A stretch of DNA of 64,000 nt from Magnetococcales bacterium (GTDB taxonomy: Bacteria > Pseudomonadota > Magnetococcia > Magnetococcales > JADFWU01), in the NCBI GenBank assembly GCA_015234045.1, contig JADFWU010000013.1, positions 1-64,000 of the forward strand, written 5' to 3'. This document shows, piece after piece, positions 1 to 64,000 of the stretch. Position numbers and translations under genes: made by a program. A model generated the notes under the pieces. The model searched no databases. It was given only the letters and a program-made list of their open reading frames with translations, and had not been told where the DNA came from. Each line of letters starts with the position of its first letter. The stretch's first letter is position 1.

Positions 1-103
1 CAGCGCGTTTTCTCAAATCAATATCATAGCTCATGAGTACATTATACACTGTTAGATTTTAGAATGGAATGACTATATAACCAAATTTCCGGAACTCAGC
101 CAT

Positions 104-132
104 AAAAAAGGCGGTCAAATAGTATGACCGCC
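104..132 (-). terminator. Rho-independent terminator, minus strand
   Basis: Read on the minus strand, a perfect 8-bp stem (GGCGGTCA/TGACCGCC, 7-nt loop) is followed at once by six T. It could end the purF transcript, whose stop lies about 290 nt upstream on that strand. Confidence 0.7.
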
Positions 133-217
133 TAATGGGAGAGAAGATTCGCCCGTTTTCTATGGATCGCGTCTTGACTCAGGGATGAGCTGCACGGTCA
201 AGCTTGGGAGCAGTACC

Positions 218-346
218 ATGCATACCCACTCGCACTCATACTGGCACAAGCATGTTGACATCCTCCAAACCACTATTTTGGGCGCACTCGCCCTCTGTTT
301 ATGGCTGGGTTTGACACTCTATACCGGAGGTATCCTATCTTTCTAG
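218..346 (+). CDS. Small histidine-rich single-span membrane protein (42 aa)
   Basis: The ATG is preceded by GGGAG at 8-9 nt spacing and the frame closes at TAG. The N-terminus has five His among the first eleven residues (MHTHSHSYWHKH), followed by one hydrophobic segment (about residues 19-40) that looks like a transmembrane helix. This arrangement suggests a metal-contacting membrane miniprotein, but I do not recognise a family. It lies between a minus-strand terminator and the 3' end of purF, transcribed toward purF. The ORF is short enough that chance is a real alternative. Confidence 0.4.
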   Translation: MHTHSHSYWHKHVDILQTTILGALALCLWLGLTLYTGGILSF

Positions 347-419
347 GTGATCTTTCGTCACCAGAGAATGTCTTGCCAAACAAGCTATCAAATTCCTAAA
401 CAGGCTCTATGACAGCGTA

Positions 420-1886
420 TCAGGACTCCTTGAGCAGAGTCAGTGGTGCGCTTTGGCCTTGCGGAAAGAGCACGGGATAGCTTCCTGAGAAACAGGCATC
501 GCAGAAACCGTTACACTTGCCAGGACTTTTTCCACCACTTACCGCATTATAGAGACCATCCAAGGTTAGAAAAGAGAGAGAGTCAGCGGTAATATACTTA
601 CGCATCTCCTCTATTGAATGGCTGGCGGCCAGGAGTTCTTTGCGTGTGGGGGTGTCAATACCGTAATAACAGGGATGTGTTGTAGGTGGTGAGGAGATAC
701 GGACATGCACCTCTTTGGCACCGGCTGCACGCACCATTTTGACGATCTTGCGGCTGGTAGTGCCACGCACGATGGAGTCATCCACCAACACCACATTACG
801 ACCCCGGATCACTTCAGGGTTGGCATTGAGCTTGATTTTTACGCCAAAGTGACGAATGGATTGATGCGGCTCAATAAAGGTCCGCCCCACATAATGGTTA
901 CGGATGATACCCAATTCGAAGGGGATATTGCATTTCTGAGCAAAACCTAATGCCGCTGGCACACCGGAATCAGGCACCGGAATCACCACATCCGCATTGA
1001 CCGGATGCTCATCGGCCAGGCTGAAGCCGATGCGTTTACGTGCATCATAAACATTGACACCATCGATATCAGAGTCAGGTCGGGCGAAGTAGACATACTC
1101 AAAGATACAGAGTTGGCGCTCTTCCTTTTCGAAAGGAAAGTAGGATTTAACGCCATCCTTGTTAATGACCACCATCTCACCTGGCTCGACATCTCGGACG
1201 AATTCCGCTTCGATGAGATTGAGCGCACAGGTTTCTGATGAGAGCACATAACCACCATCACCCACCTTACCCAAGACCAAAGGCCGGAAGCCATGAGGAT
1301 CGCGCACACCGATCATATTATGCTGATTCATGGCGACGATAGCATAGGCACCGCGCACTTGTCGCAGTGATTCCATCAAGCGTCCGGCATAGGTCTTTTC
1401 TCTGGAGAGTGCGGCCAGATGCACCACCACTTCAGTATCCATAGTGGACTGAAAGATGGAACCACGCGCTTCCAATTGCCGACGCATTTCAACGCCGTTG
1501 GACAGGTTGCCATTGTGAGCAATGGCGATACCGCCGTTGATGGTATCAGCTACCAACGGTTGGAGGTTTCTTTGGGAAGCGCTACCACCGGAGGTGGAGT
1601 AGCGCACATGTCCGATCGCATTTTCGCCCTTGAGGCGGTTTAGATCCTTTCGGGAAAAGACATCAGCCACAAGGCCTTTGCTTCGGTGAACATGTAGAAA
1701 CTGATCTTCTACCGAAACGATGCCTGCGGACTCTTGTCCGCGATGTTGCAGGGCATAGAGCCCAAGATAGACCAAGTTGGCGGCTTCAGGATGTCCATAG
1801 ATCCCGAACACACCACACTCTTCACGGAAATGATCGTCAATCAGAGTTTGCACAGCGTATTTACCCGACGTCAGAGGGAGAGTCAC
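420..1886 (-). CDS. purF: Amidophosphoribosyltransferase (glutamine PRPP amidotransferase)
   Basis: PurF catalyses the first step of de novo purine synthesis, turning PRPP and glutamine into 5-phosphoribosylamine. The 488-aa protein has a short propeptide ending just before the catalytic Cys24 (CGVFGIYG), an N-terminal Ntn-hydrolase glutaminase domain (HRGQESAG, then RYSTSG) and a C-terminal phosphoribosyltransferase domain with the PRPP loop VVLVDDSIVRGTTSRK. Four cysteines (LCIFEYVYFARPDS, HPCYYGIDT, and CDAC near the C-terminus) sit where the Bacillus-type enzyme binds its [4Fe-4S] cluster, so this is probably the propeptide and Fe-S class, not the E. coli class. It is the last gene of a minus-strand operon and its ATG overlaps the cvpA stop by 4 bp. 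Confidence 0.97.
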   Translation of the reverse strand: MTLPLTSGKYAVQTLIDDHFREECGVFGIYGHPEAANLVYLGLYALQHRGQESAGIVSVEDQFLHVHRSKGLVADVFSRKDLNRLKGENAIGHVRYSTSGGSASQRNLQPLVADTINGGIAIAHNGNLSNGVEMRRQLEARGSIFQSTMDTEVVVHLAALSREKTYAGRLMESLRQVRGAYAIVAMNQHNMIGVRDPHGFRPLVLGKVGDGGYVLSSETCALNLIEAEFVRDVEPGEMVVINKDGVKSYFPFEKEERQLCIFEYVYFARPDSDIDGVNVYDARKRIGFSLADEHPVNADVVIPVPDSGVPAALGFAQKCNIPFELGIIRNHYVGRTFIEPHQSIRHFGVKIKLNANPEVIRGRNVVLVDDSIVRGTTSRKIVKMVRAAGAKEVHVRISSPPTTHPCYYGIDTPTRKELLAASHSIEEMRKYITADSLSFLTLDGLYNAVSGGKSPGKCNGFCDACFSGSYPVLFPQGQSAPLTLLKES

Positions 1887-2593
1887 TTATCAAACTCCGT
1901 ATGGAGTTCTTCCATTAGGCGTTGCAGCTGATATGCATCAGTGGTATCCACTTTTTTAGCCAACTGGGTCCGGTTATCAGCCAGAATCCGTCCCTCGGCC
2001 ATCACGGTCAAGCCACTACCATGAGCGGCAGGCACCAACAGCCGCATTGCAACCTCTTCCCCTTTTTGTCCGGCTTTGGCACGCTGGAACCGTTGGTACC
2101 CTTGGTGAATACGATCAGCCAGGGTAGACGACTCCGTCTGTATAGCCACCAACTGACGTGCCCCAATCACGCATTGTGGTGCCAAAACCGACTTTAACAT
2201 GAGATTCGGAAACGCCACACCCGCAGCCAACAGGCCGCCGAATCCCAGAAAAAGCAGGAGAATACCACGCAATCCGCCCGACATCATCCCCAAGAGTCGA
2301 TTTGGAACCGTTAAAGGTCCAGGACGCACCCAAAGTGTCAGTAACGTACCGAGAGTAATGATCAATCCAAAGGTGGAAACAAACACCAAAGAATAGGCCA
2401 CCACACTGGGCAAGATTGGGCTTTCCATCTGGGTAGTCAACCACACCTCAAGGGAAGGCGCGAGCCACATGGTCACCAATGCGCCAACTACCCATGCAAG
2501 CAGATTGATCACCTCAGGTAGAAAACCGCGTACCCAAGCTGTCACCGTGGAGAGCCCCACAATGAGTATTAACATGTAATCAAATAGCGTCAT
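1883..2593 (-). CDS. cvpA: CvpA family membrane protein
   Basis: An inner-membrane protein of about 236 aa with four predicted hydrophobic spans in the first 130 residues and a soluble C-terminal tail. The opening (MTLFDYMLILIVGLS, then a WVRGF segment) matches CvpA, which is commonly found beside purF and is linked in enteric bacteria to colicin V production and envelope stress. I place the start at the ATG that overlaps the radA stop as ATGA; an in-frame GTG 12 bp upstream also exists. Coupling on both sides (ATGA with radA, ATGA with purF) makes cotranslation likely. The exact biochemical function of the family is not settled. Confidence 0.9.
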   Translation of the reverse strand: MTLFDYMLILIVGLSTVTAWVRGFLPEVINLLAWVVGALVTMWLAPSLEVWLTTQMESPILPSVVAYSLVFVSTFGLIITLGTLLTLWVRPGPLTVPNRLLGMMSGGLRGILLLFLGFGGLLAAGVAFPNLMLKSVLAPQCVIGARQLVAIQTESSTLADRIHQGYQRFQRAKAGQKGEEVAMRLLVPAAHGSGLTVMAEGRILADNRTQLAKKVDTTDAYQLQRLMEELHTEFDK

Positions 2594-3960
2594 CGACTGA
2601 TACACTCCACCGCTTCTTCGACGCTTGTCACCAACTCTGTGGAGAGGGATAAGGCATCGGGTATATGTTTTCTATTTTTTGCAGCCAGTAAACAGCGGCT
2701 GAATCCAAGTTTAGCCGCTTCACGCAGACGTGACTCCACATGCGCTACAGACCGGATTTCACCAGCCAGTCCAACTTCACCCAAAATAATGGTATTGGCA
2801 TCTACGCCCAAATTGCGATGGGAAGCAAAAAGGGAAAGCACAACGGCCAAATCCGCAGCAGGCTCCTGTATCCGATAGCCACCCGCAACATTTAAAAAAA
2901 TATCGTGATTGAACAGACCAAGGCCCAAACGTTTTTCCAACACAGCGGTCAACATGGCCAGACGATTGGTATCAAACCCCAACGTAGTGCGCCGAGGCTG
3001 TGAGAGCGGACTCGGCGCAACCAGAGATTGAATCTCCACCAGTACCGGCCGCGTTCCTTCGATACCCGCAAAGACCACCGAACCAGACGCACCTGCCACC
3101 CGTTCGGACAGAAACAGCTCTGATGGATTGGACACCTCCTTCAGACCGCTTTCGCGCATTTCGAACACGCCAATTTCGTTGGCCGAACCAAATCGATTTT
3201 TCACCGCCCTAAGGATACGGTAATCGTGCCCTCTCTCCCCTTCAAAGTAGAGCACGGTATCCACCATATGTTCCAACACCTTTGGTCCGGCAATCTGCCC
3301 ACCCTTGGTGACATGCCCCACCAGGAACACCGCCATATGACGCTGTTTGGCCATGCTGATGACCCGCGCCGCACACTCTCGAACCTGAGTCACTGTACCC
3401 GCAGCAGACGCATGTTCCTCGGTGTAGAGGGTCTGAATGGAGTCAAGCACCAATACGCGGGGTTGATGAACCTGAACAGCTTTGGCAACCGCGTCAATGC
3501 GATTCTCCGCCTGGACCAACAACCCTTCCCCACTCACGCCCAAACGTTCACTGCGTAGTTTCAGCTGTCGCAAGGACTCTTCACCGGAAACATAGAGCAC
3601 ACCAATGCCCTGCCCGGCCAATGCGGCCACCCCTTCCATCAACAAAGTGGATTTACCGATACCCGGATCACCGCCGATCAGCACAACCGAACCAGGCACC
3701 AAACCACCACCCAACACGCGATCCAACTCACTGATACCAACCTGGAAACGATACTCCTGTTGAATCTCGACCTCGGATAGCATCACTGCTTGGGCAGCAC
3801 TTTCTGACATCGCAGCACGGCTGGATTGCGTGTCCACTTTCGGAGTCACCACAACGGCCTTCAGCGTATTCCAGGCTTTACAGTCGCTACACTGGCCCTG
3901 CCAGATATTGTGCTGAGCACCACACTCTTTGCAGATAAACTGCTCTCTGCTACGTGCCAT
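2590..3960 (-). CDS. radA: DNA repair protein RadA (Sms)
   Basis: RadA is a RecA-like, DnaB-related ATPase that drives branch migration during recombination and repair. All family marks are present in the 456 aa: an N-terminal C4 zinc finger (CKECG, then CSDC), Walker A GGDPGIGKSTL, the RadA-specific KNRFGS motif, and a C-terminal Lon-protease-like domain with no protease role. Length is normal. The start ATG lies 8 bp after the SPOR-domain gene and the stop overlaps cvpA, so it belongs to a four-gene operon. Confidence 0.97.
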   Translation of the reverse strand: MARSREQFICKECGAQHNIWQGQCSDCKAWNTLKAVVVTPKVDTQSSRAAMSESAAQAVMLSEVEIQQEYRFQVGISELDRVLGGGLVPGSVVLIGGDPGIGKSTLLMEGVAALAGQGIGVLYVSGEESLRQLKLRSERLGVSGEGLLVQAENRIDAVAKAVQVHQPRVLVLDSIQTLYTEEHASAAGTVTQVRECAARVISMAKQRHMAVFLVGHVTKGGQIAGPKVLEHMVDTVLYFEGERGHDYRILRAVKNRFGSANEIGVFEMRESGLKEVSNPSELFLSERVAGASGSVVFAGIEGTRPVLVEIQSLVAPSPLSQPRRTTLGFDTNRLAMLTAVLEKRLGLGLFNHDIFLNVAGGYRIQEPAADLAVVLSLFASHRNLGVDANTIILGEVGLAGEIRSVAHVESRLREAAKLGFSRCLLAAKNRKHIPDALSLSTELVTSVEEAVECISR

Positions 3961-3968
3961 ATCGTTGC

Positions 3969-6029
3969 CTACCGTGCGCTTAACCAGCGAGTGGAAACAC
4001 CCAACTGTTTTTCAATGATACGACCGGCTTGAGATGCCTCACTGCGAGAATCAAATGGCCCAACAAACACGTGGGTCAACGACTTGCCCTGCTGTTTCTC
4101 CTGTTGCAAACGAGATGAGATGCCCGAATCTGCCAACTGTTTCTGAACGTTCTCAGCATTGCTCTGTGCGCCATATGTTCCTGCCAAAACAAGAAAATGT
4201 CCTGCAACTGGCGCTGGAAAATTCCTTGGACGTTGTACAGTTTTGATCGTGTTGTCCAACGGTAGGATATGGTCTCTGTCCTTGGCCCAGCGTGTCCAAT
4301 TCAGCGATGCTGGACGCGCTTGAAACTTGGTATTGTTGTGAATCCAATCTGCGCCTTGATCCGCCTCATGACGATAGGCAAAGGGCCCCACTTTCACATG
4401 TGTTAAACCGCGTTTTTTACTGGATTGTAAAAAAGCGGGCACACCTTTTTCTCTAAGCCCAACCATAATGGATTTAGCATTGTCCAACTTGGAAAATGAA
4501 CCCGCCAAAATGACATGGTATTCTGTCCGAATCGCAGGAAAACCCACCGGCGGCTTATTGGATGCTGCAATTGGTTTTTCTGATTTTTTTGACAATCCCA
4601 CTGACGCAGACTTGGTAACCTTGGCACCATCAACAGCGCGTTTAACTGTCGGTTTTTCCTGTATAGCAGTGGTTTTTAATGACGTGCTTTCTGTAGCCGA
4701 CACAACCCTCTGTTTGGCAACCGGCGCTTTAGCAGCAGATACTTTCTCTCGAACCGGTTTCGTTACCAGTTTAGATTGAACGGGATTGGCTACCAGCTTG
4801 GCGGGAGATACATCTTGTGCATTTTTGGGCTGTTTGACCACAGGTGCGGTAACACTATTGGCCATTTGAGCTACAGGTTCAGCGTGACGCACTTTTTGTT
4901 TTTCTAATGCGTTAGCCTGAACCCTTGGTTTCTGATTCACTTCCTGCTTTGGTTGTACCGCTTTGGTCACAACAGGCGCAACAGGCTTGGACACAGGCAT
5001 TTCAGCTGTCACGGGTTCCGAACCAGACACAGTGTCAATATACTCTGCCAATACACCGACCCGACTTCGAATCAACTCAACCGTAGATCGCGCATCCTCT
5101 TCACTGGCAAACGGTCCCACCACGACTTGATGGAAGATCACCCGATTGGCCTGCGCCATTTCCAGACGGCTGGATATGCCCGCCTCAGCCAACTGATAGT
5201 AGATGTGCAACGCATTGGCACTACTGGTGTAGGTTCCAGCCAACACCAAAAATCGTTCGGCTTCGATAACCGGTAATTTCTTTGTGCTAACACCCACCTC
5301 TGTTTCATCCGCTGCCGCCAGTTGAACACGCTTTTTGGCTTTACTGACAACAGATTGTTGAATGGGTGCTTCCGGTTTGCTTTGTATTGTCTGATCAGCA
5401 GACTGATTCAGAGTCACACTACTGGCAACAATAAGCGCTGGGTCAACAGGTTCTTGCTGTAATGTGGTTAACTCAACCCCGTCTTGTTGTAGCGCGATTG
5501 ACTCTACACGCTCTTGCTGTGGCGCGATTGCGTTTGATTGCTCCGACTCTTCTGTTATCGCGCTACGCGCGGTAGCTGTAATCGTACTATCAGGCAATGC
5601 AGTTGCACTATCGGCACCGAAACGGGAACCAAGATGACTGGATTCAGTCAGATCTACAGACGAATCGACTACGGCATCAACCGCTTCATCCACCTGTTTG
5701 GCAACCAAATTTACGATATCAGTAAGTTGTGCATCGGACAGCGTGTCTTGCTCCGCTGCCGCGACAATTACCCTTTTAGCACTCTGAAGTTGGGTCGATT
5801 CCAAAACAGCGGTATCGCCGTTTTCGTGACTCAACAGCGTAGTCGTCAAATAAGCACCACCACCAGCTACAGTCAGAAGCCATGCACCAAAAAGCGCAAC
5901 ACGCCCCGTACGGATGCTTTTTTTCTGAGGCGGTACGCCATGTCCATATTGGATGGCTCCCCAGTCCAGATTGTCATTGATAACAGTTGTGGAACGATCC
6001 TCACTGTCAATAGACTTCTCATAGTTCAT
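3969..6029 (-). CDS. SPOR-domain membrane protein with three SPOR repeats
   Basis: The 686-aa protein has a cytoplasmic N-terminus of about 42 residues, one transmembrane helix (about 42-66), a long low-complexity periplasmic linker rich in Lys, Ala, Val and Pro, and three SPOR domains: one near residues 255-335 (FLVLAGTY to VVVGPF) and two in the C-terminal third (YHVILAGSF to VKVGPF; HFLVLAGTY to VFVGPF). SPOR domains bind denuded peptidoglycan glycans, often at the septum, so a role at the cell wall is likely; the particular partner is unknown. Between about 165 and 200 a short QQ-E/D-x-VE motif repeats three times. It heads the operon with radA, cvpA and purF. Three SPOR domains in one chain is unusual. 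Confidence 0.85.
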   Translation of the reverse strand: MNYEKSIDSEDRSTTVINDNLDWGAIQYGHGVPPQKKSIRTGRVALFGAWLLTVAGGGAYLTTTLLSHENGDTAVLESTQLQSAKRVIVAAAEQDTLSDAQLTDIVNLVAKQVDEAVDAVVDSSVDLTESSHLGSRFGADSATALPDSTITATARSAITEESEQSNAIAPQQERVESIALQQDGVELTTLQQEPVDPALIVASSVTLNQSADQTIQSKPEAPIQQSVVSKAKKRVQLAAADETEVGVSTKKLPVIEAERFLVLAGTYTSSANALHIYYQLAEAGISSRLEMAQANRVIFHQVVVGPFASEEDARSTVELIRSRVGVLAEYIDTVSGSEPVTAEMPVSKPVAPVVTKAVQPKQEVNQKPRVQANALEKQKVRHAEPVAQMANSVTAPVVKQPKNAQDVSPAKLVANPVQSKLVTKPVREKVSAAKAPVAKQRVVSATESTSLKTTAIQEKPTVKRAVDGAKVTKSASVGLSKKSEKPIAASNKPPVGFPAIRTEYHVILAGSFSKLDNAKSIMVGLREKGVPAFLQSSKKRGLTHVKVGPFAYRHEADQGADWIHNNTKFQARPASLNWTRWAKDRDHILPLDNTIKTVQRPRNFPAPVAGHFLVLAGTYGAQSNAENVQKQLADSGISSRLQQEKQQGKSLTHVFVGPFDSRSEASQAGRIIEKQLGVSTRWLSAR

Positions 6030-6351
6030 GATTCTATATCCGATACGAATAAGGCAAACGCTTCCGATGCTTTTTATTCAATAACCATGCCAATACATCC
6101 CCTTTTCATATAGTGTTTATTTAATGACTTACACGCGGACCTGCACACATTCCATTCTGCCATCTACTTCTAATTTCTTTAATTAAACAGAACCTTTATG
6201 CAGATCGGCATGGCATTTGCTTTTATTCATTTAATCAAATAATACTGTGAATTCAGCCATCAAATAAGCCAAACGATGGAATAGAGGTCACACCATCTGT
6301 TAACATCTGGCTTTTATGGCTTGATCTGACGTTTTTTCGAGGAACAAAAAC
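6030..6351. other. Divergent intergenic region, SPOR gene / chemoreceptor
   Basis: This AT-rich 322-bp region separates two divergent genes, so promoters in both directions are expected. A sigma-54-like site for the chemoreceptor is listed separately. No other gene or strong hairpin is visible. Confidence 0.6.
6206..6220 (+). promoter_or_regulatory. Candidate sigma-54 (RpoN) promoter
   Basis: CGGCAT, 5 nt, TTGC gives the required GG-N10-GC spacing and matches most of TGGCAC-N5-TTGCA. It lies 132 bp before the chemoreceptor ATG and points toward it. Two sigma-54 activators are encoded within 13 kb, which makes it plausible. A single match of this quality can arise by chance. Confidence 0.45.
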
Positions 6352-8253
6352 ATGACACTCCGCACAAGAGTCACCATCAATACACTGGTTCTTAGCGTAG
6401 TTCTGGTAAGCAGTGCTCTACTGATTGCAGCTCAACTCACCAACGGAACAAGCAACCTCGGAATGCTCTTTTTAGCTGGCTTCGTCCTTGTGGGTATCGG
6501 AGGCGTGGCAGGCGCACTTTTAGCCGGTCAAATTAGCAAGGCGTTTGATCAGATCCATCAAACTCTACTTAAACTGGCTGATGGCGATCTCGCGTCAATA
6601 ACCAGCAGTACTGGCGGCTCATCGGAAGATTCTAGCGTTATTGCTCGGGATATCAATCAAATGACATCCAATCTGAGCGCCGTGGTTCAGAAGGTCCACC
6701 TTCACGCCAACACCGTGGCTGCCTGCGTTGTAGAACTTGATGCCACCAAAGAAGCCGTTTCCAAAGAAGCGGTCCAAACGCTCTCTGCGTCCAGCCAGAT
6801 TGTCCGGGATCATCGAGAGGTCACCACTGGCATCAATGCCATTCAAACCGCATCACAAACGACCGCCGAACGCCTTGTCTCAATGAGCAGTGCTTCACAT
6901 CAACTGCATTCAAACATTCAATCCATCGCCCATGCTGCTGAAGAGGCCCGCTACAATATCAGCGCCCTGTCAGGATCAGCCGGGAACATCACAATTAATA
7001 TTTCCAACGTCAACGAAAGCCTTGGTCAAGTCAATCAGTCTGTTCATACTGTAGCCAGTTCAGTCAATGACGTGACATCTGCCTTGATTGACATTAGAAG
7101 ACGGAGTCAGGCAGCCAGCAATCTTTCCAGTCAAGCGAACAACCGCGCTTCTGAAGCCAATCAGATCATGGAGAAAATGCGCCGCTCTGCCGATAAGATC
7201 GGTACAGTGGTGGAAGTGATCAACAACATCGCTGAACAAACCAATATGTTGGCACTTAACGCCTCTATCGAGGCTGCTGGAGCTGGCGATGCCGGTAAAG
7301 GGTTTGCCGTGGTGGCTAATGAGGTCAAAGATCTGGCCCGTCAAACCAGCGATGCAACCCAAATGATCTCCAAGCATATTGATGAAATTCAGGAGATCAC
7401 CGATGATGTTGGTGATGCCAATGAGGCCATCGGCAGAGCAATCCAGGAGATCAGCGATGCCACTGTGGATATTTCTGACTCAGTGGAGGAACAATCTGAC
7501 TCTGTTCAAGACATCTCGCGTGCAATCAGTGATGTTGCGGAAGCAGCGGATCAAGTAACCCACGCCTCACAGGCGCTGGATTCCGTTGCCCAAGAGGTTT
7601 CAACTGCCGCCCAGGAAGCCGAAGCCAGCACCACATCCATTGCACAATCCTCTTCAGAAGCCTCAGAGGCTGCTTCCGAGCTGTCCAATCAGACCAGCGA
7701 AATCAGTGCCATGGCTGAAGAGGTCTCCACAGCGGCTCAACAATCTGCCAGCGCAACGGATAATGCCAACACTATGATTGGCACCATCCACAACAATACC
7801 GAAGTCCTCACCGGATTGGTCAACAATATCGCTCTGCTTATTGAGACTCTGGATCATCCACAACAAAAATTGCTCCAAGCTATTGAAGACCTGGATGCTG
7901 GCCCTGCACCATTTCCGGTCCGCGACATCAAATCCGCACACCTTGGCTGGCTACGCAAGCTGGAAAACGTGATCAGAGGTCGTTCAGAACTGCAAGCAGA
8001 TCAAGTAGCCAGTGCCAATGAATGCCTATTTGGAAAATGGTATGACACGGAAGGCTCCAGACTCTGTAGCGACAGCACCACTTTCCAAAACGTTGGACAA
8101 ATCCACCGCAAGGTACACCAAGTAGCCCGTGAATCCGTTGCACTAGCCAATGAAGGTGATGTCATCGGTGCCACAGAAAACATGGCCAAATTCAACACAC
8201 TGAAAGACCAACTGTTTGAAGAACTGGATCGTCTCTATCTTGAATTGACCTAA
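6352..8253 (+). CDS. Methyl-accepting chemotaxis protein with C-terminal CZB zinc-binding domain
   Basis: This 633-aa chemoreceptor has two closely spaced N-terminal membrane helices (about 8-28 and 36-58) and no sizeable periplasmic sensor. A long coiled-coil signalling domain follows; its hairpin tip, about residues 285-330, is the conserved NNIAEQTNMLALNASIEAA region. Residues about 520-630 form a CZB domain: HLGW, then NECLFGKW, then HRKVH supply the His, Cys, His, His zinc ligands known from DgcZ and TlpD. Input is therefore likely cytoplasmic, possibly zinc or redox state, passed to CheA/CheW. A GAGGAA ribosome site lies 8 nt before the ATG. It stands alone, with a hairpin and a repeat downstream. 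Confidence 0.93.
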   Translation: MTLRTRVTINTLVLSVVLVSSALLIAAQLTNGTSNLGMLFLAGFVLVGIGGVAGALLAGQISKAFDQIHQTLLKLADGDLASITSSTGGSSEDSSVIARDINQMTSNLSAVVQKVHLHANTVAACVVELDATKEAVSKEAVQTLSASSQIVRDHREVTTGINAIQTASQTTAERLVSMSSASHQLHSNIQSIAHAAEEARYNISALSGSAGNITINISNVNESLGQVNQSVHTVASSVNDVTSALIDIRRRSQAASNLSSQANNRASEANQIMEKMRRSADKIGTVVEVINNIAEQTNMLALNASIEAAGAGDAGKGFAVVANEVKDLARQTSDATQMISKHIDEIQEITDDVGDANEAIGRAIQEISDATVDISDSVEEQSDSVQDISRAISDVAEAADQVTHASQALDSVAQEVSTAAQEAEASTTSIAQSSSEASEAASELSNQTSEISAMAEEVSTAAQQSASATDNANTMIGTIHNNTEVLTGLVNNIALLIETLDHPQQKLLQAIEDLDAGPAPFPVRDIKSAHLGWLRKLENVIRGRSELQADQVASANECLFGKWYDTEGSRLCSDSTTFQNVGQIHRKVHQVARESVALANEGDVIGATENMAKFNTLKDQLFEELDRLYLELT

Positions 8254-8257
8254 CATG

Positions 8258-8286
8258 AGGGTCACGGGATAATATATTTATTCCCC
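8258..8286 (+). repeat. Short dispersed repeat R1 (AGGGCCACG family)
   Basis: AGGGTCACGGGATAATA is a diverged copy of the repeat seen at 39257, 42699, 48512 and 53780. It starts 4 bp after the chemoreceptor stop and runs into a tract of nine C. Confidence 0.45.
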
Positions 8287-8311
8287 CCCCCTAAAGCAGA
8301 CGATCACAACG

Positions 8312-8352
8312 ATGCCTATGGAAAACCCTACGTACTGGTTTTCTATAGGCAT
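8312..8352. other. Long intergenic hairpin (16-bp stem)
   Basis: ATGCCTATGGAAAACC pairs with GGTTTTCTATAGGCAT with a single G-T wobble and a 9-nt loop. There is no T-run after it. It could end the chemoreceptor transcript or be part of a small mobile element; it lies 11 bp before repeat copy A. Confidence 0.6.
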
Positions 8353-8363
8353 TGCCTATTGTA

Positions 8364-8520
8364 TAGTCATTTCGATCCAAAATTTGACAATGAATCACTA
8401 CCTGAGTGGAAACCCTGGTGATGTTTTTGCGCCGCTTTTGATATGCGAAGCAGATCATCAAAGCAAACATATCACCAGGGCTGGAACAGCTGACTGTTCA
8501 AGTTTTAGACAAGACCACTA
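8364..8520 (+). repeat. MITE-like element, copy A
   Basis: A 157-bp unit with imperfect terminal inverted repeats of about 26 bp. The left end TAGTCATTTCG faces a right end whose complement reads TAGTGGTCTTG, and both outer ends are TA. Inside, CCCTGGTGATGTTTTTGC pairs with GCAAACATATCACCAGGG around a second stem, so most of the unit folds into one long hairpin. No transposase is encoded. It is nearly identical to copy B. Confidence 0.8.
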
Positions 8521-8731
8521 TACAGTCATTTTGTACAGCAACAACTGAACTTGTTGATCCTACGGTAAAATCATATTTTACTCGCCAAAAAAGGTTTTTA
8601 ATCTGCATAAATATGTTTATAATGCGCTGCGTTAAGCATTCATTACTTGACTATTTTGTTTCCGAATAGTGTTATGTGTCATTGTTTACAAATGGCGCTT
8701 TTGGCGCTCCATGATCTTTGGAGGATCTTCT

Positions 8732-11700
8732 GTGCTCAAGATGCTTAATGCATTTATTTTATTAATAATTTTACTATCTTTCCCAGTCCAATCTGCACAA
8801 CAGACAGAAGCATCCTCAACTACGGAAACAAGCAACACCCAATCGCACATCCAACTTTCGGATGACGAGCGAGCCTACCTTGAACGCAAGGGTCCAATCA
8901 AAATGTGTACGGACCCAGATTGGATGCCATTTGAACATATTAATGCACAAGGCAAACATGAAGGAATGGCTGCGGACCTGCTCAAACTGATGCAGCAACG
9001 TGGCCCCATACGTATTCAGTTGGTCAAAACCAGGAATTGGCCCGAGAGTATTCTTTTCGCAAAAAATCGGCACTGTGACATCTTGTCATTGGCTATGGCA
9101 ACCGAAAAACGAAAAGAGTATATGGATTTCACCACACCCTATTTGGATTTTCCTTTTGTCATTGCAACGCGCACTGAAGAGTTGTTCATTGATCGTATTG
9201 AAACAGTGTTCGACAAACCATTGGCCTTGGTCAAAGACTATGCGTACCTGGAGATACTTCGAGCACGCCATCCTGATGCCAATCTGATTGAAGTTAAAAA
9301 TCTGAAACAAGGTCTTGAGTTTGTGCGAGATCATAAGGCATATGGCTATATCGATGCGTTGGCTAGTATCGCCTACACCATTCAACAAGAAGGAATGGTT
9401 GAAATAAAAATTGCCGGCAAGTTTGATGACTCTTGGGATCTGGGCGTAGCAACCCGAAGTGATGAACCTATTCTCCACGACATATTTCAAAAGCTGGTTG
9501 ATACCGTCACATCACCGGAAAAACAAGAGGTATACAGCAATTGGTTTTCAGTTCGATATGAAAAAGGAACTGATTACAATCTGATTGTAAGAATTGTTAT
9601 TGTGATGTTACTGATCCTCGTTATCGGTATATTGTGGGCACGTAAAATATCATCAATGAACAAAGTGTTGCAAGAAGCCAAAGCCGCTGCTTTGGAAGCA
9701 TCGTTAGCAAAATCAGCTTTTTTAGCCAATATGAGCCATGAAATTCGCACCCCAATGAACGCTATCATTGGTATGAGCCATCTCTGTTTGGGGACAGAGA
9801 TGCAGCCGAAACAAAGAGACTATATCGAAAAGGTTTACCATTCCGCCGAATCACTGCTTGGAATCATCAACGATATTTTGGACTTTTCCAAAATTGAAGC
9901 AGGACAACTGGAGATGGAATCCATCCCTTTTCATCTTGATGAGGTGTTGAGCAGTCTTTCCACTGTGATTGCTGCCAAAACACAGGAAAAGGGGGTCGAT
10001 TTGGTGTTCGATGTCCAACCTGATATTCCCAAAAAACTGATGGGGGATCCACTTCGCTTAGGACAGATATTTCTCAATTTGGCAGGCAATGCCCTAAAAT
10101 TCACAGAGTCCGGGGAAATTATCATTCGTGCTGAAATGTTGGCGAATGATGAAAAGGGCGTAAAACTCCAAGTGACAGTGCAAGATACCGGCATCGGCAT
10201 GACGCAAGAGCAATGCAACAAGCTGTTTCAACCTTTCTCTCAAGCAGACAGTTCCACAACACGGAAGTATGGTGGAACCGGGTTGGGACTCACTATCAGT
10301 AAAAAACTGGTGGAAAAAATGGAGGGAATGATCTGGGTTGAAAGTGAGACTGGCCGAGGAACCGCTTTCATTTTTACCGCTCACTTCGGACATGTAAGCG
10401 ATTCAGAACTGTCGTCCCACTATCGATTACCAGACGATCTTTACAAACTTAAAGTGCTTGTTGTGAATGATAAGCCAAGCACTCGCCATGCATTGTCTTC
10501 GACTCTCTCCTTTCATTCATTCCGGGTGACATGTGCCAACGGAGTAGAAGAAGCCGTTGAAATGCTGGAAAGTGCGGCCAAAGCTGATCCATTCAAACTT
10601 GTTCTGATGGATTGTCTGATGTTTGAAATGGATGGCGTATCGGTTCTTCAGCGCATCAAGGATCACCCCTCTCTTTCCAAAGTGCCCATCATCGTTATGG
10701 CGACGGTCTCTGGAAAGGAAAAGGCGGTACATCAAAAGGAAAACAGCGCGTTAAATGGTGTCCTCATTAAACCGGCAACCCCTTCTGATATTTTGGATGT
10801 CGTGGTGGATGCTTTGGGACCACAAGAGACTCACCAAAAAAAGGAAAACAGGCATGAGTCTTGGAAAATCAATGTAGTAGACGCAATTGCTGGTGCTCGT
10901 ATCCTGGTTGTTGAAGACAATGCCATTAATCAACAATTAGCAGATGAGTTATTGAGTCAGGCTGGAGTGAAAGTTGCTATCGCCAGCAATGGCCGGATCG
11001 CTGTTGAGAAAGCGACAAACGAATCCTTTGATGCTGTTTTGATGGACCTGCAAATGCCAGAGATGGATGGTTTTGCCGCCACCAGAATGCTGCGAGCAAA
11101 CTCAAACCTCAAAAACCTTCCCATTATCGCCATAACAGCCAATGCCATGGCCAGCGATCGGAAGAAATGTTTGGATGCAGGCATGAACGATTATGTGGCC
11201 AAGCCAATTAATCCAGAACAACTGTTTTCATGTCTCGTTAAATGGATTCCAGAACGAAAGAGTATCGAAACCTCTCCTTTAATAGAAAAACCAAAACAGA
11301 CGAACACGCCTGTTGATCTTCCTACAGACCTTCCTGGTATTGATGTTGAGATTTGTTTACGCAGAGTTGGTGGCAATCCTGAGACAATGCGCAAACTATT
11401 GACCCGATTCCATGCGGACCATGCAGATGATGTCAGGAATATTCGTAATTGTATACAGGTTGGCACTCTGGATAAAGCCCGTCTTCTCGCCCACACGCTG
11501 AAAGGTATTTCTGGGACTATTGGTGCCATGACACTCCATGAGAGTGCTAAGGCATTTGATCTTTCTCTGAAGGGAGACGCCCCGGATAAGGATGAGCAGA
11601 GCGCCATGTTAAACGAGATGGAACAACAGCTGGATTTCGTAATTGACGGACTGGGGAACGCGTTTTCAAATCAATCAGATACAACAGAAACAGATAGGAC

Positions 11701-11941
11701 GGATGACATTGATAAAGAGGATATTATTGGCATTATTGATACGCTGGAAATGCTTATTGAAGACATGGACCCCGATGCCGAAGAGCAGGTTGCACTGTTG
11801 CATGCCAAATGTACTAGTCGTTCCGAACAGGCGCTTGTTTCTGGTTTGAAAGCGTATGTTGAAAATGCAGAATTTGATGAAGCAGCAGAGGTGCTCGACC
11901 AATTAAGGACGGCACTGAGGACAATGGAGGGGAACTCATGA
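8732..11941 (+). CDS. BvgS/EvgS-type hybrid sensor histidine kinase with HPt domain
   Basis: I start at GTG 8732 because GGAGGA lies 6 nt before it and the product then begins with a clear signal peptide ([16 protein letters not shown] to SA). The frame is open 63 bp further upstream. The 1069-aa order is: periplasmic SBP_bac_3 sensor (about 45-285), membrane helix (about 283-302), HisKA with His336 in MSHEIRTP, HATPase_c ending about 545, a first receiver (Asp627), a second receiver (Asp772 in [10 protein letters not shown]) and an HPt domain with His921 (AHTLKG). This is a full multistep phosphorelay in one chain. In the first receiver the acidic pair reads VVNDKP instead of DD or ED. The stop overlaps the next gene as ATGA, so a GGDEF response regulator is the obvious output partner. 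Confidence 0.93.
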
Positions 11942-12876
11942 GTGAAGGCATGCGAATACTTGTTGTGGATGACGAAAAAATAAACCGTGATTTATTAAAT
12001 GATCTTCTCAGGGATCAGTACAAAATCATGGTTGCCAAGGATGGTTTACAAGCTGTGAAGGCGGCTACCCGAGAACAAAGACGGCCCGATCTGATTTTAC
12101 TGGACATCATGATGCCGGAAATGAATGGCTATGAAGTGTGCCAAAAAATAAAAAATGAAGATGTCTCCAAAGACATTCCCATTATCTTTGTTACGGCAAA
12201 GAATGATGTGGACGATGAAGCGAAAGGATTTGAATTGGGCGCGGTGGACTATATCGCTAAACCGATTTCACCACCCATTGTTCGGGCCAGAGTTAAAACC
12301 CATTTAAAATTGAAACGCAAAACTGATTTGTTGGAAAAAATGGTCTCTCTGGACGGTTTAACTGAAATCCCGAACCGGCGCGCACTTGATGAATTTTTGG
12401 CAAAAGAGTGGCGTCGATCACAAAGATTAAAGTCTCCTCTATCGGTGGTCATGATGGATGTGGACAAATTTAAACCATACAATGATAACTACGGTCACGG
12501 CGCAGGAGATGACTGCTTGAAAAAAGTGGCTAGAGCTTTAATGACTAGCACTAAACGACCTTCAGACTTGGTGGCCCGTTATGGCGGGGAAGAGTTTTGT
12601 GCTGTGTTGCCCAATACAGATCTTGATGGTGCTATAAGCGTTGCGGAAGCATTTAGAGCGACAATTTCCGACTTACAGATTCCTCATGCCTTTTCCGGCA
12701 TTCTTCCGCATGTGACTATCAGCGTTGGGGTCGCCGTCATGGTGCCCAATGAATGGTCAAGCAGCAAGACACTTCAAGAGGCGGCTGATGGTCAACTCTA
12801 TGAAGCCAAAACGAGTGGCCGAAATCAGGTTCGAGGAAAAACACTTCAAGATTGTGGGAATGAGTCGCACACATAG
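11938..12876 (+). CDS. Response regulator with GGDEF diguanylate cyclase domain (PleD/WspR type)
   Basis: The 312-aa protein has an N-terminal receiver (VVDDE, phospho-acceptor Asp in [15 protein letters not shown]) and a C-terminal GGDEF domain with the catalytic RYGGEEF. It should make c-di-GMP from two GTP when phosphorylated, most likely by the HPt domain of the kinase whose gene it overlaps by 4 bp. I see no RxxD inhibitory site immediately before the GGEEF motif. The TAG stop is the first codon of repeat copy B, so the present C-terminus (after NESHT) was set by that insertion. Confidence 0.93.
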
Positions 12877-13030
12877 TCATTTCGATCCAAAATTTGACAA
12901 TAAATCACTACCTGAGTGGAAACCCTGGTGATGTTTTTGCGCCGCTTTTGATATGCGAAGCAGATCATCAAAGCAAACATATCTCCAGGGCTGGAACAGC
13001 TGACTGTTCAAGTTTTAGACAAGACCACTA
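12874..13030 (+). repeat. MITE-like element, copy B
   Basis: 157 bp, differing from copy A at only a few positions. Its first three bases TAG are the stop codon of the GGDEF gene, and its far end lies 10 bp from the stop of the convergent lipoprotein gene. Confidence 0.8.
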
Positions 13031-13040
13031 TGACAAACCA

Positions 13041-13604
13041 TCAAGAATCGCCTTCATCAACCGGATCACCAAGCACTTCCTTTTGAACAGGATGAAAACG
13101 GCTTTGGCGCAATCCTTCCTGCACCTGTTGAAGCAACATCATCTGTTTGCGAAACAGCTTGGCTTTCACGCGACTCTGTTCACGAGCAACACGAATGCGT
13201 TCGCGGAATTCTGTCATGATCTGCCGCCGCATGACACGCAAATCTCCACCCTGTTTCTGAACAGACGGAATCAGCGCTGAGATCGCTTCATGACGCTGGC
13301 GAAGCAGGTCATGATAGTGTACACGTGCTTGATGAAACGCCTGCCGGACCACATCGGTCTGCGCCTCAAAGTGGGCAACCTTACCTCTCCAATACAACTC
13401 AGGCATGGCCTGTCTTTGGATTTTATCCCAAACACCATCCTCTTTGAATATCACCGGATCTAACGTACTCTCATCAACAGGCGATGTGCATGCGGAAAGC
13501 AGAAGTAACAACAAAAGCGGAAAAAAGACGAAAAGATGACGTGCTTCGCTAATAAAAACAACAGAAGCACGCTGTTTTGACAGGCCGACCAGAGCAGTCG
13601 GCAC
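13041..13604 (-). CDS. Putative lipoprotein, coiled-coil rich
   Basis: The frame contains a poly-leucine signal segment ending in LLSAC, a lipobox whose Cys would be lipidated, so the product is probably an outer- or inner-membrane lipoprotein. The mature part (about 149 aa) is helical and very rich in Arg, Gln and Lys, with a MRRQIMTEFRERIRVAREQ stretch. The start is uncertain: GTG 13604 gives a 38-residue signal and clears the upstream gene, but I see no strong ribosome site; the open frame extends to 13730 inside the regulator gene. It follows the FlbD-like gene by 16 bp, so cotranscription and a flagellar or envelope role are plausible. I do not recognise a family. Confidence 0.6.
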   Translation of the reverse strand: MPTALVGLSKQRASVVFISEARHLFVFFPLLLLLLLSACTSPVDESTLDPVIFKEDGVWDKIQRQAMPELYWRGKVAHFEAQTDVVRQAFHQARVHYHDLLRQRHEAISALIPSVQKQGGDLRVMRRQIMTEFRERIRVAREQSRVKAKLFRKQMMLLQQVQEGLRQSRFHPVQKEVLGDPVDEGDS

Positions 13605-13620
13605 ACAGGAGAAATGAAAT

Positions 13621-14988
13621 TCAGGCCGTCGCACTGACACGCGACGCATATTCGTTGAGCTTATTACGCAAAGTACGGATGGATATTCCCAACATCTCAG
13701 CCGCACGGGTACGATTACCATCCACTTCATTGAGGGTATGACGAATCAATATCTCCTCCATCTCCCGAACAGTGGTTCCCAACGGCATTTGAATCTGATC
13801 CACACCTGTGCCACCCGCATCTATCAAAGTAGACGGTGCAGCACCCGCTGGTGCCGGATCAATCATCAAATCTTCTGGGGTGATCGCCTTACTCTCTGCC
13901 ATAAGCAGCGCCCGTTGAACAACATTCTCCAACTCACGGACATTACCAGGCCAAGGTGCGGCTTCCAAAGCGGCCAAGGCCTGATTGGAAAAGGGAATAT
14001 CGTTACGACCAAACTCTTTGGTAAAACGCCTGCGAAAATGCTCGGCCAGTAGAATGACATCTTTTGTACGCACACGCAGCGGTGGCAATTGGACGGGAAA
14101 CACATTCAAACGGTAGAACAGATCTTCCCTGAAATGCCCTTCCTCAGCATAGGATTTCAACTCTCGGTTGGTAGAAGCGATCACCCGGACATCCACCTGA
14201 ACGGGTTTACGACCACCCACAGGATCTACCTCACCTTCCTGAAGCACGCGCAGAAGCTTTGCTTGAAGCTTCAGACTCATTTCAGAGATTTCATCCAGAA
14301 AGATCGTGCCGCCGTTGGCTTGTAGAAATTTACCTTTTCGATCACCGGTCGCACCGGTAAACGCCCCTTTAATGTGACCGAACAATTCTGATTCTAAAAG
14401 ATTTTCTGGCAACGCAGCACAGTTTAGCGCAACAAAGGACTTTTCAGCACGATCAGAGACTTGGTGGATATAGCGCGCAATCAACTCTTTACCGGTTCCA
14501 CTCTCACCCTGAACAAGCACCGTTGCACGAGATTGCGCCACCCGACGAACCTGGGTAAGCAACTTCAACATCTTCGGATCACCGGTGATCAAATGGCGAC
14601 CGCGCCCCAATTCAGGATCAATGGTGGCAGAGACATAGTTGTTCACCAAGCCTTTGACAATTTCCGAGTCAATGGGCAACAGGATATAATCACTGGCACC
14701 TTGGGCAATGGCCTCACTGGCTTCATGAACACTGCCACGCTCCGCAGCGACCAATACCGGCAAGCCTCGGTACAGAAAGGCTAACTCCCGCACAAGATCA
14801 AACGGCTCCGGCATGGTATCCACCGAAATGATCACCAATCCGGGCAATCCGTCCGACAACCTCTTTTTGGCAGCATCAACAGTGTCGATAATGACGACAT
14901 CCTTCCCGGTGGTCTTGAATTGACCGGCCAGGGTGGAAAAAGCCTTATTGGCACTGCCTATGAGTAATATTTCGCTCTGCTGAGTCAT
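13621..14988 (-). CDS. flbD: Sigma-54-dependent transcriptional activator, FlbD-like
   Basis: The 455-aa protein has a divergent N-terminal receiver (about 5-120), a sigma-54 interacting AAA+ domain (Walker A GESGTGKE, the GAFTGA loop, Walker B FLDEI) and a Fis-type helix-turn-helix at the C-terminus (MLGISIRTLRNKLNEY). That last motif is typical of FlbD, the class III/IV flagellar activator-repressor of Alphaproteobacteria. The receiver has an ISVDT segment in place of a clear acidic pocket, consistent with FlbD-type regulators that do not use normal phosphorylation. FliJ and MotE-like genes elsewhere in the window could be targets. Confidence 0.85.
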   Translation of the reverse strand: MTQQSEILLIGSANKAFSTLAGQFKTTGKDVVIIDTVDAAKKRLSDGLPGLVIISVDTMPEPFDLVRELAFLYRGLPVLVAAERGSVHEASEAIAQGASDYILLPIDSEIVKGLVNNYVSATIDPELGRGRHLITGDPKMLKLLTQVRRVAQSRATVLVQGESGTGKELIARYIHQVSDRAEKSFVALNCAALPENLLESELFGHIKGAFTGATGDRKGKFLQANGGTIFLDEISEMSLKLQAKLLRVLQEGEVDPVGGRKPVQVDVRVIASTNRELKSYAEEGHFREDLFYRLNVFPVQLPPLRVRTKDVILLAEHFRRRFTKEFGRNDIPFSNQALAALEAAPWPGNVRELENVVQRALLMAESKAITPEDLMIDPAPAGAAPSTLIDAGGTGVDQIQMPLGTTVREMEEILIRHTLNEVDGNRTRAAEMLGISIRTLRNKLNEYASRVSATA

Positions 14989-15032
14989 AGTCTCTATTTA
15001 TATTCCAACAATTTGAGAGCCGACACGCTAAG

Positions 15033-15065
15033 GGCCAACAATCCGGGGAGAGCCAATAATCCGGG
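15033..15065. repeat. Two direct copies of GCCAAYAATCCGGG upstream of flbD
   Basis: GCCAACAATCCGGG and GCCAATAATCCGGG are spaced 19 bp apart, 45-78 bp before the flbD start, and are followed by the palindrome GGGCATATGCCC at 15063-15074. They could be operators or part of a hairpin; function unproven. Confidence 0.35.
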
Positions 15066-15077
15066 CATATGCCCACT

Positions 15078-17963
15078 CTACTGGATCATATCCTGAACCA
15101 ACTTCATATGTTCTGCATTTTCAGCGGACGCATTCGCCCAAGGAGAATTCGGCGTTATTTCAGAGGCTGCGCGAAAATGATCTTCAGCACCAACCAAATC
15201 TCCCTTACGTTGCAGGATATCGCCTATTCGGATATTGGCCAATGTTTGAATTTCTTTATCCGTAGCTTTTTCAGCTATCTCCTGAAAAATCGGCAGGGCT
15301 TTATCATCCCCTTTCCACTGATGCATCAGGACAGCATAGTCGTAGTAATCCTTCCCCTCTTCCACATCACGATTATAGAGCAACATCTCCATACTACTCA
15401 CCGCTTGAGGAAAACGTCCGCGCTTGGCTTCCGCCTGTGCCAACAATCGTAGGCGAATCGCATTTTGGGCGGGACTCATTTTTTCAGTTGGCAACTCATC
15501 CAGCAGATTGATAACGTTGATCCAATCCTCTTTAACCGTCAGACGACGCGCCTCATCCAAACGGATTCGCGCCTCAGCGGCAGAAGTTTTCAGATTTGTT
15601 TCCAACGCCAAGCGCCCACCAATACGACGATTTTCTTCCAAACTGTTTGCCAGTTTCAACATCGCTTCCGCAGGGCGCTCTTCCAACCCTTCCAGAGCCG
15701 GAATACTCGCAGAATACATACCCAATCGCATCAACGCTTCAGCCAGCGTCACCCGTGCATCGCCATACCCTTCCCAAGAACGCCAATCTTCACCGAACCG
15801 TTCAGCAATGGAAATCGCTTTTTCCGGGCTATCCACAGCCAAGGCATCTTTCATACCCGCAACCATGTATTTATGCTTGAACTGGTTGGTGCGTTCCACA
15901 GTGGCCGGACGAGAGTTGATCAACAACAACTCATTCAACCGATCCATGGCCTTATGGTAGAAGCCATCGTCACCGAGAAGCTGTGCAGCTGTCAGATTGG
16001 CCTCAATCAACGCTTCGGAAAGGGACTCATCCTTGATAATTTCATCAAGAACCTTCAGACGCTCTTCAGTGGGTTCATCCGTCTGCAACTGCACACGAAA
16101 CACCCGCGCCCAAATAGCGGCATCAGACTCCGGGAACTCCAAAAAAAGCCGTTCCAACAGATTCTTTGCACGATCAGTCTCGCCTAGATAACGCTCTGAC
16201 TCCGCAGCACGCAAAATCGCCCAAGGTGCCAATTCATCGTGGGTATTGTAGTAGTCCAGGAAGCGGATATAGTGGCGCAATGCGTTTTGATAATCGCCCT
16301 GTTTATAGTAGATATCCGCCAAATCCAACTGCCGTTTCGGACTATTGGAAAGCAGTGCCAAATGGTTTTCCGGCATATTGTTAAGAATTTTGACCGCTTC
16401 TTCGAGATCGCACGGATGTTTCCAGCGGCCCCAGGTGATGGTCGGTGCCGAACTTTGCGGACCGCAAGCACGGCGGATCTCCATTTCAGCCCAGAGATAA
16501 CTCGCCTCTGCGCTGGGCAGACCATCCCGCTCATCCAGTTCACTCACCTCTTTCAAGTGAGTGACCACCTTTTTAAACTGCTGCTCCGGGTCCAACACAT
16601 CCGCCAAGCCCAGTGCTGTTTTTGCCCGCTCCAATGCGACTTGCGGATTGTCCTTGGGCAGATTGGGATCAGTGAGAATAGCAGAGGCATCTTCATACCG
16701 ATGCGCTTCATTCAACAGTTGTAGCTGAAACAGACGGAAATCGGTGTAACGGTAGTTATTGGGATAGCGTGCCAATCCCGCCGTCAACTCATCCAGCATC
16801 CAGCCGGTATTTACGTCCATCTGTCGGGCCAGATCAATCTTATACAACTCAACCACTTCCCGATTGATCGTATAGGGAAACACCTCAAGCAGACTATCCA
16901 GGATGGCGCGTGCTTTTCTATAGCGCCTATCCTGCTCGGCTTTTTTGGCATTGGCCCAGAAAAACCCTTCATCCACTTCCTGACCACTCAGGCTGATGGG
17001 CTCCTCATTCATGATAAAAACCGGTGTCAGGCGATTGAGCGGCAACGGATGACCGGCTTGAAGACTGCGTTTGCGATATTCGATAATATTTTCCGCCTCT
17101 TCCTGGCGGCCAATACTGTTCTTACCCCGCAATTCGACAATAAAGGTGCCCGCTTCAGGACTGCGATAGAAGTACACCTCCTGCACTTGAGAATGGATAC
17201 CCAACTCCATTTCGACCCGTCCATCGGGAAAGGCATAAGCCAAAAGGTGGGCAGCCATACCCTTGGGCGTGATCTTCTCTGCAAGGCCAGCCGGTTTAAC
17301 CGGACGCCAGCCCGGATCTAACGAAGCACCCGGCCAGGTCAGACGAACCACACGGGCACCGAAATCCACCACAGCACCCATTCCAGGCTGTGGTGCATCC
17401 TTGCCTTTTTTATCCATTCGCTGGTCCAGACCATCCACCCAACCGTTACCGGTATAGGAAATTACAACCAGCGTGGCATCTCGTCCAGCCATGGCACGAC
17501 CTTCCAACAACATGGTCGGCCCTTGTGCAGAAGGCTCAGGATACCGCTCAATTTCCAAACGATATAGACGGCTCTGATTTTTGGTTTTCAAATGGGCCGG
17601 ACGGTCATTTTTAACAAGATGACCTCGGAAATTAAGATAAGGCTCTTTCAGGGCGATGGTGAGGTGCAATCCCATCTGTGCGCCTGGGATCTCCTCCATC
17701 TTGAAACCACGAATAAATCGCGTACGATCAGGATTAAAATCTTCAAAGGGCAGCGCAAGCAGACCAGGAATCGTAACGCGCAACACAGTCGGACGAATCA
17801 GGGTCAGGCGCGGAGTCTCAAACCCTGGTGGCACGTGGAAGGAGAGCACCTCACGGCGGCCCTGCTCTTCGGAGCCATACTCCAGGGAGGTGAAAAACGC
17901 CAAAGCATTTGAACTGCTGGCAAGGAAGAGAAGTACCGCCAACAGAATGTGTCGCAGGAACAT
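15078..17963 (-). CDS. Large secreted TPR-repeat protein
   Basis: The start is ATG 17963, with GGAGGGG 5-6 nt upstream; the frame extends 42 bp further. The 961-aa product opens with a signal peptide (MFLRHILLAVLLFLASSSN to ALA), then about 330 residues of beta-rich sequence, then many degenerate TPR-like helical pairs (about 340-950) such as DYYKQGDYQNALRHYIRFLD-type units. It is probably periplasmic. The N-terminal beta region recalls AMIN-type cell-wall targeting modules, but I cannot assign it firmly. It lies between two sigma-54 regulators on the same strand, suggesting a role in flagellar or polar assembly. Confidence 0.75.
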   Translation of the reverse strand: MFLRHILLAVLLFLASSSNALAFFTSLEYGSEEQGRREVLSFHVPPGFETPRLTLIRPTVLRVTIPGLLALPFEDFNPDRTRFIRGFKMEEIPGAQMGLHLTIALKEPYLNFRGHLVKNDRPAHLKTKNQSRLYRLEIERYPEPSAQGPTMLLEGRAMAGRDATLVVISYTGNGWVDGLDQRMDKKGKDAPQPGMGAVVDFGARVVRLTWPGASLDPGWRPVKPAGLAEKITPKGMAAHLLAYAFPDGRVEMELGIHSQVQEVYFYRSPEAGTFIVELRGKNSIGRQEEAENIIEYRKRSLQAGHPLPLNRLTPVFIMNEEPISLSGQEVDEGFFWANAKKAEQDRRYRKARAILDSLLEVFPYTINREVVELYKIDLARQMDVNTGWMLDELTAGLARYPNNYRYTDFRLFQLQLLNEAHRYEDASAILTDPNLPKDNPQVALERAKTALGLADVLDPEQQFKKVVTHLKEVSELDERDGLPSAEASYLWAEMEIRRACGPQSSAPTITWGRWKHPCDLEEAVKILNNMPENHLALLSNSPKRQLDLADIYYKQGDYQNALRHYIRFLDYYNTHDELAPWAILRAAESERYLGETDRAKNLLERLFLEFPESDAAIWARVFRVQLQTDEPTEERLKVLDEIIKDESLSEALIEANLTAAQLLGDDGFYHKAMDRLNELLLINSRPATVERTNQFKHKYMVAGMKDALAVDSPEKAISIAERFGEDWRSWEGYGDARVTLAEALMRLGMYSASIPALEGLEERPAEAMLKLANSLEENRRIGGRLALETNLKTSAAEARIRLDEARRLTVKEDWINVINLLDELPTEKMSPAQNAIRLRLLAQAEAKRGRFPQAVSSMEMLLYNRDVEEGKDYYDYAVLMHQWKGDDKALPIFQEIAEKATDKEIQTLANIRIGDILQRKGDLVGAEDHFRAASEITPNSPWANASAENAEHMKLVQDMIQ

Positions 17964-18144
17964 CTCACCCCTCCGTGTGTCTCTGTCTGCGCCAAAGTAT
18001 TTCACAGCCGTTTAAGAATAGCACAGAATGATCTTCAATTCTCCAACAGCCGTGCTATGCTTTTCGCTGTCCATTGAGGTAGAACCGCACTGAGTATACG
18101 CCCCACCTCAACAGAAAATATGTGTGACAATCCTGGAACAAGGT

Positions 18145-19143
18145 TTACCGTTTTGAACGGAACTGATCCAGCCCTTTTTTCTTGATCTTTTCAACCAGAG
18201 TGGTCCGATTAAGTTTCAACAACTGTGCCGCTTTATTCTTGTTCCAGTTAGTCCGATCAAGCGCGTTGAGAATCAGACGATTCTCAAACTCTTCCACATC
18301 CTTGTTAAAATCTGAGGAATCGACATTCTGATTCTTAACGGCAAATGCGGAAGCCGGAATCAGGTGATCACCGGGCGCGGTATGATTCTTATTATCCAGA
18401 ATCTTGGGCGGCAGATCCTCAACCACCACTTCCTCATCGGCGAGGATGGTCAAACGTTCGGTGAGATTTTCAAGCTCACGCACGTTACCAGGCCATTTAT
18501 AGCGGCTGAAAATTTTCATAATTTCCACACCAACTTGAATGGGATCGCGCTCCTGGGTTTTAGCATATTTTGCAATAAAATGATCAACCAACAGAGACAG
18601 ATCACGCCCTCTGTCCCGCAATGGCGGTGCAATCAGAGGCACGACGTTGAGGCGGTAGAACAAGTCTTCACGAAACCGTCCTTCTTCCACCTCGGTTTCA
18701 AGATTTTTATGGGTTGCCGCGATGACACGCACGTCCACCTTGAATGATTTTACCGAACCAACCGGTTCAATCACCCGTTCTTGCAGTACACGCAACATCT
18801 TCACTTGCAGTTTTGGACTCATATCACCAATCTCGTCCAGAAACAGCGTACCACCGTTGGCCAGTTCAAACCGTCCGGGCCGCGTACTGGCCGCACCGGT
18901 AAAAGCACCGCGCACATGTCCGAACAGTTCCGACTCCAGAAGGTCTTCAGGAATCGCGCCACAGTTCACAGGAATGAGCGGCTTATCCTTCCGTGGTGAA
19001 GCCTGGTGTATTGCACGGGCGATCAGCTCTTTACCTGTTCCACTTTCGCCATGTACCAGCACAGTGGAAGGGGTAGCGGCTACCCGCTTGATCATCTTGA
19101 AGAGTTTCTGCATACAGGCAGATTCGCCAATAATACCGTACAC
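18145..19143 (-). CDS. Sigma-54-dependent activator without receiver domain (FleQ-like)
   Basis: This 332-aa protein starts with the AAA+ domain at residue 1 ([14 protein letters not shown]) and has Walker A GESGTGKE, the GAFTGA loop that contacts sigma-54, Walker B FLDEIGDM, and the R-finger region. The C-terminal Fis-type HTH reads [18 protein letters not shown], as in FleQ/FlrA flagellar master regulators. There is no N-terminal regulatory domain, so activity must be controlled by another protein or by level. The start is GTG with GAGGGAGAA just upstream. Confidence 0.85.
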
Positions 19144-19430
19144 GCGTTCTTCTCCCTCAGCTACAGCGGGGTAATATCCTAGTTTATAAAGAGGTTTTTT
19201 TCAATTTTGTCGAGGGAATATCAGAGTTTGATTCCGTCAAAAAACCAACACAAGATTACGGCAATTCCCTATGGATATGCAATGCGTTCATATCCAATTT
19301 TTCTGGAAAGCGAGCTTGGTTACTGAATCTCAAGGAAAAAAAATTTATCGTCGCTTCCCAGAGATCCTTTGGACACAATAATTGAATTGTTCAAACCGCC
19401 CCTTTTGCTGCACCGAGGAGTTTACATCAT

Positions 19431-20468
19431 ATGGGACACCATATCCCCAAAAAATCACAACAACCAAAAAAAAACGCGCTCCCGAGAGGTTCTCAGTCAA
19501 AAGGAAAACAACCAACAGGAAAAACGCAAGGCCGGACCAAACGGATTGATAATAAAAGAGTTACAACCAGACGGGTTGGTGATTTCATTCGTGCAACAGC
19601 CAAACGATTACGGCAAAACAAGGTGTGTTTGGAAAACGGCATGCAAACCCCACAATGGGAAGCGGAATATCTTATCGCGCATATTCTGGACCTGCCTGTG
19701 GATAAACTTGACTATCACCGTCACAAGCCTGTGGACGCGCCTTCCGCCGCTCGGATTGAGACCCTCCTTGATTTGCGGATCAACGAACACATACCCGCCG
19801 CTTACCTCACCAAAGAAGCATATTTCGCAGGCCACCGTTTCTTCGTGGATGAGCGTGTATTGATCCCACGGTCGCGCATCGAAAACATCCTTGATGATGA
19901 GGATGGATTTCCCGGCCTGATGAACGGCAAACCCATCGAACATATTCTCGATCTGGCAACGGGAAGCGGTTGTCTGGCCATTTCACTGGCCTTGGCGTTT
20001 CCCTCTGCCCGCGTGGTAGGTTCAGACATCTCTGAGGGTGCGTTGGCGGTAGCCAAAATCAATCGAAAAAAACACCACCTTGAAAAACGATTAACTCTGG
20101 TACACTCGAACCTGTTCCACTCTTTGGCGACAGAGTGTTACGATCTCATTGTGACCAATCCGCCCTATGTGCCCAATGCAGTAGTGGATAACTTGCCGCC
20201 GGAATATCGCAAGGAACCAGATCTGGCCCTGCGGGCTGGCGATGATGGACTCTCTCTGGTGACACCTCTGCTCAAGGCTGCGCCCGATCATCTCACACCC
20301 GGTGGATTACTGGTCTGCGAAGTGGGCGATGAACAGGAAGAGACCATGAAAGAACGCTGGCCCGACTTTCCTGGTTACTGGCTTCCATTTCATTTTGGTG
20401 CCAGCGGCGTATTTGCCATCCATCGGGAAACGCTACAAAACTGGGTAAATGATCACGAATTAGGATAA
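19431..20468 (+). CDS. prmB: Ribosomal protein uL3 N5-glutamine methyltransferase PrmB
   Basis: The SAM-binding fold (DLATGSGCLAISLA) and the NPPY catalytic motif (VTNPPYVPNAV) mark a glutamine N5-methyltransferase. IPRSRIENIL before the SAM motif distinguishes PrmB (ribosomal protein L3) from PrmC. The protein is 345 aa against about 300 for the family because of a Lys/Arg/Gln-rich extension of about 45 residues. The ATG at 19431 has GAGGAG 10 nt upstream, which supports the long form; the homologous core begins near VGDFIRATAKRL. Confidence 0.9.
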   Translation: MGHHIPKKSQQPKKNALPRGSQSKGKQPTGKTQGRTKRIDNKRVTTRRVGDFIRATAKRLRQNKVCLENGMQTPQWEAEYLIAHILDLPVDKLDYHRHKPVDAPSAARIETLLDLRINEHIPAAYLTKEAYFAGHRFFVDERVLIPRSRIENILDDEDGFPGLMNGKPIEHILDLATGSGCLAISLALAFPSARVVGSDISEGALAVAKINRKKHHLEKRLTLVHSNLFHSLATECYDLIVTNPPYVPNAVVDNLPPEYRKEPDLALRAGDDGLSLVTPLLKAAPDHLTPGGLLVCEVGDEQEETMKERWPDFPGYWLPFHFGASGVFAIHRETLQNWVNDHELG

Positions 20469-20519
20469 TATGTAGCAATGAGATTTTCAGATAGACCAAG
20501 TAGATAAAAACGATAACAG

Positions 20520-20703
20520 TGTCATTTCGATCCGAAATTTGACAATGAATCACAACCTGAGTGGAAGCCCTGGTGATGTTTTTGCGCCGCTTTTGATATG
20601 CGAAGCAGATCATCAGAGCAAAAATATCACCAGCAGATCATCAGAGCAAAAATATCACCAGGACTGGAACGACTGACTGTTCAAATTTTAGACGAAATCA
20701 CTA
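20520..20703 (+). repeat. MITE-like element, copy C, with internal duplication
   Basis: Copy C is 184 bp because a 28-bp segment of the right hairpin arm is present twice in tandem (20604-20631 and 20632-20659). The right end keeps the CACTA terminus; the left end lacks the usual TA. Confidence 0.75.
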
Positions 20704-20763
20704 TAATAAAAAGTACGCAGTTACCAATTGAACACACAGAACAATGACGACTACTAAAGCGTT

Positions 20764-20782
20764 TTCAACTGCGTAACGCCTA
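20764..20782 (+). repeat. 19-bp direct repeat, left copy
   Basis: TTCAACTGCGTAACGCCTA occurs here and identically at 22419-22437, on either side of the diguanylate cyclase gene. A shorter form, GTAACGCCTAAT, follows the cyclophilin gene at 50993. Confidence 0.7.
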
Positions 20783-20814
20783 ATAAAAAACTTTGCCGAA
20801 CAGACGAGCATGCC

Positions 20815-22260
20815 ATGAAAAAAGAACACCACCCGCTTCAAGTCGCACTGGACTATATCTCTGGCCATAAAAACATCAAACCGGACCAGGCTCGCAAAGC
20901 GGTTCGCAATGCGATGTTCAAAGAGGCCCTTGGTCCAGGGCCTATGGATGCCTCTCTGGAACGCAGTTTAATCAATCTGCTGGATAAAGGCGTGCGCGGC
21001 CTGGTCGCCTCCGACAAAAACCGTTCTGAAATCCTGGACCAACTGATTGGTGGACTCAGAAAAGGACGCGGACAGAAAGAGATCGCCTGGTTGGTTGAAG
21101 AACTGCGCCTGGTTGCCGGATGGTTGAGACGCCAATGCGATGAACAGAGTGATCTGCACCGCCGCCTGGAGCACACTCAAGAAGCATTGAGAACCGCACA
21201 GTCCACAGCCCTGGAAGTTCCACCGCCTGTACAGGAACCCAGCCCTGATACCGTTGAACTGCTCTCCAACACCTTGTCGGGCATTGCGGCGCTATTGAAC
21301 GCCATGTCCGTACTCGGCGCCTCCGATCCCTGGATGGTGGAAGAGAGTGAAAAACTGCTCGCCCAGATTCAGGAATCACTCTTTGACGACCTTGGCGCAA
21401 ATCTGAACACCTTTGGTCAACGGGCTGAACGTGTTGGAAAAACATTGGCAGAAGAGCGTAAAAAAGAGCGGGAAGCCGTTGCTCTTCTGGTCAATGATCT
21501 CATGGAACGCCTACTCTCCCTGCGCCACTCTACCGGTGGTTTTTCCGACCGCATCAGCGGCTCCATTGATCGAATCAGAGGCACCAACAAACTCACTGAC
21601 CTTGAACAGGTGCGTACCACTCTGATTCGAGAAGCTGAAGGGATTCAGGAAGAGACCCAACTGGTGCGTAGCGAGCTTTCACGCGCACGTCAGGAGCTAC
21701 ATGATGCCCGCTCCAAGATGGATCAACTCTCCGAAGAACTCAACCAAGCCCGCAGTGAGAGCCTTACCGATGGATTGACCGGTGTCGCCAACCGCCGTGC
21801 GCTGGATAACTACCTTGAACGGGAAGTCGCCCGCAGCATCCGCAATCAGGAGCCACTGTCACTGGTTTTGATCGACCTGGACCACTTCAAAAAAGTCAAC
21901 GACAACTACGGACATCCTGTGGGCGACAAGGTGTTGCAGGTGGTCTCTGACCGGGTCAAACGCAGTCTACGCAAATCCGATTTTCTAGGCCGTTATGGCG
22001 GTGAAGAGTTTGTTCTGGTTCTACCGACAACCAACCTTGAAGATGCGGGCAGTTTTGCCGAAAAAATCCGTCTTGAAATCGCTGCATTGCGCTTTAAGAC
22101 CGGTGCCCAAACTCTTCAGGTATCCGCCAGCTTTGGCGTTGGTTGCCTCACCAAGGAGATCAACTCTGTTGTCGCGCTGACCGAATACGCCGATGAAGCG
22201 CTCTACGCAGCTAAAGAGGGCGGACGCAACCGCGTGGTTCTTGCTTCCAAAACACACTAA
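20815..22260 (+). CDS. Soluble GGDEF diguanylate cyclase with long helical N-terminus
   Basis: The 481-aa protein has no membrane segment. Residues about 1-310 are helical with a coiled-coil stretch before the catalytic domain (about 240-315). The GGDEF domain (about 315-480) carries DGLTGVANRRAL, DLDHFKKVND and the active-site GRYGGEEF. The N-terminal region resembles the family of cytoplasmic cyclases with an alpha-helical sensory region of unknown ligand. It stands alone, flanked by the 19-bp direct repeats and by mobile-type repeats on both sides, so it may have moved as a unit. Confidence 0.9.
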   Translation: MKKEHHPLQVALDYISGHKNIKPDQARKAVRNAMFKEALGPGPMDASLERSLINLLDKGVRGLVASDKNRSEILDQLIGGLRKGRGQKEIAWLVEELRLVAGWLRRQCDEQSDLHRRLEHTQEALRTAQSTALEVPPPVQEPSPDTVELLSNTLSGIAALLNAMSVLGASDPWMVEESEKLLAQIQESLFDDLGANLNTFGQRAERVGKTLAEERKKEREAVALLVNDLMERLLSLRHSTGGFSDRISGSIDRIRGTNKLTDLEQVRTTLIREAEGIQEETQLVRSELSRARQELHDARSKMDQLSEELNQARSESLTDGLTGVANRRALDNYLEREVARSIRNQEPLSLVLIDLDHFKKVNDNYGHPVGDKVLQVVSDRVKRSLRKSDFLGRYGGEEFVLVLPTTNLEDAGSFAEKIRLEIAALRFKTGAQTLQVSASFGVGCLTKEINSVVALTEYADEALYAAKEGGRNRVVLASKTH

Positions 22261-22372
22261 ATTGACACACAAGAGATAACTGCCTTTAGACACACAATAA
22301 GAAAACAACATAGTTTCAATATGTTATACATGCAAGCTACACAATTGCCGGTTGAAACAGACATCAAAGCAT

Positions 22373-22410
22373 GTACCCGTCATTCCCGCTTCTTAGAGAG
22401 TGACGGGTAC
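22373..22410. repeat. REP-like hairpin
   Basis: GTACCCGTCA and TGACGGGTAC form a perfect 10-bp inverted repeat with an 18-nt loop holding TTCCCGC. A half-copy of the same sequence (GCGGGAATGACGGGTAC) is at 61911-61927. It may act as a terminator for the cyclase gene. Confidence 0.55.
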
Positions 22411-22418
22411 AAAATTCA

Positions 22419-22437
22419 TTCAACTGCGTAACGCCTA
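22419..22437 (+). repeat. 19-bp direct repeat, right copy
   Basis: Identical to 20764-20782 and directly abutting the 140-bp inverted-repeat element. Confidence 0.7.
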
Positions 22438-22577
22438 GGGCGTGTTGACATTCGCCAGATTTCGGTTCCTGGCAAGGCAAATCCAACGAAAAAGCGGAGC
22501 GTACTGGTAGTACGTGAGCATTTTGAGGCGGATTTAACGCCGCCAGAGGCCGAAAGATGGTGAATGTCAACAGGGCC
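22438..22577. repeat. Second MITE-type element (140 bp)
   Basis: The left end GGGCGTGTTGACATTCGCCA faces a right end whose complement is GGCCCTGTTGACATTCACCA, continuing with TTTCGG on both sides, so terminal inverted repeats are about 27-28 bp. The centre holds a GTACTGGTAGTAC inverted repeat. There is no ORF of note. Flanks are CTA and TAA, so a 3-bp target duplication is possible but ambiguous. Confidence 0.7.
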
Positions 22578-22786
22578 TAATACAAATGAGACCATTCGGG
22601 CCTTGTCTGAAAGAGACGGATGGGATAGTGTGATCTGGTTAGGCAAGTGGGCGCTTAATCATTTGAATGGCCATCGTTCAAATAGATATTTATCATACAT
22701 AAGAAATGGTGCTATCCTAAATTACTGGACCTCAATCCACGGCGTGTCATTGTGACATGCCGGCAGCTAGGCTATTGAAAGTCTGA

Positions 22787-23665
22787 ATGTTTTCAATCGG
22801 ACCCATACCACCAAATTTGGTGAATGATTTCAATTACTGTCGTCAGGTAGTCCGCAGTCATGCGGAAAACTTTCCGGTGGGCTCTCGGCTGGCACCGCGC
22901 AGTATCCGTCCCTTTTTACATGCTGTTTATGCTTTCTCTCGCCGTGCCGATGATTTCGCAGATGCACCCGGTCGGCAGAATTTCGAAAAACTCATGCTGT
23001 TGGATGACTGGGGCAGACGGCTGGAAAATGCCCGCCTGGGCCATACGGATCACCCGATTTTCCGCGCTCTGGCGTTTACTTTCAGCAACACCCCGCTCTC
23101 CATCGAACACCTTCGCAATCTACTGATTGCCTTCCGCATGGATGTGACCAATAAGCGCTATGACACCTTGGAAGAGTTGGCGGAATATTGCCAATACTCG
23201 GCCAACCCCATCGGGCGTATTGTGCTCTCGCTTGCCGAAGAAGAGACCCCAGAAAATCTCCACTGGGCTGATGCCATATGCACCGCCCTTCAGCTTACCA
23301 ACCATCTTCAGGATCTCGGTGAAGATGTCTGGAAAGGACGGCCTCTCTATCTGCCACGGGAAGAGATGGAACGTTTTGGTGTCAGTGAGGAGATGATCCT
23401 TCAGCGCCGATACACTCCCACTATCGGCTCTCTGGTTATCAGTCTTGTTGAACAGACCCGTGAACTGTTTCTGGTAGGTGAACCGCTGCTCAAACATGTT
23501 CAATGGCCACTCAACCTTGAATTGGCCATCACCTGGGAAGCGGGCATGATCATCCTGGAGCGAATAGAAATGCTGGGCGGAAACACATTCCGAACCCGGC
23601 CACGTCTCACAGGCAGGGACAAAGCACACTGCTTCTGGAGAGCAATGGGACAGGTCAATCGATGA
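22787..23665 (+). CDS. hpnC: Squalene/hydroxysqualene synthase HpnC
   Basis: HpnC belongs to the trans-isoprenyl diphosphate synthase fold (squalene/phytoene synthases) and converts presqualene diphosphate to hydroxysqualene in the three-enzyme HpnCDE route to squalene. The 292-aa protein has the first Asp-rich motif in its HpnC form (SRRADDFADA), NHLQDLGEDVWKGRPLYLP for the second, and the family's RSHAENFPVGS opening. The ATG has only a weak ribosome site. Its stop overlaps the hpnD ATG by 4 bp. HpnE, the desaturase that finishes squalene, is not in this window. Confidence 0.93.
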   Translation: MFSIGPIPPNLVNDFNYCRQVVRSHAENFPVGSRLAPRSIRPFLHAVYAFSRRADDFADAPGRQNFEKLMLLDDWGRRLENARLGHTDHPIFRALAFTFSNTPLSIEHLRNLLIAFRMDVTNKRYDTLEELAEYCQYSANPIGRIVLSLAEEETPENLHWADAICTALQLTNHLQDLGEDVWKGRPLYLPREEMERFGVSEEMILQRRYTPTIGSLVISLVEQTRELFLVGEPLLKHVQWPLNLELAITWEAGMIILERIEMLGGNTFRTRPRLTGRDKAHCFWRAMGQVNR

Positions 23666-24555
23666 CATCGGCTGCCTACTGTCGCAAAAAGACACGTCAG
23701 TCTCGCTCATCGTTCTACTATCCCCTTCTGCTGGCCGCGCCAATCCGGCGCGATGCCCTGTTTGCCCTCTACGCCTTTTGCCGGGAAGTTGATGATCTGG
23801 TGGACGGCCCCATGGAATCCATACAGGCACAACAACAGCTTAATGGTTGGCGTAAAGAGATTCAGGACGCTTTTAACGGACAACCCAACCATCCAGTAGG
23901 CCATGAGATCAATCGGGCGCAACAGCGCTTTAATCTGCCGCAATCACTGTTCAATGACATTCTTGACGGCATGGAGATGGATCTCAACAACCGGCGCTAT
24001 CTCACTCTGAACGACCTTCAACACTATTGTCAGCGTGTTTCTGTGGCGGTTGGCCTGCTGGCCATGCGGATTTTTCTCGGACATGGTGATGGTCACCCCA
24101 TTCCAGATCTGATTCTCAAGCAAGGAGAGCGCTTTGCTCATCATCTGGGCATGGCGTTTCAATATACCAATATCCTGCGCGATGTGCCTGAAGATCTGAA
24201 CATGGGACGGATCTATCTTCCAGGTGAAATGCTGTTTCAGGCAGGTGTTTCTGAAGAGCAACTGATCACTGGATCAGGCGGTGCGGGTGTGGCGATTGTA
24301 GCCAGCCAGATTGCCGCCTTGGCCCAGGATCATTATCAAAAAGCCGCTGAACTCATCACACCGGAATTACGACCTCGGCTGGTGCCTGCGGCCATGATGG
24401 CCGAGATTTATCAGACCTATTTGCACCGCATCCAACAGCACAATTTTGATGTATTTACCGACTCTATTCGATTTAGCAGAATGGAAAAGCTGGTGCGGAT
24501 AATTCGGGTTTGGATTCGGGAAAAAAGGCTGATTTGGATGGCACGCAGGACGTGA
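23662..24555 (+). CDS. hpnD: Presqualene diphosphate synthase HpnD
   Basis: The 297-aa protein condenses two farnesyl diphosphates to presqualene diphosphate, the substrate of HpnC. Both Asp-rich motifs are intact: YAFCREVDDLVDG and NILRDVPEDLNMGRIYLP. The opening YCRKKTRQSRSSFYYPLLL is typical of HpnD. It is translationally coupled to hpnC and ends at a strong hairpin facing secA. The pair implies squalene or hopanoid production, with the cyclase gene elsewhere. Confidence 0.94.
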   Translation: MTSAAYCRKKTRQSRSSFYYPLLLAAPIRRDALFALYAFCREVDDLVDGPMESIQAQQQLNGWRKEIQDAFNGQPNHPVGHEINRAQQRFNLPQSLFNDILDGMEMDLNNRRYLTLNDLQHYCQRVSVAVGLLAMRIFLGHGDGHPIPDLILKQGERFAHHLGMAFQYTNILRDVPEDLNMGRIYLPGEMLFQAGVSEEQLITGSGGAGVAIVASQIAALAQDHYQKAAELITPELRPRLVPAAMMAEIYQTYLHRIQQHNFDVFTDSIRFSRMEKLVRIIRVWIREKRLIWMARRT

Positions 24556-24586
24556 TCACTACAGTAAAGCAGACGCAAAGAACCAA

Positions 24587-24637
24587 CCCTGATTTTATCG
24601 GAAAGCAACTCAACGAGCCTTTCCAACAAAATCAGGG
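24587..24637. terminator. Bidirectional terminator between hpnD and secA
   Basis: CCCTGATTTT pairs with AAAATCAGGG, enclosing a second stem GGAAAG/CTTTCC. The A/T-rich arms supply a T-run on both strands, as expected between convergent genes. Confidence 0.8.
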
Positions 24638-24654
24638 CGATCCATTTGATTCAA

Positions 24655-27330
24655 TCAGGTTATTCTGCCACAGCAGTGCTTGAATTTTCTACCGCTACCA
24701 CAGGTACACGGCGCATTCCGGCCCACTTTCTTTTCGCTTCGCTTGAACGGTGTTCCACTGGGCTCTTCATCATCGCCCTTGGGGTTATTCATGGTCATAC
24801 CGCGTTCACGTGCTTGCGCCCGCTCTGCTTCCGCCGCTTCGACCTGCTCCTGCTGCTGAACCTCAACACGAGACAGAAATTCCACCGTATCGACTTTAAT
24901 ACGGTCCAACAATCCGGCAAACAGGCTGAAAGCCTCTTGTTTATACTCGTTAAGCGGATCTTTCTGGGCATAGCCGCGTAGATGAATACCCTCACGGAGA
25001 TGATCCATGTTCAGAAGATGTTCTTTCCACAGAAAATCCAACATCTGCAACATGATGCTCTTTTCAAGATAGCGCATCAACGGCGGTGTCAAACGCTCTT
25101 CACGGGATTTCAGATAGGCATCAATAGCGGCCAAAGAACGCTCTTTCACCACCAGAGCCGTCACACCCTCTTCCTCTTTCCATTCATCAGCGGGAAGAGA
25201 AATAGCGAACTGTTTCATAATGGAGTCAACGAATTCCTTGGTCTGCCACTCTTCAGGATAAGCCTCTTCAGGAATATATTGCTCCAGAATGTCGGTGAAC
25301 AACTCATTACGACACTCGGCCAGATATTCAGAGATATCTTCACTCTCCATCAACTGGCGGCGCTGCTCATAAATGGCCATGCGCTGATCGTTCATCACAT
25401 CATCGAACTTCAGAATATTCTTACGAATATCGAAGTTGCGGCCTTCGACCTTTTTCTGTGCTGATTCAATGGCTTTATTGATCCAAGGATGGACAATGGC
25501 CTCACCCTCTTCCAAGCCTAATTTCTGCAACATGCCATCCATGCGATCAGATCCGAAGATCCGCATCAGATCATCTTGCAAAGAGAGGAAGAAACGACTG
25601 GAACCCGGATCACCCTGACGACCAGCACGACCACGTAACTGATTGTCAATGCGTCGGGATTCATGCCGCTCTGTGCCGATGATGTGCAATCCGCCAGCGG
25701 CAAGAACGGCTCTGCGCTCGGCGTTTGTCTCAGCTCGGATAGCCGCGATACGTTGTTGTTTTTCTGCCTCATCCAGACCTTCAGGCACTTCCGCTTTGAT
25801 ACGCATCTCGACATTACCGCCAAGCTGAATATCCGTACCACGACCCGCCATATTGGTGGCGATGGTTACCGCGTCTTTACGACCCGCTTGTGAGACAATT
25901 TCCGCTTCCATTTCGTGGAATTTAGCATTGAGCACTTTATGCGGTATTTTTAATTTTTTCAGAGCTTTGGCCAGCTCTTCAGACTTTTCAATGGAGACGG
26001 TACCAACCAGCGTTGGTTGACCGCGTTTGTAGCAATCCTGCACATCGGTCAGGATGGCGTTCACCTTCTCGGCATGGGTGCGGTACACCTCGTCATCATT
26101 ATCCACACGCACCAGATCCTGGTTGGATGGGATGATGATCACTTCCAGATCATAGATGGATTCAAATTCCGTTGCCTCGGTATCCGCCGTGCCGGTCATG
26201 CCAGACAGAGTGTCATACATGCGGAACAGATTCTGGAATGTGATGGATGCCAGGGTTTGGGATTCGTTCTGAATCACCACCTGTTCTTTGGCTTCCAACG
26301 CTTGGTGCAGACCATCGGAGTAGCGCCGACCCGGCATCATACGTCCGGTGAACTCATCAATAATGACCACTTCGCCCTCTTTGACGATGTAATCCTTATC
26401 ATGTTCAAACAGCGCATGCGCTTTCAGGGCCTGGTTGAGATGATGGACTTTCTCAACATTGCGGACATCGTACAGATCGCCATCTTCGAGCAATCCGCGT
26501 TCACGCAACAGTTTTTCGCCATGCTCATTACCCTCTTCGGTAAGCACCACAGTACGGGCTTTTTCATCCACAGTGTAGTGCACATCCCGCTCTAACAACG
26601 GAATGATGGCATTGATTGTATAATATTTATCGGTATTGTCTTCAGTAGGACCGGAGATAATCAACGGCGTTCTGGCTTCATCAATCAAAATGGAGTCCAC
26701 CTCATCGACGATGGCGTAGTGCAACGGCCTTTGCACCATCTCTTCCAAGGTAAACTTCATGTTGTCGCGCAGGAAATCGAAACCAAATTCGTTATTGGTG
26801 CCGTACGTGATATCCGCCTGATAGGCTGCCTGGCGCTGCACATCATCCTGACCATGCACGATCACACCAACCGTCAAACCGAGAAATTGATAGATCTGCC
26901 CCATCCATTCGGAGTCACGTTTGGCCAGATAGTCATTGACGGTCACCAAATGGGCACCCTTGCCCTCCAGGGCATTGAGATAAAGCGGCAACGTTGCCAC
27001 CAGGGTTTTACCCTCACCGGTGCCCATCTCCGTAATCTTACCGTGATGCAACACCATACCTCCGACAAGCTGGACATCAAAATGTCGCATACCGGTCACC
27101 CGGCGACTGGCTTCCCGCACCGTGGCAAACGCCTCGGGCAGCAGATCGTCCAGGGTTTCGCCATCGGCCAGACGCTGACGGAAAAGCACCGTCTGACCGC
27201 GCAAGGCGGCATCGTCCAGTGTCTTCAAGCCCTCTTCCAGATCATTGATCTTCTGGACGATGGGATTGAGGCGTTTGAGGTATCGTGTATTACGGGTTCC
27301 GAAAAATTTCCGGGCCAGTGCTGAAAACAT
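24655..27330 (-). CDS. secA: Preprotein translocase ATPase SecA
   Basis: SecA drives post-translational export through SecYEG. The start is ATG 27330 ([21 protein letters not shown]) with AAGGA upstream; the frame extends to 27519 without homology. The 891-aa chain has NBD1 with Walker A GTGEGKT, the [13 protein letters not shown] helicase motif, the preprotein cross-linking domain, NBD2 with [10 protein letters not shown], and a C-terminal zinc motif [13 protein letters not shown] that contacts SecB. Here the last ligand pair is CC, where E. coli has CH. Confidence 0.97.
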
Positions 27331-27551
27331 GTCGCTTTGATTCCTTCGGAGCAGGCCTGAACGGACATCCCAGCCTGATATTCCATGCGGGACAGAGCCT
27401 ATTCCATCCTTAATTTCACAAAATAAAAAACCAGAAATCTGAAACAAATCGAGTGCACACCTGAGGTGGGTACGCACCGATGGCGAAGCAAGCCTACCTT
27501 TTGTCGCCCAAGCAATCAAAGGCTAACCGTACTTTAAGTCACTTTTTCACC

Positions 27552-27573
27552 AAAAAAAGCCCCTCAACCGGGC
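27552..27573 (-). terminator. Terminator of the KGGVGR operon
   Basis: On the minus strand GCCC-loop-GGGC is followed by seven T, overlapping the stop codon of the gene it ends. The GC stem is only 4 bp but is extended by A-T pairs. Confidence 0.55.
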
Positions 27574-30500
27574 ATTTCAAACGGCGGCTCCTCTTTATTC
27601 CAAAACAGAGGCAAATCTTTGGGATCACCACAGCCATAGCTTTTGCCTTCTATGAAGGGCTTGTAGCGGTCCAGCATTTTCTGGGGTTTGGGGACATCTT
27701 TGAAGGTGTCCCGTTTTTCCTGAGGTAGCGTGCAGAGTGCGGTGACCAATTGACGAAGAGGCTCTCTCAAATCAGAGCGGCAGCCTGCCAGGAGATAACC
27801 ATCATTTATAATATCCAAACGCTCTTCGTGATTGGATACTCTATTAACTATCGACTGAAAATCAGTGGCCTCAGTTTGACCTGAAGAGTTGGATATCTTA
27901 ATTAACCAATCAATAAACTGCACAGCAACATCTTTGGTTTTTCTTCTTAGCCATGTTTCAGACAACTCAACTATTTCATCAAATTGTTTTTCAAGAGCTA
28001 ATGTCAATATAGTTTGATTAACAAACTCAGAAACCCCTTTCCCTTGCTGCATGATTAAAAGAGACTTCTCAAAATGCTCTCTTGCCAAATCTGTTTCATT
28101 GAGATGTTGATATAATGAGCCTAAATTTCTATGTATATAAGCCCTACCTGCTTCATCCTCAGAAACAGTTAACCCCTTCTTAAAAACAGACTTGGCTATG
28201 CTGAAATAGCCATTACGATAATAAGATAATAATCCGAGACCATTCCATGCATGCGCAAACTTTGGATCCAGATCTATCGCTTTTCGATACGATGACTCCG
28301 AGTCTTCATAACGATCCATATAATTTTGATACAAATTGCCCAACTCTTGCCATGGATGCGCTAATTTTGGATCCAGTTCTATCGCTTTTCGGTATGATGA
28401 CTCCGAGTCTTCATAACGCTCCATATGATTTTGATACAAATTACCCAATCCATGCCATGGAGGCGCATACTTTGGATCCAGTTCTATCGCTTTTCGGTAC
28501 GATGACTCCGATTCTTCATAACGCTCCATATGATATTGATACAAATTGCCCAATTCATTCCATGAAATCGCAACCTTTGGCTCCAGTTCTATCGCTTTTC
28601 GATACGATGACTCCGAGTCTTCATAACGCCCCATGTTATATTGATACAAATTGCCTAATTCATACCATGAACCTGCAAACTTTGAATCCAGATCTATCGC
28701 TTTTCGATACGATGACTCTGAGTCTTCATAACGCCCCATGTTATATTGATACAAATTGCCCAATCCATACCATGGATCTGCAAACTTTGAATCCCGTTCT
28801 ATTGCTTTATTATAATACAACTCAGCGTTTTTATAATTCTCCATACAATTATGATATAAATCTCCCAAAGCGGCACATACCCGAGCATCTTCTGGATCAA
28901 TATCAGCAGCTTTTTTATAACATCTCTCAGCTTCAGGACATTCACCCTGTTCACCAAAAGAATCCCCAACTCGTCCCCAAATACTTAAAACATCTTCTTC
29001 CACCGATTCAACACCTTGATAAATCAACTCTCTCAGTTCAGTATTCTTTCCAGCTTCCTGCCAAAGCTCATACCAATATTGCCCCCACTGCTCCCAAGCT
29101 GGGAACGGATGATTGCCTTTTTCGAAACCTTTTAACAGAGCAGGAACTATTGAATTATCTTCATTGAGAACAATGTGTTCTACCCACTCTTTTTGATGCT
29201 TAAAATAGTGGGAAATCAAATTAGGAATAAATTCACCATCCAGCATAGAAAGCTTTTGTCGTTCCTCATTAAACACCCCAACCAACTCATTGATTTGAGC
29301 AGCACTCAACGTGTCAAAATCGTCCAACAATTGCTTCTTATTTTCCCAAGACATGGACGTAAAGCCGGATAACCAGTCCAAAAATTCATCATGGCTGACC
29401 TTAACGCCCTCCGGCATTGGTTTAGAGCCAATGAGTTCTTCTCTGACAGAATCAATTGTGCGCCCTTCTTCTGGCATCAGGTCCAAAGGCCAATACCAGT
29501 GAGGCAAACGCAACAGAGGAATAAAATCCTCGCTCCGATGTTTTTTTGGCAATGAATCATCGAGAAGAAAGTGTTCTCTTTGCTGATTATCTGATTTTTT
29601 ACTTTTCTGACTATCTGGTTTTCTATCCGCAGAGATACCGGTAGTGCGGGAGATTTTTTCTTGGATTTCCCGCTCCTGTTTTTCCAGAAGCTGCCCATCA
29701 ATGTCTTCGGCTATATTGATTACAGATTGTACATAGGGGTGCTCACGATTTTTCAAAGCCAGAGGTAGATCTGAAACAGCGAGATGTGGCGTATAGGGCA
29801 GCGTATATATTACAGGAACGACCTCATCCTGTTCACCTTCAGAAACATGCAGGCGTTCATCTTTCAACAACTGTTTACCCTGATTCAATGCCTGCATGGC
29901 AAAAGGATCATCATGGATATGGGCTGGAATCGGTGAGAACACCACTTTCAGGTCTTTTGCATAACACCCCAAAGGCACGCGCTCTTTTCGAAGTGCTTTA
30001 AGGGTTAAACTAAGACCTGTTAAATTCTGCTCATTAAGTCCAGATATCAAAACGATTTCATCAGCTAAATAGCCCAGCGTCATATTCAACAGTTCTGGAA
30101 ATCCTGTACGGCAATCAATCAGAACATAGTCGAATTTTTTCTTACAATCAGGGAGGACAAACTGGGAAAAATCTTCTCTCAATTTGAATGAAAAGCCCCT
30201 TAACGCCTTGTCAAAAGGATTTTTCGACGCGCCGTTCGAACTGGGAATAGTTTGAATTTCACCATCAATGATAGTTGGCGACTGAAAACGTACCTTACCT
30301 GCGCCCATGGCCATAATTCGACCATTCCGCCCCCAAACCATCCCCTTTGGAGGAAACATTTCCCGAAACAGTCTACCGGCTGGATAGTAGCCAAAATGAT
30401 CGGGATTCTCTTTATGTTTTTCGTAGAAAATTGTCAGCAGATCACTAAATCCTCGACCTTCAAGAGAAGGATCACTCCAGGGTGAATTTTTCAGCATGGG

Positions 30501-30644
30501 AGAATAGGTCAGCCCAGGAGCCGCCAGATCCATATCCACCAAGCCAATCACTTTACCCAAAGAAGCCCAGTAGGTAGCCAGATTCATCATCAAAGAGGTT
30601 CTGCCAACACCACCTTTAAATGAGAAGAACGCTATAATTTTCAT
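27564..30644 (-). CDS. KGGVGR-type P-loop ATPase fused to TPR repeats (copy 1)
   Basis: The 1026-aa protein begins with a MinD/ParA-like domain: MKIIAFFSFKGGVGRTSLM is a deviant Walker A with the signature Lys kept but GK replaced by GR, and DMDLAAPGL and VLIDCRTGFPELL follow. This matches the KGGVGR-variant ATPases found in multidomain prokaryotic conflict and signalling proteins. A linker (about 320-560) contains a conserved WYWPLDLMP segment. From about 575 to 830 lie TPRs, five of them nearly identical 35-residue units (ELGNLYQYNMGRYEDSESSY), then a C-terminal region ending in LDRYKPF, GCGDP and a final MPG. Its ATG overlaps the upstream stop as ATGA. Base composition is AT-rich compared with neighbours. 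It is paralogous over full length to the gene at 32668. The cellular role is unknown. Confidence 0.85.
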   Translation of the reverse strand: MKIIAFFSFKGGVGRTSLMMNLATYWASLGKVIGLVDMDLAAPGLTYSPMLKNSPWSDPSLEGRGFSDLLTIFYEKHKENPDHFGYYPAGRLFREMFPPKGMVWGRNGRIMAMGAGKVRFQSPTIIDGEIQTIPSSNGASKNPFDKALRGFSFKLREDFSQFVLPDCKKKFDYVLIDCRTGFPELLNMTLGYLADEIVLISGLNEQNLTGLSLTLKALRKERVPLGCYAKDLKVVFSPIPAHIHDDPFAMQALNQGKQLLKDERLHVSEGEQDEVVPVIYTLPYTPHLAVSDLPLALKNREHPYVQSVINIAEDIDGQLLEKQEREIQEKISRTTGISADRKPDSQKSKKSDNQQREHFLLDDSLPKKHRSEDFIPLLRLPHWYWPLDLMPEEGRTIDSVREELIGSKPMPEGVKVSHDEFLDWLSGFTSMSWENKKQLLDDFDTLSAAQINELVGVFNEERQKLSMLDGEFIPNLISHYFKHQKEWVEHIVLNEDNSIVPALLKGFEKGNHPFPAWEQWGQYWYELWQEAGKNTELRELIYQGVESVEEDVLSIWGRVGDSFGEQGECPEAERCYKKAADIDPEDARVCAALGDLYHNCMENYKNAELYYNKAIERDSKFADPWYGLGNLYQYNMGRYEDSESSYRKAIDLDSKFAGSWYELGNLYQYNMGRYEDSESSYRKAIELEPKVAISWNELGNLYQYHMERYEESESSYRKAIELDPKYAPPWHGLGNLYQNHMERYEDSESSYRKAIELDPKLAHPWQELGNLYQNYMDRYEDSESSYRKAIDLDPKFAHAWNGLGLLSYYRNGYFSIAKSVFKKGLTVSEDEAGRAYIHRNLGSLYQHLNETDLAREHFEKSLLIMQQGKGVSEFVNQTILTLALEKQFDEIVELSETWLRRKTKDVAVQFIDWLIKISNSSGQTEATDFQSIVNRVSNHEERLDIINDGYLLAGCRSDLREPLRQLVTALCTLPQEKRDTFKDVPKPQKMLDRYKPFIEGKSYGCGDPKDLPLFWNKEEPPFEMPG

Positions 30645-31630
30645 GCCACATACTCTTCACTACTAAAAGACTCTCCTGGCATTGTATTAATAGCTTCAAT
30701 TACACATTCATCTAAACCTCCATCAACCAAATCGAATGTAACGCTCTTTGATTCTGAAAGTGGTATTTCAGAATCTTCTAATTCACCCTCTCTCTCTGAC
30801 GGTTCAAGAATTTTATCTTCATCTTTCTTTGCCAGCACAGAAACTCCACTACTACGAATCATTTCAACCTGATCCGACCAAATTTTATTCACCCGCCTTG
30901 CCGCAGCCTCATATTTTTCATAGGAACAGTTCTCAAAAAATGGCTGCACTTTCCCTTCATAAATAATCGGTAAAACTTCCAACGCTTTCGGCATCAGGCG
31001 AGTAACCGCTGCACGACGAACCATAAAACTCCAAAGCAGATCCTCATGCTGACTATCAACACATAGCTCGCCTATATCAGTCCACACCTCTATTTGTTTC
31101 AATGACTCAATAGACAGTTCACCTTGATTATCAATCATTCCCTGCAAAATCTTCTGTGGAATCTTTATATCAAGACGATCTAACAATTTATTTCCAGCAG
31201 CTCTTCTCATCTGCTTGATGTCATCATGCGTGGCAAACATCAATTTCTTTGTCCCACACATCCACTTTCCTGACAGCGGCGGCAAGAATTGTGATCGAGA
31301 TTTTGCTTCGGTGTTTTCAACAAACCTGGGAAAGGAACCGGCCAACGCTTCATACTCTTTTAAAAATTCAGAATCCATATAAAAAGCACGGATATTTCTT
31401 CCTACGAACTTTTTTTCAACAACCGGACAGAGCAACCCTGTTTCTGAATACTCTTCAAAATCAGATCGGCTGATAATTTTTGTAATATCTTCCAGAATAT
31501 CATCCAACAACCCCAATTTATCCGGCTCTTGTGTGCTATGTACAATCACAGCCTCCTCACCACAGCCATCTGCGAGACTTCTGTTGACAGCTTCAACAAT
31601 TACTTTTTGATTGTCTGTCGTCTCAGTCAT
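30641..31630 (-). CDS. Unrecognised protein in KGGVGR/TPR operon (329 aa)
   Basis: I do not recognise a family. The start is ATG 31630, which overlaps the preceding stop as ATGA; the frame is open 30 bp further. The product has no signal peptide or membrane helix, is mixed alpha/beta by eye, and ends in an acidic Ser/Glu-rich tail (after about residue 260). A few Cys occur (SGKWMCGTKKLMF). It is AT-rich like the two genes around it and is coupled on both sides, so it is very likely a partner, regulator or effector of the downstream ATPase-TPR protein. Confidence 0.75.
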   Translation of the reverse strand: MTETTDNQKVIVEAVNRSLADGCGEEAVIVHSTQEPDKLGLLDDILEDITKIISRSDFEEYSETGLLCPVVEKKFVGRNIRAFYMDSEFLKEYEALAGSFPRFVENTEAKSRSQFLPPLSGKWMCGTKKLMFATHDDIKQMRRAAGNKLLDRLDIKIPQKILQGMIDNQGELSIESLKQIEVWTDIGELCVDSQHEDLLWSFMVRRAAVTRLMPKALEVLPIIYEGKVQPFFENCSYEKYEAAARRVNKIWSDQVEMIRSSGVSVLAKKDEDKILEPSEREGELEDSEIPLSESKSVTFDLVDGGLDECVIEAINTMPGESFSSEEYVA

Positions 31631-32514
31631 CTCATACCGCCCTGCTTTTTCTCTATCCAATTTTTCATAAAATCACGCACGCCTTGTTCCGGGTCAGCGC
31701 CATAATCCAGAAAACCATCTGGCAATTCGGGAGGTTCCGACACCCCTTCCTCACCTCTGACATAGGCTTCTTTCCATAGAGCCAACGCGCCAAGAACCTT
31801 TCGATAAGTTTCCTTTGGCATTGCCCAGCCTAACAATGCATCAGTAACAGAAATAGGTTTTGGTCCGGTTAATCGCACTTCCCAAGTCCAAGAGGCCCAG
31901 TCATCAGACAACTTGTCCACATAGCGAACGGGAAGATCACAATGATCCCAACAAGCATCTTTCAATTCTGGGCAACTTGCAGGTTTGTCACCATCCATAT
32001 AATTTTGCCACTCAGAACCATAGAAGGACCACAAATATTCATGGAAGCCAGCACGCCACTGATCCAATTCCATCCGTGTTTCCTGTAAAAATTTTACAGC
32101 CTTAAACCGCTCTTTATCCTCAGATTCAACAGGAAACGGCTTGCAATTTCCTGTGAACACACCACCGCTGTCACACGGCGTTGCACAACCATCCTTTTCG
32201 CGCTCTATCTCCGGATGATAACACAGCATAATTAGCTCACCATAAACCTCATCTCGACCAATTGCTCTTTTTTCAGCCTTATTTCGGTCAGGCCGCCCAG
32301 CTTTTCCAGCATACATGTAAACAGCAGGCATCCAACCGCATTTTTCCTGCACGTCCCAACAACGACTGCCTTTTTTGGACACATGATAGAAAAGAGAGTC
32401 CTGGTTTTTATCTTTAAAGGCATCAAAAATCCAATCAACAGGTGTCGTATGCACCAACGGCATCCAAGATGCGGGTGATTTACCTTCCCGAAACACTTGT
32501 TCAATCATGGCCAT
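31627..32514 (-). CDS. Unrecognised cysteine- and tryptophan-rich protein in KGGVGR/TPR operon (295 aa)
   Basis: The start is ATG 32514 because TGGAG sits 6-7 nt upstream; the frame is open to 32577. The product is soluble, with many Trp and Cys (SRCWDVQEKCGWMP; CATPCDSGG; CPELKDACWDHCD), arrangements that could bind metal or form a compact cytosolic domain. It ends in DFMKNWIEKKQGG. No family or catalytic motif is evident to me. It heads the three-gene AT-rich operon and couples to the next gene by ATGA. Confidence 0.75.
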   Translation of the reverse strand: MAMIEQVFREGKSPASWMPLVHTTPVDWIFDAFKDKNQDSLFYHVSKKGSRCWDVQEKCGWMPAVYMYAGKAGRPDRNKAEKRAIGRDEVYGELIMLCYHPEIEREKDGCATPCDSGGVFTGNCKPFPVESEDKERFKAVKFLQETRMELDQWRAGFHEYLWSFYGSEWQNYMDGDKPASCPELKDACWDHCDLPVRYVDKLSDDWASWTWEVRLTGPKPISVTDALLGWAMPKETYRKVLGALALWKEAYVRGEEGVSEPPELPDGFLDYGADPEQGVRDFMKNWIEKKQGGMR

Positions 32515-32626
32515 ATACAACTCCAGTAAGTACGCATATCCACAACTCAAAAAACATAATCGCTTACAGTTGTTCAACGCAATCCTGAAGATACTATATG
32601 ATATTTATTCTTTGTTAAAGATTTGA

Positions 32627-32655
32627 CCGGGCTTCAAGGAGGGAAGCCCGGTTTT
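32627..32655. terminator. Hairpin between the two KGGVGR units
   Basis: CCGGGCTTC and GAAGCCCGG form a perfect 9-bp stem with a 7-nt loop. The T-run is better on the plus strand (TTTTGTT), but the minus strand also has a T-rich tail, so it probably ends the transcript of the gene at 32668 and separates it from the following operon. Confidence 0.65.
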
Positions 32656-32667
32656 GTTGAGAAGACC

Positions 32668-35600
32668 TCAGCCAGGCATATCCAACACCGGTTCGTCCTC
32701 TTTGAAGAACCGGTTCATATCATTCGGATCGCCACAACCAATGCTTAATCGTGCAACAAATGGTTTGTAGCGGTCCAAAATCTCTTTTGGAAGAGCTACA
32801 TCTTTAAAGGTTTCCAGCTTTTCAGCAGGCAATCCATAGAGCTTATTGGCAAAGCGGCGTAATGGTAGGCGCAGATCTGCCCGGAAGCCGGATATCCGAT
32901 AACAAGCCGTGAGTATTTCGAACCGTGTGTAGTGGCTGGAGAGCGTATCTATGACCGATTGCGTGTTCATGGCATCCAGTGGTGTTTTTTGGAGCCAGGC
33001 GGCAAAATGTAGATTAGCGTCTTTTGGGAATTTTATTAGCCAATCATTCAGAATATCCGCTGATTGATCGCCCTTTTTGTTCAGGCAGGCTTCCAAAATG
33101 ATCTGAATATGGCAATGATGGCGGTATAGATCGGGCCTGAGACCGGATAAGGATTGATCCAAGTGCGCGATGGCCATACCGTTTTCATCGGCATGCTGGT
33201 AAAGAAAACCAAGATCCCGTTGCAGGGTTGCATTGATATTTTCATCATCAGCCAGTGACAAACCTTTTTCAATCAATTTCTTGGCGGCGCTGTAATGGCC
33301 TCGGTGCATCCAATAAAGCAAGCCCATACCATGCCAGGGATAGGCATATCTTGGATCAAGCTCAATGGACTTACGATAAGCCGCTTCCGCTTCATCAAGA
33401 CGACCCAGATGATCTTGCAACAGATTGCCCAACCCATTCCACGCAGAGGCATAACTCGGCTTTAAAGTCAGTGCATGTTGATAGGCTGATTCCGACTCGG
33501 CATAGCGTGCGAAGTGATTTTTCAGCAGGTTGCCCAGCTTGTTCCAGGGATCAACCTCTGAGGCATCAAGCTCAATCGATTTCCGATAAGCGGCTTCCGC
33601 CTCTTCCGGTCTACCCAATTTATATTGATACAGATTGCCCAGACCATGCCAAGGCGCGGCCAGAGAGCCATCCGCTTCGATAATCTTGATGTACGCCTCT
33701 TCCGAAGCGTCTGGCCGGTGCAGCTTGTACTGATACAAATTGCCCAACGTATACCAGGGATGGGCATAATTGGGATCAAGCTCAATAGCCTTTTTGAATA
33801 CAGCCTCTGAATCTTCTGGACGGTCCAGTTTATTTTGATACAACTTGCCCAGACCATGCCACGCATCGGCGTATTTTGGATCAAGTTCCAACGCCTGTTG
33901 ATAGGCCGCTTCCGAAGCCTCAGGCCTGTCCAGTACATGTTGATAAAGATTGGCCAACCCTTGGTGATAATTGGGCAGACGCGGTTCCAACTCAATGGCG
34001 GTCTGATAAGCGGCTTCAGACTCCTCTGCGCGGTCGAGTTTATAGTGCAACAGCTTGGCTAGTCCGTACCACGGATACGCCAGCGAACCATCCAAGGCAA
34101 TGGCCTTACGGTACGCCTTTTCAGACTCTTCATAGCGATTGAGATGGTTTTTGAGCAGATTACCCAGACCATGCCAAGTATCGGCGTTGTTGGGATCACT
34201 CTCCAACGCTTTCCGATAGGCCGACTCAGCCTGTTCTGGACGATTGAGCGTATATTGATACAGATTACCAAGCCCTTGCCAGGCATTGGCCAGCGACTCA
34301 TCCAGCGCCAGCGCCTGACGGTACACTTTTTCCGCATCGGAGGGACGGTCAAGGCGTTCATGCAACAGCCGACCAAAGTTTGACCACGCTTCAGGATCAT
34401 TCCGATCCTGGTCAATACTCTTGATAAATGCACCCGCCGCTTGATCATACTCTCCAGAAGCGGCAAGACGGATGCCTAAACGATTCCAAGCTGAAGCATC
34501 TTCGGTATCCATTTTAAACGCCTCCTGCATAGCCTGTTCATAACGTGGGGGGTCATTGCGAAACAGTTCTGCCAACGCAACCCAAAAAATCGGTAGATCT
34601 TCCCAGCTTGGGAATGATCCTTTGCGTTGAGCCGCCTGATCCATAAGCGGCTTGATGATCTTACCGGGCTGATTCAGAATCACGCGATCTGCCCAGGCAA
34701 TCTGATGGTGCAGATAGAACACCATGCGTGAGGTCGGGTCTGAGCCATCCGGCACAGCGTGTCTTTGCCGTTCCCTATCCAATATATCAATCAGCGCGTT
34801 GAGTTGCGACTGTGACAGATCCGGCATAAGAGCTAAAATACGTTTTTTCTCACCCACTGAAAAAGCCACCGAACCGGCCAGCAGGTCCAAAATTCCATCT
34901 TTATCCGCAATCACACCCTGCGGCAACGTGCCAATCAATCCCGCGCGAACCTCTGCGATACGATCCTTTTGACCTGTTGCCAAGAGCGGCCAGTACCAAC
35001 GCGGCAGAATCAATTGAAATTCCGTAGATTCAGCCCTACTATCAGCGCTATCCAGATATTTCTTGGACGATTTCACCAGCCCTGCCACAGCCGCATCGTC
35101 ACCAGTGAAGGACACCCCAACACACCGACCCATCGCATACTGGGTCTTTTGGATTGTGTGTTGCACGGTTGCCCCATCAATCTGTTCAGCAATCGCCATC
35201 ACGGTCCGCACATAGGGCAGATCCTGACGATTCAACAGCAACGGCAGATCCGATCCGGCAAGCCGAGCATCATAGGGCATAACGAAACACGCTGGCGTGG
35301 TTTCGACTTGAATATCTTCAGGCGGCACCAAAGCATACGCAGAAGACAAACGCACCCCTTTTTCCAACGCCTGCATGGCCAGCGGACAGATATTGATCTG
35401 ACTCTGCAACGGCGACAACGCCACCACCACGTCACGAGCATACGCACCAAACGGAATCGCCTCTTCACGCAACGTTTGGAGCGTTTCAGCAAAAACGGAT
35501 AAATTTTGACTGGTCAAACCGGACATCAACACGATCTGATCCGCCATATTACCCAGCATCAGAGCCAGTAGATCAGGGTATCCCGTCCGAAAATCCACCA

Positions 35601-36081
35601 ACACATAATCAAACGCCCGCCCACTGTCTGGCAAAACGTAATTTTTTACTCTCTTTCTAAAATCACGATAAAAAGCCTGCACTTGTTCACTATCAAGCTC
35701 TTCAGCAAGTGGTAAACAGATCTCACCACTACGCACGGAACCCGCACCCAAGGCCCACACCTGACCAGTGCGCCCCCACTTCTGTCCGTTGGGTAGCGTC
35801 ACTTCTCTGAACAGGGCGGAGAGCGGCAACGCTTCAGCCTCTTCAGACGTATCAATCGCATTAAAATAGGCGATTAAATCACTTACGCCACACCCTTCAA
35901 ATGCCGGATCAGGCCACGCAAGATCGTTGATAAGCGGCAAACCGGTCAAACCCGGTGCTGCCAGATCCATATCAACCAAACCAACCACGTTGCCAAGTGA
36001 GGCCCAATAGGCGGCCAACTCAGTGATCAGAGCAGTGCGACCAACACCGGCCTGACACGAAAAGAATGCAATGATTTTCAT
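32668..36081 (-). CDS. KGGVGR-type P-loop ATPase-like protein fused to TPR repeats (copy 2, degenerate P-loop)
   Basis: A full-length paralogue of the protein at 27564, about 1137 aa. The N-terminal domain keeps DMDLAAPGLTGLPL and VLVDFRTGYPDLL, but the P-loop reads SCQAGVGRTAL, so the signature Lys and one Gly of KGGVGR are lost; nucleotide hydrolysis may be impaired. A linker with PRWYWPL is followed by about ten TPR units of 35 residues (GLGNLYQYKLGRPEEAEAAY) that are far more diverged from one another than in copy 1. The tail again has TFKDV, LDRYKPF, GCGDP and a terminal MPG. I start at the ATG matching copy 1; a TTG at 36108 preceded by GGAAAAG is an alternative. Composition is normal for the window. 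Confidence 0.85.
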   Translation of the reverse strand: MKIIAFFSCQAGVGRTALITELAAYWASLGNVVGLVDMDLAAPGLTGLPLINDLAWPDPAFEGCGVSDLIAYFNAIDTSEEAEALPLSALFREVTLPNGQKWGRTGQVWALGAGSVRSGEICLPLAEELDSEQVQAFYRDFRKRVKNYVLPDSGRAFDYVLVDFRTGYPDLLALMLGNMADQIVLMSGLTSQNLSVFAETLQTLREEAIPFGAYARDVVVALSPLQSQINICPLAMQALEKGVRLSSAYALVPPEDIQVETTPACFVMPYDARLAGSDLPLLLNRQDLPYVRTVMAIAEQIDGATVQHTIQKTQYAMGRCVGVSFTGDDAAVAGLVKSSKKYLDSADSRAESTEFQLILPRWYWPLLATGQKDRIAEVRAGLIGTLPQGVIADKDGILDLLAGSVAFSVGEKKRILALMPDLSQSQLNALIDILDRERQRHAVPDGSDPTSRMVFYLHHQIAWADRVILNQPGKIIKPLMDQAAQRKGSFPSWEDLPIFWVALAELFRNDPPRYEQAMQEAFKMDTEDASAWNRLGIRLAASGEYDQAAGAFIKSIDQDRNDPEAWSNFGRLLHERLDRPSDAEKVYRQALALDESLANAWQGLGNLYQYTLNRPEQAESAYRKALESDPNNADTWHGLGNLLKNHLNRYEESEKAYRKAIALDGSLAYPWYGLAKLLHYKLDRAEESEAAYQTAIELEPRLPNYHQGLANLYQHVLDRPEASEAAYQQALELDPKYADAWHGLGKLYQNKLDRPEDSEAVFKKAIELDPNYAHPWYTLGNLYQYKLHRPDASEEAYIKIIEADGSLAAPWHGLGNLYQYKLGRPEEAEAAYRKSIELDASEVDPWNKLGNLLKNHFARYAESESAYQHALTLKPSYASAWNGLGNLLQDHLGRLDEAEAAYRKSIELDPRYAYPWHGMGLLYWMHRGHYSAAKKLIEKGLSLADDENINATLQRDLGFLYQHADENGMAIAHLDQSLSGLRPDLYRHHCHIQIILEACLNKKGDQSADILNDWLIKFPKDANLHFAAWLQKTPLDAMNTQSVIDTLSSHYTRFEILTACYRISGFRADLRLPLRRFANKLYGLPAEKLETFKDVALPKEILDRYKPFVARLSIGCGDPNDMNRFFKEDEPVLDMPG

Positions 36082-36473
36082 GATGCTAATAGTGTCAGTT
36101 TTACTCAATCTTTTCCAGGTATTCTAGGGCTGTACCAAACAAAAAGTGCTTTCATGACACATTTGTTCCGAAGCCCGCAAAACCTAATTCCAGCATAGCA
36201 CAAACCCGGTTGGCTGATTCCCTGTTTCACGCTACATATTGCCGCTGACCAATCACCTGCGCTATTATCATGCACTGGCGCGTGGGGATGCGCTCTCCCG
36301 ATCAACAAAAAGAACCTTGAATCTTCCCGACGGGAACACCTGAAAAGGGTGGGCCAAGCGCTTTTTTTTGCCCTCTTTTTCTCGTTCAGAACCTTTCCCC
36401 GCACCCTTTGTTAGTCTGTTCAATTGAAAACAGATCGTTATCCTCGCCTGACCATCTAAATAAAAAAACAGTC
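36082..36473. other. Intergenic region upstream of dnaA
   Basis: Divergent region between the ATPase-TPR gene and dnaA. I searched by eye for DnaA boxes (TTATCCACA) and found none convincing. It has a T8 run and an AT-rich stretch just before dnaA, likely holding the dnaA promoter. No credible gene. Confidence 0.5.
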
Positions 36474-37862
36474 ATGGAAATTTGGGACAAAGTACTGGAT
36501 GCATTAAAAGAGCAGGTTTCCGAGCAAGTATTCAGTGCCTGGATATCTCCACTACGCCCGGCTGGTCCCATTCGGGGCAGTGAGTTGGAAATTCTGGTGG
36601 GCAATGACTTTTCCCTTGATTGGGTGAAAAGTCGCTATGACTCGCTACTGACCGCTTCATTCTCTGCCGAAGCGGGTCGCGCCATCACCATTGTCTACAC
36701 AATAGACACCAACGCCCCAATCAAGCCCGCCCAAGAAGATAATGCAAAATCCGCAGAGCAAAAAGACACCCCCGAAACACCAAAACAAGCCGCGAAACCA
36801 AAACAAGCCGATCCTTCTGATGAATCCACCACCCTGCCCCGTGAAAGCGGGTTAGACCCGCGCTACACCTTTGACTCATTCGTGGTCGGTGGCTGTAATC
36901 AGTTTGTCCATGCCGCTTCCGAACGCGTAGCGGAAGCCCCGGCAACCGCTTACAACCCGCTGTTTATCTACGGCGGTGTCGGTCTGGGTAAAACGCATTT
37001 GATGCATGCTATCGGACATAAAGTGCTTGAAGATCGCCCCGATGCGCGGGTGCTCTATATCTCCTCGGAAAAATTCATGACCGAGTTGATCAACTCATTG
37101 CGCTTTAAACGGGTATTCAATTTTAAAGAGGAATTCCGGTCAGTCGATCTACTATTGATTGATGATATTCAGTTCATCGCTGGAAAGAAGGCCACTCAGG
37201 AAGAGTTTTTTCACACCTTCAACGCCCTGTTCGAAGCCAATAAGCAGATCATCATGACCTCAGATCGGTTTCCCAATGAGATCGACAATCTGGAAGAGCG
37301 CCTGCGCTCTCGCTTCGGCTGGGGCTTGGTGGCGGATATTCAACCGCCTGAGCTGGAAACCCGTGTGGCAATTCTGAAGAAAAAAGCCAGCATGGAAGGC
37401 TTGGAACTGCAAGATGATGTGGCTTTTTTCCTCGCCAACGCCATTCAAACCAACGTCCGGGAACTGGAAGGCGCTTTGGTGCGTGTTTCAGCCTTCTCGT
37501 CACTCACCAGACAGCCGGTGACCATGGAGTTGGTCAAAGAGTCGTTGCGGGATATCGTCAAAGGCCAGGAGCGCCAGATTACCATTGAAGGCATTCAGAA
37601 AACCGTCTGCGCCTTCTATAAAATCCGCCCACAGGATATGCGTTCAAACAAACGCTCACGCCTGTTTGCCCATCCGCGACAGATTGCCATGTACCTCTGC
37701 AAACAACTGACCCGCCACTCCTACCCGGAAGTAGGTCATCAGTTTGGTGGACGCGACCACACCACGGTTCTTTATGCCGTCCGCAGCATTGATAAAAAAA
37801 TGAAAAGCGATGGCAATTTGGCCGAAGAGGTTGAGACACTCAAGAACATGATTACCAAGTAA
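36474..37862 (+). CDS. dnaA: Chromosomal replication initiator DnaA
   Basis: DnaA binds oriC and melts the duplex. I start at ATG 36474 (MEIWDKVLDALKEQVS), the usual N-terminus; the frame is open 66 bp further. The 462-aa protein has domain I, a variable linker rich in Lys, Gln and Pro (about 85-125), the AAA+ domain with Walker A GGVGLGKTHL and Walker B LLIDDIQF, and the DNA-binding domain IV with the signature GGRDHTTVLYAV. No dnaN follows; instead the gene converges on a broken restriction gene whose end overlaps it by 11 bp. Confidence 0.97.
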   Translation: MEIWDKVLDALKEQVSEQVFSAWISPLRPAGPIRGSELEILVGNDFSLDWVKSRYDSLLTASFSAEAGRAITIVYTIDTNAPIKPAQEDNAKSAEQKDTPETPKQAAKPKQADPSDESTTLPRESGLDPRYTFDSFVVGGCNQFVHAASERVAEAPATAYNPLFIYGGVGLGKTHLMHAIGHKVLEDRPDARVLYISSEKFMTELINSLRFKRVFNFKEEFRSVDLLLIDDIQFIAGKKATQEEFFHTFNALFEANKQIIMTSDRFPNEIDNLEERLRSRFGWGLVADIQPPELETRVAILKKKASMEGLELQDDVAFFLANAIQTNVRELEGALVRVSAFSSLTRQPVTMELVKESLRDIVKGQERQITIEGIQKTVCAFYKIRPQDMRSNKRSRLFAHPRQIAMYLCKQLTRHSYPEVGHQFGGRDHTTVLYAVRSIDKKMKSDGNLAEEVETLKNMITK

Positions 37863-38352
37863 AGCCATAGAAAGGACTTAAATTGACGGGAAGCAACCGC
37901 CGTTTACGCTCCTTAGCATACTTAGCTGAACGCGTTGTTTGTTCAGCAAGATAAGCGACAAGTTGAGCGTCCCAGGAAGGCGAACCAAAGTTTTTAAGGA
38001 GACTAAGAGTCTCTGGTTCAATTTGATACACAGCTTTGGGACTATTAACTGGGCGATCTGGCTCATCTGGATTATATAAGGCAATACCAGCATCTACAAA
38101 CTGATGCATTGTTTGCCGACGAAAAGTCTCACGAGTGTTGGGTGCATACGCCTTTCCATAGTGATCTCGACTGAAATCCATCATGGGCGTAATGCCTTTC
38201 AGTGGACTTTCGGCTTGTATCCAGCTTTTCTCAGGAGAAAGATCCAACAGTGCAAGAAGACAAAGTGCTGAACGCTCATTCTGCTGAGCACGAGGCATTT
38301 CAAGCGCATCAAGAATAACGATAGCTTCTGTAATGTTGCGATGAAGACTCAT
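37852..38352 (-). pseudogene. Truncated BsuBI/PstI-type restriction endonuclease
   Basis: The 166 aa match the N-terminal domain of BsuBI/PstI endonucleases (ALEMPRAQQNERSALCLLAL; GITPMMDF; YAPNTRETFRRQTMHQF; PDRPVNSPKAVYQIEPE). Members of the family are around 320 aa; the C-terminal nuclease half is missing and the frame ends in residues encoded by the antisense of the dnaA 3' end. It should be inactive. Its ATG overlaps the methylase remnant stop by 4 bp, the normal operon order of a type II R-M system of CTGCAG-type specificity. Confidence 0.85.
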
Positions 38353-39165
38353 GCAATGCTTTCAATTTTTTGATCAATATTTTGTTGAGAAAAAGGACTG
38401 TCAACTTTTTTAACCCACTGCCCAATCTTGATAAGAGTATCACGATTTGGATACATCATGCGACGAAGGTCTGTCACATTGACTTGAGTATGACCACTGA
38501 AGCAACGAAAGTGCCGATCAACTGCTGATGAATTTCCTAAACGACCGATAATAAGGACCATTACAAAAACTCCGCGGGATAATGGCCACGAGTTGCCCTA
38601 GTGGTTCCAATAATGCAAGCGATAGAGATAGAAATGCAGAGTATAAATTTACTGTTTCAATACCCACTGATCTCAGAATTTTTCGATAGTGCGAAGTATT
38701 CTTAATCTTATGATAGGGCGGATTCAGGATTGCGTGAGTAAAACGCTGGCCACTTCCATCTCGCAGATTTAAAACAGCATCATCAACAAAATCAGTCGTG
38801 ATAATTCGCGATCTCAGAGAGCTCTGTCCCCTCAACAAATGCAGGGTTTGCCTTAAAGAGTCGATGAGGTTCTCATCAATTTCATAAGCGGTAAGATCAA
38901 TACGGCTGTTTTCTCCGTGACGACGGAGAAAAGCGTGTAATAGCGCTCCTCTTCCAGCCCCAGCATCAAGAAGACGGATTGTTTCCCCTCTTCTAGGAAG
39001 AAACAACAAACTCATAAAATCAGCAATGGTTGTTGGCGTTACAAATTGGCAGAGAGAAGATTTTCTTTCAGAACATGCAGGCGGCACAAGTGCAAAAGGC
39101 TCCTCAAAATCCCGAAGAGAATCAAGCCGATGCGTTTGTAAAAAACTGCTTTTTTCAAGACTCAT
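38349..39165 (-). pseudogene. Broken N6-adenine DNA methyltransferase of the BsuBI/PstI system
   Basis: The first frame (39165 to 38518) holds the SAM motif LLDAGAGRGALLHAF and catalytic NPPY (HAILNPPYHKIKNTSHYRK), then ends after IIPRSFCNGPYYRSFRKF. The second frame (to 38349) carries the C-terminal end of the same family (FSGHTQVNVTDLRRMMYP). The two are joined at about 38520 with loss of the central target-recognition part and a frame change, so it is an internal deletion of roughly 200 residues. Cognate partner of the truncated endonuclease; not functional. Confidence 0.8.
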
Positions 39166-39256
39166 TGAAAGACCGCCGCTACTAAGCAAGATAAAAGATC
39201 AGGACCATGTAAAAAGCATAGCTAATGGGTATCAAACAAGCTTCTATCCTGCACAA

Positions 39257-39286
39257 CTGGGACGATTATTTTTTTCGTGGCCCTTA
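39257..39286 (-). repeat. Short dispersed repeat R2 (AGGGCCACG family)
   Basis: Minus strand TAAGGGCCACGAAAAAAATA and following bases match R4 at 48512 over about 29 bp. Its TAA end is the stop codon of the rhodanese gene. Confidence 0.65.
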
Positions 39287-39730
39287 ACCCGCTCGTTTAT
39301 GAACAACAGCCCCCTCGGCTGAATCAATGGCATACCCCTGCCGTTTCCACTCCATCACACCGCCGATCAATTCACACGCTTCCAGCTCCTGTTCAAGAAA
39401 CACCTCGACCGCAATCTCCGTGCGCGGGCCAGAACGGCAGATCAGAATGTACTGAGAATCCTTTGAAAAAAGTGATGCATCAAACTGTTTTCCAAACGAT
39501 TCACTGAATATGCTGGTGTCCTGTCGGTTTTCCAAATTATGTGCACAGGGAAACAGCTGAGCACCAGGAATGATGCCCTCTTTATGCTCCATATCGGTTC
39601 GTATATCGAGAATCACCACATTGTCCGGCCTCAGTGCGACAATTCGATCCAGCTGTTCCGCTGAGATCATCTCATTGAACAGCGCCTTTTCCATAATCTC
39701 TTCGGCTTCGTTACGTTCACTTGGTTCCAT
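39284..39730 (-). CDS. Rhodanese-like domain protein
   Basis: A 148-aa single rhodanese domain. VVILDIRTDMEHKEGIIPGA is the usual first motif and the active-site loop is ICRSGPRTEIA with the sulfur-carrying Cys. It should transfer sulfane sulfur from thiosulfate or persulfides to an unknown acceptor in the cytoplasm. A 25-residue acidic helical leader precedes the domain. The stop codon falls in a dispersed repeat. Confidence 0.88.
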   Translation of the reverse strand: MEPSERNEAEEIMEKALFNEMISAEQLDRIVALRPDNVVILDIRTDMEHKEGIIPGAQLFPCAHNLENRQDTSIFSESFGKQFDASLFSKDSQYILICRSGPRTEIAVEVFLEQELEACELIGGVMEWKRQGYAIDSAEGAVVHKRAG

Positions 39731-39777
39731 TATCTATCACCCGAATAACACGTACACTCAATAGGAGTAAAAGCAGT

Positions 39778-40197
39778 CTAATCCACCTTTTTTTCCTTAA
39801 AGAAATCCCGATATTTCAGGTCATGACCATTGATATGATTTCGCAACCAGTCCAGCAGAAAGCTTTTGATATCTGCAATATAGCGAGCATCCTGAGCTTT
39901 GACCTTTTTCTTGAGCTCTGCCAAAGCATCAATCAATGCGTGATGCTGTTTCAGGTGCTCCTCATAGAGTGGGTAACCCTGTTCCACCATGAGTGTTTCT
40001 TCAGCCTTGAAATGTACTTTGGTATATTTATCCAACCGCTTAAACAAAATTCTGATCTGATCCCATTCATCTTCAAAAGGTTCGCGTTCCTGGAACCGTA
40101 CAACCAATCGGTTGAACTCAACGATATAAAACAGCAAACGCTGATGGTCTTTGTTGAACTGTTTAACACCAACATCAGCAAGAGAAAGCTCAGACAT
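39778..40197 (-). CDS. Bacteriohemerythrin
   Basis: A 139-aa four-helix-bundle protein with the di-iron ligands of the hemerythrin family: NKDHQRLL, KVHFKAEETLM, LKQHHALIDAL and NHINGHDLKY. It probably binds O2 or NO reversibly as a carrier or sensor. No fused signalling domain. Such proteins are abundant in microaerophilic and magnetotactic bacteria. It lies 48 bp upstream of the rhodanese gene on the same strand. Confidence 0.92.
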   Translation of the reverse strand: MSELSLADVGVKQFNKDHQRLLFYIVEFNRLVVRFQEREPFEDEWDQIRILFKRLDKYTKVHFKAEETLMVEQGYPLYEEHLKQHHALIDALAELKKKVKAQDARYIADIKSFLLDWLRNHINGHDLKYRDFFKEKKVD

Positions 40198-40435
40198 AAC
40201 GACCTCAGTTCAGATATCACGGATGAAAACAGCGCACTATCCACATCCACGATGCTTTAGGAGAAATCAGAATAATTGATTGTGGCGAAATCGGCAAAAT
40301 GTGTCAATTCATACTGGTGGCCAGCTATTTTGCCACGATGGGATCATGTGTGGTATTTTTAAAATTGTCATCCAGATTTCCAATCCATGACAAAACAATT
40401 TGACCTCAACAGCCCTGAAGTTAAGGAAACAGTCC

Positions 40436-40837
40436 ATGGTGACAACGTTCCAGATTCAGACTCAAGCACCGCAAACATTTGTCGAAATCACCGACAAAGT
40501 GGTGGAGATTGTCCGACAGTCTGGCATCACTTCCGGCACCTGCACACTTTTTATTCCACACACCACAGCAGGCATCACGATCAATGAAAACTGCGATCCT
40601 GATGTTGTCCATGACATGATTCACGCCCTGAATGGCCTGATTCCCGTTCACGGCCCTTACCGCCATGCCGAAGGTAACAGTCATGCACATATCAAAGCCA
40701 GCATGATGGGATCGAGCGTGACCATTCCGATCACCGGAAACGCGCTGGCGTTTGGCACTTGGCAGGGTATTTTCTTCACAGAATTTGACGGCCCTCGAAC
40801 ACGTAAAGTACGTGTCGCTGTTCAAAACGACGCTTAA
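40436..40837 (+). CDS. YjbQ family protein (UPF0047)
   Basis: The 133-aa protein matches YjbQ (secondary thiamine-phosphate synthase family): FIPHTTAGITINENCDPDV and the C-terminal GTWQGIFFTEFDGPR carry the conserved His, Asn and Gln. E. coli YjbQ has weak thiamine phosphate synthase activity and the true role is not known. The start is ATG 40436, with AAGGAA 8-9 nt before it, not the upstream in-frame ATG at 40400. The SLC13-type gene follows after 17 bp. Confidence 0.9.
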   Translation: MVTTFQIQTQAPQTFVEITDKVVEIVRQSGITSGTCTLFIPHTTAGITINENCDPDVVHDMIHALNGLIPVHGPYRHAEGNSHAHIKASMMGSSVTIPITGNALAFGTWQGIFFTEFDGPRTRKVRVAVQNDA

Positions 40838-40854
40838 CAGGCCGCATAATAATT

Positions 40855-42693
40855 ATGAATGCTCTCCCTGCGCTTACCGACCCTCAAGTACTGGCCACCT
40901 TGGCGATTTTGGTTCTCGCCACATTTTTCTTCGCACGGGGTCGAATTTCAATTGCCCTGGTCTCAGCCGGACTGCTCGTAGCCCTGATGGCCACCTACCA
41001 GATCATACCGGTGATCGACCCGGATAGCGGTGAAAACCTTCTCCATCCAACCCAGCTCCTGTTAGGCTTCGCCAATCCCGCTTTGGCCACTGTCATTGCA
41101 CTCTTGGTGGTAGGTGAAGGCGTTTCCCGTACGGGTGCGTTAGCCATATTGGCACAGTGGATTCAAAAAATCGCCGTGGGCAACTGGCGCATGGCCATGG
41201 CGCTTTCTTTGACCGTTGTTGCCATCTCCAGCGCATTTCTCAACAATGCGCCTATTGTGGTGATCTTTCTGCCTATTCTGGTGACAGTGGCCAAGGAGAT
41301 GTCCATATCTCCGTCAAAACTGTTAATGCCGCTCTCCTTTGCCTCTATTCTCGGCGGCTCCTGTACATTGATCGGCAGTTCTACGAATATTCTGGTCGCA
41401 GATTTTGCCAACAAATCCCAAGTGATGCAGGTAGAGATGTTCACCTTTTCCAGTTTGGGACTGGTCATCCTGGTAGTGGGCTTGATCTATTTGATCTTCA
41501 TCGCGCCAAGACTGCTTCCCGACATCGACAACACCGGTCAAGGTGAACGAGATGCACCATTTCTGGTACAAATGGAAATTCTTGTCAATTCACCTTTGGT
41601 GGGCCAGCGCCCCAACGATCTGTCTAACGAATTATTTAAAAATGTTGAGGTTCACCGCGTCATCCGAGGCAACCGCAATTTTGTTGGGGTTTTCAGAAAT
41701 GTTTCTCTGAAAGAGGGTGACACCCTGGTAATGACCGGTGCTATGCGGGATCTGAAAAAATTGGAGTGGGATGCCCGTGGAAATTTGATACCCGGACTAC
41801 CCGGAACCCCGCCGCCAGATCCAAAAGAACAGAAAAACCAAATGTTGGCTGAAGTGGTCATCACACCGAACAGCCCCTTTGTTGGTCAAACGCTCTCTGA
41901 CATCCGATTTCGTGAAAACTTTGGCGGCCCTGCGGTCATCGGCCTGCAACGCTTTCGACAACGCGTCTACCGACGTATCACCCAGATCCCGCTTCGCGGT
42001 GGTGATCTATTGATGATTCATGGTGAAGAGAAAGCGATCAAAAATTTGATGGATCGCAGTGAGTTCATCCTGTTCTCTGGCGCTCAAGAGACCATAGGAA
42101 ACCCACAAAAAGCCCGCGTTGCACTGGGCATCTTGCTGGGCATCATCACCCTTGCGGTGACACCTCTGTCCAATATGCTCATTTTGTCATTTATGGGGGC
42201 CTTTGCCATGCTGGCATCCGGCTGTCTGCGACTGGAGCAGGGCTATCGGGCTGTACCGCCAGAACTGATCCTACTCATTGGATCAACGCTGGCTCTAGGC
42301 AATGCCATGGAACTCACCGGCACAGCCCATGTATTGGCCCATGAACTGGTTCAAATAACCGCTGGAGGTTCGCCCTGGATGGTACTTTCACTGTTTATGA
42401 TGCTGGTGATGATCTTTACCAACATCATATCCAACAACGCCACAGCGATTCTATTCGCACCCATCGCTGTTGGTGCGGCCAATATGCTTAACGTCAGCGC
42501 AGTGCCCTTTTTGATGGCAGTTATTTTTGGTGCTAACGCCGCTTTTGCTTCACCCATTGGCTATAAAACCAACTTGCTGGTACTCAAAGCTGGCGGCTAC
42601 AGCTTCGCGGACTTCTTCCGAACCGGCCTTCCGCTGAACCTGCTCTCCTGGCTGTTGGCCAGTCTGTTGATTCCCTGGTTCTGGCCGCTCTGA
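40855..42693 (+). CDS. SLC13-type anion permease with two RCK_C domains
   Basis: A 612-aa inner-membrane carrier of the divalent anion:sodium symporter/ArsB-NhaD fold. N-terminal membrane helices with SSAFLNNAPIVVIFLPI, then two cytoplasmic TrkA-C (RCK_C) domains (about 235-310 and 330-410), then a second helix set with TNIISNNATAILFAPIA and GYKTN. Pairs of Asn-rich hairpins of this kind carry substrate. Similar proteins transport sulfate or are annotated as sulfur-limited transporters; the substrate here is not determined. Confidence 0.88.
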   Translation: MNALPALTDPQVLATLAILVLATFFFARGRISIALVSAGLLVALMATYQIIPVIDPDSGENLLHPTQLLLGFANPALATVIALLVVGEGVSRTGALAILAQWIQKIAVGNWRMAMALSLTVVAISSAFLNNAPIVVIFLPILVTVAKEMSISPSKLLMPLSFASILGGSCTLIGSSTNILVADFANKSQVMQVEMFTFSSLGLVILVVGLIYLIFIAPRLLPDIDNTGQGERDAPFLVQMEILVNSPLVGQRPNDLSNELFKNVEVHRVIRGNRNFVGVFRNVSLKEGDTLVMTGAMRDLKKLEWDARGNLIPGLPGTPPPDPKEQKNQMLAEVVITPNSPFVGQTLSDIRFRENFGGPAVIGLQRFRQRVYRRITQIPLRGGDLLMIHGEEKAIKNLMDRSEFILFSGAQETIGNPQKARVALGILLGIITLAVTPLSNMLILSFMGAFAMLASGCLRLEQGYRAVPPELILLIGSTLALGNAMELTGTAHVLAHELVQITAGGSPWMVLSLFMMLVMIFTNIISNNATAILFAPIAVGAANMLNVSAVPFLMAVIFGANAAFASPIGYKTNLLVLKAGGYSFADFFRTGLPLNLLSWLLASLLIPWFWPL

Positions 42694-42698
42694 TTTCT

Positions 42699-42719
42699 GA
42701 GGACCACGGAAAAATTATA
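42699..42719 (+). repeat. Short dispersed repeat R3 (AGGGCCACG family)
   Basis: GAGGACCACGGAAAAATTATA starts 5 bp after the transporter stop and runs directly into MITE-like copy D, so the two repeat families abut. Confidence 0.5.
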
Positions 42720-42875
42720 GTGATTTCGATCCAAAACGTGACACTAAATCACAACCTGAGTGGAAGCTCTGGTGATATTTTTGCGCCGCTTTATGATATG
42801 CAAGGCAGATCATCAGAGCAAAAACATCACCAGGGATGGCACGGCTGACTGTTCAAATTTTAGACGAAACCATTA
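42718..42875 (+). repeat. MITE-like element, copy D
   Basis: 158 bp with ends TAGTGATTTCG and CGAAACCATTA. On the minus strand the right end gives TAA, which is the stop codon of the HD-GYP gene coming the other way. Internal hairpin CTCTGGTGAT/ATCACCAGGG is kept. More diverged from A and B. Confidence 0.75.
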
Positions 42876-43964
42876 TACCCTATCAAACAACTTCGGCTGC
42901 GGCATAAAGTCGCGTGGAGTCAGCCCCCAACGCGTGGATGACTCCCGCCCCAGGATCTTGTAACCATGGAGGCCCTCTTCCTTACAAACCAACAGGTCAA
43001 CTATTTCTGGCTCGACTTTCTGTTTTATATTCGTGTCATACACCACCTTGACCACAGGATGCAGCACGCTTTCGGTGGTATTGGTGATCACCACAGCCAA
43101 CAAGCCATTCTCCAGTTTAACCAATGATCCAGTTGGATATATGCCTACGCATTGGACAAACTTATGGAACAAGTCAACATTGAAATCCCGTTCACTCCAC
43201 TGCAACATGCGCTGAAGCGCCACATGTGGATCGTTTCCTTTGTGATAACACCGATCCGATGTGATGGCATCATAGACATCAACAATAGCCGCCATCTGAC
43301 CGAACAGGCTGATTTCATCGCCTTTCAGCTTGTTCATATAACCGGTGCCATTGTAGCGCTCGTGGTGCTCTGCACAGATACTGATGGCGGTTTGGGAAAT
43401 GCCAGGGCTGCGTGACAAAATTTCAACGCCGCGCGGCACATGCCCTTTCATGATGCCATACTCTTCGTCAGTCAGTTTACCTTCCTTATTAAGCACTTCC
43501 GGCGGTGTCCGCATTTTGCCGATATCATGCAACATACCACCTATACCGACTTCTACCAGCTGATCAGAATCCATGCCCAAAGTCTGATGAAACGACATCA
43601 AAAACACACCAACATTCACCGAATGCATAAAGGTGTATTCATCATGTTGCTTCAACTGCGCCAGAGTAAGCAGCGCATCCCGATTGGTAAACATGGACTC
43701 AGCCATGACCTTTACCGTTTCACGAATAGGCCCAACGTTGATCTGCTGTCCCATCCGCACATCTTCGAACATGCTGCCGATGATCTTACGGGCTCTGGCT
43801 TTGGTTTCCGTGGCATGAGGAAGCTCTTCAGCAAGATTATCCACCTGCGCCATACCCTGGTGGATGGCTTCGTTACTACCACCACGAGCTGGTGCCGGGT
43901 CCAAATCATCCATCTGAGCACGAAGCAGTTCCAGTGCATCTTCTTCCGTAGCGTGTTTTGACAT
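42873..43964 (-). CDS. HD-GYP domain protein, GYP changed to GYM
   Basis: A 363-aa member of the c-di-GMP phosphodiesterase class. HSVNVGVFLMSF, MLHDIGKMRTP (the HD dyad) and EHHERYNGTGYMNKLKGDEI are present, but the third residue of the GYP signature is Met. The N-terminal DUF3391 domain of its neighbour at 44260 is absent and replaced by about 40 acidic residues. Metal-binding His and Asp residues appear intact, so activity is possible. The TAA stop is donated by repeat copy D. Confidence 0.9.
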   Translation of the reverse strand: MSKHATEEDALELLRAQMDDLDPAPARGGSNEAIHQGMAQVDNLAEELPHATETKARARKIIGSMFEDVRMGQQINVGPIRETVKVMAESMFTNRDALLTLAQLKQHDEYTFMHSVNVGVFLMSFHQTLGMDSDQLVEVGIGGMLHDIGKMRTPPEVLNKEGKLTDEEYGIMKGHVPRGVEILSRSPGISQTAISICAEHHERYNGTGYMNKLKGDEISLFGQMAAIVDVYDAITSDRCYHKGNDPHVALQRMLQWSERDFNVDLFHKFVQCVGIYPTGSLVKLENGLLAVVITNTTESVLHPVVKVVYDTNIKQKVEPEIVDLLVCKEEGLHGYKILGRESSTRWGLTPRDFMPQPKLFDRV

Positions 43965-44027
43965 GATGATCTATTCCTGGCTTATCATGAGTGGAGAAGA
44001 GCTCTCACAGCATATTACTGATTTTTA

Positions 44028-44192
44028 CAGTTATTTCGATCAGAAATTAGACAATGAATCACAACCTGAGTGGAGCCATGGTGATATTTTTGCACCGCTT
44101 TTGATATGAGAAACAGATCATCAGAGCAAAAATATCACCATGGCTGAAATGGCTGAAACGGCTGAATGTTCAAATTTTAGACGAAACACCGA
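44028..44192 (+). repeat. MITE-like element, copy E
   Basis: The most diverged copy, about 165 bp, between the two HD-GYP genes. The internal hairpin is CCATGGTGATATTTTTGC/GCAAAAATATCACCATGG, with compensating changes in both arms compared with A. The right part has an extra GGCTGAAAT-like triplication. Confidence 0.65.
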
Positions 44193-44259
44193 TACATCAG
44201 AATATCTTATTCGAACAGCGCTTCCGTTTCGAGACAATTATCACAACATAGTGACCATA

Positions 44260-45501
44260 CTACTGAAAAAGTTCAGGCTTGGGCATGAAAGCCTTGGGAT
44301 CGATTTTCCAGCGAGCCGGCGACTCTTCATGGCGAATCTTATATCCACTCCCCTTTTCCCGATACTCCAGAAGATCCATAATCTCCGGTGTCAGTGGACG
44401 ATTTTTAGCCGTATCATAGATCACATTAACGATGGGATGAAGCAGGCTCTCTTGATTGGACTGAATCACCACACCCATCAGACCATTTTCCATCACCACC
44501 AGCGTACCGATGGGATAAATACCCACACAGCGAACAAAACTGTGATAGAGGTTCAGATCAAAATGGTGTTTACTCCACTCCAACATCTTCCGCAACGCCA
44601 CATGAGGCGGCATCCCTTTGTGATAACAGCGATCTGAAGTGATGGCATCATAGACATCCACCAAGGCAGACATCTGACCAAACAAACTGATCTGATCCCC
44701 TTTCAATTTATGCGGATAACCACTGCCATCATATCGTTCATGATGCTGACCCGCCACATCCAACGCCTCTTGTGACACGCCTTCTGTCTCGGACAGAATG
44801 TCATGACTGAACTCTACATGCTTTCGCATGATCATAAACTCATCATCACTCAGTTTACCGGGTTTGTTGAGCACTTCCTGAGGCGTTCTCATCTTGCCGA
44901 TATCATGCAGAAGCGCCCCCACTCCCACATCAATGATGGTCTCTTCATCCATCTGAAGACCGCGACAAAAGGACATCAGAAACACACCGACATTGACCGA
45001 ATGCAAGAAGGTGTACTCATCCCGTTGTTTGAGTTGGCCCAAACTGAGCATGGCGTTTTGGTTGCTGAACATGGATTCCACCATGCCTTCAACAACGTTA
45101 CGCACCGGACCGATGGCGACCTGTTTACCCAGCCTGGCATCTTCCAAGACATTGCCAACCAGTTTCCTGGCATGTTTTTTCACCTCAGCAGCGCGGGTGA
45201 GCTCCTTTTCCATGGATGAAAATTTTGCCGGCGGCGGCGGTGCGGGCGCGTCACCCAACTCCATGATCTGGGCCGCAAGATCTGCATGCACCTCTTGGGC
45301 TGTGGGCGCATTCGGCACATCCAACCCTTTGGCTGTATCAATATAGAGCTCTTTTAAACCCTGTTGGCGAATATAGGAGATCTGAGTACTTTTTTTGAGC
45401 AACAACTGTTTGGGAAAGGGATTATCATCACGCCAAGCGCAATTGAAATCATGGATGAACATCCCCGGTTTGAGGGCTGAGACAGGGACTTTTTTGATCA
45501 C
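44260..45501 (-). CDS. HD-GYP c-di-GMP phosphodiesterase with DUF3391
   Basis: The 413-aa protein has an N-terminal DUF3391 domain (about 1-65, KKVPVSALKPGMFIHDF) and a C-terminal HD-GYP domain with LLHDIGKMRTP and HHERYDGSGYPHKLKG intact. It should hydrolyse c-di-GMP to GMP. It is a close paralogue of the protein at 42873, which suggests tandem duplication followed by loss of the sensor domain in one copy. Opposes the two GGDEF proteins in the window. Confidence 0.93.
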   Translation of the reverse strand: MIKKVPVSALKPGMFIHDFNCAWRDDNPFPKQLLLKKSTQISYIRQQGLKELYIDTAKGLDVPNAPTAQEVHADLAAQIMELGDAPAPPPPAKFSSMEKELTRAAEVKKHARKLVGNVLEDARLGKQVAIGPVRNVVEGMVESMFSNQNAMLSLGQLKQRDEYTFLHSVNVGVFLMSFCRGLQMDEETIIDVGVGALLHDIGKMRTPQEVLNKPGKLSDDEFMIMRKHVEFSHDILSETEGVSQEALDVAGQHHERYDGSGYPHKLKGDQISLFGQMSALVDVYDAITSDRCYHKGMPPHVALRKMLEWSKHHFDLNLYHSFVRCVGIYPIGTLVVMENGLMGVVIQSNQESLLHPIVNVIYDTAKNRPLTPEIMDLLEYREKGSGYKIRHEESPARWKIDPKAFMPKPELFQ

Positions 45502-45790
45502 GTTGTGACCTCTTGAGGTATCTTTTATCAGTGGTTTTTATCAATAACACAAAATTTTGTTGCATCTTGCGTCATTTAAAGAGTAGGCGATTCCCGCCGT
45601 GAGGAAAAGGGAATTTTACTGATGACAATCACATTGAGCACTCATCACCTCTGGGCTCGCAGACCGACCAATACATCACACAATGGCAACGATTCAACTT
45701 TTCCCTATCCCATATTTATAAAAATAGTTAAAAAATCGGCACTAAGGGCTTTTCAACCAGCGCTGAGAACGTTACGATAGCATCGAGAGC

Positions 45791-46486
45791 ATGTCTATCT
45801 TATGGGATCTATCAATGAACAAAAAAATGCGCCGAACCCTCAGTCGTATCAAACACCGACAAGAGGTTCTGGACCGTTCCTGGGATGAAAACGGCAACAA
45901 AGAGTTGCTGCGCTTTTTCGTGGATATCGTCCCCAGACTGGTCAACGCCGAACGGTGTAGTATCTTTATCAGTGATCCCTCTGGTGATCGCGTTTGGCTG
46001 GAGTGTGGGACAGGATTGGGCGAACGCAACGTTGCCATACCCAAACGGGGCTGCATCGTTGGTGAGGTCATCTCTTCAGGACGGTTCCGCATTGAAGAGG
46101 ATTTAGAGACGCGTAGCGGCTTTCACAAACAGATGGATGATGCGACAAACTTTGTCACAAAAAACGTCCTGTGCGTGCCGGTTAAAAGCCTGAACGGCGA
46201 CCAGATCACCGGTGCCATCCAAATACTCAATAAAAAAGACGGTACGCCCTTTAGTACCGAAGATCGCCTCACCGTGGAACGCGTAGCCTACCACCTTGAA
46301 CTGGCTATCGAAAACCTGTTCCACTCCCAAACATTGGTAGATATCTCCGATCAACTGAGCCGCAAAGTGGATTTTGCCGAGTTCATCATCAAGGTATGGG
46401 TCGGCTTCATCGCCGCCATCATCCTCGCGGTGGTGGGTGTGGTATTCTACTTCACGCCGATTGTAATGGAAGTTTTTACCAGATAG
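45791..46486 (+). CDS. GAF domain protein with C-terminal membrane helix
   Basis: The 231-aa protein has a GAF domain (about 40-180: AERCSIFISDPSGDRVWL, VPVKSLNGDQITGAIQILNK) and one hydrophobic helix at about 203-226 near the C-terminus, so it is tail-anchored with the GAF domain in the cytoplasm. There is no output domain; it may pass a ligand signal to a partner. ATG 45815 is an alternative start. Ends 2 bp from the convergent phosphatase gene. Confidence 0.8.
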   Translation: MSILWDLSMNKKMRRTLSRIKHRQEVLDRSWDENGNKELLRFFVDIVPRLVNAERCSIFISDPSGDRVWLECGTGLGERNVAIPKRGCIVGEVISSGRFRIEEDLETRSGFHKQMDDATNFVTKNVLCVPVKSLNGDQITGAIQILNKKDGTPFSTEDRLTVERVAYHLELAIENLFHSQTLVDISDQLSRKVDFAEFIIKVWVGFIAAIILAVVGVVFYFTPIVMEVFTR

Positions 46487-46487
46487 A

Positions 46488-47426
46488 TCAACTATCTTCT
46501 TTTTTATCTACCGTATCCTCTGTCTCTGCGGACTGGGTTTGATTCTGTTTTTCATTCAGTGTCCGATAGAGGTATTGAATCATACCATCACCCAACCCTA
46601 CCTGAGGCACGTAGAGCTTACTGATACCGGCCCATTTCATCACTGAAAGAAACAGCTGACCCGCTGGGACGATCACATCCGCTCGATCTGGACGCAACCC
46701 CAGTCGCACCATACGCTCATCATAGGTGAGAAACTCCAATGCAGAATGAATCTCACGCAACTTCTCGAAGGAGAGAGGCTTGTCCTGTCTTTTTCGAGTC
46801 AGTTTGAAAATCTTGTTGATATTGCCACCCGCACCAACACCACTTAATGGCCGATAGCCCACCGTATTGCGTCGAATCCACGCTTTCATTGCCGCCCACT
46901 CTTCATCAGCAATACCGCCATTCTGGATACGCACAATTCCGATGGGAAAAGATTCCGCCGCCACCAACTGACCATTGGCCAACAGCGCCAAATCAGTAGA
47001 GCCGCCCCCTACATCAATATAGAGACAAGCACAGGCATGGAAACGGCGATCCATCCGGTTTAGTCCCAATAACTGAGCCACCTCAGCACCATCAAGCAAC
47101 TGAAGATCTATTCCGGTTCGACGTTTGATGTCTTTGATAATTTGCGGCGCGTTATCGGCATTTCGCAGTGCAGAAGTAGCGCACGCCATGTGACTCTCTA
47201 CTTTACAGACATCCATCAAATTACGAAAAGCCAACAGGGTTTTTTCCAGATCTTTGATTTTTTCAGGCGAGATTCTTTTACTGACAAAGGCATCTTCCCC
47301 GAGCCGCAACGGCACGCGGTAGAGATTGGCTTTTTTTATGGCGGGCTGCCAGTCACCCACATCATAAACATTTGAAATTAATAATTTAGAAGAACTTGAA
47401 CCAATGTCAATGGCAGCGAGTTTCAT
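46488..47426 (-). CDS. Ppx/GppA family phosphatase
   Basis: A 312-aa member of the exopolyphosphatase / guanosine pentaphosphatase family (actin-like ATPase fold): AAIDIGSSSSKLLI is the phosphate-1 loop, ATSALRNADNA and LYIDVGGGSTDLALL are the next motifs. Only the two catalytic subdomains are present and the C-terminal HD-like part of E. coli Ppx is absent. Acts on polyphosphate or pppGpp; which cannot be told from sequence. Confidence 0.9.
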   Translation of the reverse strand: MKLAAIDIGSSSSKLLISNVYDVGDWQPAIKKANLYRVPLRLGEDAFVSKRISPEKIKDLEKTLLAFRNLMDVCKVESHMACATSALRNADNAPQIIKDIKRRTGIDLQLLDGAEVAQLLGLNRMDRRFHACACLYIDVGGGSTDLALLANGQLVAAESFPIGIVRIQNGGIADEEWAAMKAWIRRNTVGYRPLSGVGAGGNINKIFKLTRKRQDKPLSFEKLREIHSALEFLTYDERMVRLGLRPDRADVIVPAGQLFLSVMKWAGISKLYVPQVGLGDGMIQYLYRTLNEKQNQTQSAETEDTVDKKEDS

Positions 47427-47518
47427 GCCTTGCTCCTAAACGGCATCGCTGAGGCACCATCCCTATCCCTTTGAGGTGGGCAGAGAGGCCGATTGTAGAG
47501 TGTAATGGATAATTTAAA

Positions 47519-47553
47519 GAACAATCAGAACCATTCATTGATTCTGATTGTTC
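47519..47553 (-). terminator. 12-bp perfect inverted repeat
   Basis: GAACAATCAGAA and TTCTGATTGTTC with an 11-nt loop; on the minus strand CTTTAAATT follows. It may end the transcript of the two-CW gene before the phosphatase gene. Confidence 0.45.
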
Positions 47554-47747
47554 ATTGTTACCGGATTTCCAGTAAAAAATCACCGATTAATCCTGGAACA
47601 GATACTTTTTTTATCTACGACAATGCGATACTATACACAGAGATCCATAATTGAGACTCATTTCAACAATCACACTCTGGTTAAGTTGGCCACTGAACGA
47701 CCACCTGCAAAATCGAGAGGGTCGTATGGCGGACTGAAAGTCTGGAT

Positions 47748-47763
47748 ACCGGCCAAAGCCGGT
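47748..47763 (+). repeat. REP-like hairpin
   Basis: ACCGGC-CAAA-GCCGGT, preceded by CTGGAT and followed by GTTTTG; resembles common REP palindromes. Confidence 0.4.
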
Positions 47764-47812
47764 GTTTTGAACCTTCGCATGGATAATCAACAAACAGGTT
47801 TGAGAGATAAGC

Positions 47813-48124
47813 TCACTCTCTGTACGCATCCCCCTGTTCTTGCTTCACCAACTCCTTGAACTCACAACGACGACAGCGCTCTTCCTTGAAAGAGAACCCA
47901 CCACGTGGCTCACGACCACCAGCCTCTTTGATTGCTGACTCTTCACAAATTGAACCGGGCATCTGCCAACAGTAACGCCCCGCGTTTGTACCGTCATTTT
48001 TTCCATTATGACAGGTTGTTATACTGACATTACAGACTGGACCTTTGGGATGGCCACTGAAGATATCTCGACCACACTCAAAAAAATCCCAGCAATTTTT
48101 CTTCTCTACATTGGATACATGCAC
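47813..48124 (-). CDS. Two-CW domain protein (small Cys-rich)
   Basis: A protein of about 103 aa with the paired Cys-Trp pattern of the two-CW family: KKNCWDFFECGR, then NAGRYCWQMPGSIC, and a terminal CRRCEFKELV. The nine or so cysteines probably bind a metal or Fe-S centre; these proteins are often found beside or fused to signalling domains. I start at GTG 48124 because GAGAGG lies 7 nt before it; a TTG at 48139 is in frame. Cytoplasmic, no signal peptide. Confidence 0.75.
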   Translation of the reverse strand: MHVSNVEKKNCWDFFECGRDIFSGHPKGPVCNVSITTCHNGKNDGTNAGRYCWQMPGSICEESAIKEAGGREPRGGFSFKEERCRRCEFKELVKQEQGDAYRE

Positions 48125-48401
48125 ATTTTTTCCTCTCAATCAACAAGACATAGAATATAGGGGGTAGTATCCACGCCACAAATGGCTTGGATCCGGCACT
48201 CTACGACAGATGAAAATCAGGAAAGGTGGGAATGATATAGGAATAGTCAGACGTATCAAAAATATGATGACTTTTTTGACAGTATTGTTGAAATTTTATG
48301 CAGGATCAAGGAATTTTTGTGGACAGAGTTCAATCTACTCCTGGTAGTGTCACACAGTTAGTGGGGAACACAGCGCCCCTTCCCACTCATGAACAAAGGA
48401 G

Positions 48402-48433
48402 AGCACCTGGCGACTTACGGGTCACCAGGTGCT
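48402..48433. other. Stable hairpin, 12 paired bases
   Basis: AGCACCTGG-C-GAC pairs with GTC-A-CCAGGTGCT around a 6-nt loop. Followed by GTTTAAAGG, so it could be a terminator or a small structured RNA; no neighbouring plus-strand gene explains it. Confidence 0.5.
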
Positions 48434-48511
48434 GTTTAAAGGCTCAACTTTCTTAAAAAAAGGCCGAAAATCGTCAAAGATCAACCATTTTGAATGGGTG
48501 GAGCGTGTTAC

Positions 48512-48542
48512 CTGGGATGATTAATTTTTTCCGTGGCCCTAA
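48512..48542 (-). repeat. Short dispersed repeat R4 (AGGGCCACG family)
   Basis: Minus strand TTAGGGCCACGGAAAAAATT then ATCATCCCAG. Best match to R2. Lies 3 bp from the stop of the 92-aa gene. Confidence 0.65.
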
Positions 48543-48545
48543 GCG

Positions 48546-48824
48546 TCACTCCTGCTTAAACCAACTGGCAAAGGCCAGAGAAAGCAGCACCCCCAAACGC
48601 ATGGTCAGTTCGACCTCTTCTTGCGTACGACCACCATCTTCCACCAAACGACGGGCAACCTCTTTGCGAAATTCCATGTCAAAAACTGGATTCAGATCAT
48701 CCATATCCTCTGGCTGCATCTGATCCAGCGGCTTTGACAGTCGCTCTTCGAGCGCCTCTTTGAGCCACATACCACTTTCCATAAACCGCTCTTCTTCCTC
48801 ATTCATGACCATGACTGCCAACAT
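48546..48824 (-). CDS. Small acidic hypothetical protein (92 aa)
   Basis: I do not recognise this protein. It is rich in Glu, Met and Leu, predicted helical throughout, with no signal peptide. AGGAG lies 6 nt before the ATG, which supports expression; the methionines at 5 and 7 are alternatives. A likely short cytoplasmic helical protein whose role is unknown. Confidence 0.6.
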   Translation of the reverse strand: MLAVMVMNEEEERFMESGMWLKEALEERLSKPLDQMQPEDMDDLNPVFDMEFRKEVARRLVEDGGRTQEEVELTMRLGVLLSLAFASWFKQE

Positions 48825-49158
48825 CGCCGTCTCCTATGAATCCATCCTGCAACAGAAAAAAAGGGGCACAGGACACCCCTTCCACCTCAACCATGAAAAT
48901 CATTTGGTGATTTTGCACGGCAAGAAATCAGTCCAATTAATCCATATATCGGAAAAATGTGGGCAGACTTGACCGGTTTTAGCAGGAAAAACCGAACTTT
49001 TTCTGGTGGTGCGGCGTTACCCACCATTCCGGCATCATAGCCTGCTGCACTGGCTTATGCCATGGCAGAGGCTGTTTTCATATGATATTCTAGGTGTTGG
49101 GCTTTTCCTGGCAGCAAGCACTTTAAAGCTAGGGGCAACGTTGTTTTATGGATAAATT
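48825..49158. other. Intergenic region, no gene
   Basis: Divergent region. A weak hairpin CGGTTTT-AGCAGG-AAAACCG followed by AACTTTTTC lies at 48974-49002. Nothing else is clear. Confidence 0.45.
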
Positions 49159-49920
49159 ATGCAGGAAGATCCGGCAAGGAAGCTGTCTGCGGTCATACAT
49201 CGTTTAAGGGAGATTCCAATTGGAGCACCCTACAGCGAAGTCGCCCTACAGCGAGACCGTAAAGAAATTGAGGCACTGATTGATCAGTTCCCTGCGCGTG
49301 CCCATAGTGTTTTGGGGATCATTGCCACGATTTTAGGCAATGAGGAAGTGATGCGGCGGCACTTTGAGGCAGCCCGTGAAATTGAACCGGACTCCACCTA
49401 TATTCGTATTAATTATATCGTTGGCCTTCAAGGATTTGGCTGTTTTTCGGAAGCGCTTTTGGAAATTCGGGACGCGTGCAAAGACCATAGCAAAGACCCT
49501 GACCTGCTGGGTGAGGCGGTATTTGCCTCTGTTCATGCGGGCCGGTTTCAAGAAGCAGAGAAATGGCTGCAAGCCCGAGAACGTGTCGCGCCCAATGCGG
49601 AACCGCTTGTCGGTATGGAAGGCATTGTTGCCTGTTGTCGGTTTCTGCGTGAAAAACGCATCTCTGATCAAGAAGTTGAGTCACTCCAACTCCAGGTCGC
49701 CGCCCTGCTGCGTGAGAACCATATTCTAGGGCCAGTCATTGAATATGATCTACGTGAGGATGAAGTAGATCGCTGGCTGAGTTTTCGCTTTAGGTTACGC
49801 CAAAGCGTGGAAGAGGTGGTGCGGCTGGAATGGCTGCTGGCTGACCGATTGGCCGACTCTGACATCTCACCCAACGCCCTGCTTAATCTGGTGGCTGGCT
49901 TTCTGTCTGGGGAGCGATAA
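49159..49920 (+). CDS. TPR-like helical protein, partner of HEPN gene
   Basis: A 253-aa soluble protein with TPR-like units between about 50 and 150 (FEAAREIEPDSTYIRINYIV; FASVHAGRFQEAEKWL). There is no catalytic motif. Its TAA is followed without any gap by the ATG of the HEPN-domain gene, so the two are almost certainly co-translated. It may be a scaffold, or the neutralising partner if the HEPN protein is toxic. The ribosome site is weak. Confidence 0.7.
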   Translation: MQEDPARKLSAVIHRLREIPIGAPYSEVALQRDRKEIEALIDQFPARAHSVLGIIATILGNEEVMRRHFEAAREIEPDSTYIRINYIVGLQGFGCFSEALLEIRDACKDHSKDPDLLGEAVFASVHAGRFQEAEKWLQARERVAPNAEPLVGMEGIVACCRFLREKRISDQEVESLQLQVAALLRENHILGPVIEYDLREDEVDRWLSFRFRLRQSVEEVVRLEWLLADRLADSDISPNALLNLVAGFLSGER

Positions 49921-50367
49921 ATGACGGTTTCTCCGGTTGATTTTCTGCGTTCAGCGCAAATCATGATGAACCATCATGAAGAGATTGATCACCGCAATGC
50001 TGCAAGCCGCGCTTATATGGGTGCCTATCATGCTTGCCGTTTTTTGCGTGATGCGTTGGAATTGGGACCACTTCCGAGCATTCTCAAGGTTGAAGGTAGT
50101 CACAGAAAATTGATCCGAACCCTGCAACAAGCGCCAGTACCGCTGAAAAAAGGCGCTGTCTGGGCACATGCGCGTCGAATTAGACAGTTGGGACAACAGC
50201 TTAAAAGTTTGCGTGATCTACAAAATGCCGCAGAGTATCGCATTAGTCGTAATTTTTCCCGCAATGATGCCCGTCAGGTAGTTGCTGCCAGTCGGGAAAT
50301 CATCCGGGTCGTGGATATGATTCTCCGAGAAGAGGGGGATGAAGGTGACAAAACAGATGCAACCTGA
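49921..50367 (+). CDS. HEPN-like (UPF0332-type) protein
   Basis: The 148-aa protein shows the HEPN/UPF0332 pattern: FLRSAQIMM, then [19 protein letters not shown], and near the C-terminus [12 protein letters not shown] with [14 protein letters not shown] proteins are often RNases in toxin and defence systems, but the canonical RxxxxH motif is not visible here, so a non-catalytic or nucleic-acid-binding role is as likely. It directly abuts the TPR gene and overlaps the cyclophilin start by 29 bp. Confidence 0.7.
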
Positions 50368-50995
50368 TAAAAACTTGGCTCTATCTTATTTCCGAAGCAC
50401 TCAAGCTGCTGTCCTTCGGACCCTTACCGTCATCACATTTTTGGCGATGGCAACCGTATCACTTTTGCAACCCGGCGAAGCCTGGGCCAACGACAAAGGA
50501 GAACGATTCATGATGGTGGTGTTTTCTACAACCCTGGGCGATATTACTTTGGAACTTGATGCTGAAAAAGCACCTATTTCGGTGGATAACTTTTTGGCCT
50601 ATGTGGATTCCAAATTCTTTGATGGAACCATCTTTCACCGGGTAATCCCGGGCTTCATGGCCCAAGGCGGCGGCATGACACCTGACATGAAAGAGAAACC
50701 CACACGCGCCCCCATCAAAAATGAAGCTGACAATGGTCTCACCAATGATCGTGGCACTATCTCCATGGCGCGCACCAGTGATGTCAACAGTGCAACCTCC
50801 CAGTTCTTTCTCAATGTCAATGACAACACCTTCTTAAATCACGGCTCCCGTGATTTTGGTTATGCCGTTTTCGGACGTGTTGTTGAAGGAATGGACGTGC
50901 TGGATAAAATCGTTGCCACGCCGACCGGCAATCAGGGGTTCCATCAGGATGTACCCAAAACGCCCATCTTGATCAATACCGCAACACGCAAGTAA
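50339..50995 (+). CDS. Periplasmic cyclophilin-type peptidyl-prolyl isomerase
   Basis: The 218-aa protein has an N-terminal signal segment (about 27-50, ending near EAWA) and a cyclophilin domain with [30 protein letters not shown] and FGYAVFGRV. It should catalyse proline cis-trans isomerisation in the periplasm, like PpiA. GAGGGGG lies just before the ATG. The start lies inside the end of the HEPN gene, so the three genes form one operon. Confidence 0.93.
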
Positions 50996-51037
50996 CGCCT
51001 AATCCTGTTGTTTTAATGGATTTCAATTCTTTTCAGT

Positions 51038-51090
51038 GATACTGTTATCGTGACATCCTCAAATTGTAGGATCATAACGATAACAGTATC
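51038..51090. other. Nested 14-bp inverted repeat
   Basis: GATACTGTTATCGT and ACGATAACAGTATC are perfect complements enclosing a second pair ATCCT/AGGAT. It follows the cyclophilin gene and may be its terminator. ACGATAACAGTGTC, one base different from the right arm, lies at the left edge of MITE copy C (20509-20522). Confidence 0.6.
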
Positions 51091-51147
51091 GCTGTCAGGG
51101 AGTGACAAACCTGCATCTGCTGCCTATTCCTCAAAGCCACAAGGCAA

Positions 51148-52311
51148 TTGGCCGTGTTCCATCGCTTTTCACTTACCCTTCTGATCTCTTTCCTGATCAC
51201 CATTCCGGCCTACGCCTCGGATCTGGTCCGCTGTCGCGATGCGTCAGGCGTAACGGTATTCCGCAATGCGCCCTGTGAAAACGGTGAGAATCTGGAACAT
51301 ATCTATCGTGAACTGGACTGGAACGATGAAATCCCGTTTGAAAACAGCAATCGGGCAGGTCAATACTGGATTAAAGGCAAACTCAACGGCAATCAACCGA
51401 TCCAGTTTCTTATCGACACCGGTGCTAACGTTGTTTTAGTACCCAAAGATATTTTTGACAAACTCAAAGAAGCAGGCACCGTAACACAATCGGATCTAAA
51501 AGGATTTGGCTACGCCACCGTTGCTGATGGCTCGCGCTCACGCCGACAAATTTTCACCCTACGCACGCTTCAAGTGGGCAAACATACCCTGAAAAACATC
51601 CGGGCCATTGTTGGCAATCCGGGCGTACCTGCACTGCTTGGCACCTCCGTACTTGAACGGTTGGGCAACTGGCGTATTGATCACCGCAATCGACGTCTTG
51701 TATTGAAGAACCGGCCCGATCCATCTGGCACCATGCGCCAAATGGCACGGGTCAGCTATCTGGCCAATGATCTGCCCGACAAACGTAAAAAAAGTGTCAA
51801 AACGGCTTTGGATGTCAGTGATCACCTGTTGATGGGACAGGTTTTGGAAGAGTCTGGCCAGCACGAACAAGCAGCGCTGGCCTATCGTGAAGCCCTGAGA
51901 AACAATCCGTTGTCTGACACCGCAGCCCTGAGACTGGCTCAATTACTGATCCGCTACGGCGAACCAGCCACCGACCTTCAAGAAGCCCTTCAGTGGGTGC
52001 AACGCTTTGAAAACGATACAAATCCAGCGCGCCTGGATATTTTGGGTCAGGTCTATTTTCATATGGGTTGGATGAACCGGGCTGTAACCGTTTTGGAAAA
52101 AGCGGTCGCACATGGCACAGGTATTGGCGTGATTCACTATCACCTGGCCCAGGCCTATCTGAAAAAGGGGTTCAAAGAAAAAGGCCACACCCAGCTGGAG
52201 TTATCTCTCAGCGGCGGCGGCATCTTTATCGAACGCGCTCACGCTGAGGCCCTGTATGAAAAATTGGGTGGCCCTACCCTGATCAAGAATGCCTCCATTG
52301 CGTTCCCCTGA
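51148..52311 (+). CDS. Secreted retropepsin-like aspartyl protease with TPR repeats
   Basis: The 387-aa protein has a signal peptide ending in AYA, a DUF4124-like Cys module (LVRCRDASGVTVFRNAPC), a single-lobe aspartyl protease domain (about 65-195) with FLIDTGANVVLVP and the LLGTSVLERLGNW closing motif of the clan AA TIGR02281 type, then four TPR-like units (about 225-360). Active in the periplasm, probably as a dimer. The start is TTG 51148; GTG 51154 is an alternative with AAGG at better spacing. Overlaps the exosortase gene by 23 bp, suggesting a role in protein sorting. Confidence 0.83.
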   Translation: MAVFHRFSLTLLISFLITIPAYASDLVRCRDASGVTVFRNAPCENGENLEHIYRELDWNDEIPFENSNRAGQYWIKGKLNGNQPIQFLIDTGANVVLVPKDIFDKLKEAGTVTQSDLKGFGYATVADGSRSRRQIFTLRTLQVGKHTLKNIRAIVGNPGVPALLGTSVLERLGNWRIDHRNRRLVLKNRPDPSGTMRQMARVSYLANDLPDKRKKSVKTALDVSDHLLMGQVLEESGQHEQAALAYREALRNNPLSDTAALRLAQLLIRYGEPATDLQEALQWVQRFENDTNPARLDILGQVYFHMGWMNRAVTVLEKAVAHGTGIGVIHYHLAQAYLKKGFKEKGHTQLELSLSGGGIFIERAHAEALYEKLGGPTLIKNASIAFP

Positions 52312-53782
52312 GAAAACAATCTGGCTGGTTGCTTTTTTTCTGATACTGTCGGGCGGATATGCTGAACTGGTTGAACTGGGTCAACAGTGGCTGACACGGG
52401 ATACCTTTGGATATGGACTAGTGCTCGGCCCGGTTGCCGTTTGGCTCATAGCAACCACATGGCCTGCCTTGAATCGTTGCGGATTTGACGCGCCACGCAC
52501 CGGTATCGGCGTACTCCTATTTTCCGGCCTACTGGTCATCCTGGGCCGCGAAAGCGCCACAGCGGCACTGGTTCAATATGGACTGATGGGACAACTCGCC
52601 GGGTTGGCACTGCTCCGCTGGGGTTGGTGCGGTTTATCACTGTTATTGCGCCCTTTTTTACTTTTTATCCTGACTATTCCGCCACCGTACCTGCTTGAAA
52701 CTGGATTAAATCACTTACTGTTGAATGCATCCACAGAGTTGGGTGTTATTCTGATTCGCCTGATTGATCTGCCGGTTCATCTCTCCGGCGACATCCTTGA
52801 TTTAGGTGCATTTCAACTTCGAGTGGTTGAAGCGTGTGGTGGTCTGAACAGCTTTTTTCCACTGACCGCTGTCGCCCTGCTACTCACCCAATTTACCAAT
52901 AACCGACTTGCTCAGGTGGGCATTCTGTTTTCAGCACTGCCTGTCACAGTACTGACCAATGGGGGACGACTGGCACTTACCGCCGCTTTATTCAACCTGT
53001 CTGACAACGAAACCGTGAGGACAGTCAGTCATGACACAGGTGGCTGGCTCTCTCTGGGCATGGGCATTGTCATATTGGTTGCTGAAACGCATATTATTAA
53101 TAAATTTTGGCCGGTTCGACGCAGTTTGCGTAACAGTGCCAGCAAAAAAAATCGCCACTCCTTTGGTACGCGACATGCGGGCGTGGCCTTACTGCTGATA
53201 ACTGTTTTTGTGGGTATGTCTCTGACGCTGCGACAACAGACGATTAGAACGCCATCCCGACAGTCTTTAGCCACACTGCCACAAAAACTGTCCGTCTGGT
53301 GGGGCGAAGATGTTCCAGTGGACAGGATTATGATGGCAAAGCTCAACCCTGATGAATGGATCAATCGGCGCTATCTCTCCGATCAAGGAGATATCATTCA
53401 TCTGTATGGCATCTATGCTTCTGATTTAAGACAGGCAACGGCTGTTCATTCGCCCCGCCACTGCTTACCGGCAGGCGGCTGGTCCATTATTGAGCACCAG
53501 CAAAAACAGTTGGGCATCGGTGCAGGTTTAACGGTCAACCGAACGATTGTTCAACAAGGAATGCATCGCCAATTGGTTTATTACTGGTTTATCGGTCGTG
53601 GTCGAAGCATCGCTGGTGATATCATCATGAAGTGGTCTCTTTTCCAGGATGTACTGTTGCGCGGTCGTGCCGAAGGCGGATTGATCCGTATCATTACCGA
53701 TGCAAATGATCAAGCCGATGATCTCATTTTGGATTTTATTGGGCACCTGGAACCCACACTGTCTAACCATTTCCCCAATTAA
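52289..53782 (+). CDS. Exosortase fused to EpsI domain
   Basis: A 497-aa inner-membrane protein with about eight membrane helices in the first 280 residues. The exosortase catalytic set is present: Cys in VVEACGGLNSFF, Arg in TNGGRLALTA and His in TVSHDTGGWL. The C-terminal half (about 320-490) is an EpsI/DUF3485 domain with HSPRHCLPAGGW. Exosortases cleave PEP-CTERM-like sorting signals of exported proteins, usually for exopolysaccharide matrix; the EpsI fusion resembles XrtD-type forms. No PEP-CTERM substrate is visible in this window. The TAA stop coincides with dispersed repeat R5. Confidence 0.9.
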   Translation: MPPLRSPEKTIWLVAFFLILSGGYAELVELGQQWLTRDTFGYGLVLGPVAVWLIATTWPALNRCGFDAPRTGIGVLLFSGLLVILGRESATAALVQYGLMGQLAGLALLRWGWCGLSLLLRPFLLFILTIPPPYLLETGLNHLLLNASTELGVILIRLIDLPVHLSGDILDLGAFQLRVVEACGGLNSFFPLTAVALLLTQFTNNRLAQVGILFSALPVTVLTNGGRLALTAALFNLSDNETVRTVSHDTGGWLSLGMGIVILVAETHIINKFWPVRRSLRNSASKKNRHSFGTRHAGVALLLITVFVGMSLTLRQQTIRTPSRQSLATLPQKLSVWWGEDVPVDRIMMAKLNPDEWINRRYLSDQGDIIHLYGIYASDLRQATAVHSPRHCLPAGGWSIIEHQQKQLGIGAGLTVNRTIVQQGMHRQLVYYWFIGRGRSIAGDIIMKWSLFQDVLLRGRAEGGLIRIITDANDQADDLILDFIGHLEPTLSNHFPN

Positions 53783-53841
53783 GGGCCTTGGTAAAAACCA
53801 CTATTCTGCGTGAATGGGATAATTGTTTTTTCGTGGTTCTA
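53780..53841 (+). repeat. Short dispersed repeat R5, two-ended copy
   Basis: Left end TAAGGGCCTTGGTAAAAAC and right end complement TAGAACCACGAAAAAACAA are imperfect inverted repeats 62 bp apart and TA-ended. The left TAA is the exosortase stop. This copy shows that the AGGGCCACG motif is the terminus of a miniature element. Confidence 0.55.
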
Positions 53842-53875
53842 CCTGTACTTCTACACCTGTTGAGAGGACGTTGCA

Positions 53876-56809
53876 GTGGCAAAGGCGTTTGACAAGCCGC
53901 GTTATCATCTTGAAGAACGCTCTTTGTTCGATGGATACATCACGCCGCAAAACGGTCCTGAACCTGAGAAGTTTCTTCTCTTGGTCATCGAAGCCGATGA
54001 AACCCACCCATTTCAACTCTCCGTTGGAAAAGGACGCTCCTGTGATGTGGTTATCAATGAACCAGGCATATCAACATTTCACCTGATTCTGGAAGGACGG
54101 CAAACCCAGGTAACTGTGCGGGATGAGCCCGTGCTGGGTGAAGATGCATGGCAGGATGCGCTGCGTGATGCCAAGCGGTCCGGAAAAGCACCACCTGAAA
54201 AAATGCACGCCACCACTGAAGAGCACACCCTCTATCGACTCCGTGTCACACCGCACCCAAAACGTATTGATCCTATCTATGTGGATGGCACCCCACTGCA
54301 ATCCCATTACACCATACGAGGCGGTGAACGGCTTCAAATAGGCAAAACACTGCTTGCCATTCACATAACACCCTATCGTCCCATATGGAAAAAAAATTGG
54401 TTCTGGTTTGTACTGATAGCGCTTCTGTGTCTATCTATTGGACTCACCACATGGTATCTGCGCCGCCCTGATGTACGGCGTGATCGATTCCTTGACCAAG
54501 GCATTTCCGCCTTTCAACAGGATGATATGGAATCCGCGCGACTCGCGTTCCGTAACGCCATACAGCTCGACAACCAGAATATCCAAGGACATCACTATTT
54601 AGGACTGATCGCAGAGAAACAAGGCAATGCCCGTAAAGAATTAATCTACTTCCTGCGCACATTGGAGCTCGACCCGCACCATGTTTCCGCTCTGGAAAAA
54701 CTGGCGCGTATCTATTTCCTTGGCGGCAATCTAAAACGCGCCAACGCCTTTGTGGATCGTCTGTTAGCCGTCAGCCCCAACAATAGTGAAGGATTGATGG
54801 TTCGGGCAGGCATTCTGGCTCGCATGGGTCAGGAAGAACGCGCCAGCCAACTGGCAAAACGCGTCCTGGCCATGGATTCCACCCAAACCGATGCCCTGAT
54901 CATCATCTCCCATTATCATGAAAAACAGGGTGAACTGGTTGAAGCACGCCGATTGCTGGAAGAAGGACTGAAAACACGCCCCTTTGGCATCAGTGGCGCG
55001 TTACGACTGCGCTTGGCTGGTCTCTACCGACGTACTGGTGATCCAGAAAAAGCGGAGGAAATGCTCAGGTGGCTTCTGGCGCGCAAACCTGATGTGCTGC
55101 TCTACTGGCGTGCCCTGGCGGCATTTCACGCCTATGAAGGTAATGTTCTCGAAGCTGAACGGGTTCTGCGTGAAGCCATTCGACTGCGTCCAAACGATAC
55201 GCGGCGCTATCTGCTTTTGGCAGATTTTGCCGCGCGTCGATTGGGATTGGAACAGGCTGAACGCATTCTGAAAGGGTTCATCACTTCCCATGAATCCGAC
55301 CCGGTATTCCGGTTTGCCCTGGGCGAATTTTATGAAAAAACGGACCGCCTTGAAGAAGCGCGAAAAGTGTATCTAAAAATAGCACTCATGGCTCATGGCA
55401 TGGAAGCCAGCGACACAGCCCGCCGCAAATTGGCCGCCATGTCCGCCACCGAGAGCAATACCGGAGAAGCGTACCAGCAGATTCAAGCTGTACTTAAAGA
55501 GATGAGAGGCCGTTCACTGGGAAACCAGGATCGAGATCTACCTCTACTAAAAGGCATATCCGCCCTATTGCGCGGGGATGCCGCTCAGGCAATTCGAGAA
55601 CTGTCTGTCGCCCTTCGGACCCGACCAGGCATGACCTCCGCACATCGCTTGCTCGCTTGGGCGCACTATCTCAATGGCAGCCCAAAACAGGCCCGAATTG
55701 TACTGACCAAATTGGTAGACATGAGCGATGGCGCCATCCGAGACCGAGTCGCATTGGGTCGTCTCCTGGCCCAAATGGGTAAGTTCAAAGAGGCTGAAGC
55801 CCAATTTCTAGCCGCCTTGGAAGAATCACCGAATCACCCTGCTCTGTTAAAAAGCGTACTCCAAACTCAATTAGCCCGCCGTTTGTGGCCAGAGGCCAAA
55901 GAGACCCTTTATAAACTGAACAACGTGGTAAAAGATCCAGCGGTAAAACAGTATATTTGGGCCATCTACCATCGCGCGCGCGGGGATGTCGAAGCGACAA
56001 TTTCAGCCCTTCAGCAGGTGGTTAAACTCAAGCCAAACACCATTAAACCGCTGACAGAATTGGTCCGCGCTCTGGTACTTGACAACCAGTTTGGCACAGC
56101 AAAAATATGGCTCAAAAAGGTATTGAGAAAACACCCAGATCATGCGCCTGCTCTGAACCTTATGGGAGAGATTCAGCTGGCAGAAGGCCACTATCAAGAG
56201 GCTATTTCCACTTTTGAGCAAGTCACAACTCTGCGTCCAGATTGGGACAAATCCCACATGAATCTCACCAGCGCCTTACTGGCCAAAGGTGATTTTCAAT
56301 CCGCTGCTAAAGCACTTTGGCACAGTAGCACAACAGATCCCAAACGGGTCGATCTGGTTCTATTGCTGGCTTCCGCCTATGAACGGGCTGAAGATGTGGA
56401 CCGGGCAATCACGAGCTATGAAGTCGTTCTGGACAGGGACCCTAAAAACGGTGTTGCCGCTAATAATCTGGCGATGCTTCTGGCCGATCACCGATGGGAC
56501 ACCCAAGATCTGGGTCGTGCGGCCTCATTGATGGCACCGTTCGAAAACACCAACAATCCAGGTGCGTTGGATACTCTGGGTTGGGTCCGCTATCGACAAG
56601 GCCGCCTTTCGTCTGCCAAAGAACTACTGGAAAGAGCACTGAAGTCTGCACCCAATGAACCCGGTATTCAATACCATCTGGGCATGGTTTATCGGGATCT
56701 GGGTAATGAAGAAAAGGGTCGAGCACTTTTGATCAAAGCGGTATCGTCCCAGGAAACCTTCACAGGCAAGAACGAGGCAAAGAGGATCATCACCGGCGTA
56801 GCACAGTGA
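53876..56809 (+). CDS. FHA-membrane helix-TPR protein (PrsT-like)
   Basis: The 977-aa protein starts at GTG with GAGAGGA upstream. Residues about 30-165 form an FHA-like domain (FQLSVGKGRSCDVVINEPGISTFH region and IYVDG), one membrane helix at about 174-196 follows, then roughly 20 TPR units fill the periplasmic remainder. The TPR part resembles the PEP-CTERM/XrtA-associated TPR protein PrsT, and the exosortase gene is next door. The combination with a cytoplasmic FHA, a phosphothreonine-binding fold, suggests that assembly or export is tied to a Ser/Thr kinase, which is not in the window. Confidence 0.82.
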   Translation: MAKAFDKPRYHLEERSLFDGYITPQNGPEPEKFLLLVIEADETHPFQLSVGKGRSCDVVINEPGISTFHLILEGRQTQVTVRDEPVLGEDAWQDALRDAKRSGKAPPEKMHATTEEHTLYRLRVTPHPKRIDPIYVDGTPLQSHYTIRGGERLQIGKTLLAIHITPYRPIWKKNWFWFVLIALLCLSIGLTTWYLRRPDVRRDRFLDQGISAFQQDDMESARLAFRNAIQLDNQNIQGHHYLGLIAEKQGNARKELIYFLRTLELDPHHVSALEKLARIYFLGGNLKRANAFVDRLLAVSPNNSEGLMVRAGILARMGQEERASQLAKRVLAMDSTQTDALIIISHYHEKQGELVEARRLLEEGLKTRPFGISGALRLRLAGLYRRTGDPEKAEEMLRWLLARKPDVLLYWRALAAFHAYEGNVLEAERVLREAIRLRPNDTRRYLLLADFAARRLGLEQAERILKGFITSHESDPVFRFALGEFYEKTDRLEEARKVYLKIALMAHGMEASDTARRKLAAMSATESNTGEAYQQIQAVLKEMRGRSLGNQDRDLPLLKGISALLRGDAAQAIRELSVALRTRPGMTSAHRLLAWAHYLNGSPKQARIVLTKLVDMSDGAIRDRVALGRLLAQMGKFKEAEAQFLAALEESPNHPALLKSVLQTQLARRLWPEAKETLYKLNNVVKDPAVKQYIWAIYHRARGDVEATISALQQVVKLKPNTIKPLTELVRALVLDNQFGTAKIWLKKVLRKHPDHAPALNLMGEIQLAEGHYQEAISTFEQVTTLRPDWDKSHMNLTSALLAKGDFQSAAKALWHSSTTDPKRVDLVLLLASAYERAEDVDRAITSYEVVLDRDPKNGVAANNLAMLLADHRWDTQDLGRAASLMAPFENTNNPGALDTLGWVRYRQGRLSSAKELLERALKSAPNEPGIQYHLGMVYRDLGNEEKGRALLIKAVSSQETFTGKNEAKRIITGVAQ

Positions 56810-56819
56810 ATTTACACAT

Positions 56820-56866
56820 GAATAGCTCTGAAACCCCCTATTTTCATATGAGATTCAGAGCTATTC
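56820..56866. terminator. 13-bp perfect inverted repeat after the FHA-TPR gene
   Basis: GAATAGCTCTGAA and TTCAGAGCTATTC with a 21-nt loop, 10 bp after the stop. No T-run, so termination is likely but not proven. Confidence 0.5.
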
Positions 56867-56962
56867 CAAACAAAGTGAACGATGCTCAAGGAGAGGTCAC
56901 CTTTTCACAACAAATCTGCCGCCGTAGTGACACCCCAACCCTCTATCGTTCTCACTCAAGCA

Positions 56963-57172
56963 TCAGTAATAATCTCGGAAATGAGCAGGCCGCGAGCGAT
57001 CATTGGGAATTTCAATTTCATAATCCCCTGTTCCCCAGCAACTCTGACAAACCTCTTTCTTTTGACCATCACATACTGGACAAACTTCAACACCACAGTA
57101 CCCGGTTCCTCCACAGTGATCACAAACATCCATCCCCGTGCCAGAACACCTTTCACAAGCAATAATTTTCAT
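56963..57172 (-). CDS. DnaJ-type zinc-finger miniprotein (69 aa)
   Basis: Nearly the whole protein is the Cys-rich domain of DnaJ: CERCSGTG, CDHCGGTG, CPVCDGQK and CQSCWGTG give four CXXCXGXG-like repeats that would bind two zinc ions. There is no J domain. GGAGCAGGAAA just before the ATG supports expression. A stand-alone chaperone-type zinc finger, or a regulator of another zinc protein; not otherwise recognised. Confidence 0.7.
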   Translation of the reverse strand: MKIIACERCSGTGMDVCDHCGGTGYCGVEVCPVCDGQKKEVCQSCWGTGDYEIEIPNDRSRPAHFRDYY

Positions 57173-57645
57173 TTTCCTGCTCCAGTATCGGACAAATATA
57201 CACCTGATTCATGAATACTTCCGATTGGGATGAGATGTAAAATTTATTATTTTAATAGGATTGATTGATTTTTTTGACCATTCAATGGGCCTGTAATGGA
57301 TCGTTGGAAATAGAGTCTGCCTGACACAGCATGCCCCGCACTTTCGTGTACATAATGCGTGCATTCAACAGCCTGTTTTTTTGATTTTATGGATTTTTTT
57401 TTAGAAATAGCAGTCCAATATTAATGAGTGTCCGTCACATCGGTGAGAAGGGCGAGTCTTCGTTTTTCCTGCGTTGAAGATCAATCACATAGTGGATCAT
57501 CATCACGACCAACCTGTTGAAGGTTTCTCTTATTTTGGTGATTAAATTCCAGCCCTCCGTCACCCCTCTGATGCACTCATTTAATTCTGATCCAAACAGA
57601 GTTTTTGGGGTCCGCGAAACCGTACCAACTTAACAGGGGGACATC
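57173..57645. other. Intergenic region, AT-rich, no gene
   Basis: 473 bp with T-rich stretches near 57250 and 57400. I examined it for DnaA boxes and riboswitch motifs because recF and gyrB follow, and found none convincing. Confidence 0.45.
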
Positions 57646-58032
57646 ATGAAAAACTCAATTTTTCTAATCACTCTTCTCAGCGTATGCATCGCACCCAATC
57701 TGTACGCCAATGATTCAGAGCATTGTGGAGCCATGTGTCATCTGCCCATGGCTTGGCAGAACAATGACAGCTGTATTGAGATGAGCTATCGAGGCCCCAC
57801 TTCAAAACAAGGCACCTTCAGCAATATGAAACAACGCCTTGGCATTCAGCCTGACCACGAACAGGCATGGGATGAATTTTCCAAAGCGGTTTTAACGGGT
57901 TCTCCTGAGTTCAACAACACCCAGAGAAATAATAATATTCGCCAAGCATTCACTATGTTAAAACATGTTGTTTCCGATCAACAACGGGCTCAGATTGCCT
58001 GTCATTTTGGTTCTTGTGGGCAGATATTTTAA
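57646..58032 (+). CDS. Secreted orphan protein with paired cysteines (128 aa)
   Basis: A signal peptide (about 1-21, ending LYA) is followed by about 107 residues with Cys pairs at the start (HCGAMCH, NDSCIEM) and the end (ACHFGSC). AGGGGG lies 5 nt before the ATG. The central stretch RLGIQPDHEQAWDEFSKAV recalls LTxxQ/CpxP-Spy-type periplasmic helical proteins, but the match is weak. It lies directly upstream of recF, where dnaN would normally be. Confidence 0.65.
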   Translation: MKNSIFLITLLSVCIAPNLYANDSEHCGAMCHLPMAWQNNDSCIEMSYRGPTSKQGTFSNMKQRLGIQPDHEQAWDEFSKAVLTGSPEFNNTQRNNNIRQAFTMLKHVVSDQQRAQIACHFGSCGQIF

Positions 58033-58206
58033 CGAGGAATCCCACATTCCAAACAGTTTATTCGTGTCTTTGTTTTTTTTACTGTCAAGACACTGAATAA
58101 TGATGTACCATGTTGAAAGTTAATGACTTTCACTGCCACAGTGTGCACTTCAAACCACGGCCAAAACAACGGCCTTTTTCGGGTTTCTGAGCAACATCAA
58201 GCACTC

Positions 58207-61802
<3,596 letters not shown>

Positions 61803-61823
61803 AACAGAAGAGTAGCGTGGAAA

Positions 61824-61849
61824 GCTGGGAAGGTTCACGCCTTCCCAGC
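61824..61849 (+). terminator. gyrB terminator
   Basis: GCTGGGAAGG and CCTTCCCAGC form a perfect 10-bp stem with a 6-nt loop, followed by GATTGATTATTT, 22 bp after the gyrB stop. Confidence 0.8.
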
Positions 61850-61858
61850 GATTGATTA

Positions 61859-61896
61859 TTTAGTGATTCCGGCTCAATTTAGTGATTCCGGCTCAA
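61859..61896 (+). repeat. Tandem duplication of a 19-bp unit
   Basis: TTTAGTGATTCCGGCTCAA occurs twice without a gap, followed at 61911 by GCGGGAATGACGGGTAC, a half-copy of the REP-like hairpin at 22373. Confidence 0.75.
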
Positions 61897-61936
61897 ACTC
61901 AGAGATCAAAGCGGGAATGACGGGTACAAAATGCAT

Positions 61937-62230
61937 TCAAACGATTTCAAACCGCTTACCAATTTCCTCACGAAACGCACTGGAAACTGCCCACCAATCC
62001 AGCACATCAACCTTGATCGGCAGATCAGACAGAGCAAACGCCTCTTCCAAACGGCTTAACCGTTCCCTATCGATTTTCTTTTTTCCCTTCAGCGCCAAAT
62101 CCAGATCAGAATAGGGATGATGATCTGTTCCTCGAACCCTGGATCCGAAGGCGCGCGCTTCACACTCTGGCAGATACTCAGCCAGAATTGCGCGGATTAT
62201 CACTAGATGATCTGGCTCGAGATCAATCAT
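61937..62230 (-). CDS. mntA: MntA-type minimal nucleotidyltransferase antitoxin
   Basis: A 97-aa protein (ATG 62230) with the GS motif (FGSRVRG) followed by YSDLDLAL, the metal-binding DxD, and a third Asp in KVDVLDW. In type VII toxin-antitoxin systems MntA adds AMP to a Tyr of HepT and inactivates it. The ATG lies 8 bp inside the hepT 3' end, as expected for the pair. Confidence 0.88.
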   Translation of the reverse strand: MIDLEPDHLVIIRAILAEYLPECEARAFGSRVRGTDHHPYSDLDLALKGKKKIDRERLSRLEEAFALSDLPIKVDVLDWWAVSSAFREEIGKRFEIV

Positions 62231-62639
62231 TTCGCTTATCAATTTCGACCATGAGAAAATCAACGTCCGCCACCATGGCAATGGCGGCTTGAAAGGCCTC
62301 CTCAGCGTTGACCTCTTTGTAGGTATGGGCTGAAACATTGCGTGCTTTGTGGTAACCAAACCAGCGTTCTGGATCAGCAATCAGGCCATTTCGCGCAGCA
62401 ACGCGGAACAACTCCTTGCGGGTATAGATGGGAGCGGAGGAATGAGAACTGACATTGTCTGCAACCCAACGCTGCATCAAAGTCCAAGCAAGACCATAGG
62501 TGTATTCAAAACGCTTGATCACCGAATCACGCAACGCCAGTGCAAGCTCTTCATCCTCGTCTTTTCTCTGATCATAGAGCCGAATGGCAGATTTCAGAGT
62601 GTTCAACGCGCTTCCAAGGGTATCCAATTGCAAAGCCAT
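62223..62639 (-). CDS. hepT: HepT-type HEPN RNase toxin (HI0074 family)
   Basis: A 138-aa HEPN protein whose active-site motif RNVSAHTY matches R-x4-H-x-Y, where the Tyr is the AMPylation target of MntA. Upstream IKRFEYTYGLAWTLMQRW is characteristic of the HI0074 nucleotidyltransferase substrate-binding family. Probably a tRNA-cleaving toxin. Located between gyrB and flagellar genes, a typical islet position. Confidence 0.88.
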   Translation of the reverse strand: MALQLDTLGSALNTLKSAIRLYDQRKDEDEELALALRDSVIKRFEYTYGLAWTLMQRWVADNVSSHSSAPIYTRKELFRVAARNGLIADPERWFGYHKARNVSAHTYKEVNAEEAFQAAIAMVADVDFLMVEIDKRND

Positions 62640-62679
62640 TACATATTTCCACTAATCTTATTTATTGAAATCCATAGAC

Positions 62680-63252
62680 TTATCGCCCTCTCCTTCTGCG
62701 CTCTGCCAAACTGATACCCAACTCATCCGCCAATGAAGCGGCTTCTACTGCGTCCATTTTACCAAGAATTTTGGAAGCCACCTTTTCACGCATCACCTTC
62801 AATACTTTAACCGCTGTACGGCGATCCATATTCTTAAATTGACCAGCTGCCTCTTTGGCCTTCATACTGCTGTAGATCTTAGCCAGTCGAGCGATATTGG
62901 CATCGTCCATGGCTTTCTCTTTGGCACGCTCTTCCCGAATGGATTCACGCAAGGATTTCAACGCTTCAATACGCTTACCCAACACATCAACCAATGTATT
63001 GAGCTCTTTTTCCTGATCATCAAGTTGACGGCCTCGCGCCTCGAGCTCCAAGCGTTGTGTTTCCAACTCTTCAAGAAGGTGCAAGGGATCGCGCAATGGG
63101 TTGTCAGCGGCGACAGGTAAACGCTTTTTCTTCACGCCATCCCCAGCTGCCACAGAATCCGCTGCATAACCATGTGTGGCAAACCCAATGGGTCCGACAC
63201 TCACCATGGTCAACGCCAGGACAGTTGCTAAGAACAGGGAACGAATGGTCAC
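62680..63252 (-). CDS. MotE-like periplasmic flagellar protein
   Basis: The 190-aa protein has a signal peptide or N-terminal membrane segment (about 1-30), a coiled coil (about 60-118) and a C-terminal MgtE_N-like domain (LAKIYSSMKAKEAAGQFKNM). This is the architecture of MotE, a periplasmic chaperone of MotC in Rhizobiales. It follows fliJ by 10 bp, which supports a flagellar role. Confidence 0.82.
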   Translation of the reverse strand: MTIRSLFLATVLALTMVSVGPIGFATHGYAADSVAAGDGVKKKRLPVAADNPLRDPLHLLEELETQRLELEARGRQLDDQEKELNTLVDVLGKRIEALKSLRESIREERAKEKAMDDANIARLAKIYSSMKAKEAAGQFKNMDRRTAVKVLKVMREKVASKILGKMDAVEAASLADELGISLAERRRRGR

Positions 63253-63262
63253 AAAACCTCTC

Positions 63263-63712
63263 CTATCTGCTTGTCATCGTGTTCTGATGGTGTCGAATAA
63301 CGCCAATCCGGTCCAATTCCCGATACTCTTGACGCCGCGCCTCTTGTTGAATCACGACATCCGCCTTTTCCTCCAGCTTTTCGGCCTGCTGAAGAGATTT
63401 GCGCGTCTCCAACCACTTCTGTTTGACCGACTCTGCGGCCTTCTGCACTTCTTCGATCTCTTTCTGAGTCTGCGCCTTGCGTACATCCTGGCCGCGATAA
63501 AAATCCAAATACAAATTGGATGGCAACCGAGTACTAACATCACCGAGTGTTTCAGCCATTTCAACTCTGGCCATCTCGGTCTCTTCGTCAAGATCCAGCA
63601 ATCGTTGCTTACGCAGACCTATTTCACCCAAAGCCTCTTTATATGCCGCTGCCGCCGCCTCCTCTCGGATTCGACGCAACTCGACAAGCCGACTGAATCG
63701 ATTTACCGCCAT
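63263..63712 (-). CDS. fliJ: Flagellar export chaperone FliJ
   Basis: A coiled-coil protein of about 149 aa starting at ATG 63712 (MAVNRFSRLVELRRIREEA); the frame is open 72 bp further. FliJ joins FliI and FlhA of the flagellar type III export apparatus and helps couple the ATPase to export. The low-complexity heptads, the length and the RFSRLVELRRIREE opening support it. FliI would be expected upstream but does not lie in the remaining window. Confidence 0.8.
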   Translation of the reverse strand: MAVNRFSRLVELRRIREEAAAAAYKEALGEIGLRKQRLLDLDEETEMARVEMAETLGDVSTRLPSNLYLDFYRGQDVRKAQTQKEIEEVQKAAESVKQKWLETRKSLQQAEKLEEKADVVIQQEARRQEYRELDRIGVIRHHQNTMTSR

Positions 63713-63841
63713 CAGATCACTCGCAATTTCACGGCGTTTACGCCACACTAACCGGCAGGAAGCAAGAAACTTCCAACACCTCATTATTAAGAATAGACTG
63801 ATTCATTCTATTTGCAAACCCCGGTCCATACGGAACTTTCA

Positions 63842-64000
63842 ATGCGGATTTTTTTCGTTTTCTTTGTATTTACACTCTTGATCGGGCAACTGCCCCTACC
63901 GGTTGAAAGCAGATCCAACAAAGATCCACGACAAAACACCATCCGATTGGTCACAGACCCAGAAACGCTTGATCTTCTTAAACAGATTGGAAACCCTATA
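63842..64000 (+). CDS. Start of a secreted protein, possibly M48 metalloprotease (partial)
   Basis: The frame begins with a signal peptide (MRIFFVFFVFTLLIGQLPL) and runs off the window after 53 residues. The section TIRLVTDPETLDLLKQIGNP resembles the start of BepA/YfgC-like M48 peptidases, where a similar segment precedes the HExxH domain. Divergent from fliJ. The catalytic region is outside the window, so the call is tentative. Confidence 0.55.
   Translation, partial: MRIFFVFFVFTLLIGQLPLPVESRSNKDPRQNTIRLVTDPETLDLLKQIGNPI

Follow-up and report, generated by a model that had tools for sequence, protein, structure and literature searches.

The window analysed here, 64,000 nucleotides of a genome from the order Magnetococcales, carries two genes of no recognised family, ORFA and ORFB, flanked by two long paralogs, ATP1 and ATP2 (Table 1). 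In both paralogs a MinD/ParA-like domain at the N-terminus is joined to TPRs and to a conserved tail with the motif GDP.D; this layout, described in an initial annotation, was confirmed by Pfam and by alignment A3. On the minus strand, ORFA, ORFB and ATP1 form a three-gene operon with two ATGA overlaps, one at the ORFA/ORFB junction and the other at ORFB/ATP1; the likely start codons are ATG at 32514 for ORFA, at 31630 for ORFB and at 36081 for ATP2. The ATGA coupling noted initially applies to these two junctions and does not extend to ATP2: a strong hairpin and a promoter-like site lie between the upstream ATP2 and ORFA, so that ATP2 is its own transcription unit, a local duplicate outside the coupled set, and the idea of a two-copy unit was discarded. 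Regarding its position, the cluster has secA on one side and dnaA on the other, and it adjoins a truncated BsuBI/PstI restriction system; no clear classical defence island surrounds it in the window.

Table 1. Genes and sequence features of the cluster, in window coordinates.
Feature	Position	Strand	Evidence
ATP1, 1026 aa: KGGVGR MinD/ParA-like ATPase domain (residues 1-~340), linker, TPR array, conserved C-terminal tail	27564..30644	-	NF047398; Pfam TPRs; alignment A3
TPR units in ATP1, 105 bp (35 aa), 5.4 copies, 88% identical	28241..28808		repeat analysis
P-loop KGGVGRT of ATP1; classical Walker A Lys replaced by Arg	30597..30617	-	direct reading
ORFB, 329 aa, predicted adaptor; ATGA overlap with ATP1	30641..31630	-	AF2 model, pLDDT 71
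ORFA, 295 aa, candidate ADP-ribosyltransferase-fold effector; ATGA overlap with ORFB	31627..32514	-	AF2 model, pLDDT 52; fold matches almost all ART
Promoter-like hexamers TTAACA-16-TAGTAT 5' of ORFA	32591..32618	-	match to consensus only; 19 found in the region vs 13.3 expected
Hairpin, 10 bp, GC-rich, 3' of ATP2; probable terminator with weak T run	32626..32652	-	-18.3 kcal/mol, z -4.4
ATP2, paralog of ATP1, at least 10 TPR units, likely start ATG 36081	32668..36108	-	sister of ATP1 in tree
Degenerate P-loop QAGVGRT of ATP2; both KGGVGK basic positions gone	36034..36054	-	direct reading

As for the ATPase domains, the N-terminus of ATP1 scores 99.7-100.6 bits against NF047398 (AAA_KGGVGR), above the curated cut-off of 90 bits, and has the same deviant P-loop as the proteins of that model, which describes the domain alone; the partners and the TPR fusion of the operon are absent from its description. 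ATP2 reaches 80.1-84.6 bits, under the cut-off, and reads QAGVGR, whereas KGGVGR is retained in the other six family rows of alignment A3; the initial designation of two KGGVGR copies is therefore correct for ATP1 and not for ATP2. Neither protein has the deviant Walker A of MinD/ParA ATPases proper (KGGxGK[ST]), since ATP1 has Arg for Lys and both basic positions are changed in ATP2. Judged from its sequence, the TPR array of ATP1 has been amplified recently. In the tree, ATP1 and ATP2 are sisters (support 98/95), with branch lengths of 0.39 and 1.28, respectively, and the two-copy layout is particular to the source genome. ATP2 is a duplicated paralog, probably nucleotide-dead, that may act as a regulator or as an alternative receptor. 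That it is instead a gene in decay, and not a functional partner, is rather doubtful: the loss of both basic P-loop residues and a branch roughly threefold longer than ATP1's would suit such a fate, but its frame is intact over more than 1,100 codons, its TPRs are regular and the conserved tail is kept.

ORFA was found in 15 of the 48 Magnetococcales genomes, including the named strain Ca. Magnetaquicoccus inordinatus UR-1, where the triad is present. Among 398 sampled Pseudomonadota genomes, no match to ORFA, ORFB or the type II partner (see below) fell outside the order; ORFA was not found in viral contigs, phages or plasmids, and the ATPase domain gave one weak plasmid match, in Massilia. 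Scanning of genome contigs gave no match with the single ORFA sequence, and only the known Magnetococcales loci with a 6-row ORFA alignment. In subtypes Ia and Ib, ORFA and ORFB are followed by the KGGVGR-TPR ATPase in all 13 assessable loci, with flanks that are nearly always unrelated; the arrangement is therefore far above chance, and since these are the sole genes common to most locus pairs, the unit occupies different genomic places. The partners evolve faster than the ATPase, as seen in the L071-L080 and L075-L080 pairs, whose ATPases are ~73% identical against 39-43% for ORFA and ORFB. Some copies are decayed (L074, with a split ORFB, L081, L173 and L174). Across the order the ATPase genes occur in several copies and with a patchy distribution, which removes the concern that they might be ordinary single-copy core genes.

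The initial expectation that the two orphan genes always accompany the ATPase-TPR gene holds for the Ia and Ib loci, and was rejected for subtype Ic (L076, L077, L079 and L172; four loci in three genomes, two of the loci being near-copies in one genome). There, ORFA-ORFB adjoin NLR-like proteins of CHAT- or TIR-CHAT/STAND-TPR type in place of the ATPase, in genomes with just 3-5 CHAT genes each; the NLR-like gene and ORFA-ORFB are adjacent, though often in convergent or divergent orientation and then not co-transcribed. In nearly every case the orphans adjoin an NTPase-TPR or NLR-like protein, and they were not found outside the order; the widespread occurrence without an ATPase-TPR gene that would have spoken against the initial reading was not seen. 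These bacterial NLR-like proteins share the NTPase plus TPR architecture of the operon, with the difference that their NTPase is of the STAND type and that of the window is MinD-like.

Other Magnetococcales KGGVGR-TPR ATPases have different partner pairs. In type II, the pair is a nitrilase-fold enzyme (gene 1) and a winged-helix protein; the Glu-Lys-Cys triad of nitrilases is intact in 9 of 9 gene 1 products, which have a weak likeness to the CARF- and RT-nitrilase defence models of PADLOC, although type II has neither CARF nor reverse transcriptase, and the window has no nitrilase. At L096 and L097, the type II partners are on the strand opposite to false ORFs. Comparison of the partner families with hhalign was not significant, with a possible relationship solely between gene 2 of type III and gene 2 of type IV (E 0.0012, probability 20%).

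Patchy presence, exchangeable effector genes and a constant context, the general marks of conflict systems, are all found here, and ORFA-ORFB-ATP1 is probably a three-component system of this kind, of the immune or abortive-infection type. The defence or signalling role considered plausible at the outset agrees with the occurrence in 15 of 48 genomes, the decay, the varied sites, the fast-evolving exchangeable partners and the TIR-CHAT/STAND-TPR neighbours. Degenerate MinD/ParA-like domains are known from conflict systems (Kaur et al. 2020, PMC7159879), and the MoxR-vWA/VMAP ternary systems (PMC7159879) resemble the operon in that their core depends on NTP, they carry superstructure repeats (TPR or others), their effector genes are exchangeable and they use degenerate MinD/ParA-like domains. 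Here, however, the constant component is the MinD-like-TPR protein itself, and none of MoxR, vWA and VMAP is present in the four genes, which places the cluster outside the ternary systems.

An intracellular positioning or signalling module of MinD/ParA type, with adaptors particular to the lineage and with poles, flagella or magnetosomes among its possible targets, is improbable, and the polar-organising role first proposed found no support. The combination of a MinD/ParA-type domain with TPRs and the confinement to Magnetococcales would fit such a module, as would the matches of its TPRs to those of MamA-like and pilus/motility proteins, but these matches are weak, generic and below cut-off; moreover, two thirds of the order lack the genes, which lie in differing genomic places, decayed copies exist, Arg replaces the classical Walker A lysine, and the partner pairs exchange, some of them adjoining TIR-CHAT-NLR proteins. 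Also improbable is a non-immune stress-signalling or RiPP-like regulatory operon comparable to the actinobacterial FxSxx-type systems: some peptide-processing systems combine AP-ATPase-TPR with a related, inactive MinD/ParA domain (PMC7159879), and the winged-helix partner of type II hints at a transcriptional output, but peptidase, radical SAM and small precursor genes were not found in the four genes scanned, and the FxSxx-type systems are themselves considered conflict-related.

Regarding the two orphan proteins, the copies in the window had no match in Pfam, NCBIfam or PADLOC, the latter having no model that covers either of them; ORFB belongs to no Pfam family, and Pfam, including DarT (PF14487), had no match in 16 ORFA members. 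Searches of the PDB by sequence gave chance-level matches only; among these, a weak paracaspase stretch (YAG motif) was not credited. AF2 models were built from 6-row alignments. The ORFB model has an N-terminal beta domain, a C-terminal helical or TPR-like domain and a disordered tail, and its fold searches returned generic helical or TPR-like matches and nothing else. For ORFA, only one of the five models stands out; Foldseek against the PDB gave the ART fold in 13 of 16 matches (best E 0.29, for a model of pLDDT 52), and all 21 VIA structure rows were ART, with Z up to 6.3 against a stated noise level of 7-8. Viral structures gave no usable match to ORFA. The closest structural match was DarT, the toxin of the DarTG toxin-antitoxin and anti-phage systems, whose Tyr and Glu contexts in the [H-Y-E] motif are established. 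By a residue equivalence assigned by hand, the candidate site of ORFA comprises H22, Y66 and E212 (295-aa numbering), the Tyr and the Glu being plausibly placed in the low-confidence model; Y, D and E are invariant in the ORFA alignment where present, and compared with the [H-Y-E] and [R-S-E] motifs of the ART superfamily, the first position varies as H, R or T. Sequence similarity to DarT is not significant, the hhalign score being no better than that of controls. ORFA lacks a neighbouring macrodomain or NADAR antitoxin and ORFB has no Pfam domain, which separates the locus from DarTG; true DarT-macrodomain pairs are present elsewhere in Magnetococcales.

From the models, an ART fold for ORFA is fairly likely, and ORFA is tentatively regarded as an ADP-ribosyltransferase; that the locus is a conflict system and ORFA also has this fold is, taken jointly, a slightly less than even prospect. 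The operon could instead be a conflict system in which ORFA is no ART but a sensor or scaffold, and the KGGVGR-TPR protein, possibly with an NLR-like one, executes or recruits the toxic step. This is unlikely: the low model confidence, the non-significant DarT profile match and the variable H position would agree with it, as would the assignment of MinD/ParA-like domains to the effector side by Kaur et al. (PMC7159879), but ART folds are almost exclusive among the structure matches, Y and E are invariant, and the nitrilase encoded by the corresponding type II gene keeps its catalytic triad.

In the favoured reading, with ORFA as the effector, the KGGVGR-TPR protein would be an NTP-dependent sensor and scaffold, whose TPR array would recognise an invader or a damage cue; on nucleotide, the MinD-like domain would change state or assemble, and ORFB would couple it to ORFA, most likely an ART-fold enzyme that would modify a cellular target or consume NAD+ and so arrest the cell. 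Elsewhere, the nitrilase-fold enzyme and winged-helix protein take the place of this pair, or the pair lies beside a TIR-CHAT/STAND-TPR protein. A broader proposal, put forward with considerable reserve, is that magnetotactic bacteria have an immune platform specific to their lineage, whose constant sensor would be a MinD-type KGGVGR-TPR protein in place of the NLR STAND NTPase; its effector/adaptor pairs would be exchangeable, among them a new ADP-ribosyltransferase family and a nitrilase-fold enzyme, and the ART pair would also be common to TIR-CHAT-NLR proteins. If true, a MinD-like NTPase would join STAND, MoxR and GTPase among the constant cores on which modular immune systems of bacteria are built, and two unannotated protein families would be gained, one of them possibly a new nucleotide-using bacterial toxin. 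Finally, the exchange of partners offers a direct route to asking how a sensor matches its effector.

The four-gene cluster lies between secA and dnaA and holds ATP2 and ATP1, two paralogous MinD/ParA-like ATPase-TPR proteins, with the orphan genes ORFA and ORFB between them (see table). ATGA overlaps occur at the ORFA/ORFB and ORFB/ATP1 junctions, and the gap between ATP2 and ORFA contains a GC-rich hairpin of 10 bp (-18.3 kcal/mol, z -4.4) followed by a promoter-like site, recognised by consensus match only; thus, the coupled unit is ORFA-ORFB-ATP1 (the triad), and ATP2 is separate. Adjoining dnaA, a truncated and apparently decayed type II restriction system (37852-39189) consists of the N-terminal domain only of a BsuBI/PstI endonuclease (166 aa) and a short Eco57I-like methylase. 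The recF-like/gyrB pair (58123-61802) is ~20 kb away from dnaA, and the usual dnaA-dnaN-recF-gyrB cluster seems to be split in the window.

Genes of the cluster and its borders
Feature	Position	Strand	Remark
secA	24655-27519		borders cluster
ATP1	27564-30644	-	4th in transcription order
ORFB	30641-31630	-	3rd in transcription order
ORFA	31627-32514	-	2nd in transcription order
ATP2	32668-36108 (likely start 36081)	-	1st in transcription order
dnaA	36408-37862	+	borders cluster, other side

Regarding its distribution, related loci are found in Magnetococcales, including Candidatus Magnetaquicoccus, with ORFA in 15 and KGGVGR domains in 35 of the 48 genomes of the order, the latter at zero to six copies per genome. 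A sample of 398 genomes from the phylum yielded no match to ORFA or ORFB beyond the order, and plasmids, phages and viral contigs yielded none to ORFA. A KGGVGR-TPR ATPase comes after ORFA-ORFB in all 13 loci with a readable third gene (the window, L015-L019, L071-L075, L078, of which the contig carries only the first 26 codons of this gene, and L080), usually overlapping ORFB or within some 20 bp of it, and at 100 bp in one locus. When all genes around the loci were compared, nearly all locus pairs had only the triad in common, so that it is a unit placed at different sites; the exceptions were L072 and L073, which are syntenic, a single large neighbour common to L016 and L018, and small fragments. 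Two large proteins flanking triad loci (L075 10728-14891 and L019 3-3683) are weakly related, with 26% identity.

As for the ATPases, ATP1 reached about 100 bits against the AAA_KGGVGR family model NF047398 (cut-off 90 bits), and its TPRs come after this domain; the array (35 aa units, 5.4 copies, 88% identical at the DNA level) is a recent expansion. ATP2 scored under the cut-off. It is a local duplicate of ATP1 that has probably lost nucleotide binding in the usual way, because its P-loop is QAGVGR, with both basic positions gone, the two proteins group in the tree (98/95) with an ATP2 branch about three times longer, and the remaining type Ia ATPases of the alignment keep KGGVGR. ATP2 has kept the conserved tail, and its open frame is still long.

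ORFA had no Pfam match when 16 family members were scanned singly, and the window copies of ORFA and ORFB had none in NCBIfam or PADLOC. The ORFA families have in common the motifs Y.[YF]AG, P.D[ST]GG and W.WE[VI]R. The AlphaFold2 model from six sequences was poor (pLDDT 52, pTM 0.46); ADP-ribosyltransferase (ART) folds made up 13 of its 16 PDB matches in Foldseek and all 21 rows listed by VIA, none singly significant (best E 0.29, Z 6.3), and this low-confidence model matched DarT, KptA/Tpt1, DUF952-type CC0527, CteC and PltA-type folds. The essential Glu of DarT and the Tyr of the ARTD-class [H-Y-E] motif have been described (PMC11543638), and their contexts in the DarTs of Magnetococcales are QAEFL and VPFYFCPRSPM, respectively. 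Wherever present, the Tyr of Y.[YF]AG and the Glu of W.WE[VI]R do not vary in ORFA, and H, R or T occupies the first position; we propose that this Tyr and Glu may be equivalent to those of DarT. Since comparing its profile with that of DarT lent no support, ORFA is considered a candidate ART rather than a DarT. Canonical DarT-macrodomain pairs exist in five further Magnetococcales genomes (L145-L149, L151), and most of these pairs adjoin a type I restriction specificity-like gene. ORFB is more divergent than ORFA and had no Pfam match among 15 family members scanned singly; its model (pLDDT 71) shows a small beta domain at the N-terminus, a helical region at the C-terminus and a disordered tail, with generic helical or TPR-like structure matches, and its position and fold suggest an adaptor.

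Other KGGVGR ATPases in Magnetococcales likewise occupy the third gene position, but after different pairs, and this partner exchange is a sign of conflict. Type II combines a gene 1 whose nitrilase-fold region keeps Glu, Lys and Cys in 9/9 with a gene 2 that is winged-helix-like and MarR-like and adjoins a KGGVGR match in all 13 genomes having it; these pairs occur with two very different ATPase clades (L085/L086 versus the rest). The three-gene operons of this type (nitrilase-fold enzyme, MarR-like winged-helix protein, KGGVGR ATPase; L085, L086, L087, L089-L093, L095) are order-specific in the genome sample. Types III and IV (L088, L098, L099, L100 and L083, L084) are two more partner sets of KGGVGR-TPR ATPases; for their partners, scanning the L098 and L083 copies against Pfam gave no match, and a distant relationship between their second genes is possible (hhalign E 0.0012). 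Among further KGGVGR operon types (L125, L126, L128; L139, L144), one has a P-loop protein of roughly 480 aa and a small 145-aa gene, another two short upstream genes. In subtype Ic (L076, L077, L079, L172), ORFA and/or ORFB directly adjoin large NLR-like CHAT, STAND/NB-ARC-like, TPR proteins, which in L077 and L079 also contain TIR. Since CHAT genes number only about 3-5 in each of these genomes, this adjacency is very unlikely to arise by chance, although L077 and L079 are near-copies in one genome.

Two further signs of conflict are the faster evolution of ORFA/ORFB, only 39-43% identical between L071 or L075 and L080 versus 72-74% for the ATPases, and decay: L074 has a split ORFB, with an in-frame stop in the ATPase match of the same genome, and L081, L173 and L174 contain remnants. 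In an open literature search, no paper was found with the word KGGVGR and nothing on this combination of operon parts; both KGGVGR domains and conflict systems of the NTPase-TPR kind are already known, and these particular partners, the restriction to this lineage and the exchange with NLR-like proteins seem undescribed in the searchable literature. Beyond gene order and conservation, we infer a mechanism in which the TPRs of ATP1 would sense a cue, its MinD-like domain would switch or assemble on nucleotide, ORFB would couple ATP1 to ORFA, and ORFA would stop growth by acting on NAD+ or a target. The scheme agrees with how NTP-dependent conflict systems that exchange their effectors generally operate; inactive MinD/ParA-like domains have been described in such systems (PMC7159879).
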